From: an uncultured Eubacteriales bacterium | GTDB taxonomy: Bacteria > Bacillota > Clostridia > Lachnospirales > Lachnospiraceae | NCBI GenBank assembly: GCA_900316755.1 | Contig: ONED01000007.1 | Location: forward strand, 1-42,334 | Direction of reading: 5' to 3' | Length of the DNA stretch: 42,334 nt | Part shown: one piece after another, positions 1 through 42,334 of the stretch | Position numbering within the stretch: the first letter of the stretch is position 1 | Layout: the number at the start of each line of letters is the position of its first letter | The notes under the pieces: generated by a model | Told to the model about the DNA's origin: nothing | Seen by the model: only the letters and a program-made list of their open reading frames with translations | Databases searched by the model: none | Program-made: the position numbers and the translations under genes

Positions 1-155
1 GAGTTCCTTTTTGATAGATGTAATTGCTTCTCAAAAAACAGAGTGTTAGAAAATGCTGAAGATGAAGCCTAAAAGAAAAAGCCCTTGGTAGCGGCGTGTA
101 TGCCAACTGCCTCAGGCTCCGTGAGACCGCTATTACGACAGCCCCTTTTCTTTTT
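1..155 (+). ncRNA. candidate small RNA or repeat, copy 1 (partial at the window edge)
   Basis: Bases 1-115 align without gaps to the reverse complement of 42053-42167, with 5 differences (positions 6, 26, 55, 100, 105), all transitions. Inside the conserved block is a sigma-A-like promoter: TTGCTT at 24-29, a 17-base spacer and TAGAAA at 47-52, predicting a start near 59. The putative RNA is A-rich at 71-79 (AAAAGAAAA), which can pair with TTTTCTTTT at 146-154. Inside this are TAGCGG (89-94) with CCGCTA (127-132), and CTCA (111-114) with TGAG (122-125). The T-run ends at the stop codon of the convergent MFS gene, so the hairpin may also terminate that gene. Because both arms give a T-run on one strand, a repeated bidirectional terminator is an alternative. 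I do not recognise a known RNA family. Confidence 0.5.
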
Positions 156-1407
156 ACTTGTTTGCGACTTCCCGGTTTAACCGTGCCGCCTTGCAGAAAA
201 CAAAGTAACCAATCACAAACATCACGGCAATCACTGCAACTCCCAGATTCTGTATGCCGGTAAGCTGTGCTACCGCCGCAACTAACGTCGTCCCCACAAA
301 GGAAGCACTCTTTCCGAAAATATCATAAATTCCAAAGTATTCCCCCGATTTCTTTGCAGGAATAATCTTTGCAAAGTAAGACCGGGAAAGTGCCTGAATT
401 GCCCCTTGAAACATGCCGACACACACTGCCAAAAGCCAAAATTCCCATTGTTTGTCCAGTTGAATTGCAAATACCGCAATCCCGATATATGCAATAATAC
501 AGACTTTAATCAACAAATCTGTTTCGTATTTCTTCGACAGCTTTGCAAAAATCAATGCACAGGGAAACGCCACAATCTGAGTAACCAAAAGTGCCAATAA
601 TAATCCGGTAGAATCAAGCCCCAGAGAACTTCCATAGGCGGTCGCCATAGAAATAATTGTTGATACTCCGTCAATAAAGAAGAAGAACGCAATCAGATAC
701 ACAAAAATATGTTTCTGATGTCCCACATCCTTAAGTGTCGTAAAGAGGCGTGAAAAGCTTTCTACAATCGGTCTCTTCGGCATTTCCACATAATGCTTTT
801 GCTTGTATAATTTCAGAAACGGAATCGTGACCACAAACCACCAAACTGCATTTAAACAGAATGCAATGGCCATAGCAAGACCAAGAGAAATTCCGATTTT
901 ATCATACATCAGCACAAATACAAGAGAAATCACAAACGGAATACAGCTTCCTATGTAACCCCATGCATAGCCATGGGAGGAGACCATATCCATCCGATCC
1001 TCCGTCGTAACGTCTACCAACATTGCATCGTAAAAAATCAGGCTCGCATTGCATCCGACTTTTGCAACTACAAAGATGGCAAGAAACGCAATCCATGATT
1101 TTGGGAAAGACAGTGCCACACATCCAAACACGCCCACCATCATACTTATCGTAAAAATTGGTTTTTTAAAATTTTCCGTGTCTGCAATCGTCCCTAACAC
1201 CGGACCAATCAGCGCCACAATGACGGTCGCCACGGATGCGGCATACCCCCAATATGCGAGATAATTGACTTCTGAAATTCCTGCATTACCTGCCAGATAG
1301 TTAAAATAAATCGGAAAAATTGTAGAAACCAGCATAATAAACGCCGAATTCCCCACATCATATAAAATCCACGCTTTTTCAAGTTTGGTTAATTTTGTTT
1401 TTTTCAT
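154..1407 (-). CDS. MFS transporter, UMF1/Atg22-like
   Basis: A 417-residue hydrophobic protein with about twelve predicted membrane segments spread over its length, matching the UMF1 branch of the major facilitator superfamily (distantly related to yeast Atg22). The N-terminus has the family pattern KAWILYDVGNSAF, followed by the first membrane span. Substrate is unknown; some relatives are thought to export small molecules or amino acids. The start codon follows a GAGGTG ribosome binding site that sits directly after the stop codon of the upstream phospholipase-like gene, so the two are probably translated from one message. The stop codon touches the T-run of the repeat at 1-155. Confidence 0.85.
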   Translation of the reverse strand: MKKTKLTKLEKAWILYDVGNSAFIMLVSTIFPIYFNYLAGNAGISEVNYLAYWGYAASVATVIVALIGPVLGTIADTENFKKPIFTISMMVGVFGCVALSFPKSWIAFLAIFVVAKVGCNASLIFYDAMLVDVTTEDRMDMVSSHGYAWGYIGSCIPFVISLVFVLMYDKIGISLGLAMAIAFCLNAVWWFVVTIPFLKLYKQKHYVEMPKRPIVESFSRLFTTLKDVGHQKHIFVYLIAFFFFIDGVSTIISMATAYGSSLGLDSTGLLLALLVTQIVAFPCALIFAKLSKKYETDLLIKVCIIAYIGIAVFAIQLDKQWEFWLLAVCVGMFQGAIQALSRSYFAKIIPAKKSGEYFGIYDIFGKSASFVGTTLVAAVAQLTGIQNLGVAVIAVMFVIGYFVFCKAARLNREVANK

Positions 1408-1417
1408 TTGTCACCTC

Positions 1418-2209
1418 TTAATCATATGTTCGTTGAAAGCGCTCCGGCAATGGTATGCCATTGCATATATAATCATCATACCCTTGAATCAGTTCGATTG
1501 CAACTAAAATGGCCTGATTGTATTTTTTTTCCAGTTCTTCATTGGTCTGCCTGCATTTTGGATTATCATAATAAGAATGCATAAGACCATAATATTTCTT
1601 ATAGATTCCTAAGATACGAAGCAGTAGATTGATGACGCCCTGCTTGAATCTGCCCGGTGCAGTCAATATTTTCTCCACAAGCCGATAGGTAACCAGTGAT
1701 TCCTTGATTTCTTTTCTGCTGATATTCGGGAAAAAATGAGACATGGTCTCTACGGTCATCTCGTCCGTCGGAATGTATTTTTCAACCGGATAAGACAATG
1801 CGTCCTTTCCTTCTTTCCGCAGTAGAAACTTTTCAAATTCACCCTCGATTTCCATATGTCCGACTTCAATGCGTTTCACCATCTGATTTACATACGGATG
1901 GCACACACTGTCCAATGCAAAATGGCAGATAAAGCCTAGAATATATGCGTATTCCCGACTGCATCTTCCTCTTTTTTGTATCTCTTTTGCCGCTTTTTTG
2001 AAGAACTCATCTGCATTTTCATGATGCATTTTCTCTGCATATGTCGATACATGGGTACGAGTCCACGGACGATAAAAGAAATACATATCCGGTCCCTGCA
2101 GACCGATACAAAACGGTATCGGATATTTTTTTAAAATTCCTTTCAAATCCTCACTTAATCGTTCCCGCACATCTGTTCCAAAACACTTGTGTGCATACAA
2201 TGCCGGCAT
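1418..2209 (-). CDS. zinc-dependent phospholipase C-like protein
   Basis: A 263-residue protein resembling the bacterial zinc-dependent phospholipase C family (Zn_dep_PLPC). It begins MPALYAHKCFG and contains conserved histidines and acidic residues (for example ILGFICHFALDSVCHPY) of the kind that bind zinc in this mainly helical fold. No signal peptide is seen, so it is probably cytoplasmic, unlike secreted clostridial alpha-toxins; its substrate is unknown and toxicity should not be inferred. The start at 2209 was chosen over upstream ATGs because GAGGTGA lies six bases before it and the protein start matches the family. It ends 10 bases before the MFS gene. Confidence 0.8.
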   Translation of the reverse strand: MPALYAHKCFGTDVRERLSEDLKGILKKYPIPFCIGLQGPDMYFFYRPWTRTHVSTYAEKMHHENADEFFKKAAKEIQKRGRCSREYAYILGFICHFALDSVCHPYVNQMVKRIEVGHMEIEGEFEKFLLRKEGKDALSYPVEKYIPTDEMTVETMSHFFPNISRKEIKESLVTYRLVEKILTAPGRFKQGVINLLLRILGIYKKYYGLMHSYYDNPKCRQTNEELEKKYNQAILVAIELIQGYDDYICNGIPLPERFQRTYD

Positions 2210-2296
2210 CCAAATCACCTCTTTCTCCCCTATCATCTCATGAATGTTTTTCATTTTCAATACATAAATATGTAAAATCTTTTGAAATTTTAAACA

Positions 2297-2320
2297 TGGG
2301 GAGTCATTATCGACTCCCCA
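2297..2320. other. 9-bp-stem hairpin in the spacer between two operons
   Basis: TGGGGAGTC (2297-2305) and GACTCCCCA (2312-2320) form a perfect stem with a 6-base loop. It lies 125 bases downstream of the GGGtGRT stop and 88 bases upstream of the phospholipase-like start on the minus strand. The minus-strand sequence after it (TGTTTAAAATTTC) is a poor T-tract; the plus strand has ATTTTT a few bases later. It could end the GGGtGRT transcript or act in the leader of the phospholipase-like gene. Confidence 0.55.
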
Positions 2321-2333
2321 CATCTATTTTTGA

Positions 2334-2376
2334 TATACAAATATTGATATACAAGTAATATACAATTAGTATACAA
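2334..2376. repeat. four phased TATACAA boxes
   Basis: TATACAA occurs at 2334-2340, 2348-2354, 2359-2365 and 2370-2376, with start-to-start spacings of 14, 11 and 11 bases, close to one helical turn. On the minus strand they read TTGTATA. The position, between the GGGtGRT stop and the phospholipase-like gene, fits a multi-site operator or a promoter region for the PLC-MFS pair. Chance is possible in such AT-rich sequence. Confidence 0.5.
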
Positions 2377-2444
2377 TTATATGACTATTTTCTACTTTTC
2401 CTCACTTTTAACCACCTTTAAAAATGGCTTAAAATGGGCATTTC

Positions 2445-3455
2445 TTAGAATCTGCCGGCGTCTGCCGCTTCCTGTACCGCAACAGCAACTGCAACGGTCA
2501 TACCAACCATCGGGTTATTACCTGCACCGATTAAGCCCATCATTTCTACGTGAGCCGGAACAGAAGAAGAACCTGCAAACTGTGCATCACTGTGCATACG
2601 TCCCATCGTATCTGTCATACCATAGGAAGCCGGACCTGCAGCCATGTTATCCGGGTGAAGGGTACGGCCTGTACCACCGCCGGAAGCTACAGAGAAGTAT
2701 TTCTTACCCTGCTCGATACATTCTTTCTTGTATGTACCTGCTACCGGATGCTGGAAACGGGTCGGGTTTGTAGAGTTTCCTGTGATAGAAACGTCCACTT
2801 TTTCTTTGTGCATGATAGCAACACCCTCTGTAACGTCATTTGCACCATAGCAGTTTACTTTCGAACGAAGTCCGTTAGAGTAAGCCGTTCTGCTGATTTC
2901 TTTTACTTCACCTGTATAGTAGTCCATCTCTGTCTGAACATAGGTAAATCCATTGATTCTGGAAATAATCTTTGCAGCATCTTTTCCAAGTCCGTTCAAG
3001 ATAACACGAAGAGGTTTCTTACGAACCTTATTTGCTTTTTCTGCAATACCGATTGCTCCCTCTGCTGCTGCGAATGACTCGTGTCCTGCAAGGAATGCGA
3101 AACAGTCTGTATCTTCTTCCAGTAACATCTTACCTAAGTTACCATGTCCCAAACCTACTTTACGCTGGTCAGCAACAGAACCCGGAATACAGAAAGCCTG
3201 AAGTCCTTCTCCGATTGCTGCTGCAGCATCCGCTGCTCTTCTGCAGTCTTTCTTGATTGCGATTGCAGCACCTACAATGTAAGCCCAGCACGCATTTTCA
3301 AAACAGATTGGCTGAATCCCTTTTACCTGGTTGTAAACATCCAATCCGGCATCTTTTGTAATTTTTTCAGCTTCTTCAATAGAAGCGATTCCATAGCTAT
3401 TTAATACCGCATTGATCTGCGGAATACGTCTTTCATATGATTCAAATAAAGCCAT
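2445..3455 (-). CDS. GGGtGRT family protein (unknown function)
   Basis: A 336-residue protein of the family named for its GGGtGRT motif, here GGGTGRT at residues 259-265 followed by LHPDNM. The family is common in gut Clostridia and has no established function. No membrane segment or signal peptide is visible, so it is probably cytoplasmic. Seven cysteines (51, 56, 71, 89, 118, 202, 246) and glycine-rich stretches (GLGHGNLGKM, GLIGAGNNPMVGM) may contact a cofactor or nucleotide, but this is a guess. It starts 18 bases after the Fe-S scaffold gene with AGGAGG-type spacing; the two are regularly found together, implying a joint role in an iron-sulfur process. Confidence 0.85.
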   Translation of the reverse strand: MALFESYERRIPQINAVLNSYGIASIEEAEKITKDAGLDVYNQVKGIQPICFENACWAYIVGAAIAIKKDCRRAADAAAAIGEGLQAFCIPGSVADQRKVGLGHGNLGKMLLEEDTDCFAFLAGHESFAAAEGAIGIAEKANKVRKKPLRVILNGLGKDAAKIISRINGFTYVQTEMDYYTGEVKEISRTAYSNGLRSKVNCYGANDVTEGVAIMHKEKVDVSITGNSTNPTRFQHPVAGTYKKECIEQGKKYFSVASGGGTGRTLHPDNMAAGPASYGMTDTMGRMHSDAQFAGSSSVPAHVEMMGLIGAGNNPMVGMTVAVAVAVQEAADAGRF

Positions 3456-3473
3456 TTTGATGTCCTCCTTCTA

Positions 3474-4166
3474 TTATTCTACACGTGGGTCGATAATCTT
3501 GACAGCATCTGCTACACGACCATACTGACCTTTTGCTTTTTCCCATGCTGTGTTCGGATCATCACCTTTTTTGATGAAGTCTGTTAATTTTCCAAGGCTT
3601 ACAAACTGATAGCCGATGATTTCATTGTTTTCATCCAATGCGATACCGGTTACATAACCTTCTGCCATCTCCAGGTAACGTGGACCTTTTGCCAGAGTTC
3701 CGTACATCGTACCAACCTGTGAACGAAGTCCCTTTCCTAAGTCTTCCAGACCTGCACCGATTGCAAGACCGTCTTCAGAGAAAGCACTCTGTGTTCTACC
3801 ATATACAATCTGCAGGAATAATTCTCTCATTGCTGTGTTGATTGCATCGCATACCAAGTCTGTATTTAAAGCTTCCAAAATCGTCTTTCCCGGAAGAATT
3901 TCTGAAGCCATCGCTGCAGAGTGTGTCATTCCTGAACATCCGATTGTCTCAACCAATGCTTCCTGAATGATACCGTCTTTTACGTTTAATGTCAATTTAC
4001 ATGCTCCCTGCTGAGGTGCACACCAGCCGATACCGTGTGTAAAGCCGGAAATATCTTTTACTTCTTTTGCTTTTACCCATTTTGCTTCTTCTGGGATTGG
4101 AGCCGGTCCGTGATTTGCGCCACTGGCTACCGGACACATCGTTTTTACTTCATGTGAATAAATCAT
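3474..4166 (-). CDS. iron-sulfur cluster assembly scaffold-like protein (NifU N-terminal/IscU-like)
   Basis: A 230-residue protein with an IscU/NifU-N-like core. The segment IGCSGMTHSAAMASE (about 76-90), followed by GKTILEAL, mirrors the IscU second-cysteine region. Candidate cluster ligands are C56 (GAC), C77 (GCSG) and C106 (LVCDA); C11 and C49 are additional. It is longer than IscU (about 130 residues), with an extra C-terminal part of unknown role. No cysteine desulfurase is encoded next to it. The start at 4166 follows AAGGAG at eight bases; an upstream in-frame ATG lacks a good site. It forms an operon with the downstream GGGtGRT gene, and its clients are unknown. Confidence 0.85.
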   Translation of the reverse strand: MIYSHEVKTMCPVASGANHGPAPIPEEAKWVKAKEVKDISGFTHGIGWCAPQQGACKLTLNVKDGIIQEALVETIGCSGMTHSAAMASEILPGKTILEALNTDLVCDAINTAMRELFLQIVYGRTQSAFSEDGLAIGAGLEDLGKGLRSQVGTMYGTLAKGPRYLEMAEGYVTGIALDENNEIIGYQFVSLGKLTDFIKKGDDPNTAWEKAKGQYGRVADAVKIIDPRVE

Positions 4167-4264
4167 GATTAAAACTCCTTTCAAGTATGTATAATAATTT
4201 TTCCTAATAGTGTTTGTGATTTTTTTAACATCCACACTACTCTTTATTTTCGCACAAACTTTTC

Positions 4265-4306
4265 GTCATGTCTAGTACTTTTTCTACTTTTTACTTCGGA
4301 CATGAC
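4265..4306. repeat. inverted repeat across the cinA stop codon
   Basis: GTCATGTC (4265-4272) and GACATGAC (4299-4306) are perfect 8-base inverted repeats enclosing 26 bases that contain the cinA stop. Neither side has a clean T-run, so this is a weak terminator candidate; it may instead be a binding site or an mRNA-end hairpin upstream of the Fe-S scaffold gene. Confidence 0.4.
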
Positions 4307-4770
4307 AGTTTTTCCCACAGCAGTATAAGTGCAGCTTCCACTGCCGCATTTCTGTTTTCTTCCCGGTTTCCGGAAAAATGGCACTCTCTCACAAAAGTCT
4401 GTCCATCTATATGACAGCCCACATAGACCAATCCCACCGGTTTCTCTAAAGTGCCGCCTCCCGGCCCTGCAATCCCCGTCGTGCTAAGGGAAACCTCTGC
4501 CTTGGCAGCCCTCGCGGCACCTTCTGCCATCTCTCTTGCCGTCTGCTCACTCACAGCGCCATACTGCACAAGGGTCTCATGGGATACGCCAACCAACTTT
4601 TCTTTGGATTCATTTGCATAGGTAATATACCCCTCCCGATAGACACCGGAAGCTCCGGAAACATTCAAAAGGCATCCTGCCAGCAATCCGCCCGTGCAGG
4701 ACTCTACGGTTGTAACCGTATAATCTCTTTTCAACAATTCCTGTACAATTTTTTCTTCCAGATGTATCAT
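4291..4770 (-). CDS. cinA: CinA C-terminal-domain protein (nicotinamide-nucleotide amidohydrolase)
   Basis: A 159-residue stand-alone CinA C-terminal domain, the module that hydrolyses nicotinamide mononucleotide to nicotinate mononucleotide in pyridine nucleotide recycling. The family signature ESCTGGLLAG lies near residues 22-31, and STTGIAGPGGG is present further on. The N-terminal COG1058 domain of full-length CinA is absent. The start at 4770 (MIHLEEK) is preferred because it matches the family; an in-frame GTG at 4782 has an AGG too close to serve as a ribosome site. The gene overlaps or abuts the end of pgsA, indicating translational coupling, and is the last gene of the yicC operon. 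Confidence 0.85.
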   Translation of the reverse strand: MIHLEEKIVQELLKRDYTVTTVESCTGGLLAGCLLNVSGASGVYREGYITYANESKEKLVGVSHETLVQYGAVSEQTAREMAEGAARAAKAEVSLSTTGIAGPGGGTLEKPVGLVYVGCHIDGQTFVRECHFSGNREENRNAAVEAALILLWEKLSCPK

Positions 4771-4771
4771 C

Positions 4772-5317
4772 CTACATTCCACCCTGCGTCAGCACCTGTC
4801 TGTTCTTCCAAACATAATCTACGAGAGAAACAATTGTCAGAATCACGGCAATCCATTTTACCGCTTCCGTAATGACCTGCATCACCGGATTTTGAAAATC
4901 CAGAATCAGTAAAATAATCATGGCCATGTGGGACACGGTTTTAAATTTTCCCCAGTAGCTTGCTGCGATAACGATGCCATTATCAGAGGCAACTAAACGG
5001 AAACCACTGATGATGAACTCTCTTGCAATAATCACTAAAACAATCCATGTCTCCAGCTTTCCGGACGGGATCAAACAAATCATTGCGGAACACACCAGAA
5101 GCTTGTCTGCAAGCGGATCCATAAACTTACCGAAATTTGTCACCAGATTATCCCTTCTGGCAAGATACCCATCCAGAAAATCGGTGAAGCTTGCGACACA
5201 GAAAATCGCTAACGCAATGTACCTACTTGCAGCTCCCGCAAGATCAGTCAGCATAAAAACAACAAAAAACGGAATCATAATCACTCGTAATACGGTTAAT
5301 CTGTTTGGTAAATTCAT
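4772..5317 (-). CDS. pgsA: CDP-diacylglycerol-glycerol-3-phosphate 3-phosphatidyltransferase
   Basis: A 181-residue integral membrane protein that makes phosphatidylglycerol phosphate, the committed step to phosphatidylglycerol. The CDP-alcohol phosphotransferase motif D-G-x2-A-R-x8-G-x3-D-x3-D is complete (DGYLARR, then GKFMDPLADK, about residues 49-71). Several membrane helices follow. The start overlaps the rimO stop by 4 bases, and the stop lies just beside the cinA start, so all three are cotranslated. gpsA and plsY elsewhere in this window supply earlier steps of the same lipid pathway. Confidence 0.93.
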   Translation of the reverse strand: MNLPNRLTVLRVIMIPFFVVFMLTDLAGAASRYIALAIFCVASFTDFLDGYLARRDNLVTNFGKFMDPLADKLLVCSAMICLIPSGKLETWIVLVIIAREFIISGFRLVASDNGIVIAASYWGKFKTVSHMAMIILLILDFQNPVMQVITEAVKWIAVILTIVSLVDYVWKNRQVLTQGGM

Positions 5318-6639
5318 TCTATTATCTCTCCTATCAAATCATATTCTAATGCACCTGTGACTCGTACCCTTGCAAAATCTCCTGACATCAGTTCTTCGTC
5401 TGTTTCCACAAAGATAAGCCCGTCCACATTGGGTGCGTCCTTGTAGGTCCTTCCTACATATGCATTTTCGTCAGCAACCTTTCCTTCAATCATGACCAGA
5501 ACCTCTTTCCCGACCATCTGCTCCGCCGCTTCAAATGCTATCTCCTGCTGCAGCTCCATCAGTTCCGCCTGCCGCTCTTCTTTGACCGTTTCCTCAATCT
5601 GATCTGCCATCATGGCTGCCGGCGTATCTTCCTCCGGGGAATAGGTAAATACCCCTAATCGGTCAAACTCCATTTCATCCACAAATGCCATCAGTTCTTC
5701 GTGCTGCTCCTTTGTTTCTCCAGGAAAACCGGTAATCAACGTAGTGCGAATGGCAATATCGGGAATCTCTCTCCGAAGCTTTCCCACAATTTCAATGAGC
5801 TGCTCCTTGGATGTTCTTCTTCCCATTCGTCTCAAAATCTCATTGCTGGCATGCTGAATCGGCAAATCCAGGTACTTGCAAATCTTATCCTCTTCCCGGA
5901 TTGTCTGAATCAGGTCCTCCGTAATCTCCTCCGGATAACAATACAGGATTCGAATCCAACGGATTCCGGAAATCTTACACAGCTCCCGCAAAAGCTTTGG
6001 CAGCGTCTTTTCTCCATATAAATCCTTTCCGTAAAGAGTGGTCTCCTGGGCGACCAGAATGAGCTCTTTTACTCCCTGATCTGCAAGTTCCCCGGCTTCC
6101 TCCAGAAGACGTTCCATCGGGACACTTCTGAAATTCCCCCGAATCTTTGGAATAATGCAATAAGTACAGTGCTTATCGCACCCCTCCGCAATCTTCAAAT
6201 AGGCAAAATGTCCGCCGGTCGTTACCATCCTCTTGCTGTGCACCTCCGGCAATGCATCCAAATCTGTCAGTTCAAGGCTTTTCTGCCCCACCAGTGCCTC
6301 CTCAATGGCATCCACAATTTTGTCATAGGAGGTGGTCCCGAGTACTGCATCAACTTCCTCGATTTCCTCCAGAATTTCCTTCTGATATCTCTGCGCAAGA
6401 CATCCGGTCACAATGAGTGCCTTACATGTGCCTGCTTTTTTATATTCCGCCATCTCCAGAATCGTCTGGATACTTTCTTCTTTTGCATCATGAATGAAAC
6501 AACAGGTATTGACTACAATGACATCTGCCTCCTCTTCACTGTCCACCATCCGGTATCCCCTTTCATTCAAAAGGCCCAGCATCACTTCTGTATCTACGAG
6601 GTTTTTATCGCACCCCAGTGACACAAATAAAATATTCAT
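5314..6639 (-). CDS. rimO: ribosomal protein uS12 (Asp) methylthiotransferase
   Basis: A 441-residue radical SAM methylthiotransferase that adds a methylthio group to the conserved aspartate of ribosomal protein S12. The N-terminal UPF0004 domain carries cluster cysteines C10, C46 and C80. The radical SAM motif C-x3-C-x2-C is CDKHCTYC (C154, C158, C161), and a C-terminal TRAM-like segment follows. The start at 6639 (MNILFVSLGC) is set by AGGAG seven bases upstream; two earlier in-frame ATGs are too close to or before that site. It lies between rpoZ and pgsA, with a strong hairpin in the rpoZ-rimO gap. Confidence 0.93.
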   Translation of the reverse strand: MNILFVSLGCDKNLVDTEVMLGLLNERGYRMVDSEEEADVIVVNTCCFIHDAKEESIQTILEMAEYKKAGTCKALIVTGCLAQRYQKEILEEIEEVDAVLGTTSYDKIVDAIEEALVGQKSLELTDLDALPEVHSKRMVTTGGHFAYLKIAEGCDKHCTYCIIPKIRGNFRSVPMERLLEEAGELADQGVKELILVAQETTLYGKDLYGEKTLPKLLRELCKISGIRWIRILYCYPEEITEDLIQTIREEDKICKYLDLPIQHASNEILRRMGRRTSKEQLIEIVGKLRREIPDIAIRTTLITGFPGETKEQHEELMAFVDEMEFDRLGVFTYSPEEDTPAAMMADQIEETVKEERQAELMELQQEIAFEAAEQMVGKEVLVMIEGKVADENAYVGRTYKDAPNVDGLIFVETDEELMSGDFARVRVTGALEYDLIGEIIE

Positions 6640-6661
6640 ACGCATTTCTCCTGTATACTTC

Positions 6662-6695
6662 ATGAGGCAGATACAGCCTGCCGCATCTGCCTCAT
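6662..6695. other. 11-bp-stem hairpin between rpoZ and rimO
   Basis: ATGAGGCAGAT (6662-6672) pairs perfectly with ATCTGCCTCAT (6685-6695) around a 12-base loop. On the minus (transcribed) strand it is followed by GAAGTATACAGGAG, not a T-run, so it does not look like a simple intrinsic terminator. It could stabilise or process the message and set the rpoZ:rimO expression ratio. Confidence 0.6.
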
Positions 6696-6702
6696 ACTAC
6701 TT

Positions 6703-6945
6703 TTATTCCTCTGTGTCGTCAGCGACAATTTTCAACTCGGAATGGTTCAATTCATCAATCGCAATCGAAAGTGCTTTCTCCCCACGCTTTGTCGGAACCA
6801 TCGGCTCGTCTCCACCGATAATCTGTCTTGCTCTTTTGGAAGTAGCAAGTACAATCGAGTAACGACTGTTCACAATCTTCGTTGCCCCTTCTTCCACATC
6901 TTGATTTACCACTTTCATCAAATCTGAATATGACGGATGTAACAT
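6703..6945 (-). CDS. rpoZ: DNA-directed RNA polymerase subunit omega
   Basis: An 80-residue protein matching the short Firmicute omega subunit, which helps assemble RNA polymerase by binding the beta' subunit. The central pattern NSRYSIVLATSKRARQI is the conserved omega core (about residues 26-42). The C-terminus is acidic, as usual. It follows gmk by 14 bases with an AAGGAG site, the standard gmk-rpoZ order in Firmicutes. Confidence 0.93.
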   Translation of the reverse strand: MLHPSYSDLMKVVNQDVEEGATKIVNSRYSIVLATSKRARQIIGGDEPMVPTKRGEKALSIAIDELNHSELKIVADDTEE

Positions 6946-6959
6946 ATATCATTCTCCTT

Positions 6960-7580
6960 TCAAATTTCCTTCAATTCTTTTCTTATCTGGCACATAAACT
7001 CTGCATTACGAAAACTCCTCTGGTGTTCGCCGGAAATGATGCTGTGCATTTCCTGCACACAAGTATCCAAATCATCATTGACAATCAGATAGTCATAGGC
7101 TTCCATTCCTTCTGCTTCCTCTGCAGCACGATGCAGCCGCGATGCAATCACATCTGCCGTCTCTGTCCCCCGTCCGATTAATCTTTCTTTTAAAACAGAT
7201 GCACTCGGCGGTGTCACAAAAAGCAGAAGCGCTTCCGGGAATTTTTCTTTCACCTTCAAAGCTCCCTGTATCTCAATCTCCAGAATCACATCCTTGCCTG
7301 CCGCCATCTGTTCTTCTACATAGGCACGAGGCGTACCATAGTAATTCTCAACATACCTAGCATACTCTATAAATGCTTCTTTCGCAATCATTTTTTCAAA
7401 TTCTTCGGTCGTTTTAAAGAAATACTCTCTTCCGTCCACCTCTCCCTCACGCGGATTCCGAGTGGTAGCAGAAATCGATAATGCATAATTATCATACCTG
7501 CTTAGAAGCTCTTTCATAAGGGTCCCCTTTCCGGCACCCGAAAAACCGGAAACAACAATTAAAATTCCTTTTTTCTGCAT
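6960..7580 (-). CDS. gmk: guanylate kinase
   Basis: A 206-residue kinase converting GMP to GDP with ATP. The P-loop is SGFSGAGKGTL (about residues 10-20), with the GMP-binding region STTRNPREGE... typical of the family slightly further on (here ATTRNPREGEVDG). The start at 7580 (MQKKGILIV) is fixed by GGAGGT four bases upstream. The reading frame stays open further upstream only because it runs into the structured element at 7603-7754, which should not be treated as coding. It sits between yicC and rpoZ. Confidence 0.95.
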   Translation of the reverse strand: MQKKGILIVVSGFSGAGKGTLMKELLSRYDNYALSISATTRNPREGEVDGREYFFKTTEEFEKMIAKEAFIEYARYVENYYGTPRAYVEEQMAAGKDVILEIEIQGALKVKEKFPEALLLFVTPPSASVLKERLIGRGTETADVIASRLHRAAEEAEGMEAYDYLIVNDDLDTCVQEMHSIISGEHQRSFRNAEFMCQIRKELKEI

Positions 7581-7602
7581 GATAACCTCCATTTTTATAT
7601 TC

Positions 7603-7754
7603 GAACGGCAGGTCGCAGACCGCTTTCTCCGAAAGCTAACTGCCACTTCGTGTCACTTGTCTGCGACTTGATGGGCGTTTCGCCCATCTACGAACAGGTT
7701 TTAGAAAAAAAGACTGTAAACAGTCGTTTTTTCCAAACTCTGTTCTTGCCGTTC
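7603..7754. repeat. 152-base nested-palindrome element between yicC and gmk
   Basis: The outer ends are perfect inverted repeats: GAACGGCA (7603-7610) and TGCCGTTC (7747-7754). Inside are GTCGCAGAC (7612-7620) with GTCTGCGAC (7659-7667), enclosing the hairpin GCTTTC-TCC-GAAAGC (7622-7636); a perfect 8-bp hairpin GATGGGCG-TTT-CGCCCATC (7670-7688); and a long arm GAACAG (7692-7697) with CTGTTC (7740-7745), containing GACTG-TAAA-CAGTC (7712-7725) flanked by A6 and T6 runs. This resembles a miniature inverted-repeat element or a multi-stem RNA within the operon transcript. No protein is encoded. Confidence 0.7.
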
Positions 7755-7761
7755 TAAACTG

Positions 7762-8640
7762 TTATTCAATGTTTTGAATCTGCTCCCGCACTTTTTCGAT
7801 GCCGGTCTTTAAATCTATGGCATGGTTGGAAACCTCCAAATCATTTGCCTTGGAAAGAATCGTATTTGCCTCGCGGTTCATCTCCTGCGCAATAAAATCC
7901 AGTTTGCGTCCGACGCCTTCTTTTTCGTCCAAGGTAGACTTCATATGTCCGATATGGCTTTTTAGGCGTACCGTCTCCTCGTCCGTACAAATCTTGTCGG
8001 CAAAAATCACTACCTCGGCAGCAATCCGGCTCTCGTCCATCTGCGTATCGCAAAGAAGCTCCCGCACTTTGTTCTCCAGCTTTGTGCGGTATTCTGCAAC
8101 GATTTCCGGGGAACGGGTCTCAATATAATCCACCAGTGCCAGCATCTCGTCCAGCTTTGTGAGAATATCGTTCTTTAGATTTTCCCCCTCTGCTGTCCTT
8201 GTTTCCACAAACTGCGCAAATGCGCCCTTTAATGCCTTTTCCAGTCCAGCCCAAAGTTCCTCTTCATCTGCTGCCTGCTCTTCCATCGTCAAAACTTCCG
8301 GATACCGCGATAGTGTAGAAACGCGGATATCATTCTCCAGTCCGAACATCTCCTGCATCTGTCTGCCATACGCAAGATAGGCCTCCGCAAGTTTGACATT
8401 ATACTTTAGAGAAACCTGATTCTCTGAAGTATCTTCATACGTGATGTAGATGTCTACTTTTCCGCGCTGCACGTACTGTTTCAGTAAATTTCGGATGGAC
8501 GACTCAAAGAAGCTGAGATTTTTCGGCATACGAATATTGACGTCCAGATATCTGTGGTTGACTCCCTTTAACTCTACCGTAAATTTCCGCTGTCCTTCTG
8601 TAATTTCGCATCTTCCGAAACCTGTCATACTTTTTATCAT
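7762..8640 (-). CDS. yicC: YicC family endoribonuclease-like protein
   Basis: A 292-residue protein of the YicC/YloC family, with the start signature MIKSMTGFGRCE and the C-terminal DUF1732 region (LDFIAQEMNREANT..SKA). Family members have been reported to be endoribonucleases acting on RNA. The start at 8640 is set by GAGAGGTG eight bases upstream. It is first in the operon with gmk and rpoZ, and is transcribed from a strong promoter at 8690-8718. The small remA gene commonly found between yicC and gmk in Firmicutes is not present in the 181-base gap. Confidence 0.9.
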   Translation of the reverse strand: MIKSMTGFGRCEITEGQRKFTVELKGVNHRYLDVNIRMPKNLSFFESSIRNLLKQYVQRGKVDIYITYEDTSENQVSLKYNVKLAEAYLAYGRQMQEMFGLENDIRVSTLSRYPEVLTMEEQAADEEELWAGLEKALKGAFAQFVETRTAEGENLKNDILTKLDEMLALVDYIETRSPEIVAEYRTKLENKVRELLCDTQMDESRIAAEVVIFADKICTDEETVRLKSHIGHMKSTLDEKEGVGRKLDFIAQEMNREANTILSKANDLEVSNHAIDLKTGIEKVREQIQNIE

Positions 8641-8689
8641 TTTTGTTTCACCTCTCCATCTCCTGTGTCTTTTGTGAAATCTAACGTTC

Positions 8690-8718
8690 ATTATAATTCA
8701 TTTCGGAGAAAGCGTCAA
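8690..8718 (-). promoter_or_regulatory. sigma-A promoter of the yicC-gmk-rpoZ operon
   Basis: On the minus strand TTGACG (8713-8718), a 17-base spacer and a perfect TATAAT (8690-8695). It lies about 50 bases before the yicC start and is the strongest consensus promoter in the window. Confidence 0.85.
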
Positions 8719-8724
8719 CTCCGC

Positions 8725-8753
8725 TGTACTATTTTCCTTTCCCGTGTTATACT
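8725..8753 (+). promoter_or_regulatory. extended -10 promoter of rqcH
   Basis: TATACT at 8748-8753 is preceded by TG plus one base (TGT), an extended -10 element; the -35 box TGTACT (8725-8730) at 17 bases is weak. It is back to back with the yicC promoter and 31 bases before the rqcH start. Confidence 0.6.
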
Positions 8754-8783
8754 TGGATTATTGACAGGAAAGGATGAAATACT

Positions 8784-10520
8784 ATGGCTTTTGATGGAAT
8801 TACCGTTGCAAATATCGTACACGAACTAAGAGAGACCCTGTTAGAAGGGAGAATCAATAAGATTGCGCAGCCGGAAGAGGACGAACTTTTACTGGCTGTG
8901 AAGACCCCTTCCGGCATGAAGCGGCTTTCCATTTCCGCAAGCGCTTCTCTTCCGCTTATCTATCTGACCGATGCCAATAAACCAAGCCCTATGACGGCGC
9001 CTAATTTCTGTATGCTACTCCGAAAATATATAGGAAACGGTCGTATTACGGATATTTCCCAGCCGAAGCTGGAGCGCATTATCCGCTTTGAAATTGAACA
9101 TCTGGATGAGCTGGGAGATTTATGTAAAAAATATCTCATTGTGGAAATCATGGGAAAACACAGCAACATTATTTTTTGCAATGAAAATGACCGCATCATT
9201 GACAGCATCAAGCACATCTCTGCACAAGTAAGCTCTGTGCGGGAGGTTCTTCCGGGAAGGGATTACTTTATTCCGGAAACTATCGAAAGACAGAATCCTC
9301 TGTCCGTAAATTTTGACGATTTTTCTGCAATTTTGCTTTCGAAACCGACCGGACTTGCGAAAGCAATCTACACCGGTTTTACCGGAATCAGTCCCGTGGT
9401 GGCAGAAGAAATCTGTTATGTAACGGGAATCGATTCCTCCATAAGCCCGAAAGAATTATCGGAAACAGAATGGATGCACCTGTATAAACAGTTTACTCTG
9501 TTCTTTGATGAAGTGAAGAAAGGCGCATTTTCACCGCGTATTTACTATGATGGTTCAGAACCGAAGGAATTTTCGGCTGTCCCGCTCTCTCACTTTGGGC
9601 AGTATGAGGCAAAACCATTTGACTCCATCTCCAGCTTGCTGGAAACCTACTATGCCTCCAAAAATACGGTCACCCGTATTCGTCAAAAATCAGTAGATTT
9701 GCGCAAAATCGTTCAGACTGCTCTGGAGCGCAACCGCAAGAAATACGATTTGCAGGCGAAACAAATCCGCGACACCGAAGGACGGGACAAATACCGTATT
9801 TACGGCGAGCTTATCAACACCTACGGATATGGACTGGAAGCTAATGCAAAGCAACTGATGTGTCTAAACTATTATACGAATGAGGATATCGTCATTCCCT
9901 TGGATGCCACAAAGACACCCAAGGAAAACGCGCAAAAGTACTTTGATAAGTATAATAAGCAGAAACGTACCTATGAAGCACTGGTATCTTTGATTGAAGA
10001 AACCCGGGATGAAATCGTGTATCTGGAATCCGTGAGCAATTCGTTAGATATTGCACGCAGCGAGGATGACCTTTCGCAGATTAAGGAAGAATTGATAGAA
10101 GCCGGATATATAAGACGAAAGTTTACGAAGAAAAAGGCAAAAATCACCAGTAAGCCATTCCACTATGTTTCAAGTGACGGATACCATATGTATGTAGGGA
10201 AAAATAATATTCAAAACGAAGAACTGACCTTCCATTTTGCCACCGGAAACGACTGGTGGTTTCACGCAAAAGGCTGCCCCGGTTCCCACGTCATCGTCAA
10301 GGCGGGTGGAGAAGTTCTCCCGGACCGCACCTTCGAGGAAGCCGGAAGGCTGGCTGCCTACTACTCCCAAAACCGTGGCAGTGATAAGGTGGAAATCGAC
10401 TATGTTGAACGAAAACATGTAAAAAAACCAAATGGTGCGAAACCCGGATTTGTGGTGTACTACACCAACTATTCCCTTGTGATTGACTCTGATATCTCAG
10501 GGATTCAGATTATGGATTAA
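8784..10520 (+). CDS. rqcH: Rqc2-homologue RqcH (NFACT family)
   Basis: A 578-residue NFACT protein, the bacterial Rqc2 homologue that binds obstructed 50S subunits and adds C-terminal alanine tails to stalled nascent chains. NFACT-N is residues 1 to about 180, then helix-hairpin-helix and coiled-coil regions (many K, R, E), and the NFACT-R domain with HVSSDGYHMYVGKNN-like residues near 455-470. Older annotation calls this family fibronectin-binding. At the position of the DR pair known to matter for tRNA recruitment in Bacillus (D97, R98), this protein has E97 R98, a conservative change. It is divergent from yicC and ends at a hairpin shared with the convergent DUF815 gene. Confidence 0.9.
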   Translation: MAFDGITVANIVHELRETLLEGRINKIAQPEEDELLLAVKTPSGMKRLSISASASLPLIYLTDANKPSPMTAPNFCMLLRKYIGNGRITDISQPKLERIIRFEIEHLDELGDLCKKYLIVEIMGKHSNIIFCNENDRIIDSIKHISAQVSSVREVLPGRDYFIPETIERQNPLSVNFDDFSAILLSKPTGLAKAIYTGFTGISPVVAEEICYVTGIDSSISPKELSETEWMHLYKQFTLFFDEVKKGAFSPRIYYDGSEPKEFSAVPLSHFGQYEAKPFDSISSLLETYYASKNTVTRIRQKSVDLRKIVQTALERNRKKYDLQAKQIRDTEGRDKYRIYGELINTYGYGLEANAKQLMCLNYYTNEDIVIPLDATKTPKENAQKYFDKYNKQKRTYEALVSLIEETRDEIVYLESVSNSLDIARSEDDLSQIKEELIEAGYIRRKFTKKKAKITSKPFHYVSSDGYHMYVGKNNIQNEELTFHFATGNDWWFHAKGCPGSHVIVKAGGEVLPDRTFEEAGRLAAYYSQNRGSDKVEIDYVERKHVKKPNGAKPGFVVYYTNYSLVIDSDISGIQIMD

Positions 10521-10560
10521 AAAGTGCCCTGAAAGGAGTCCCTCTGCTCCCTTCGGGGCA
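10515..10560 (-). terminator. intrinsic terminator of the pheA-DUF815 unit
   Basis: Bases 10525-10560 form a long hairpin (TGCCC at one end, GGGCA at the other, with GAAAGGAG opposite CTCCCTTC), followed on the minus strand by CACTTTTTAAT. It starts 7 bases past the DUF815 stop. The same stem lies just after the rqcH stop on the plus strand, where the T-run is poor, so it mainly serves the minus strand but may also end rqcH. Confidence 0.8.
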
Positions 10561-10567
10561 TTATCGT

Positions 10568-11863
10568 CTACGCTTCTTTCTTTCCCAGAAGATAATCAAT
10601 GAACTGCTGCGCGGTTCTTCCCGACAGTCCTCCGTGGGAGAGTTCCCACTTGTTTGCCTCTAATAGTAGCTCTTCCTCCGGCATGGTAATCCCATTCTTT
10701 TCTGCCAGTACTCTGACAATCTGCTGGAACTGTTTTTTCTCCGGCTTTCCAAAGTAAATCGTCACACCAAACCTTGCTACCAGAGACAATTTTTCCTGTA
10801 CCGTATCATTGGTATGAAGTTCCTCATCCCGGTCTGATTTGTCCTTAAAGGTCTCCCGTACAAGATGTCTCCGGTTGGAGGTCGCATAAATCAGAATATT
10901 GTCCGGTTTCTTTTCCAGCCCTCCTTCGATAACGGCTTTTAAATATTTGTACTCAATTTCAAATTCTTCAAAAGATAAATCATCCATATATATAATAAAT
11001 TTGTAATTGCGATTTTTAATCTGGGCAATCACATCATTCAAACCCTGAAACTGGTGCTTATACACCTCAATCATGCGAAGTCCCTTGTCGTAATATTGAT
11101 TCAGGATTGCCTTAATGGAAGTAGATTTCCCGGTTCCCGCATCACCGAATAACAGACAGTTATTGGCTCTTCTTCCCTCTACGAATGCCTCCGTATTCTC
11201 AATCAGCTTCTGTTTGGGAATCTCATACCCCACCAAATCATCCAAATGCACATGGGAAATCTTTGTGATAGGCACAATCTCTGCACCCCTATCTGTATGT
11301 TCTACCCGAAACGCCTTATGAAGGCCAAACTTTCCTACCCCAAACTCTTTGTAGAACCGGGTCAGGATTGCTTTGAACTCTTCCGCACTTTCACTTCCCG
11401 CAAGCTTTCTGCTCAGCTCACAGATACGGTCACGGATACGTTTATTGAATACCTTTCCGTGACCTTCCACATTCTGATAATCTTTCAGGATGGCAAGGCA
11501 GTCCGCGTCCAGACTTTCCGAAAGTCTGGTGAAATCATAAGCAAAAAGCGCACGAAAAATAGTAAAATCATGGAGAGCGACCTGATTAATGCTGCCATTC
11601 ACTTCTCCCACAATCTCACATTCCGTACTGTATGCGTTTTCATCATTGGCAAGCAGAAACGTCAGATAATTGTGCCAAAGATTTCCCTCAAATCCATGGC
11701 TTCCCGCCAATTCCAGAATCTGATTCACACATTCAAACAATAATGCTTTCAAATCCTCTTTATTATAGTATTCATCCTCACAGTGACACATCAAAAATTC
11801 CATGTCCCGGAGCACTTCTTCATGTTCCATATGTTTATATAACATCAACTCATCTGTTCTCAT
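10568..11863 (-). CDS. DUF815 AAA-type ATP-binding protein
   Basis: A 431-residue ATPase of the DUF815 family with no established function. The N-terminal 200 residues are helical and family-specific. The AAA part has Walker A GDAGTGKS (240-247), Walker B FIIYMDDLSFEE (about 289-300), an arginine-rich sensor region (ATSNRRHLVRE) and a C-terminal lid ending in HGGLSGRTAQQF. No signal peptide or membrane segment is seen. It follows pheA by 34 bases and is probably cotranscribed with it, though no functional link to phenylalanine synthesis is obvious. The start has a modest AAGGA site about ten bases upstream. Confidence 0.85.
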   Translation of the reverse strand: MRTDELMLYKHMEHEEVLRDMEFLMCHCEDEYYNKEDLKALLFECVNQILELAGSHGFEGNLWHNYLTFLLANDENAYSTECEIVGEVNGSINQVALHDFTIFRALFAYDFTRLSESLDADCLAILKDYQNVEGHGKVFNKRIRDRICELSRKLAGSESAEEFKAILTRFYKEFGVGKFGLHKAFRVEHTDRGAEIVPITKISHVHLDDLVGYEIPKQKLIENTEAFVEGRRANNCLLFGDAGTGKSTSIKAILNQYYDKGLRMIEVYKHQFQGLNDVIAQIKNRNYKFIIYMDDLSFEEFEIEYKYLKAVIEGGLEKKPDNILIYATSNRRHLVRETFKDKSDRDEELHTNDTVQEKLSLVARFGVTIYFGKPEKKQFQQIVRVLAEKNGITMPEEELLLEANKWELSHGGLSGRTAQQFIDYLLGKKEA

Positions 11864-11897
11864 TTCTCATACATCCTTCTTTTCCGGTCATTCTTAA

Positions 11898-13028
11898 TTA
11901 GTAATTTCCTAAAATCTTGAGACTTCGGGCTTCCTCACGCAGTCCTCGAATTGCATTTTTCACGGCCCCGTCTGCCAGATTTCCCTCGAAGTCCACAAAG
12001 AAACAATATTCCCAATTGCGCCCTTCCACAGGTCTGGATTCGATTTTAATCATGTTCAAATCGTTGTATATGAAATGAGACAGCAAATGATAGAGAGAAC
12101 CGCTCTCATGGGCTCCTTCAAAACAAATGCTGATTTTTTCTGCATTTTTGAGGAAAATTTTCTGGTTGGTCACCACGATAAAACGAGTAGCATTATTTTC
12201 ATTATGATTAATCTTCTCCTCCAGCACCTCAAGTCCATAATACTCCGCAGCGTATGCACTACAGATAGCCGCTTTCTTGCAATCGTTATCCTCCAGCACC
12301 TTCTTTGCCGCAACTGCAGTATTCGCAACACTCATCTGCTGCCAGTCCCGGTGACTGTCTAAAAACCTGGCGCTCTGCATCAAAGCCTGCGGATGAGAAT
12401 AGACTCGCTGGATTTCATCAATCTTTGTACCCGGCAACGCTGCCAGTGTATGGTCAATCCGAAGGAACACTTCGCCGACGATATAGTTTTCAAACTCCAT
12501 CAACAAATCATAAACTTCGTTCACTGCCCCCGCAGAAGAATTTTCAATGGGGAGAACTGCAAAGTCTGCGGCTCCCTCCTCAATGGCTTCCATCGCATCA
12601 CGGAAGGTCTGCACATGGAAACTATTGATATCCTGCCCAAAATACTTTTCCATTGCCGCCTGACTGTATGCCCCTTCTGTACCTTGAAAGACGATTCTGG
12701 AATTCTCCACTTCCAGCCTGTCCACACCAATAAACGGAAGACGCCCAAGCGCCCCTTTCTTTGTCAAAAGCTGATATTGTAATTTCCGACTCATGGACAT
12801 CAACTGCTCAAACAACTCTGTGAGTCCTTTTTTATAAAACGCATTGCTCACATCTGCTGTCACGGCTGCGAGCTTCTCCTGCTCTCTCTGTCTGTCAAAC
12901 ACTTTCTTCCCGGAAGAAACCTTATATTCTCCCACCTTGCCACAGATGTCCATCCTTCTCTGATATAAATCAACAATCTGGGTATCAATCTCGTCCAGCT
13001 GTTTTCTCAATTCCTGTAATGTTTCCAT
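11898..13028 (-). CDS. pheA: bifunctional chorismate mutase/prephenate dehydratase (P-protein)
   Basis: A 376-residue fusion that converts chorismate to prephenate and then to phenylpyruvate, the branch to phenylalanine. Chorismate mutase (AroQ type) occupies residues 1 to about 85 (LRKQLDEIDTQIVDLYQRR), prephenate dehydratase about 105-285 (GTEGAYSQAA; the catalytic-site threonine in NNATRFIVV), and an ACT regulatory domain the C-terminus with ESRP (IESRPVEGRNW), the phenylalanine-binding motif, predicting feedback inhibition. It has a GAGGAGG site, is divergent from pyrB and cotranscribed with the DUF815 gene. No T-box or leader attenuator is visible. Confidence 0.93.
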   Translation of the reverse strand: METLQELRKQLDEIDTQIVDLYQRRMDICGKVGEYKVSSGKKVFDRQREQEKLAAVTADVSNAFYKKGLTELFEQLMSMSRKLQYQLLTKKGALGRLPFIGVDRLEVENSRIVFQGTEGAYSQAAMEKYFGQDINSFHVQTFRDAMEAIEEGAADFAVLPIENSSAGAVNEVYDLLMEFENYIVGEVFLRIDHTLAALPGTKIDEIQRVYSHPQALMQSARFLDSHRDWQQMSVANTAVAAKKVLEDNDCKKAAICSAYAAEYYGLEVLEEKINHNENNATRFIVVTNQKIFLKNAEKISICFEGAHESGSLYHLLSHFIYNDLNMIKIESRPVEGRNWEYCFFVDFEGNLADGAVKNAIRGLREEARSLKILGNY

Positions 13029-13056
13029 GTTTTTTGCCTCCTCAAAACTATTGGTT

Positions 13057-13062
13057 ATTATA
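13057..13062 (-). promoter_or_regulatory. -10 box of the pheA promoter
   Basis: A perfect TATAAT on the minus strand, 29 bases before the pheA start. No convincing -35 box is found at 16-18 bases (TAGATT at 17), so this is a partial prediction. Confidence 0.4.
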
Positions 13063-13105
13063 ATACATTTATTTCCAAAAATCTATATTTAAAGAAAGAT
13101 AGGAG

Positions 13106-13134
13106 TTGAAAACCGCTATTTTTTATTATATGAT
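13106..13134 (+). promoter_or_regulatory. sigma-A promoter of pyrBI
   Basis: TTGAAA (13106-13111), a 17-base spacer and TATGAT (13129-13134). The predicted start near 13141 leaves a leader of only about 37 bases before the pyrB start, too short for a PyrR-type or leader-peptide attenuator. Confidence 0.75.
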
Positions 13135-13177
13135 AGTAAGAGATTTTGAACCAATGGAAAAACAGGAGGTTTCAATT

Positions 13178-14098
13178 ATGAGACATTTAATGAGCCCTTT
13201 GGACTTTACCGTCGAAGAGTTAGATAAGTTACTGGATTTGGCAAACGATATTGAAAAATATCCGCAGAAGTATGCACATGCCTGTGATGGCAAAAAACTG
13301 GCTACCCTGTTCTTTGAACCAAGTACAAGAACACGCCTTAGCCATGAAGCGGCCATGCTGAATTTAGGAGGAAATGTACTCGGCTTTTCATCTGCCGATT
13401 CCAGCTCCGCCTCAAAAGGAGAGACCGTTTCTGACACCGTCCGCATGGTTTCCTGCTATGCAGATATCATCGCCATGAGACACCCGAAAGAGGGAGCCCC
13501 CATGGTTGCCGCACGTCACTCTTCTGTTCCGATTATCAATGCAGGAGACGGCGGTCATCAGCATCCCACCCAGACATTGACAGACCTTTTAACCATTCGT
13601 TCTCTGAAAGGACGGCTTGATAACCTGACGATTGGTCTCTGTGGAGACTTAAAGTTCGGGCGTACCGTACACTCCTTGATTCATGCGTTTGTCCGTTACC
13701 CCAATATCCGTTTTGTCCTGATTTCACCGGAGGATCTCCGTCTTCCGGATTACATGAGAAAAGACGTGCTGGACAAAAAAGGAATTCCATATAAAGAAGT
13801 GGTACGTCTGGAGGAAGCACTCCCGGATTTGGACGTTCTTTACATGACCCGGGTACAGAAGGAACGTTTCTTCAACGAAGATGACTATGTAAGGATGAAG
13901 GACTTCTACATCTTAGATACAAAAAAAATGGAGCTTGCCCCGAAGGACATGCTTGTTTTGCATCCGCTTCCGAGGGTCAATGAGATTGCAACCGAAGTCG
14001 ATGACGACCCACGTGCCGTTTACTTTAAACAGGCACAATACGGTGTGTATGTGCGTATGGCACTGATTCTGACACTGCTTGACATCAAGGTATCATAA
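13178..14098 (+). CDS. pyrB: aspartate carbamoyltransferase catalytic subunit
   Basis: A 306-residue enzyme joining carbamoyl phosphate and aspartate in the first committed step of pyrimidine synthesis. The carbamoyl-phosphate-binding motif FEPSTRTR is at residues 46-53, and HPTQTLTD and HPLPR motifs follow. The start at 13178 ([10 protein letters not shown]) is set by ACAGGAGGT seven bases upstream; upstream in-frame codons lie in the promoter. It is followed 14 bases later by pyrI, so the enzyme is the allosteric catalytic-plus-regulatory type found in enterics and many Clostridia. No other pyr gene is nearby. Confidence 0.95.
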
Positions 14099-14112
14099 GG
14101 AGGAACATCATC

Positions 14113-14547
14113 ATGGCAAAAAATTCATTAAACGTCAGCGGTCTTTCCGAAGGATTTGTACTGGATCACATTCAGGCGGGAAAGAGCATGGAAATCTATA
14201 AACATTTGAAGCTGGACAAGTTGGACTGCTGTGTTGCCATTATCAAAAATGCAGCAAGCCAGAAAATGGGCAAGAAAGACATCATTAAAATTGACTGCCC
14301 AATTGATGTCATCGACCTTGACATTCTCGGATTCATCGACCACAACATTACAGTCAACATTATTAAAGACGAACAAATCGTGGAAAAGAAGCGCCTGGAA
14401 CTGCCAAGGAAAATTACAAACGTGATTAAATGTAAAAATCCCCGCTGTATCACATCCGTTGAGCAGGGACTGGATCATGTTTTCATCCTGACAGACGAAG
14501 AAAACCAAGTGTACCGTTGCCAGTACTGTGAGGAGAAATATAAATAA
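14113..14547 (+). CDS. pyrI: aspartate carbamoyltransferase regulatory subunit
   Basis: A 144-residue regulatory chain that binds effector nucleotides and holds the catalytic trimers together. The N-terminal allosteric domain contains GLSEGFVLDHIQAGKS, and the C-terminal zinc domain has all four cysteines (CKNPRC at about 110-115 and CQYC near 136-139). It has an AAGGAGG site right after the pyrB stop. No T-rich terminator hairpin directly follows; the structured spacer described separately does. Confidence 0.95.
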   Translation: MAKNSLNVSGLSEGFVLDHIQAGKSMEIYKHLKLDKLDCCVAIIKNAASQKMGKKDIIKIDCPIDVIDLDILGFIDHNITVNIIKDEQIVEKKRLELPRKITNVIKCKNPRCITSVEQGLDHVFILTDEENQVYRCQYCEEKYK

Positions 14548-14713
14548 GTGATTTCCGCTTTGGGCAGATAAATAAACGGCTTAAGGAACAACGTTTTTAG
14601 AAAATTCCAAAGCTAGAGGTCTATTTGCAGCGAATATGAGGACGGTGCAAAACTGCCTAAGCCAAGCACCTTAGCCACGCATACACTCCCCAAAAAAACT
14701 GCCGCTTTACAAT
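14548..14713. other. structured spacer between pyrI and rnpB, unassigned
   Basis: This 166-base stretch has no plausible ORF but has ordered complementarity: GGCAG (14563-14567) with CTGCC (14699-14703); GGCTTAAGG (14578-14586) with CCTTAGCC (14669-14676, one bulge) or alternatively GGCTTA with TAAGCC (14658-14663); and TTTGCA (14624-14629) with TGCAAA (14646-14651). Nested stems plus a competing pairing suggest an RNA on one strand or a combined terminator region for the convergent pyrBI and rnpB units. I cannot assign it to a known family. Confidence 0.45.
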
Positions 14714-15088
14714 AAAAATGAAGCAAGACGATAAGCCGGGTTATGTCGTTGAACGGTCATCTATCTAGGCCTGTTGTTACCAGCAGGCTCAAGCAACCTA
14801 CCTAAAACGTGACGGGCCGCCACATCGTTTTCGTTCGGTTTTGCTTCGGATGGGGTTTACATGTGCCCCCTCTGTTACCAGAGGGGCGGTAGTCTCTTAC
14901 ACTGCCCTTCCACCCTTACCCGGACAAAATGCTTTCGCACTTTGTCCGGGCGGTACATTTCTGTTGCACTGGCCTTGGAGTCGCCTCCACCGGACGTTAT
15001 CCGGCATCCTGCCCTGTGAAGCCCGGACTTTCCTCTCCTGCGGTCTTTCGACACTTGCAGCAGCGACCGTTTGTCTTACTTCATTTCC
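14714..15088 (-). ncRNA. rnpB: RNase P RNA (bacterial type A)
   Basis: The catalytic RNA of ribonuclease P, which matures tRNA 5' ends. On the minus strand the universal block GAGGAAAGTCCGGGCTTC lies at 15018-15035, an AGATAGATGACCG segment matches the conserved 3' region, and ACATAACCCGGCTTAT is at 14731-14746. The terminal P1 helix pairs TGAAGTAAGAC (about 15073-15083) with GTCTTGCTTCA near 14719-14729, followed by TTTTTATT, which also serves as terminator. A perfect-spacing promoter lies directly upstream. Boundaries are within a few bases. Short ORFs on the opposite strand here are spurious. Confidence 0.95.
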
Positions 15089-15094
15089 TTTGTG

Positions 15095-15123
15095 ATTCTA
15101 CCATTCTTTTCGAAAATTGTAAA
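15095..15123 (-). promoter_or_regulatory. promoter of rnpB
   Basis: On the minus strand TTTACA (15118-15123), 17 bases, TAGAAT (15095-15100); it predicts a start at about 15088, matching the start of the P1 helix. It sits between the RNase HI stop and rnpB, so rnpB can be expressed separately. Confidence 0.8.
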
Positions 15124-15128
15124 GGTTT

Positions 15129-15608
15129 TTACTCTGACACTACATCTTCCAAAAGCTGCTCTCCGTCTGCGGCAGAAGTTGCAAGCGCATCGCATCTTTC
15201 GTTTTGGGCATGTCCATCATGACCTTTCACCCAGATAAAAGTAACCTGATGCGGCTCTTTCGCTCTCAACAGACGTTTCCACAAATCTACATTTTTAACA
15301 GGCTCGTTTTTTCCCCGTTTCCAGCCCTTTTTGACCCAGCTTTCAATCCAATGCTGATTGAAAGCGTCCACCAGATATTTGGAATCGGAATAGAGCTCCA
15401 CCTCGCAAGGTCTTTGCAATGCTTCCAGACCCGCAATCGCAGCCATCAGCTCCATTCGGTTATTCGTCGTCTTTTGATATCCACAGGACAATTCCTTCGT
15501 GTGCAGTTGTCCTTTCGTATCTACATATTCAAGAATCGTCCCATATCCTCCCGGGCCGTCCGGGTTTCCGCGTGCAGCCCCGTCGGTATAGATTTTAACA
15601 AGCATCAT
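15129..15608 (-). CDS. rnhA: ribonuclease HI
   Basis: A 159-residue RNase H1 that cuts RNA in RNA-DNA hybrids. The catalytic residues are visible as D in [12 protein letters not shown]-like N-terminus ([12 protein letters not shown]), E in [10 protein letters not shown] in LYSDSKY and D near the C-terminus (NERCDALA). HxxN-type basic handle residues ([20 protein letters not shown]) are present. Two adjacent ATG codons are possible starts; 15608 is used, with AGGAG six bases upstream. It is 19 bases after the PNP gene, likely the same transcript. Confidence 0.92.
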
Positions 15609-15627
15609 TCCATTCTCCTACTGTTTT

Positions 15628-16452
15628 TTATTTCATTTTCAGAATGCTTTTCGTCACCAGTCTTTCAAAAAACGGTGCTTTTTCATCCGCCATCTGCTGT
15701 ACCTCTGCATGGCTAAGCGGCGTATCGGAAATACCACACGCCAGATTGGAAATACAGGAAATGCCACAAACTTTCATTCCCATATGATTTGCCGCAATCG
15801 CCTCACATGCAGTACTCATTCCCACAGCATCTGCTCCAAGAATCTTTGCCATCCGAATTTCTGCCGGGCTTTCGTAATTTGGACCGGAAAATTGCAGATA
15901 GACACCTTCCTTAAGCGGAATTTGTTCTTCTCTCGCTGCCGTTCGGATAAGTTCCTGCAAATCTTTGTTATAAATCTCGCTCATGTCCGGAAATCTGGGT
16001 CCCAGTTCTTCTAAATTCTTTCCAATCAGCGGCGATGGCACGAAAGATGCTATCTGGTCCGTAATCAGCATAAAATCTCCTGCCGCAAACTCTTTTCCGA
16101 TACCGCCCGCCGCATTCGTCAAAAATAGAATCTCTGCTCCCAGCATCTTCATCAAACGGATAGGCAGCACCACCTCCTGCATGCTATATCCCTCATAGTA
16201 ATGCACTCTGCCCTTCATCAGAACAACCGGAACCTCCTCAATATATCCGAACAGAAAACGTCCGTCATGTCCCGGGACTGTGGAAATAGGGAATCCCTGA
16301 AGTTCACTATAAGGAATCTCTGATACAACTTCCACATTCTCTGCATAATTTCCAAGTCCCGAGCCCAGAACTAACGCTATCTTTGGCGTAATCTTTCCTT
16401 TCTTTCTGCAATATTCACAATACTCTTCTAATTTATCGTATATCTGATTCAT
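15628..16452 (-). CDS. purine nucleoside phosphorylase (PNP-I, trimeric type)
   Basis: A 274-residue enzyme splitting purine nucleosides with phosphate to base and ribose 1-phosphate. It has the family start LVLGSGLGNYA, the phosphate-site GHDGRF and RVHYYEG, and the base-binding LTNAAGGI and VGMSTACEA motifs. This matches the inosine/guanosine-type (PunA/Pnp) family rather than DeoD, but the exact substrate range is not readable. It lies 43 bases after spoIVA and just before rnhA. Confidence 0.9.
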   Translation of the reverse strand: MNQIYDKLEEYCEYCRKKGKITPKIALVLGSGLGNYAENVEVVSEIPYSELQGFPISTVPGHDGRFLFGYIEEVPVVLMKGRVHYYEGYSMQEVVLPIRLMKMLGAEILFLTNAAGGIGKEFAAGDFMLITDQIASFVPSPLIGKNLEELGPRFPDMSEIYNKDLQELIRTAAREEQIPLKEGVYLQFSGPNYESPAEIRMAKILGADAVGMSTACEAIAANHMGMKVCGISCISNLACGISDTPLSHAEVQQMADEKAPFFERLVTKSILKMK

Positions 16453-16495
16453 AAAATTCCCGCCTTGTATCTTCGTTTTTTATACCTGCCGCGTT

Positions 16496-17968
16496 TTAAA
16501 TAATAATACAAACCATGCCGCCATTGCTGTCATTCACGATTTTCTGCATGGTATCCTGAAGCTTCACCTGACTTTCGTCATTTATCATCGCAATTTTATT
16601 TCGCATTCCGTCTGAAACCAGTTCCTCAATGGATTTTCCGAAAATATTGGTCGCCCAGATACCGCCCTCCGTCTCACTGTTTTCTTTGATATAACGCACC
16701 AAATCAGTTGCCTGCTGCTCGCTTCCCACAATCGGTGCAATCTCCGTCTCAATATTTGCCCGAATCATATGAATGGAAGGTGCCTCAGAGCGAATCTTGA
16801 CTCCGAATTTATTTCCCTGTTTGATGATGGTCGGTTCATCCAGATGAATTTCTTCCTTTCTTGGACTGACAACGCCATAGCCCTTCATTTTCACAGAGTC
16901 CATAGCGTCTTTCACCTCGTCGTATTCCTGCTTCAGGACGGACATTTCTTTCATTGTACGGATAAGTTCATATTCACCGGAAATATCCATGCCCGTCATA
17001 TCACTGAGCATCTCATAATAGAAATGCTCCGGTACGTGGATTCTGATTTTCACACAGCCCGTATCCATTTCTATCCGGTCAATTTTCACCTCATCCATGT
17101 ATTCGCTCTCGCTTTTCGGAATACCGCCTACCGCATCTTTAATCTCTGAAAGCTGCTTCATCATTTCTCTCATATGGGAAATCAGGTCCGCTTTTATCTT
17201 GTGTTCCCGTGGAAGCATCTCCACCCATTTTGGTATGTAGAACTGTACCTCTGAAATCGGAAACTCAAACAGTACCCTCTCCATAATCCGATGAATGTCT
17301 TCTTCCCGGAGCTGCTCACAATTGACCGTCATGGCAGTCACCTTATACTTTTCCTGTATCTCCTCTGCCACCTGTTTTGCTTCTGTGCCGTAGGGTTTCC
17401 TGGAGTTGACCAGTACGAGAAAGGGCTTTCCTATGGACTGCAGTTCCCGGATTGTTTTTTCCTCAGCCGCCATATAGTTTTCCCGTTTCAAATCGCAGAT
17501 AGAGCCGTCTGTCGTAATGACAATCCCAATGGTCGCATGGTCATGGATGACCTTCTGGGTTCCAATACTCGCTGCTTTCGTAAATGGAATCTCATACTCA
17601 AACCAAGGGGTTTTTACCTTGCGCTCCTCTTCGTTCTCCATATGTCCGCTTGCGCCTTCCACCATGTATCCCACACAGTCTATCAGCCGTACCTTCACTT
17701 TTACATCGTCCAAAAGAGAAATCTCCGCCGCATCCTTTGGAACAAACTTGGGCTCTGTCGTCATAATCGTCCTGCCGGATGCTGACTGCGGCAATTCGTC
17801 CCTCGTCCGTTCCCTGCTGTGGTCATCTTCCATCTTCGGCAGAACCAACAAGTCCATAAATCGTTTGATAAAAGTGGACTTTCCGGTGCGCACAGGTCCC
17901 ACAATCCCGAGATAAATCTCCCCGTTTGTCCGCGCCTTAATGTCTCTATAAACATCAAATACTTCCAT
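16496..17968 (-). CDS. spoIVA: stage IV sporulation protein A
   Basis: A 490-residue ATPase that polymerises on the forespore surface to form the base of the spore coat. The N-terminal P-loop GPVRTGKST (24-32) and a TRAFAC-like ATPase domain, the middle domain and the conserved C-terminus (SNGGMVCIII) are complete. Its presence suggests the organism can form endospores. The start at 17968 has GGGAGG six bases upstream. It is preceded by a sigma-E-type promoter in the gap after gpsA, consistent with mother-cell expression. Confidence 0.96.
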   Translation of the reverse strand: MEVFDVYRDIKARTNGEIYLGIVGPVRTGKSTFIKRFMDLLVLPKMEDDHSRERTRDELPQSASGRTIMTTEPKFVPKDAAEISLLDDVKVKVRLIDCVGYMVEGASGHMENEEERKVKTPWFEYEIPFTKAASIGTQKVIHDHATIGIVITTDGSICDLKRENYMAAEEKTIRELQSIGKPFLVLVNSRKPYGTEAKQVAEEIQEKYKVTAMTVNCEQLREEDIHRIMERVLFEFPISEVQFYIPKWVEMLPREHKIKADLISHMREMMKQLSEIKDAVGGIPKSESEYMDEVKIDRIEMDTGCVKIRIHVPEHFYYEMLSDMTGMDISGEYELIRTMKEMSVLKQEYDEVKDAMDSVKMKGYGVVSPRKEEIHLDEPTIIKQGNKFGVKIRSEAPSIHMIRANIETEIAPIVGSEQQATDLVRYIKENSETEGGIWATNIFGKSIEELVSDGMRNKIAMINDESQVKLQDTMQKIVNDSNGGMVCIII

Positions 17969-17994
17969 TGCATACCTCCCAATCGTTCTTGTAT

Positions 17995-18023
17995 AATCTA
18001 TGTGGTATGCATTGGAAATATTC
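17995..18023 (-). promoter_or_regulatory. sigma-E-like promoter of spoIVA
   Basis: On the minus strand GAATATT (18017-18023), 14 bases, CATAGATT (17995-18002). Compared with the Bacillus sigma-E consensus KMATATT and CATACAHT, all seven -35 positions and seven of eight -10 positions agree. spoIVA is a known sigma-E gene in Bacillus subtilis. Confidence 0.75.
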
Positions 18024-18033
18024 CATGACTTTC

Positions 18034-19047
18034 TTATGAGTCCCAGGTTAGTCCGAAAAGCTCTGCCTTTCCTTCCCGCAGCATCAGCTCCCGCACTGCA
18101 TCCGCAGGCTTCTTATTTTCAAACAGAATCCGATTGACCTGCTCGATAATCGGCATAGATACATCATACTTCTTAGAAAGCTCCACTGCTGCTTTAGTCG
18201 AGTACACCCCTTCCACAACCATCTGCACCTCATCCATGGCCTCCTGCATGGTTTTGCCCTGTCCCATGAGATATCCGGCTTTGCGGTTACGGCTGTGCAC
18301 ACTTGCACAGGTGACAATCAGATCGCCGATTCCGGTAAGACCGGAAAAGCTCTCCGCCTTCCCGCCCATTTTTACTCCAAGTCTTGTAATTTCCGCGATT
18401 CCTCGGGTAATCAGCGCTGCCTTTGTATTATCCCCATAACCCAGACCATCTGCGATTCCGGCTGCAAGTGCAATCACGTTTTTTAAGGAACCGCCGATTT
18501 CAATGCCAAGGATATCCGGGCTGATATATACACGAAAAACATCACTCATAAACGCTTTCTGCAGATAGACTGCCGTTTCCTTCGTCTTTGCTCCTACCAC
18601 ACAGGTTGTAGGGAGTCCTCTTCCCACTTCCTCTGCATGGCTCGGTCCGGACAGAACGGCCACATCTGCCTCCGGAAGCTCTTCTTCTATCTGCTCCGAC
18701 AACGTTTTTAGGGTTCCTTCTTCTATCCCTTTCGCGACATTTACGATAATCTGCCCCGAACGAATGTAGGGTTTCATACTTCTTGCCGTGCTTCTTGTAT
18801 AAATAGAAGGCACTGCCAGCACCAGAAAATCCTTTCCGCTCATGCCCTCCTCCAGTTGATTCGTGATTGTCATCTCTTCCGGCAGCTTCACTCCCGGCAG
18901 CTTTTTCTTATGTTCTCTTTCTTTCTGAAGCATTTCCACCTCAGATTTATCAATCGACCACATTGTAACTTCATGTCCGTTTTTATACAGCAAGAGCGCA
19001 AGGGCAGTTCCCCAGCTTCCCGCACCTAAGATTCCAACCTTCGCCAT
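18034..19047 (-). CDS. gpsA: glycerol-3-phosphate dehydrogenase (NAD(P)+)
   Basis: A 337-residue cytoplasmic enzyme making sn-glycerol 3-phosphate from dihydroxyacetone phosphate for phospholipids. The Rossmann motif GAGSWGTALA is at residues 7-16, with SGPSHAEEV and GIEIGGSLKNVIALA (catalytic lysine) later. Of two adjacent ATG codons the second, at 19047, is preferred because AGGAGG is six bases before it and only three before the first. It follows plsY closely, so the two steps feeding phosphatidic acid are encoded side by side. Confidence 0.95.
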   Translation of the reverse strand: MAKVGILGAGSWGTALALLLYKNGHEVTMWSIDKSEVEMLQKEREHKKKLPGVKLPEEMTITNQLEEGMSGKDFLVLAVPSIYTRSTARSMKPYIRSGQIIVNVAKGIEEGTLKTLSEQIEEELPEADVAVLSGPSHAEEVGRGLPTTCVVGAKTKETAVYLQKAFMSDVFRVYISPDILGIEIGGSLKNVIALAAGIADGLGYGDNTKAALITRGIAEITRLGVKMGGKAESFSGLTGIGDLIVTCASVHSRNRKAGYLMGQGKTMQEAMDEVQMVVEGVYSTKAAVELSKKYDVSMPIIEQVNRILFENKKPADAVRELMLREGKAELFGLTWDS

Positions 19048-19057
19048 CATAAGCCTC

Positions 19058-19702
19058 CTAATTCTTTTTCCCTATCTTCTTTACATTTGTTTTATTCTCT
19101 GTTCCGTTTAAAAGTCTCTTGATATTTGCCCGATGACGGTAAAATGCCATCGCTGCCAATATCACGGCAATCGCATAGAACTCATATAAATGGGCTCCCG
19201 TCAGGGGAATCCCTCCCATCTGACCGTAACATATCACCTCTACTACAAACAATACCATAATCACCAGGGAAGCCAGCGATACATACTGAGTCAGCAAAAC
19301 AATGGCTACAAATACCACTGCTATCGTTAAAAACATGACCGGATTCACTGCCAGAACAAGCCCCGCTGTCGCCGCAATCCCCTTTCCGCCTTTAAACTTC
19401 AGGTAGAATGGAAAATTGTGCCCCAAAACAGCTCCAAGACCTGCGTAAATGGCATAGAGCTCTTGCATTTCGCTCTCTGCATAAAGCAATCGTACTACTG
19501 CAACTGCAAGTACACATTTCAGAAAATCTCCTAAAAACGTAATGACTCCTGCCTTCCAGCCAAGTGTCCGGAGTGCATTGGTCGTTCCGGCGTTGCCGCT
19601 GCCACAGCTTCGAATATCAATATGGTTCATTCTTCCATAGATATAGCCTGTTTGAAATAATCCAAATACATAGCCAATCAAAATACTCACGATTCTTTCC
19701 AT
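19058..19702 (-). CDS. plsY: glycerol-3-phosphate acyltransferase (acyl-phosphate dependent)
   Basis: A 214-residue membrane protein that transfers acyl groups from acyl phosphate to glycerol 3-phosphate. Family motifs are present: SGNAGTTNALR near the N-terminus, GHNFPFYLKFKGGKGIAT in the middle and a later conserved GRIGGIPLTG-like segment (GQMGGIPLTG). About five membrane helices are predicted. The start at 19702 (MERIVSILIGY) was chosen over 19729 because AAGGA lies about eight bases upstream and the earlier start would overlap der. The C-terminal tail is short and basic. Confidence 0.94.
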   Translation of the reverse strand: MERIVSILIGYVFGLFQTGYIYGRMNHIDIRSCGSGNAGTTNALRTLGWKAGVITFLGDFLKCVLAVAVVRLLYAESEMQELYAIYAGLGAVLGHNFPFYLKFKGGKGIAATAGLVLAVNPVMFLTIAVVFVAIVLLTQYVSLASLVIMVLFVVEVICYGQMGGIPLTGAHLYEFYAIAVILAAMAFYRHRANIKRLLNGTENKTNVKKIGKKN

Positions 19703-19703
19703 T

Positions 19704-21032
19704 TTACTGTTCCTTCTCCTTTCGCTCACGGATAAAAAATTTTAACGATGTCCCCCGGAAGCCGAATGCCTCCCGGATTTTATTTTCTAAATATCTCGTA
19801 TAAGAAAAATGCATCAGCTCCTTATCATTTACAAAGATGACAAACGTCGGCGGTTTGACCGATACCTGTGTAATATAGTATAACTTTAGGCGCTTTCCTT
19901 TGTCAGAAGGCGGTTGCTGCATGGCAACTGCTTCTGTCATAATCTCATTTAACACACCCGTCGCAATGCGGAGCGTCTGATTTTCCATCACCATGTCAAT
20001 CATTTCATAAAGCTTGGAAAGTCTCTGCCCCGTCATGGCAGATACATACATGATTTCCGCATATGGCATATAGGATAAGGTATTCCGGATGTTCTTTTCA
20101 AATTCATACATCGTCTTATCGTCCTTTTCGATGGCATCCCACTTATTTACTACGATAATGATTCCCTTCCCTCTTTCATGGGCAATTCCTGCAATCTTTG
20201 CGTCCTGCTCCGTTACACCCTCTGTGGCATCAATCACCATCAATACCACATCCGCTCTCTCTACGGCGGTCACTGTGCGGATGATGCTGTAACGCTCCAA
20301 TTCTTCTTTGATTTTATTCTTCCTGCGGAGTCCTGCCGTGTCAATAAATACATATTCCTTTCCATGATACTTAATTGCAGTATCAATGGCATCCCGCGTC
20401 GTTCCTGCAACATCCGATACAATGACACGATTTTGTCCCAGCAATTTATTGATAATAGAAGACTTTCCCACATTCGGTTTTCCGACAATCGCAATCCTCG
20501 GCCTTTCATCCTCCATATCTTCCCCACTGTGTTCCGGGAAATGCTTGGTGACTTCCTCCAGCATGTCCCCAATGCCAAGCCTCGACGCTGCTGAAATCGG
20601 TATGGGGTCTCCGATGCCCAGATTATAAAATTCATACACATCCGGCATCATTTTTTCAAAATTATCTACCTTATTTACGACCAGAACCACCGGCTTTCCG
20701 GAACGGCGAAGCATATCTGCCACCTTTGAATCCGAATCCACAAGTCCCTGCCTTACATCGGTCAGAAAAACAATCACATCTGCCGTATCAATGGCAATCT
20801 GCGCCTGTTCTCTCATCTGTGATAAAATAATATCCTTACTGTCCGGCTCGATTCCGCCGGTATCAATCATGGTAAAGCTGTAATTGAGCCAGTTCACTTC
20901 CGCATAAATGCGGTCACGTGTGACACCCGGCGTATCCTTTACGATGGAAATCATTTCCCCCGCAAGCACATTAAATAATGTCGATTTTCCAACATTTGGT
21001 CTCCCGACAATCGCTACAATTGGTTTACTCAT
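19704..21032 (-). CDS. der: ribosome biogenesis GTPase Der
   Basis: A 442-residue protein with two tandem GTPase domains (GRPNVGKST near residue 9 and GKPNVGKSS near residue 183, each followed by DTxG and NKxD motifs) and a C-terminal KH-like domain. It acts in late 50S subunit assembly. Its start overlaps the stop of the DUF512 gene by 4 bases, so translation is coupled; plsY begins directly after it. Confidence 0.96.
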
Positions 21033-22357
21033 TTTTCTTCTCCCACATCTGTTCTCAGGATGGCATTTACCAAATCCTGCCCGCTTGATTTTACAACATC
21101 TATCTCTACTTGTAAAGTTTCTTTCAACTCCGAAAGGGTCACATCATCCAAAAAGACCTCTTCTCCATCCCGCAGCATATTGCATGGCAGCAAAAGGCGC
21201 GTTCCAAGAGGCTTTCCGTCTAGCTGTTTCTTTAAATCCTGACCGGTAATCAGACCCGATACGGTAATTTTCTCTCCGAAGAACTCATTTTGTATCGAAT
21301 ACAGGTACACCGCCACATTCGGATATTTCTCCTGTAGTCCTTTCACCAATTTCTCTAAATGATCATATGCAGCCACTCCGCATGCCATAGACACTTCCAC
21401 GCATCTGTCATCACCCGGAAGCTCCTCCATGGCCTCTGCAAATTCCTCCTCAAGGAGCCTTAGCATACCGACTCCGTTTTCTAATTGGAGATACCCGTCG
21501 TAGCGCTCCTCCTCCGGAAGCTCCCGCTCTGCCAAAAGATACCACTCATCTCCGGCATGAATAAAATGAAGCCCAAACTCCTCATAGAACTGTCGCTGCC
21601 ACTTCTCAATGATATCCAGAACCTCTTTCGCATCTTCCTTTGTAAAAGGAAGAAGAGGGAAAAGTCCTTCCCGATATTTTGTCAGCCCCACCGGAACAAC
21701 GGATACGCTTTGCAGGAGCGGCAGATATTTAGAAAGGTCACGGATACTTCTCTCCAACTCCTCGCCGTCATTTATGCCCTTGCAGAGAACAATCTGCCCG
21801 TTCATCAAAATCCCGCCTTCATAAAGCCTGTCCACCTTTTTCAGTGCTTCCCCCGCAAATCGGTTGTGCAGCATCCTGCACCGAAGCTCGGGGTTCGTCG
21901 TATGAAAAGAAATGTTAATGGGCTCCAGATGGTATTTGACAATCCGTTCCACATCATGGTCACTCATGTTTGTCAGTGTAATATAATTCCCCTGCAAAAA
22001 GGAAAGTCTGGAATCATCATCCTTAAAATAGAGAGTCTCTCTCATACCTTTTGGCATCTGGTCAATAAAGCAGAACATGCATTTATTTCTGCAGGAACGA
22101 TACTCATCCATCAGACCCTGCGTAAAAGTAAGTCCCAAGTCTTCCTCATAATCCTTTTCTATTTCAAGCTCCCATTCTTCCCCATCCGGTTTTTGAATGA
22201 GCAGTGTAAGCTCTTCGTCATTTACATAGAAATGATAATCAAATACGTCCTCTATCACTTTTTCATTTACCGAAATCAGCTTGTCCCCGGGCTCTATTCC
22301 AAGCTCCGCTGCAATACTTCCCGGTTCGACTGTCTTTACAATATGTTCCTGTTTCAT
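21029..22357 (-). CDS. DUF512 radical SAM protein with N-terminal PDZ-like domain
   Basis: A 442-residue protein of unknown reaction. Residues 1 to about 60 form a PDZ-like domain ([21 protein letters not shown]). The radical SAM motif C-x3-C-x2-C is CRNKCMFC (C89, C93, C96), and the C-terminal half is the DUF512 region, which ends in [20 protein letters not shown]. Family context is consistently next to der in Clostridia, suggesting a link to ribosome or RNA modification, but that is inference. The substrate is not known. It begins the der-plsY-gpsA operon and has its own promoter. Confidence 0.9.
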
Positions 22358-22389
22358 AATTTCTTCCTCAAAACTTATCGTTAATCTAT

Positions 22390-22418
22390 ATCATACTAGA
22401 TTTTATACAAAAAAGCAA
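22390..22418 (-). promoter_or_regulatory. promoter of the DUF512-der-plsY-gpsA operon
   Basis: On the minus strand TTGCTT (22413-22418), 17 bases, TATGAT (22390-22395), 33 bases before the DUF512 start. The -35 is weak. Confidence 0.55.
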
Positions 22419-22437
22419 ATTTGATGTGCCAAAAATC

Positions 22438-22466
22438 TTGAAGCATGTCTTTTTTTTTGCTAGAAT
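22438..22466 (+). promoter_or_regulatory. sigma-A promoter of prs
   Basis: TTGAAG (22438-22443), 17 bases with a T9 run, TAGAAT (22461-22466); 38 bases before the prs start and divergent from the DUF512 promoter. Confidence 0.75.
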
Positions 22467-22504
22467 AAGGAAGCAGCATAAATATCTCATTTTTGGAGGC
22501 TCTT

Positions 22505-23680
22505 ATGGCAAATATAACACTATTAGAAAAAACACTTCCAATTGCCCCGCTAAAGATTGCGGCATTGGACAGTTGCAAAGAACTTGGACAAAAAGTGAAT
22601 GATTACATTGTCTCTTTCAGACAGGATGCGACAAAAGATTTTCCAAATCTGGCATCCATTGCAAATTATAAGAATCCCAACTATCTGGCAGACTGTGCAT
22701 GTCCCAGATTCGGCTCCGGAGAAGCCAAAGGCATGCTTCGTGAATCCATTCGCGGCACTGACCTTTTTGTAATGGTGGATGTGTGCAATTACAGCATGAC
22801 CTATTCGGTAAATGGCTACGAAAACCACATGTCACCGGACGACCACTATCAGGATCTGAAGCGTATCATTTCCGCTGCCACCGGCAAAGCAAAACGAATT
22901 AACGTGATTATGCCCTTCCTATATGAAAGCCGTCAGCACAAGCGCACCAAGCGGGAATCTCTCGACTGCGCACTTGCTTTAGAAGAACTGCTGGCGATGG
23001 GCGTTTCAAATATTCTTACCTTTGACGCACATGACCCGCGCGTACAGAATGCGATTCCGCTGAACGGGTTCGATAACTTTTCTCCAAACTACCAGTTCAT
23101 GAAAGCTCTGCTGCGTGCAGAACCGGATTTAGATGTGGACAAAGATCATTTGATGATTATCAGTCCGGATGAAGGCGCTATGCACCGCGCAGTATATCTT
23201 TCCAACGTGCTCGGAGTAGATATGGGTATGTTCTACAAACGCCGTGACTACTCTGTCGTCGTCAACGGGAAGAACCCTATCGTAGCTCACGAATTTCTTG
23301 GAGTGGATTTGAAAGGGAAAAATGCAATTATCGTGGACGATATGATTTCTTCCGGAGAAAGTATGCTGGATGTTGCAAAACAGATTAAAGAACGGGGTGC
23401 AAACCGTGTATTTGTATTCACGACATTCGGATTGTTCACAGAAGGCTTGGCAAAATTCGACGAGTATTACGAAAAAGGATTTATCGACCGCATTATTACG
23501 ACGAACCTGACGTATCTCCCACCGGAGTTAAAGGAAAAACCGTATTTTACTTGTGCGGATATGAGTAAATTCCTCGCGCTGATTATTGATTCACTGAATC
23601 ATGATACCCCGATTGGAACCGTAATGGATCCGTCGGAAAAGATTCATGCACTGATGGCAAAACACAACTCCCGAAAATAA
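22505..23680 (+). CDS. prs: ribose-phosphate diphosphokinase, long variant
   Basis: A 391-residue PRPP synthetase, clearly longer than the usual 310-320 residues and divergent in motifs. The catalytic flexible-loop KRR is present at 245-247, the PRPP-binding loop is VDDMISSGES (277-286) in place of the common VDDxxDTAGT, the position of the usual DLHxxQ motif reads DAHDPRVQ, and PYARQDRK is replaced by LYESRQHKR (139-147). About 60 extra N-terminal residues include C-A-C (64-66). The start at 22505 has GGAGG upstream. It probably makes PRPP for nucleotide, histidine and NAD synthesis, though it may be a specialised paralogue. Confidence 0.85.
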   Translation: MANITLLEKTLPIAPLKIAALDSCKELGQKVNDYIVSFRQDATKDFPNLASIANYKNPNYLADCACPRFGSGEAKGMLRESIRGTDLFVMVDVCNYSMTYSVNGYENHMSPDDHYQDLKRIISAATGKAKRINVIMPFLYESRQHKRTKRESLDCALALEELLAMGVSNILTFDAHDPRVQNAIPLNGFDNFSPNYQFMKALLRAEPDLDVDKDHLMIISPDEGAMHRAVYLSNVLGVDMGMFYKRRDYSVVVNGKNPIVAHEFLGVDLKGKNAIIVDDMISSGESMLDVAKQIKERGANRVFVFTTFGLFTEGLAKFDEYYEKGFIDRIITTNLTYLPPELKEKPYFTCADMSKFLALIIDSLNHDTPIGTVMDPSEKIHALMAKHNSRK

Positions 23681-23684
23681 AAGT

Positions 23685-23757
23685 ACAGGGCTATCACAAT
23701 AGGTAAATCAGGCTCAGTGAGAACGATTTTCCTGTTGTGACGCCCCATTTTTATTTT
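23685..23757. terminator. bidirectional terminator between prs and the deacetylase gene
   Basis: GGGC and TCACAATAGG (23688-23704) pair with CCTGTTGTGA and GCCC (23731-23745), giving about 14 base pairs around a 26-base loop, followed on the plus strand by CATTTTTATTTT. The reverse strand also ends in a T-rich run, so it serves both convergent genes. The loop sequence CAGGCTCAGTGAGAACG nearly repeats a segment of the candidate RNA at 113-129. Confidence 0.85.
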
Positions 23758-24572
23758 CGGAAATGAAAATATTTCTGACCGTTTTCAAATATAACTCCCC
23801 GCAGCTTTGCCATCTCACTGACGGTTACCAACTGATACCCTCTCTCCTGCAGCGCCGGAATCAGGGTCATCATGGCTTCTATCGTAAAATCATGGATATC
23901 GTGAAACAGGACAATATCTCCGTCTTGTACGGTTTCCAGCACATAATTTACGATGGAGACGGCATCTTTTCTCTGCCAGTCGGTGGTATCTACCGACCAC
24001 ATGAGATATGGATATGCTACATTGGCTCTCACTTCATCATTGATTGCGCCATAGGACGGACGCACCAGACTTGCGCCGTGTCCAAGCACCTCCGTGAGCA
24101 CCTGATTCGTTTGCTCCACCTCTGCCTGTATCTCTTCAGGCGTCAGAGTCGTGAGTTTCTTATGGTCATATGTATGATTGCCGATTTCACACCCCAGCTC
24201 TTCCATCCGTTTGACTGTCTCCGGATATTTCCTTACATTCTGCCCCAATACCAAAAACGTGGCACGCGCGTTACATTCCTGTAATTTATTTAACAAAGTA
24301 TCGGTATATTTTCCCGGTCCGTCATCAAACGTCAGGGCAAGCATCGGCTTCTCCGGGTCGATTTCCGGCCGCTTGAGCTCGGAATCCTCCTGTGGCGATT
24401 CTACATCTTCTTCCTTTTGCGAAGATTCGTCTCCCTTTGTCATAAAGACAGACGTACTCCTATCCGGCCATGCTCCCATAATACATACAAAAAGCAGGAC
24501 TGCCACCACAAGCAGTCCCACCACTTTTATTTTTCCGGTTTCCGCTCCGTGATTCCACCATCGATGATTCAT
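23751..24572 (-). CDS. membrane-anchored polysaccharide deacetylase
   Basis: A 273-residue NodB-homology enzyme. An uncleaved-type membrane segment (about residues 15-33, VVGLLVVAVLLFV) anchors it, followed by an acidic linker (34-75). The catalytic motifs are intact: TFDDGPG (81-87), H133 and H137 in GNHTYDH, RPSYG (171-175), DTTDW (195-199) and LFHDIH (222-227). It should remove acetyl groups from N-acetylglucosamine or N-acetylmuramic acid polymers outside the membrane; whether the target is peptidoglycan, spore cortex or another glycan cannot be told. The start at 24572 is set by GGGGAG six bases upstream. Confidence 0.9.
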   Translation of the reverse strand: MNHRWWNHGAETGKIKVVGLLVVAVLLFVCIMGAWPDRSTSVFMTKGDESSQKEEDVESPQEDSELKRPEIDPEKPMLALTFDDGPGKYTDTLLNKLQECNARATFLVLGQNVRKYPETVKRMEELGCEIGNHTYDHKKLTTLTPEEIQAEVEQTNQVLTEVLGHGASLVRPSYGAINDEVRANVAYPYLMWSVDTTDWQRKDAVSIVNYVLETVQDGDIVLFHDIHDFTIEAMMTLIPALQERGYQLVTVSEMAKLRGVIFENGQKYFHFRK

Positions 24573-24614
24573 TTGTGTCTCCCCTATCCTAATCCCCATT
24601 TATCGTGTGAGACT

Positions 24615-24643
24615 ATTATATGACACAATTCGACATTATGCAA
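24615..24643 (-). promoter_or_regulatory. promoter of the polysaccharide deacetylase gene
   Basis: On the minus strand TTGCAT (24638-24643), 17 bases, TATAAT (24615-24620). The -35 box overlaps the serA stop codon, so the deacetylase can be transcribed apart from the amino-acid operon. Confidence 0.65.
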
Positions 24644-25799
24644 TCACTCGAACCCTTAAAACTTCCTGAATTTTGTTAAGCTTCTCCGTAATACTTTCCG
24701 GAATCTCTTTTTCCACGTCAATCATGGTATATGCATACGCATTCTTGCTCTTATTCGTCATGTCAGAGATATTGATACCTGCATCTGCAAGAATCGCCGT
24801 AAACTGTCCAATCATATTCGGTACATTCCGGTGCAGAATGGTAATTCTCGTCTTCTCTCCGCGGATTCCCATATCACAGTTCGGGAAATTCACAGAATTG
24901 CGGATATTTCCGTTCTCTAAGAAGTCCATCACCTCTTTCACTGCCATCTTTGCGCAGTTGTCTTCGGATTCTTCCGTAGAAGCACCCAAATGTGGAATCA
25001 CAATCGTGTTCTTTGCTCCTGCAACGCAAGTGTTCGCAAAGTCTGTTATGTATTTCTTTACCTTTCCTTCGTTTAATGCTGCAATCATATCCTCTTCTTT
25101 TACCAGCACATCACGGGCAAAATTCAAAAATACAACGCCATCCTTCATCTGACTGATTGCATTTTTATCAATCATTCCCTTGGTAGAATCCATCGCCGGC
25201 ACATGAATGGTAATATAATCGCACTCCCGATATAGTTCTTCTACATTCTTTGCGTGATGAATGTCCCTTGACAGCTTCCAGGCTGCATCTACCGACAAGT
25301 ACGGGTCGTATCCGTACACATCCATTCCAAGACTGCACGCAGCATTTGCAACCAAAATTCCGATTGCTCCAAGACCAATTACGCCCAGCTTCTTTCCCTG
25401 CACTTCACATCCTGCAAATGCTTTTTTTGCTTTTTCTGCTGCCTTTGCAATATCTGCATCTTCTGCATGTGCCTTAACCCAGTCGATTCCGCCGATAATA
25501 TCCCGGGAAGCCAGTAAAAGTCCTGCAATCACAAGTTCTTTTACTCCGTTCGCATTTGCTCCGGGAGTGTTAAACACCACGATTCCTTCCTCTGCACAGC
25601 GCTCCAGCGGAATATTATTTACCCCGGCACCGGCTCTTGCGATTACCTTTAAATTCTTCTCAAATGTCAAATCATGCATAGCAGCACTTCTTACAAGTAC
25701 CGCGTCTGCTGTCTCCATGCTGTCCGCTATCGCATAATCCTCCGAAAACTGTTGTAAGCCTACGCCTGCAATCGGATTTAAACAATGATACTGATACAT
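24636..25799 (-). CDS. serA: D-3-phosphoglycerate dehydrogenase
   Basis: A 387-residue NAD-dependent enzyme that begins serine synthesis. The nucleotide-binding motif GLGAIGILVANAA is near residues 141-153, catalytic residues R, E and H lie in ARAGAGVNNI, the AGAKNT segment and PHLGAST, and a C-terminal ACT domain (about 315-387) may bind serine. The start is 2 bases after the serC stop, so the two are coupled. Together with serC it gives two of the three steps to serine; serB is not here. Confidence 0.94.
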   Translation of the reverse strand: MYQYHCLNPIAGVGLQQFSEDYAIADSMETADAVLVRSAAMHDLTFEKNLKVIARAGAGVNNIPLERCAEEGIVVFNTPGANANGVKELVIAGLLLASRDIIGGIDWVKAHAEDADIAKAAEKAKKAFAGCEVQGKKLGVIGLGAIGILVANAACSLGMDVYGYDPYLSVDAAWKLSRDIHHAKNVEELYRECDYITIHVPAMDSTKGMIDKNAISQMKDGVVFLNFARDVLVKEEDMIAALNEGKVKKYITDFANTCVAGAKNTIVIPHLGASTEESEDNCAKMAVKEVMDFLENGNIRNSVNFPNCDMGIRGEKTRITILHRNVPNMIGQFTAILADAGINISDMTNKSKNAYAYTMIDVEKEIPESITEKLNKIQEVLRVRVIA

Positions 25800-25801
25800 A
25801 A

Positions 25802-26884
25802 TTACAGATTCTCCTCTTCAAATTTTTTCATAAATGCAACCAATGCCTCTACACCTTCCTTCGGCATCGCATTGTAGATACTTGCTCTCATACCGCCCAC
25901 ACTTCTGTGTCCCTTTAAGTTTTCAAGCCCTGCTTCTTTCGCCTCTTTTACAAATTTCGCATCAAGCTCTGCACTTCCGGTGACAAACGGTACATTCATC
26001 AGCGAACGGTCTTTCTTTTCTACCGTTCCCTGAAACAGTTTGCTCTGGTCTAAGAAATCGTAAAGGATCTTTGCCTTTTCTTCATTTCTGGCTTTCATGA
26101 CCTCAAGACCGCCCATGCTCTTTAACCATTTGAATACTTTTCCGCAAATGTAAATTCCATATGCCGGAGGCGTATTGTACAATGAATTCGCATCTGCATG
26201 TGTTTTATATTTCAACATGGTCGGAGTTCCTTCCAGAACATCCTCTGTAATTAAATCCTCGCGGATAATCACGATAACAACCCCTGCCGGACCAATATTC
26301 TTCTGTACTCCGCCGTAAATAATACCGTATTTGCTCACGTCCACCGGTTCGGACAAGAAGCAGGAAGAAACGTCTGCCACCAAAGTCTTTCCCTTGGTAT
26401 TTGGCAGATTTTTAAACTTCGTACCGTAAATCGTATTATTCTCGCAGATATAGACATAGTCTGCCTCCTCGGAAATCGGCAAATCCGAACAGTCCGGAAT
26501 ATAAGAAAACGTCTTATCCTCGGAAGAGGCAATCTTGTTTGCCTTACCGTATTTCGATGCTTCCTGATATGCTTTCTTTGCCCACTGTCCTGTTACAATG
26601 TAATCCGCAACCCGGTTCTTCATCAGATTCATCGGAATCATTGCAAACTGTTGGGAAGCACCACCCTGCAAAAACAGTACCTTATAGTTGTCAGGAATCT
26701 GCATCAATTCCCGCAAATCTGCTTCCGCCGTCTGGATAATCTCCTCAAAAGCTTTGGAACGATGGCTCATCTCCATCACCGACATCCCGGTTCCCTTGTA
26801 ATCCAGCATTTCCTCTGCTGCTTCCTTTAATACACTTTCCGGCAATACCGCCGGTCCTGCTGAAAAATTGTACACTCTGCTCAT
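25802..26884 (-). CDS. serC: phosphoserine aminotransferase
   Basis: A 360-residue PLP enzyme making 3-phosphoserine from 3-phosphohydroxypyruvate and glutamate. The family start SRVYNFSAGPAVLPESVL is complete, and the PLP lysine lies in GVQKNIGPAG (about residue 194). The start at 26884 follows GGGGGA at seven bases and matches the family; an upstream ATG at 26899 is less likely. It lies between ilvB and serA. Confidence 0.95.
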   Translation of the reverse strand: MSRVYNFSAGPAVLPESVLKEAAEEMLDYKGTGMSVMEMSHRSKAFEEIIQTAEADLRELMQIPDNYKVLFLQGGASQQFAMIPMNLMKNRVADYIVTGQWAKKAYQEASKYGKANKIASSEDKTFSYIPDCSDLPISEEADYVYICENNTIYGTKFKNLPNTKGKTLVADVSSCFLSEPVDVSKYGIIYGGVQKNIGPAGVVIVIIREDLITEDVLEGTPTMLKYKTHADANSLYNTPPAYGIYICGKVFKWLKSMGGLEVMKARNEEKAKILYDFLDQSKLFQGTVEKKDRSLMNVPFVTGSAELDAKFVKEAKEAGLENLKGHRSVGGMRASIYNAMPKEGVEALVAFMKKFEEENL

Positions 26885-26917
26885 AGAATGTTCCCCCATT
26901 CATTTTATATTTTAGAT

Positions 26918-28588
26918 TTATAAATCTTCTTCACTGAACGCTTCGCTGATAGCTGCCCCCGGTGCCACCATCGGCCAAACCTTATCATCACAGTCAATCT
27001 GACAGTCAATCACAATCGGTCTTTGCATGGTCAAAGCCTTTGCAAATGCTTCCCGGAATTCCTCCTGCGTTGTCACCCGAATTCCAACCGCTCCCATGGC
27101 TTCTGCCAGTTTCACAAAATCTACCGCATCATTTAACACCGTTGCAGAATAGCGCTGCCCGTAGAATAAATTCTGCCACTGCCGGACCATTCCCAATACA
27201 TGGTTGTTGATTACCACCTGAATAATCGGAATATTGTATCTTGCAGCCGTCGCAATTTCATTCATATTCATTCGAAAGCATCCGTCTCCTGCAATATTAA
27301 CCACCGTCTTTTCCGGCACGCCCATTTTTGCTCCGATGGAAGCACCCAGACCATACCCCATGGTTCCAAGCCCTCCGGATGTCAAAAATGTCCTTGGCCT
27401 TGTATATTTGTAGAACTGTGCTGCCCACATCTGATGCTGTCCTACCTCAGTGGTAATCACCGCTTCTCCTTTGGTCTGCCGATAAATCTCTTCCACCACA
27501 AACGGTCCTGACAGAACATCCGGATGATAGGTCAATGGGTGCTTTTGTTTATATTCTTCAATCTGTGCCTTCCACGCTTCATGCTCCTGCTGCTCCAGCC
27601 GTTCATTGATAAGCTCCAGAGCTTCCCGGATATCTCCATGGATACTTGCATGGGTCATGATATTTTTATCAATCTCCGCCGGATCAATGTCAATCTGCAG
27701 AATCTTTGCTCCACTTGCAAATTTTTTCGCATTTCCGGTCACACGGTCACTGAATCTTGCCCCCACGACCACCAGCAAATCACACTGGCTCACTCCATAG
27801 TTGGAGGCTTTCGTTCCGTGCATTCCGAGCATACCGGAATACAAATCATCCGTTCCCGGGAAAGCTCCCTTTCCCATCAGGGAATCTGCCACCGGTGCAT
27901 CTATCTTATGCGCGAATTCTTTTAAAGATTCGCTTGCGCCGGATAAAACAGCACCGCCGCCCACAAAGATATAAGGCTTCTTCGATGCCTTTATCATCTC
28001 GACTGCCGTTTCTATCTCTTCCGGATTAATCTCGGGCTTTGTCACCAGCGTCGTATCTATTTCTGCCTTTTCGTATTCACATTGATTGGCAGTCACATCC
28101 TTTGGAATATCGATGAGAACCGGTCCCGGTCTCCCCGTTCTGGCAATCGCAAACGCCTTCCGTATCGTGTCAGCCAAATCCTTTACATCTTTTACAATAT
28201 AATTATGTTTTGTAATCGGCATCGTCACACCGGCAATATCAATTTCCTGAAAACTGTCCTTTCCTAACAAAGACACTCCTACATTACAGGTAATTGCAAC
28301 TATCGGAATAGAATCCATGTAAGCAGTAGCAATCCCTGTTACGAGATTCGTCGCCCCGGGACCGCTGGTTGCCAGACAGACTCCCACCTTACCGGTCGCC
28401 CTTGCATAACCATCGGCCGCATGAGATGCGCCCTGTTCATGTGAGGTCAGGATATGCGTGATCTCATCGCTGTGCTTATATAAGGCATCATACACATTTA
28501 AAATTGCTCCGCCCGGATATCCGAATACGATATCCACCCCCTGCTCTTTTAAACACTCAATTACAATCTCTGCTCCTGTCAACTGCAT
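26918..28588 (-). CDS. ilvB: acetolactate synthase, large subunit, biosynthetic type
   Basis: A 556-residue thiamine-diphosphate and FAD enzyme for the first common step of valine, leucine and isoleucine synthesis. The ThDP glutamate is in GYPGGAILN (about residue 48 region, the EQG after HEQGASHAADGYARA), and the cofactor-binding GDG-x-N motif is in AGDGCFRMNMNEIAT. The regulatory small subunit (ilvN) is not encoded next to it in this window. It has a good AAGGAG site eight bases before the start, and is 17 bases after ilvD. Confidence 0.94.
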   Translation of the reverse strand: MQLTGAEIVIECLKEQGVDIVFGYPGGAILNVYDALYKHSDEITHILTSHEQGASHAADGYARATGKVGVCLATSGPGATNLVTGIATAYMDSIPIVAITCNVGVSLLGKDSFQEIDIAGVTMPITKHNYIVKDVKDLADTIRKAFAIARTGRPGPVLIDIPKDVTANQCEYEKAEIDTTLVTKPEINPEEIETAVEMIKASKKPYIFVGGGAVLSGASESLKEFAHKIDAPVADSLMGKGAFPGTDDLYSGMLGMHGTKASNYGVSQCDLLVVVGARFSDRVTGNAKKFASGAKILQIDIDPAEIDKNIMTHASIHGDIREALELINERLEQQEHEAWKAQIEEYKQKHPLTYHPDVLSGPFVVEEIYRQTKGEAVITTEVGQHQMWAAQFYKYTRPRTFLTSGGLGTMGYGLGASIGAKMGVPEKTVVNIAGDGCFRMNMNEIATAARYNIPIIQVVINNHVLGMVRQWQNLFYGQRYSATVLNDAVDFVKLAEAMGAVGIRVTTQEEFREAFAKALTMQRPIVIDCQIDCDDKVWPMVAPGAAISEAFSEEDL

Positions 28589-28605
28589 GTATCTTGCTCC
28601 TTTTC

Positions 28606-30273
28606 TTATCTTGGGATTTCTAATATTGCTCCTCGGTTTCCTGAAGTCACCATAGACGCATATCTTGCCAGATATCCTGTCGTAACTTTTGGTTCTCTCG
28701 GTGTCCAGTTTGCTCTTCTTTCGGCAAGCACTTCCTCTGATACTGCAAGCTCAATCTTATTTTCCGGAATATTAATCCGAATAACATCTCCCTCTTCTAC
28801 CAATGCAATCGGTCCGCCAACCGCTGCCTCCGGTGAAACATGTCCGATGGATGCCCCTCTGGACGCACCACTGAAACGTCCGTCTGTAATCAGGGCTACC
28901 GATGAACCGAGACCCATTCCGGCAATCGCAGACGTAGGATTCAGCATTTCACGCATGCCGGGTCCTCCCTTTGGTCCTTCATAACGAATCACGACTACAT
29001 CTCCGGCCACGATTTTTCCGCTCTTAATGGCTTCAATCGCATCTTCCTCACAGTCAAACACTCTCGCCGGTCCCTCATGTACCATCATCTCCGGTACCAC
29101 TGCCGAACGTTTTACCACACCGCCGTCCGGTGCCAGATTGCCGGTAAGAACCGCAAGTCCGCCCGTTTCACTGTATGGATGGTCAATCGGTCTGATGACC
29201 TCCGGATTTTTATTGACACACTCTGCAATATTCTCGCCGACCGTCTTTCCGGTGACAGTCATGCACTCTGTATGTAATAACCCTTTCTTGTTCAATTCAT
29301 TCATAACGGCATACACACCGCCTGCTTCATTCAAATCCTCCATATAGGTGGGTCCTGCCGGGGCAAGATGACACAGATTCGGAGTCTTTGCACTGATTTC
29401 ATTGGCATAAGTAATATCAAAATCCATTCCAATTTCATGCGCAATCGCCGGAAGGTGAAGCATACTGTTGGTAGAACATCCAAGTGCCATATCCACCGTC
29501 AATGCGTTAATAATGGCTTCTTCTGTCATAATATCTCTCGGGCGGATGTTCTTCTCCCACAACTCCATTACTTTCATACCCGCATGCTTTGCAAGACGGA
29601 TTCTTTCGGAATATACTGCCGGAATCGTCCCGTTTCCGCCAAGTCCCATACCAAGTACCTCGGTCAGACAGTTCATACTGTTTGCCGTGTACATTCCGGA
29701 GCAGGAACCGCAGGTGGGACAGACCTTCTCTTCAAACTCTCTTACATCCTCTTCGCTCATCGTGCCTGCCGCATAAGAGCCAACCGCTTCAAACATGCTG
29801 GATAAGCTTCTCTTACAGCCTTTTACTTTTCCGGCCAGCATCGGGCCACCGCTCACAAATATCGTAGGAACATTGATTCTCGCTGCTGCCATCAAAAGTC
29901 CCGGTACGTTCTTGTCACAGTTTGGAATCATAACCAGTGCATCAAACTGATGCGCCAACGCCATGGCTTCTGTAGAATCTGCAATTAAATCTCTCGTTAC
30001 CAGAGAATATTTCATTCCGATATGCCCCATGGCAATCCCGTCGCACACTGCAATCGCCGGAAACATAATCGGCGTACCGCCTGCCATTGCCACACCCATT
30101 TTTACGGCATTTGCAATCTTATCCAGATTCATATGACCCGGTACAATCTCATTGTAGGAACATACAATCCCAACCAGCGGTCTTTTCTGCTCTTCCTCGG
30201 TGTACCCCAATGCATTAAATAAGGAACGATGGGGTGCCTGCTGCATCCCTTTTGTTACTGTGTCACTTCTCAT
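28606..30273 (-). CDS. ilvD: dihydroxy-acid dehydratase
   Basis: A 555-residue Fe-S dehydratase in branched-chain amino acid synthesis. Probable cluster and metal cysteines lie in VCDG (C77), NCDKNVPG (C119) and CPTCGSC (C185, C188, C191). The start [19 protein letters not shown] is typical. It follows leuB by only 5 bases. Confidence 0.95.
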
Positions 30274-30278
30274 TTTCT

Positions 30279-31367
30279 CTACCTCTCTATCCTTTCACAA
30301 ATCAAATCACCTATTTTTGCAGTTCCAACCTGGGTCTTACCTTCTGACATAATATCAATGGTACGATATCCTTCCTCCAACACCTTGCTGACCGCATCTT
30401 CAATCGCATCCGCCTCTTTATCTAAATCAAATGAAAACCGAAGCATCATCGCTGCCGAAAGAATGGTCGCAATCGGATTTGCAATTCCTTTTCCTGCAAT
30501 ATCCGGTGCAGAACCGCCGCTTGGCTCATACAGACCAAACTTGGTATCATTCAGACTCGCAGAAGCCAGCATACCGATGGAACCTGTCACCATGCTCGCC
30601 TCGTCCGATAAAATATCACCAAACATATTCTCTGTTAAAATTACATCGAATTGTTTTGGGTTCTTCACAAGCTGCATCGCACAATTATCCACCAGCATAT
30701 GCTCCAGGGTCACATCCGGGTAATCCTTTGCGACTTCCTCCACAACCTTTCTCCACAATCTGGAGGAATCCAGCACGTTTGCCTTATCCACGCTGGTCAC
30801 CTTTTTTCTCCGTTTTCTTGCAATATCAAACGCACGGACGGCAATCCTGCGAATCTCATTTTCATTGTAGGTGAGTTCGTCACAAGCAGTCAGAACTCCG
30901 TTTACTTCTTCTGTCTTCCGGTTTCCGAAATATAGACCTCCGGTCAGTTCCCTCATAATCATCAGGTCAAATCCGCCTTCTGTCAGTTCCTCTTTCAGCG
31001 GACAGGCTCCTTTTAATTCGTCATACAGAACAGCCGGTCTCAGATTTGCGAACAAATTCAGTGCTTTCCGAATCTTTAAAAGACCTGCCTCCGGTCGTTT
31101 GCCCGGTTCCAGTTTGTACCATGGTGACACTCTCGCATCGCCTCCGATAGAGCCCATGAGCACCGCATCACAGCTTTTTGCATCCGCAATCGTCTCATCT
31201 GTGAGCGGAACTCCATGCACATCGATGGAAGCGCCTCCAAGCAGCAATTCTTGATAAGTATATGTATGTCCGAAGACCTGACCTACTTTATCCAGTACTT
31301 TTACTGCTTCTGCCACAATCTCCGGACCAATTCCGTCTCCCCTTATGACTCCTATCTTCAATTCCAT
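30279..31367 (-). CDS. leuB: 3-isopropylmalate dehydrogenase
   Basis: A 362-residue NAD-dependent enzyme oxidising and decarboxylating 3-isopropylmalate in leucine synthesis. GDGIGPEIV is at the N-terminus, [11 protein letters not shown] and the metal-binding LSDEASM segment are intact. The start at 31367 ([12 protein letters not shown]) is set by a GGTGGGA site; the longer reading frame includes the promoter. It is the first gene of leuB-ilvD-ilvB-serC-serA; leuA, leuCD and ilvC are not in the window. Confidence 0.94.
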
Positions 31368-31401
31368 AGAAAATCCCACCTTTGTAAAATCTATACTGTT
31401 T

Positions 31402-31430
31402 ATCATATCGCATTTTCGCCAACGTTTCAA
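31402..31430 (-). promoter_or_regulatory. sigma-A promoter of the leuB operon
   Basis: On the minus strand TTGAAA (31425-31430), 17 bases, TATGAT (31402-31407). The predicted leader is only about 28 bases, so there is no room for a T-box or leader-peptide attenuator. Confidence 0.8.
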
Positions 31431-31449
31431 GCCTTTAATTTATCAATTA

Positions 31450-31472
31450 GAAAAAGAGAGAAGATTTCTCTC
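31450..31472 (-). terminator. intrinsic terminator after yajC
   Basis: GAGAGAA (31456-31462) and TTCTCTC (31466-31472) form a 7-bp stem with a 3-base loop; on the minus strand it is followed by TTTTTC. It lies 15 bases past the yajC stop and separates it from the leuB promoter. Confidence 0.85.
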
Positions 31473-31487
31473 CTCCCCTTACTTTCC

Positions 31488-31769
31488 TTATTCTGCACTG
31501 GCATTTGCTTTTTCTACCTGTGTAATTGCAGATTTCTGCATCGGGATACGGCAGTTTTTGTTATTGCCGAATTCCACAATGACATCATCTTCTGAAATGT
31601 CAATAAGCACTCCGTAAAACCCGCTTGTAGTAAGTACGGTATCTCCTACTGCCATCTCGGATAACATTAATTGAAGTCTCTTTTGCTCCTTCTTCTGCGG
31701 ACGCATGATAAAGAACCATAAAACTCCAAAGAACACTGCATAAATCAGAATCATTGAAACCCATTCCAT
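31488..31769 (-). CDS. yajC: preprotein translocase subunit YajC
   Basis: A 93-residue protein with one N-terminal membrane span (about residues 4-21, MILIYAVFFGVLWFFIM), the RPQKKEQKR motif and a cytoplasmic beta domain (LSEMAVGDTVLTTSGFYG). It is an accessory subunit associated with SecDF. It follows tgt, the common tgt-yajC order; secDF is not in the window. A terminator directly follows. Confidence 0.94.
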   Translation of the reverse strand: MEWVSMILIYAVFFGVLWFFIMRPQKKEQKRLQLMLSEMAVGDTVLTTSGFYGVLIDISEDDVIVEFGNNKNCRIPMQKSAITQVEKANASAE

Positions 31770-31841
31770 GCTTTTTTCCTCCTACTATCGTTAGCGCTAC
31801 GACTATCATACACAATAAATCATGATTCATCAAGCGTTTTT

Positions 31842-32972
31842 CTATGATTTCCCTGAAATTTTTGCCAGTTTTTCCGCTTTATATTCCCGGTATCTTTCCT
31901 GTTCGATTGCTTCCCGTATTTCTTCCATCATGGAATTATAGAAATAAAGGTTGTGAAGGACACAAAGTCTCATGCCCAGCATTTCCTTTGCTTTCAGTAA
32001 ATGACGGATGTAGGCTCTGCTGTAAGTGCGGCATGCCGGACACTGACATCCTTCCTCAATCGGTCTTTCGTCTAATTCATATTTTGCATTAAACAAATTG
32101 AGTTTTCCATGATTGGTATACACATGACCATGCCGGCCGTTTCTGCTTGGATACACGCAATCAAAAAAATCCACTCCTCGGTCTACTGCTTCCAGAATAT
32201 TCGCCGGCGTCCCTACTCCCATCAGGTAAGTCGGCTTGTCCACCGGAAGATGTGGTACCACCGCGTCTAAGATACGATACATTTCCTCGTGGGTCTCTCC
32301 CACGGCCAGACCGCCGATGGCATAACCGTCCAGATTCATTTTTGCAATCTCTTTTGCATGTGCAACACGGATATCTTCATAAATTCCACCCTGATTGATT
32401 CCGAAAAGAAGTTGGTTCTGATTGATGGTATCCGGCAGCGCATTCAGCCGTGCCATCTCTTCTTTACATCTTGCCAGCCATCTGGTCGTACGGGCAACCG
32501 ATTTTTCCATATACCCGCGGTCTGCCACACTGGAGGGACATTCATCGAATGCCATCGCAATGGTAGATGCCAGATTGGATTGAATCTGCATACTCTCCTC
32601 CGGTCCCATAAAAATCTTATGCCCGTCAATGTGGGAGTGAAAATACACCCCTTCTTCTTTAATCTTGCGAAGCCCTGCAAGGGAAAACACCTGAAATCCT
32701 CCGGAATCCGTAAGGATAGGTTTATCCCATACCATAAATTTATGGAGTCCGCCTAATTTTTTTACAACCTGATCTCCCGGTCTTACATGCAAATGATAGG
32801 TATTGGATAACTGCACCTGCGTCTTAATCCCCTGCAAATCCTCTGTGGACACAGCACCTTTGATTGCTGCGACCGTACCCACATTCATGAACACAGGGGT
32901 CTGAATCACTCCGTGTACCGTATAAAATTCCCCTCGTTTTGCAAGACCATCTCTTTTTAATAGTTTATACAT
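31842..32972 (-). CDS. tgt: tRNA-guanine transglycosylase
   Basis: A 376-residue enzyme that replaces guanine 34 of GUN-anticodon tRNAs with a queuosine precursor. The catalytic aspartates are in LTDSGGFQVFSL and the later MGVGTPANILEAVDRGVDFFDCV region, and the zinc motif C-x-C-x2-C with a following histidine is complete (CQCPACR, then RHLL). It is 21 bases after the L,D-transpeptidase gene. No queuosine-synthesis genes or preQ1 riboswitch are seen here. Confidence 0.95.
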   Translation of the reverse strand: MYKLLKRDGLAKRGEFYTVHGVIQTPVFMNVGTVAAIKGAVSTEDLQGIKTQVQLSNTYHLHVRPGDQVVKKLGGLHKFMVWDKPILTDSGGFQVFSLAGLRKIKEEGVYFHSHIDGHKIFMGPEESMQIQSNLASTIAMAFDECPSSVADRGYMEKSVARTTRWLARCKEEMARLNALPDTINQNQLLFGINQGGIYEDIRVAHAKEIAKMNLDGYAIGGLAVGETHEEMYRILDAVVPHLPVDKPTYLMGVGTPANILEAVDRGVDFFDCVYPSRNGRHGHVYTNHGKLNLFNAKYELDERPIEEGCQCPACRTYSRAYIRHLLKAKEMLGMRLCVLHNLYFYNSMMEEIREAIEQERYREYKAEKLAKISGKS

Positions 32973-32992
32973 CCCTTTTTCCTTCTAAATGA

Positions 32993-34639
32993 CTAATAAT
33001 GAATGACAACCGGACATCCCACTGAAACCATACCATAGAAGGTAGCCACATCATTCATCGACATATTGATACATCCGTGAGAGCCATATCCGTCTTTGTA
33101 TCTGGTTCCGCCAAATGCACTCTGCCATGTTGCATCATGGAAACCAACACCGCTCCAAGTCACACGCGCCCAGTAGGAAACCGGTGTTTCGTACTCTCTC
33201 TTCCCGTTTGGCATAATGTTGCCGCGCAGCACTTTATTGCGCAGTTTCTCCAGTATAGAGAATACACCGGCCGGAGTATCTCTCCCCGGACTTCCTGTCA
33301 CCACATCACATTCAAAGGCAACGGAACCATCCGCAATATACCACATATGCTGCTCAGACAAATCCACCTCTGTATAAGTGGTTCCCCACGCAGTCGCTCC
33401 CTCCGGAGTTGCTTTCTGAGAAAGAATCGGTTCTCTTGTAATCGTTTTCCCGTCTTTCACTTCCCCAATTAACTGTTCACACTCTGCTGCACTTCCCACA
33501 ACTCTCCCCAGACGGGCATTGGAAACCGTCGCCACCTTGCCTGTGGGCGTGGTAATCTCTGCTGAAGCATTTGGTGTATTATAGCTGGAACCCAGAGTAT
33601 CCGTAAAAGCACGCACCTTGCTCTCATCCACAATTACCGTCATCGACTCGTCCACAGAAAGCCATGGCTGGATTATGGATGCGTCCACTTCTACTGTTAC
33701 ATTATCCAGACTGTATGTAATATGTGCAGTCAGACATTTATTCAATTCATCTCTGGCAGAAATCACCTCCGGCGAATCCTTTGTGTAACTCGGAACAGCA
33801 TAACAGTTCTTTTCTTCCAGATTCACTTTCACCTCCATCCCAGAAACACTTTCGTGAATCACGGCATACAAGGTTTCCTGCACTATCTGTGAGCCATACT
33901 CTTCTTCCCGAATCGTATATGTACCATTCTCATAAACCGGTACTGCCGAAACCGGTGCAACCTGATTTTCTGCCTTCAGACATGCCATGTTTGCAATCGC
34001 CGCATCCAGTTTCTCCTCATCATAATCAAAATCCACCACTGCCTCTATATTGTTTCCACTGTAAAGAGCAAGTGGCCATTTATATGCATTCTGTTCTGCG
34101 AAAGCTTCCTTAATAATATCTACCCCGTTATAACGGATTCCGATATCAACTCCTTTAATTTCCTCCGTCACACCATTTTTCTCTTCAATCGTCAAAATAT
34201 AGTCTTCCACCTGCGACTGCATGTAGGTTTCTACTTCTTCTATCGTCATCCCGGCACAGTCCCGCCCGTTGACCGTTGTCCTCATCAGAAGTCGGTCTGC
34301 ATAGTAGTGTGCCACAAGCAAATATGCAAAAGCCAGTACCACCAGTAAAACACCAACGATAATCCCTGCTATTATGCCGGCTTTCCTGCCACGTTTTTTC
34401 TTTGGAGACTCCAAAGCATCCTCATCCGGTTTTACAGTTTCTTCCGGCTTCGTGGTTTCCACTGGTTTCACAGCTTCTTCCGGTTTTACGCTTTCTTCCG
34501 GTTTCACGGTTTCCTCCGATTTTTTCTCCGGCTCCTTTGCAGTTTCATTCGAATCAGAAGGCTCCTCCTTCTTCACTTCTTCTGCAATCTTCGCTACCTC
34601 TTTTGCCAGTTCTTCTTTCGTATTCTCCTGATTCTCCAT
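32993..34639 (-). CDS. membrane-anchored L,D-transpeptidase with PG-binding domain
   Basis: A 548-residue cell-wall cross-linking enzyme. The cytoplasmic N-terminus (1-80) is very rich in K, E and P, with imperfect KPEE(S/A/T)VKP repeats at about 46-72. A basic stop (KKKRGRK) and a membrane span (about 88-110) follow, then a repeated peptidoglycan-binding (PG_binding_4) region and a YkuD domain. The catalytic C523 and H521 are in SHGCINM, with GFHDATW upstream. It makes 3-3 cross-links independent of penicillin-binding proteins. The start at 34639 is set by AAGGAG seven bases upstream. Confidence 0.9.
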   Translation of the reverse strand: MENQENTKEELAKEVAKIAEEVKKEEPSDSNETAKEPEKKSEETVKPEESVKPEEAVKPVETTKPEETVKPDEDALESPKKKRGRKAGIIAGIIVGVLLVVLAFAYLLVAHYYADRLLMRTTVNGRDCAGMTIEEVETYMQSQVEDYILTIEEKNGVTEEIKGVDIGIRYNGVDIIKEAFAEQNAYKWPLALYSGNNIEAVVDFDYDEEKLDAAIANMACLKAENQVAPVSAVPVYENGTYTIREEEYGSQIVQETLYAVIHESVSGMEVKVNLEEKNCYAVPSYTKDSPEVISARDELNKCLTAHITYSLDNVTVEVDASIIQPWLSVDESMTVIVDESKVRAFTDTLGSSYNTPNASAEITTPTGKVATVSNARLGRVVGSAAECEQLIGEVKDGKTITREPILSQKATPEGATAWGTTYTEVDLSEQHMWYIADGSVAFECDVVTGSPGRDTPAGVFSILEKLRNKVLRGNIMPNGKREYETPVSYWARVTWSGVGFHDATWQSAFGGTRYKDGYGSHGCINMSMNDVATFYGMVSVGCPVVIHY

Positions 34640-34674
34640 GTTCAAACTCCTTTTCATCACGCTCATCGCTCATT

Positions 34675-34703
34675 ATTATAATACGAACCTCCGGAAAAGT
34701 ACA
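34675..34703 (-). promoter_or_regulatory. promoter of the L,D-transpeptidase-tgt-yajC unit
   Basis: On the minus strand TGTACT (34698-34703), 17 bases, TATAAT (34675-34680). The -10 is perfect but the -35 weak, and the leader is about 30 bases. Confidence 0.5.
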
Positions 34704-34728
34704 GCCATAATCCACGATTCTTTTCCAT

Positions 34729-36399
34729 CTATATATGGAAGCAGCCTCCTCCCACAAATTCCCGTAGAAGGGAATTCGTCGGAATATTTTCACTTCCGAT
34801 TCCCACAAAATAATCCAGGAATTTTAAGAGCCGTTTTGCTTCTATATATTCCTCACAATCCTTTTCAATTCCGAAAAGAATCGGCTCCGCATACAGCTTC
34901 AAAACCGCCAGTTCATAAATCAATGCCGAGTTAAACATCACGTCCGCCTCCTCCTGATAGGGGAAAATATTTTCCTCCTCGCCACGCCTCACAGAAGGCC
35001 ACATTGCAATCGTCTGCCGTGCACTGGTTCCTCTCGTTCTTGCGTCCCGTACGATACGGCGAATCAATCGTCCGTCCGTAGTCGGAATCCGATTATGTTC
35101 ATCAATATTTAGCTGCGTAAGTGCGCTGATATAAATCTTGAACTTATTCTCCTTCGGAAGGCGATACGTCAATGCATCATTCAGGCAATGGATTCCTTCA
35201 ATCACGAGAACATCCTGTTCCCCTAATTTCTTTGTATATCCCGGATATTCCCGTCTTCCTAACTTAAAATTAAAGACTGGCAGAGATACCTCTTTTCCTG
35301 CCAGGAGGTCTGTCAAATCCCTGTTAAACGCCTCTACATCAATCGCTTCCAGACATTCAAAATTATAATTTCCGTCCTTATCCCGCGGTGTTTTCTCCCG
35401 TTCTACGAAGTAATTGTCCACTGCAATCGGATGAGGCACCAGTCCGTTCGCACGGAGCTGAATCGACAATCGGTGAGAAAATGTGGTTTTCCCGGACGAA
35501 GAAGGTCCTGCAATTAACACAAATTTCACTTCCGGACGCTCCACAATCATCTGTGCAATCTCTGCAATCTTTTTTTCCTGCAGTGCTTCCTGCACCAGAA
35601 TGGTTTCCTGAATGTTTCCCTTTGTGATTTCCTCATTCAAATCACCCACAGTCTGGATGCCCACCATATCTCCCCATTCTGAAGATTCCTTCAGTGTGTG
35701 AAACAGTTTCCTGTGCGGTTCAAATGGCGGAACCACTGTCGGATTTTCTTTCTTCGGTAGCTGAATGACAAAGCCGTCATCATATAAAAACAAATCAAAA
35801 TACGACAGATAGGAAGTGTTTGGCACCATGTAGCCGTAATTGTAATCCTCAAATTCGTTGATACGGTACAAATTAACCTTGGAGCATCTCCGAAAGCCAA
35901 ATAATTTTTCCTTATCATGCATGCCATATTGATGAAACAGCGAAACCGCCTCATCCGTATTTACGGTTCTCTTTTTAATGGGCAGTTTTTCTGCAACCAG
36001 TTCCTGCATCCGTGCTTTAATCCGGTCTAAAAGCACCTGATTTAAGGTGATATGCTCCCCCTTTAGCGTGCAGTAATATCCCTTGCTCACAGAAAAGTCA
36101 ATCATCACCTTACACTCTTTCTCATGTCCGCACACATCATGCACTGCTTTTACCAATAGCAGACAGACACTCCGTTTATATGTTTTATTTCCTGCAGTAT
36201 CTCCCGTGGTAATAAACCGGATGCGATAGTCCCGGGTCAACGTTTTATTTAGTTCCAGAAGCTTATAGCCTTCCTGTCCCAGCACAATCGGATGCTCATA
36301 TTTTGGCTGAAAATCCTTTGCGATTTCCTCGAAGGTGATGCCCTCCTCGTATTCTCGTATTTCTTCGTCTACCTGTACGCAATATTTTTTTCTTTCCAC
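34729..36399 (-). CDS. nucleoside (uridine) kinase-like protein with N-terminal TGS and ThrRS-like domains
   Basis: A 556-residue fusion known from Clostridia and Thermotoga as a nucleoside kinase. Residues 1 to about 60 form a TGS-like domain, about 65-180 resemble the editing/second additional domain of threonyl-tRNA synthetase, and from about 290 on there is a uridine-kinase P-loop domain with GPSSSGKT (298-305). A ThrRS catalytic core is absent. The ATP-using kinase reaction is inferred from the P-loop; the substrate is not proven. The gene follows nif3 by 9 bases and ends the dgt-dnaG-rpoD run. Confidence 0.85.
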   Translation of the reverse strand: MERKKYCVQVDEEIREYEEGITFEEIAKDFQPKYEHPIVLGQEGYKLLELNKTLTRDYRIRFITTGDTAGNKTYKRSVCLLLVKAVHDVCGHEKECKVMIDFSVSKGYYCTLKGEHITLNQVLLDRIKARMQELVAEKLPIKKRTVNTDEAVSLFHQYGMHDKEKLFGFRRCSKVNLYRINEFEDYNYGYMVPNTSYLSYFDLFLYDDGFVIQLPKKENPTVVPPFEPHRKLFHTLKESSEWGDMVGIQTVGDLNEEITKGNIQETILVQEALQEKKIAEIAQMIVERPEVKFVLIAGPSSSGKTTFSHRLSIQLRANGLVPHPIAVDNYFVEREKTPRDKDGNYNFECLEAIDVEAFNRDLTDLLAGKEVSLPVFNFKLGRREYPGYTKKLGEQDVLVIEGIHCLNDALTYRLPKENKFKIYISALTQLNIDEHNRIPTTDGRLIRRIVRDARTRGTSARQTIAMWPSVRRGEEENIFPYQEEADVMFNSALIYELAVLKLYAEPILFGIEKDCEEYIEAKRLLKFLDYFVGIGSENIPTNSLLREFVGGGCFHI

Positions 36400-36408
36400 A
36401 ATGCTACC

Positions 36409-37185
36409 TCACATGATTTCAAACGGATATACAATATCCGCTCCTTTTACCTGTATCCCCGTCGTTTGTTTTTCCAGATACTTGACCATATCTTCTATAA
36501 AAATATGCTCCAAACCGTAATGTCCTGCGTCGATGATTGCCAGTCCCTGCGCCAGCGCATCGATTCCCTCATGGTGACCGATATCCCCTGTAATCAGAAC
36601 CTTTGCCTTTTTCTTAAGCGCCGTCTCTGTCATTCCTTTTCCGGAGCCCGGCGAAATCGCTACCCGCCTTACAAGCTGATTCTTTTCTCCAAACACTTTT
36701 ACAGCCGGAAGATGAAACCTTTGCTTCACGAGGACGCAGCATTCTTCCAGTGTCATCTCCTTCTCTAATTCTCCAACACGGCCAATGCCCTCGCCCCTTT
36801 GCATATCCGTCAGTTCCAGTACTTCCATATCCGTAAGTCCCAATCTGTTTCCGGATAAATCTGCCATGCCGAGCACATCGTAATTGGTATGCATTGCATA
36901 ACAGGAAATATCCTGCTGTAAAAGTGCCACCACACGACGACCGATAAAATCCTCATCCGTAATTTTCTTCATTGGAGAAAAAATCAGCGGATGATGGGTT
37001 ACCAGCATATCTGCTCCGAATAAAACCGCTTCCCGGATGACATCCTCCGTTGCATCCAATGCCACATAAATTTTTCGAACCTCTTTTTCTGCCCGGCCGA
37101 TTAACAATCCTACATTATCCCACTCCAAAGCTGCATCCTTTGGATATGTACGCTCTATGATATTCACAATCTCTCTACAAAGCAT
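36409..37185 (-). CDS. Nif3-like dinuclear metal centre protein
   Basis: A 258-residue protein of the NIF3/DUF34 family, hexameric proteins with a two-metal site of unsettled function (some are GTP cyclohydrolase 1 type 2-like). Metal-binding histidines are in VTHHPLIF (about residues 60-68), with H and E residues in the C-terminal GDIGHHEG-like segment (ITGDIGHHEGIDA). It sits directly after trmK, an arrangement conserved across Firmicutes. Confidence 0.9.
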   Translation of the reverse strand: MLCREIVNIIERTYPKDAALEWDNVGLLIGRAEKEVRKIYVALDATEDVIREAVLFGADMLVTHHPLIFSPMKKITDEDFIGRRVVALLQQDISCYAMHTNYDVLGMADLSGNRLGLTDMEVLELTDMQRGEGIGRVGELEKEMTLEECCVLVKQRFHLPAVKVFGEKNQLVRRVAISPGSGKGMTETALKKKAKVLITGDIGHHEGIDALAQGLAIIDAGHYGLEHIFIEDMVKYLEKQTTGIQVKGADIVYPFEIM

Positions 37186-37197
37186 ATGTGTCCCTCT

Positions 37198-37890
37198 CTA
37201 TAAATAGACTTCCAAGGCTTCTTTCGCAAGCAATAGCTCCGCTTTGATTTCCTGCCTCCGCACCCGGATCTGTTCTCCGGAAACGGATTCCAGGTTCTTT
37301 AGAATCTGCTCCTTCGAGCACACTTCCTTTTCCAAGAACATCTCAAGAACAGGATGTTTCTGTCTCAGAAGATCTCTTCCATAGCGCAGTTCCATCCTGC
37401 TGTAAGCGGCAGCCTGTCCTACTTTTACTTTCATCATCGGATAAAATTTACCCTCTTCCAGAACCATATCCTCCGCTGTTATAAGATAATGATTCTCTGC
37501 CAGATAATGCCGCACCTTCGCAATCTCTGACTGTGGCTGCAGCACAAAATCCTTTAAGTCTCGGAAAATCTCTTCTCCTTCTTCCAGAATCTTGACCGTC
37601 AAAGCTCCTCCCATTCCGGCAAGAACCGCGCAGTCGCATTCTCCCGGCTGCAATGCTTTCACACCATCCGACTGTCTGACTTCTATTTTCCCCAGCAGGT
37701 CATGTTCCATGATATGCCGGCGGGCTCTCTCAAGCGGTCCCTCGTTGACATCCAGCGCCAGTGCCCTCTCGCACTTCTTCCTCTCGACCAGATAAATAGG
37801 GATATAACCGTGATCCGTCCCCACATCTGCCACCACCGGATGACTGCCTGCCAAATCTGCCACCGCCTGTAATCTTTTCGATAATTCCAT
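37198..37890 (-). CDS. trmK: tRNA (adenine22-N1)-methyltransferase
   Basis: A 230-residue SAM-dependent enzyme that methylates A22 in the D-loop of tRNA. The SAM-binding motif VADVGTDHGYIPI is near residues 20-32 and the catalytic-site LAGMGG near 90-95. It starts 8 bases after the rpoD stop and is followed by the Nif3-like gene. Confidence 0.92.
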   Translation of the reverse strand: MELSKRLQAVADLAGSHPVVADVGTDHGYIPIYLVERKKCERALALDVNEGPLERARRHIMEHDLLGKIEVRQSDGVKALQPGECDCAVLAGMGGALTVKILEEGEEIFRDLKDFVLQPQSEIAKVRHYLAENHYLITAEDMVLEEGKFYPMMKVKVGQAAAYSRMELRYGRDLLRQKHPVLEMFLEKEVCSKEQILKNLESVSGEQIRVRRQEIKAELLLAKEALEVYL

Positions 37891-37898
37891 AAACCACC

Positions 37899-39023
37899 TT
37901 AATCCAAATAATCCTTCAGCTTGCGGCTTCTGCTCGGATGACGCAGCTTTCTGAGTGCCTTTGCCTCAATCTGACGAATTCTCTCACGGGTTACATCAAA
38001 CTCTTTGCCCACTTCTTCCAGTGTTCTGGCCCGTCCGTCATTCATACCAAAACGGAGGCGAAGTACCTTCTGCTCCCTTTCTGTAAGCGTTCCCAAAACT
38101 TCATTGAGCTGCTCCTTTAACAAGGTCTGTGCTGCAGCTTCTGCCGGCACAGGCACATTGTCATCCTGAATGAAATCTCCAAGATGACTGTCCTCCTCCT
38201 CACCAATCGGAGTCTCAAGCGAAACCGGCTCCTGAGAAATCTTCAAAATTTCACGCACACGTTCTACCGGCATTTGAAGTTCTTCCGCAATCTCTTCCGG
38301 AGTGGGTTCCCTCCCCAGTTCCTGCAAAAGCTGTCTTGATACCCGAATCAGTTTGTTGATGGTCTCCACCATATGCACCGGAATCCGGATGGTTCTCGCC
38401 TGATCCGCAATTGCTCTCGTAATTGCCTGACGAATCCACCAGGTAGCATAAGTACTAAACTTAAATCCTTTTTGATAATCAAACTTTTCCACGGCTTTGA
38501 TTAACCCAAGATTTCCCTCTTGTATCAAATCCAAAAACAGCATTCCACGTCCCACATACCGTTTGGCAATGCTGACAACAAGACGCAGATTGGCTTCTGC
38601 CAGTCTCTTTTTTGCCTCCTCATCACCATCCGACATCCGTTTTGCCAGTTCAATTTCCTCTTCGGCACTCAAAAGCGGAACTTTTCCGATTTCCTTTAAG
38701 TACATACGGACCGGATCCTCAATGCTGACTCCCTCCGGCACAGACAAATCTATTTTCTCTACGTCCACTTCCTCTTCGTCTGCCAGAAGCATTTCTATGT
38801 CTGCATCATCTGTCACATCGTCTATGTCTCCGCCTGTAATCCGAAGTACATCAATATTCTGCGTCTCCAGATATTCATAAATTTTTTCCATTTGTTCTTC
38901 TTCCAGCGGCATATCTGAGAAAACATCATTGATTTCCTGGATTTCAAGTATATTTTTCTTCTTTTTTCCCAAAGCAACCAGCGTTTTCAATTTTTCCTCA
39001 AATTTTGTAGCTTGTTCTTCCAT
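37899..39023 (-). CDS. rpoD: primary RNA polymerase sigma factor
   Basis: A 374-residue sigma-70 family protein, the housekeeping factor (SigA type). A short region 1.1-like N-terminus is followed by region 1.2 ([11 protein letters not shown]), regions 2.1-2.4 ([15 protein letters not shown]-like [13 protein letters not shown] and [10 protein letters not shown]), region 3 and region 4.2 ([19 protein letters not shown]). It should read the TTGACA/TATAAT-type promoters seen throughout the window. It follows dnaG by 39 bases. Confidence 0.96.
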
Positions 39024-39062
39024 GTAGTATCCATCCTCTCATAACTTGTTTTTATTTTATCC

Positions 39063-40838
39063 TTAATCAATAGAAATATGCAATTTCTGTAAGTCCTGCA
39101 GTGACCTTTTGTCCTCCATCAGTCGCTGAAGACCTGCAATATCCGCAGGCTCCAAGGATTTTGCCGCAGTATCCACACTGTAACTCTTCACGCGAATCAC
39201 GGTTTCTTTAAGAGCCTTTTCCTGTTCTTCTTTTGTCTGAAGCTCTCCAATCTTCGTATGGAACAGAGAAACCACTTCCCGATGCTCTTCCTCATCTTCA
39301 AAATGGTTCAGCACCTTGGCAGGATTGAGTTCTCCCATCTCATACTGCTCGTACAAAATTTCAGCAACCGCTCGGTACAGCTCCGTTGTAAAATCCTGTG
39401 GTTTGATATATCTTTTCACCTGCGAAAATACATTTCTGCTTTCAATCATCCACGTAAGCAGAATTTTCTGGGACTGTAGGTTTCCATTCTCCTTCTCCCG
39501 GTGCTTCTCGACCGTCTGCCGTGGTCTTTCTGCCGGTTTGGCAAGCCCGGTCTGAATCGCCATCTTCGCAACCAGCTTCCGCAAATTCTCATAACCAACT
39601 CTGTATTTTTCTGCAACCGCCTCGATATAATTGTTGCGTTCAATTTCTTCTTCAAACTCGCCCAGATGCTTTGCAGCTTCATTCATAAAAGCAGTCTTTC
39701 CTTCCGGAGAATGCATATCAAACTCCTTCTCCAGCACCTCCAGCGAAAAGAGAAACCCGTTTCTTGCCTTCTGAATCCGCTCCTCAAATGCCTCTGCTCC
39801 CAGATTCTTAATGAACTCATCCGGATCCTTATATGGCTCCATGCGGATGACTTTCGCGGAAATGCCGGCTTCTTTCAAAATAGGAATCGCACGAAGTGCC
39901 GCCTTCGTCCCGGCTTCATCGCTGTCATAAGTAAGAAAGACTTCCTTCACATACCGTTTTATCAAGGAGGCATGTCCCGTAGTCAGTGCGGTTCCAAGGG
40001 AAGCTACCGCATTGGTAAATCCCGCCTGATGAAGGGAAATCACATCCATATACCCTTCACAAAGTAAAAAATAACTCTTCCTCGTGGTTCTCGCCCGGTT
40101 CAATCCGTACAGATTCCGGCTTTTATCAAACACCTCTGTCTCCGGGGAGTTCAGATATTTTGGCTTTGCATCTCCCATGACCCGTCCGCCGAATCCAATC
40201 ACCCGGTTATTCACGTCCATAATCGGAAACATAACACGATTCCAAAACTTGTCATAAACGCCCTTCTTCTCGTCTATGCTGATAAGACCCGCTTTTGCAA
40301 GGAGTGCATCCGAATATCCCTTTGTTTTCAAATAGCGGTATAAGTCATCACTGTATTTGTTGGAATAGCCAAGTCCAAATGCCGTGATGGTCTCTTCGCT
40401 TAATCCCCGCTTCGTCAGATATGTATGTGCCACGTTTCCATTCTGCGACTTTAGCTGCACATAAAAATATTTTGCAGCCAGCTTGTTGATTTCCAGCAAT
40501 GTAGATTTTAAATCCGCCTTTTCCTTTGCCTCTTTCGAATACTCTGCTTCCGGCAGCTCTACCCCCACACGCTCGGCAAGCAGCTTTACCGCTTCCACAA
40601 ACGAGAAATGTTCGTATTCCATAATAAATGTAAATACGTTACCTCCGGCTCCGCATCCAAAGCAGTAATACATTTGTTTCGCCCTGCTCACAGAAAAGGA
40701 TGCGGATTTTTCATTGTGAAACGGACACAGACCGAAATAGGAGCTTCCTTTTTTCTGCAGTTTCACATAGCCGGAAATCACGTCTACAATATCATTTTTC
40801 AGTCTTATTTCTTCGATTAAATCCTCTGAAAAATACAT
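39063..40838 (-). CDS. dnaG: DNA primase
   Basis: A 591-residue primase that makes RNA primers at the replication fork. The N-terminal zinc-binding motif CPFH and CFGCGAGG (about residues 38-65), the catalytic TOPRIM domain (EGYMDVISLH and DSDEAG) and a C-terminal helicase-binding region are present. It lies between dgt and rpoD in the macromolecular-synthesis operon. Confidence 0.96.
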   Translation of the reverse strand: MYFSEDLIEEIRLKNDIVDVISGYVKLQKKGSSYFGLCPFHNEKSASFSVSRAKQMYYCFGCGAGGNVFTFIMEYEHFSFVEAVKLLAERVGVELPEAEYSKEAKEKADLKSTLLEINKLAAKYFYVQLKSQNGNVAHTYLTKRGLSEETITAFGLGYSNKYSDDLYRYLKTKGYSDALLAKAGLISIDEKKGVYDKFWNRVMFPIMDVNNRVIGFGGRVMGDAKPKYLNSPETEVFDKSRNLYGLNRARTTRKSYFLLCEGYMDVISLHQAGFTNAVASLGTALTTGHASLIKRYVKEVFLTYDSDEAGTKAALRAIPILKEAGISAKVIRMEPYKDPDEFIKNLGAEAFEERIQKARNGFLFSLEVLEKEFDMHSPEGKTAFMNEAAKHLGEFEEEIERNNYIEAVAEKYRVGYENLRKLVAKMAIQTGLAKPAERPRQTVEKHREKENGNLQSQKILLTWMIESRNVFSQVKRYIKPQDFTTELYRAVAEILYEQYEMGELNPAKVLNHFEDEEEHREVVSLFHTKIGELQTKEEQEKALKETVIRVKSYSVDTAAKSLEPADIAGLQRLMEDKRSLQDLQKLHISID

Positions 40839-40903
40839 AGTTTCCTTCCTTCCAAAAAAATCCCCCTGCTATCACTATATTCGACACTACTTTCAAATTT
40901 CCT

Positions 40904-41911
40904 TTAAATATTCCAGGATTCCGGAATAAAAATTTCCTGAAACTTCTTAACCGCATAATTATCTGTCATCCCTGCTATATAATCACAGATAATCTGCTCT
41001 TTTGTATCCCCGTAAAGCATAGAAAGCCGCATAAATTCCTCCGGTATCAGTTCTTCGTGCTCCAGATAGTAGGTATATAGTTTTTTTAGCATTTCTACCG
41101 CCTTATCTTCTTCATGCTTTGCAACCGGGTTTCGGTACACATTTTCAAACATGAATTTCCGAATCCCCCTCATCGCCTCCGCCACTTCTTCAGACATTTG
41201 AATTTTCGGCTGATCCATGCTATGGATGATGACATCATGCGTGATGGTGTTTAATCGCTCTTTTGTAGAATTTCCCAACACCTTTCTGTATTTTGGCGGT
41301 AAATCCAGCTCCGAGAGAAGTCCTCCCCGGATTGCATCATCGATATCATGATTGACATACGCAATTTTGTCCGACAGTCGAACTACCTGTCCCTCCAACG
41401 TCATCGGTTCTCCGGCAGTCTGATGAGTCAGAATTCCGTCTACGACTTCTCTGGTCAGATTGAGCCCCTGTCCGTCTTTTTCAATATACTCTACCACCCG
41501 CACACTCTGCTCATTGTGCTTGAATCCCAACGGACAAACCTCATTTAAAGCACGTTCCCCGGCATGCCCGAATGGCGTATGCCCCAAATCGTGTCCTAGA
41601 CTAATTGCTTCTGTCAAATCCTCATTCAGCCGCAGTGCTTTTGCGATTGTCCTTGCATTCTGAGAAACCTCCAGCGTATGGGTCATACGGGTTCGATAAT
41701 GATCCCCTTTCGGAAGTAAAAACACCTGTGTTTTCTGCTTCAGGCGGCGAAAGGACTTACTGTGCAGGATGCGATCCCGGTCCCGCTGAAACACCGGTCT
41801 TAAATCGCACTCTTCCTCTTTTCGCTTCCTTCCCAGGGAATCCCTGCTGTGGGTCGCATAAGGACTTAAATACTCCATTTCGCGCAGTTCTAACTGTTCC
41901 CGAATCGTCAT
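40904..41911 (-). CDS. dgt: deoxyguanosinetriphosphate triphosphohydrolase-like protein
   Basis: A 335-residue HD-domain enzyme expected to hydrolyse dNTPs to deoxynucleosides and triphosphate. The metal ligands are in FRRLKQKTQV, H78 (THTLE) and H107 D108 (GHDLGHTPFGHAGE). The start at 41911 (MTIREQLELREMEYL) is set by AGGAGG seven bases upstream; the longer frame to 41941 runs into the leader. It is first in the dgt-dnaG-rpoD operon, with the promoter just upstream. Confidence 0.92.
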   Translation of the reverse strand: MTIREQLELREMEYLSPYATHSRDSLGRKRKEEECDLRPVFQRDRDRILHSKSFRRLKQKTQVFLLPKGDHYRTRMTHTLEVSQNARTIAKALRLNEDLTEAISLGHDLGHTPFGHAGERALNEVCPLGFKHNEQSVRVVEYIEKDGQGLNLTREVVDGILTHQTAGEPMTLEGQVVRLSDKIAYVNHDIDDAIRGGLLSELDLPPKYRKVLGNSTKERLNTITHDVIIHSMDQPKIQMSEEVAEAMRGIRKFMFENVYRNPVAKHEEDKAVEMLKKLYTYYLEHEELIPEEFMRLSMLYGDTKEQIICDYIAGMTDNYAVKKFQEIFIPESWNI

Positions 41912-41967
41912 TGTTCTTCCTCCTGTCCAATCTGTATCCATTTCCGTACTCCGGTATCATTTATCGT

Positions 41968-41996
41968 ATTATATAACACTTTCCGGAGAAATTCCA
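41968..41996 (-). promoter_or_regulatory. promoter of the dgt-dnaG-rpoD operon
   Basis: On the minus strand TGGAAT (41991-41996), 17 bases, TATAAT (41968-41973), preceded by a TG (TGTTATATAAT). The start is about 50 bases before dgt and lies just after the 3' end of the copy-2 RNA. Confidence 0.55.
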
Positions 41997-42004
41997 CCGC
42001 TTTT

Positions 42005-42167
42005 ACCAAAAGAAAGGCGGCTTTCGCAATAGCGAAATCGGTTTCATCGGGGCTGAGGCAGTCGGCACACACGCCGCTACCAAGGGCTTTTTCTTTTAGG
42101 CTTCATCTTCAGTATTTTCTAACACTCTGTTTTTTGAGAAGTAATTACATCTATCAAAAAGAAACTC
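42005..42167 (-). ncRNA. candidate small RNA or repeat, copy 2
   Basis: The conserved block 42053-42167 matches copy 1 (bases 1-115) in inverted orientation, 110 of 115 identical. The promoter is conserved as TTACTT (42139-42144), 17 bases, TAGAAA (42116-42121), giving a start near 42109. The 3' half differs from copy 1: it has TTTCGC-TATT-GCGAAA and pairs AGCGGC with GCCGCC. The outer AAAAGAAA and TTTCTTTT arms (the T-run ending near 42006) are kept. It lies just upstream of the dgt promoter, reading the same way. Family unknown. Confidence 0.5.
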
Positions 42168-42202
42168 ACAACACACAGATTTTCAGATAAACCGTATGGG
42201 AG

Positions 42203-42330
42203 AATGCATCGAAGGATTGTCTAGAAAGTCTTACGGATGCATTTTAGAAAATATACAAGCACGAAAAAATGTTTGAGCTTTGCGAGTTCTTTTGAGTGCT
42301 TGTATAATAAAATTTCTAAAATGCATCCGT
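42203..42330 (+). repeat. long palindrome with an embedded promoter at the window end
   Basis: An 18-base perfect inverted repeat, ACGGATGC... (42233-42250) and its complement (42313-42330), flanks a second 10-base repeat, ATACAAGCAC (42253-42262) and GTGCTTGTAT (42296-42305). An extra AATGCATC at 42203-42210 can pair with GATGCATT at 42236-42243 instead. TATAAT (42303-42308), with TTGCGA (42280-42285) at 17 bases, points rightward out of the window. CTAG occurs on both sides (42221 and 42331). It may be a mobile-element end, an operator or a regulated promoter. The rest of 41912-42334 shows only the two items listed separately. Confidence 0.6.
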
Positions 42331-42334
42331 CTAG

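Follow-up and report, generated by a model that had tools for sequence, protein, structure and literature searches.

What is the sequence that caps both ends of this piece of DNA? The window, that is, the whole stretch of 42,334 nucleotides that was analysed, is the entire contig C66 of a draft genome (90 contigs, 2.14 Mb). Aligned without gaps to the reverse complement of 42053-42167, its bases 1-115 were identical at 110 of 115 positions, and the five mismatches (positions 6, 26, 55, 100 and 105) were transitions only; our recount confirmed this match as it had been described in an earlier sequence-only reading. The similarity was far beyond chance and was not confined to two copies, a case that the reading had held against a multi-copy family: BLAST of a 155-base query against the genome it comes from gave 34 places (best match other than itself, E = 4.9e-59), and a 65-nt query of end plus core found 42. 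An 18-mer from the end occurred in 35 places compared with 1 for a backward-read control, the places at C40:8710, C25:62011, C14:6736 and C27:9683 (≤3 mismatches) being excluded as elements. Beyond base 115 the repeat still aligned, more variably, to about 149. The suggestion that it reaches outside the window proved right: each window end is the arm of an element cut by the contig break, and the repeat caps both ends because contig C66 breaks inside two separate elements.

The repeat belongs to a family of MITE-like interspersed elements that are non-coding and palindromic (foldback); each window copy is one arm of such an element. In the long form (L), about 529 bp by a coordinate estimate from elements C1 and C84, a palindromic centre separates arm A, which is the repeat of the window ends, from an oppositely directed arm B; the two arms have their outer 80 bp or so in common and differ consistently inside. 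By our own count, 16 contig ends fall in L elements, both window ends included. The terminal inverted repeats of a MITE were present, imperfect and about 37 bp or more in length, as was its non-coding character, since the element part of L016 held only short frames, the longest listed (82 aa) running into the flank. Shorter, nested forms accompanied the long one: an S form of about 100 bp with the same ends as L (C89b, C87, C70, C74 and C64), an XS form of 45-61 bp (found twice on C27, once on C25 and once at window 23687-23746), and terminator-sized hairpins of about 25 bp with the common end sequence (C73, C54, C6 and C14). One internal junction was common to C89b, C87, C70 and C74, so the shortened unit seems to have spread. 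The complete C51 element folded at -271 kcal/mol (z -26.7) and the short forms at z -5.0 to -17.2, and single arms from the window were barely more stable than their shuffled versions (z -2.3 and -1.0). On C6 (L039 about 3980-4030) and C14 (L040 about 684-712), the same terminator-sized hairpin was found with a shared flank, perhaps a duplicated gene end.

Three elements of the family lie in the window. The first is the outward-reading arm A of an L element at 1..149 (+), with its other half on another contig; 5 bp separate the element from the stop codon of an MFS/ATG22-like gene at 154-1407 (-). Within it, an inward hairpin with a T-run (GGAGCCTGAGGCAGTTGGCATACACGCCGCTACCAAGGGCTTTTTCTTT) at 72..128 (-), at -19.0 kcal/mol, is the proposed terminator of that gene. 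The T-run with which the repeat had been said to close at its 3' end exists as well, but it is placed in the flank just outside the element. The second is the XS element at 23687..23746 (no strand assigned), between the convergent genes 22493-23680 (+) and 23751-24599 (-); it folded at -42.9 kcal/mol on the plus strand and -42.2 on the minus strand (z -8.4 and -8.5). The palindrome around it (23672-23766) extends into the last codons of both genes, so that CCGAAAATAA, read inward, forms the end of each. The third is arm A and part of the centre of another L element at 42008..42334 (-), inside which the contig ends; it lies upstream of an HD-domain gene (40904-41941, -), and its inward hairpin with T-run at 42040..42096 (+) was the weakest of the 22 examined (-15.5 kcal/mol). 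Elsewhere in the window, a bacterial class A RNase P RNA (14716-15082, -) was the sole Rfam match.

The position of the elements relative to genes was scored at the 37 sites listed, contig-cut elements being scored on one side only. A gene ended toward the element within 60 bp on 43 of 56 assessable sides, compared with 11.4% at random (2000 intergenic points, both sides taken), and gene ends were found on both sides of 9 of 19 two-sided elements compared with 0.9% of random points. No protein gene ended toward the element at three of the 37 sites (C66R, C62 and C90); C66R and C62 sit 5' of genes, and at C90 a tRNA-Glu ends 24 bases before the element. With a crude gene caller (a codon-usage score trained on 21 window genes), the 20 element gaps with both neighbours called comprised 13 convergent, 7 tandem and 0 divergent gaps, compared with 8, 74 and 20 among 102 element-free gaps (convergence, Fisher p 9e-8), three of the eight convergent element-free gaps having been fetched for their resemblance to element ends. 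The stops of both convergent genes were often within 5-30 bp of the element, which leaves no room beside it for a native terminator. These results show that the elements stand where intrinsic terminators would, at the 3' ends of genes, and that convergent gene pairs are their commonest setting.

The arms have the matching anatomy. All 22 L arms examined (C89a and the cut arm B of C1 are omitted from the count) carried an inward, bulged hairpin with folding energies between -15.5 and -27.3 kcal/mol and, directly behind it, a T-rich tail, which was GGGCTTTTTCTTTT in 19 of them. Of the two traits that mark an intrinsic terminator, hairpin with T-run and location at a gene 3' end, the former was thus found in 22 of 22 L arms and the latter on 43 of 56 sides. 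A consensus terminator scan of window 1-160 called none, the hairpin at 72..128 included. Covarying pairs, which the sequence-only reading had proposed to seek, were not above shuffles in the arm hairpin (146 of 500 reached the observed value); it was 93.7% paired, with one pair showing a double change, in one cell. The S and XS forms lack the inward T-rich tail. Because each L arm has a hairpin and a T-run, two convergent genes flanking an L element would each be supplied with a terminator. A transcript arriving from either side would stop at the inward hairpin and T-run of that arm; in the short forms, the entire element would fold into a single long hairpin flanked by A- and T-tracts and could terminate both ways, with S and XS termination occurring at the flanking T-tract. 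Judged from position and anatomy, which also back the earlier suggestion of a repeated bidirectional terminator, the elements probably work as double (two-way) transcription terminators rather than small RNAs.

We therefore favour, with a probability of roughly two in three (0.68), a terminator-sited, foldback MITE-like, EFAR-like family acting as a double terminator. Such a family would have spread by inserting into terminators already present or by replacing them, and we infer that it may enter the terminator hairpin itself; template switching between the folded arms could then keep both ends of an element matched.

The distribution of the family was examined in several collections. A 29-mer end motif (≤3 mismatches) was absent from all 396 other family genomes searched. 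Among 40 relatives, one gave a match (34 bp, in the same-order genome G036, E 1.2e-5), and a search of 19 GTDB relatives gave nothing better than E 0.03. Plasmids and phages held no match to the one S element searched. In collections that may exclude the genome's own sequence, viral contigs gave no match to a corrected end pattern (which matches 10 of 230 fetched loci), and an exact 31-mer was absent from genome contigs. In the searches made so far, the family is restricted to this Lachnospiraceae-type genome; no paper on it was found in the literature searched, most subscription journals being outside its reach.

What stands at the same sites in a relative was visible in one case. For the protein encoded at 22493-23680, the closest locus among the matches listed was L080 at 87% identity, the others listed having 79% or less; it belongs to an uncultured Clostridia MAG (genome G421), from which the element is absent. 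Six element sites have orthologous flanks in G421 (601 kb examined), and at five of them, the site of the window XS element included, an ordinary hairpin terminator replaces the element, as judged by eye in what is another species; the sequences of these five terminators are unrelated to the element. At the sixth, orthologous to C62, no terminator was found, and the neighbouring gene starts there rather than ends. In seven same-genus genomes the C51 gene has orthologues that share 66-71% identity with it (its 3' end being visible in three of the seven), and these genomes are thus too diverged for an empty-site comparison. Beside the C42 and C69 elements (L017 1910-3292; L191 16194-18985), gene order differs from that in G421, which may reflect an inversion that has an element at one of its breakpoints.

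The ends of the elements were variable and yet matched. Enzyme-recognised transposon ends are expected to be better conserved than what lies between them. Here, divergence from the consensus rose from the interior to the outer end, being 2.7, 1.4, 4.5, 11.4 and 20.6% in arm A and 5.3, 3.0, 4.6, 7.9 and 14.1% in arm B, so the ends are the least conserved part. When the two ends of the same element were compared in 7 of the 14 two-ended elements (those omitted were the XS and smaller forms and C85), the true pairing scored 205 (mean 162) and ranked first among 5040 permutations, and the own partner end was the best match in five of the seven (not in C83 and C64). Half-elements sharing private changes were also found across contigs (C61/C58, C47/C84, C69/C42, C66R/C90, C1/C59 and C77/C44), and none of C66L, C62, C22, C33 and C83a had such a partner. 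Complementarity extended slightly past the ends (7.29 vs 6.53 of 14 positions; 1.9% of shuffles as high). Template switching homogenises the arms of inverted repeats, according to PMC8794818 and PMC8604942; selection on the hairpin would give a similar pattern of matched ends.

The means of spread was sought in the flanks and among the transposases of the draft genome. No target-site duplication was found in the 14 two-ended elements (longest direct repeat, mean 1.14 vs 0.76 shuffled; 12.8% of shuffles as high). The transposase families searched gave two hits for PF13751, six for PF01609 and none at E ≤ 0.001 for PF01797 (Y1, RAYT-type). None of six PF13751/PF01609 loci scanned carried the element ends, the hits on C85 and C46 lying outside the scan, and one transposase had an inverted end unrelated to the element; the idea that the match belongs to a known insertion sequence found no support here. 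The L centre occurred only on contigs already among the element sites, so no larger copy was seen. With neither a target duplication nor a transposase tied to the ends, the case for mobility is indirect, and we use the term MITE-like rather than MITE. The genome contains two RVT_1 genes, with a group II intron RNA at one of them; a link to the elements is speculation. These encode two group II-type reverse transcriptases that are almost identical, about 439 aa long and close to contig ends, at L229 (G000:C22 around 851-1471) and L230 (G000:C58 around 38030-38650); Rfam matched group II intron RNA twice in L229 and not at all in L230.

These data bear on three other accounts of how the elements came to their sites. 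In the first, an ordinary MITE inserted with no preference for particular sites, its copies were purged from genes and promoters but survived at 3' ends, and termination is incidental. Inverted ends, many copies and the lack of a long reading frame are what such an element would show, and the 7 tandem gaps among 20 and the two sites 5' of genes (C66R and C62) fit it too; however, convergent stops so close to the element on both sides, the absence of target duplication and ends less conserved than enzymes would generally require make it unlikely. In the second, a terminator that was never a transposon was multiplied by ectopic gene conversion or template switching and then gained or lost palindromic layers. 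The graded sizes, the end sequence shared by the terminator-sized hairpins and the variable but matched ends speak for this account, but the flanks outside the elements are unrelated, which leaves little homology for starting conversion, and the junction common to four S elements looks like the spread of a finished unit; we consider it doubtful. The third, which we offer only tentatively and regard as improbable, is a structure-targeting mobile element without sequence-specific ends that enters terminator hairpins without target duplication and brings two terminators, one folded-back end templating the other. The ends of each new copy would then be rewritten to match while the interior stayed constant, and the host would pay little, since the element brings its own two terminators.

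A multi-copy small RNA, one of the interpretations that the sequence-only reading had put forward, was not supported. The promoter-like pair that it placed at 24-52 reads TTGCTT-17-TAGAAA (TTACTT in copy 2), and a consensus scan of 1-160 found no promoter; the hairpin and T-run lie on the opposite strand and point inward. Rfam gave the window repeat no match at the gathering score. At E up to 0.5, the L013 and L016 elements had no match and the L030 element had one at chance level (21.8 bits vs a gathering score of 290.8); over the three loci there were two weak matches, one outside the element and the other far below its gathering score. A small RNA running from the L centre out through arm B could start at TTGCGA-17-TATAAT (L016 3039-3067; 10 of 12 consensus bases; promoter-like sites in the L-centre region, 3 vs an average of 0.8 in shuffles), but with no promoter consensus in the reported arm, no Rfam family, short forms that lack the centre and a placement that follows gene 3' ends, it is very unlikely. 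The earlier interpretation as a whole is thus partly supported.

If the double-terminator reading is true, dozens of sites where transcription stops have been taken over by a mobile repeat in a single genome, and because it carries the function of the sites it occupies, its spread with little harm would be explained. The interior is constant and the ends are variable but matched; together with the lack of target duplication and of a visible transposase, this points to an unusual mode of copying or upkeep, which may bear on other palindromic elements of Firmicutes.

Several known systems resemble the family in part. Group IIC introns insert at terminator hairpins, and this genome has RVT_1 genes and a group II intron RNA; however, a reverse transcriptase gene is absent from the elements, and a search of three element loci at E up to 0.5 gave no intron RNA. 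REP/BIME repeats with RAYT are likewise palindromic and lie between genes, often at 3' ends, but the present elements are much longer, no Y1 transposase matched in this genome, and the GTAG end tag described in a passage of PMC3733652 is missing from the consensus ends. A passage of PMC10969869 attributes terminator-like sequence to SPRITE of Streptococcus pneumoniae. SPRITE, BOX and RUP of that species are also small interspersed elements, but differ in anatomy, a distinction drawn from descriptions only. EFAR elements of Enterococcus faecalis are miniature palindromes that lie between genes, code for nothing, differ widely in length and are reported to occupy stem-loop targets. The present family, in a different host, agrees with that description in palindromic form, lack of coding, intergenic location and variable length, and may share the stem-loop siting, a likeness drawn from descriptions. 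In that sense the family would be EFAR-like in plan. EFAR is counted among bacterial MITEs in a passage of PMC3733652.
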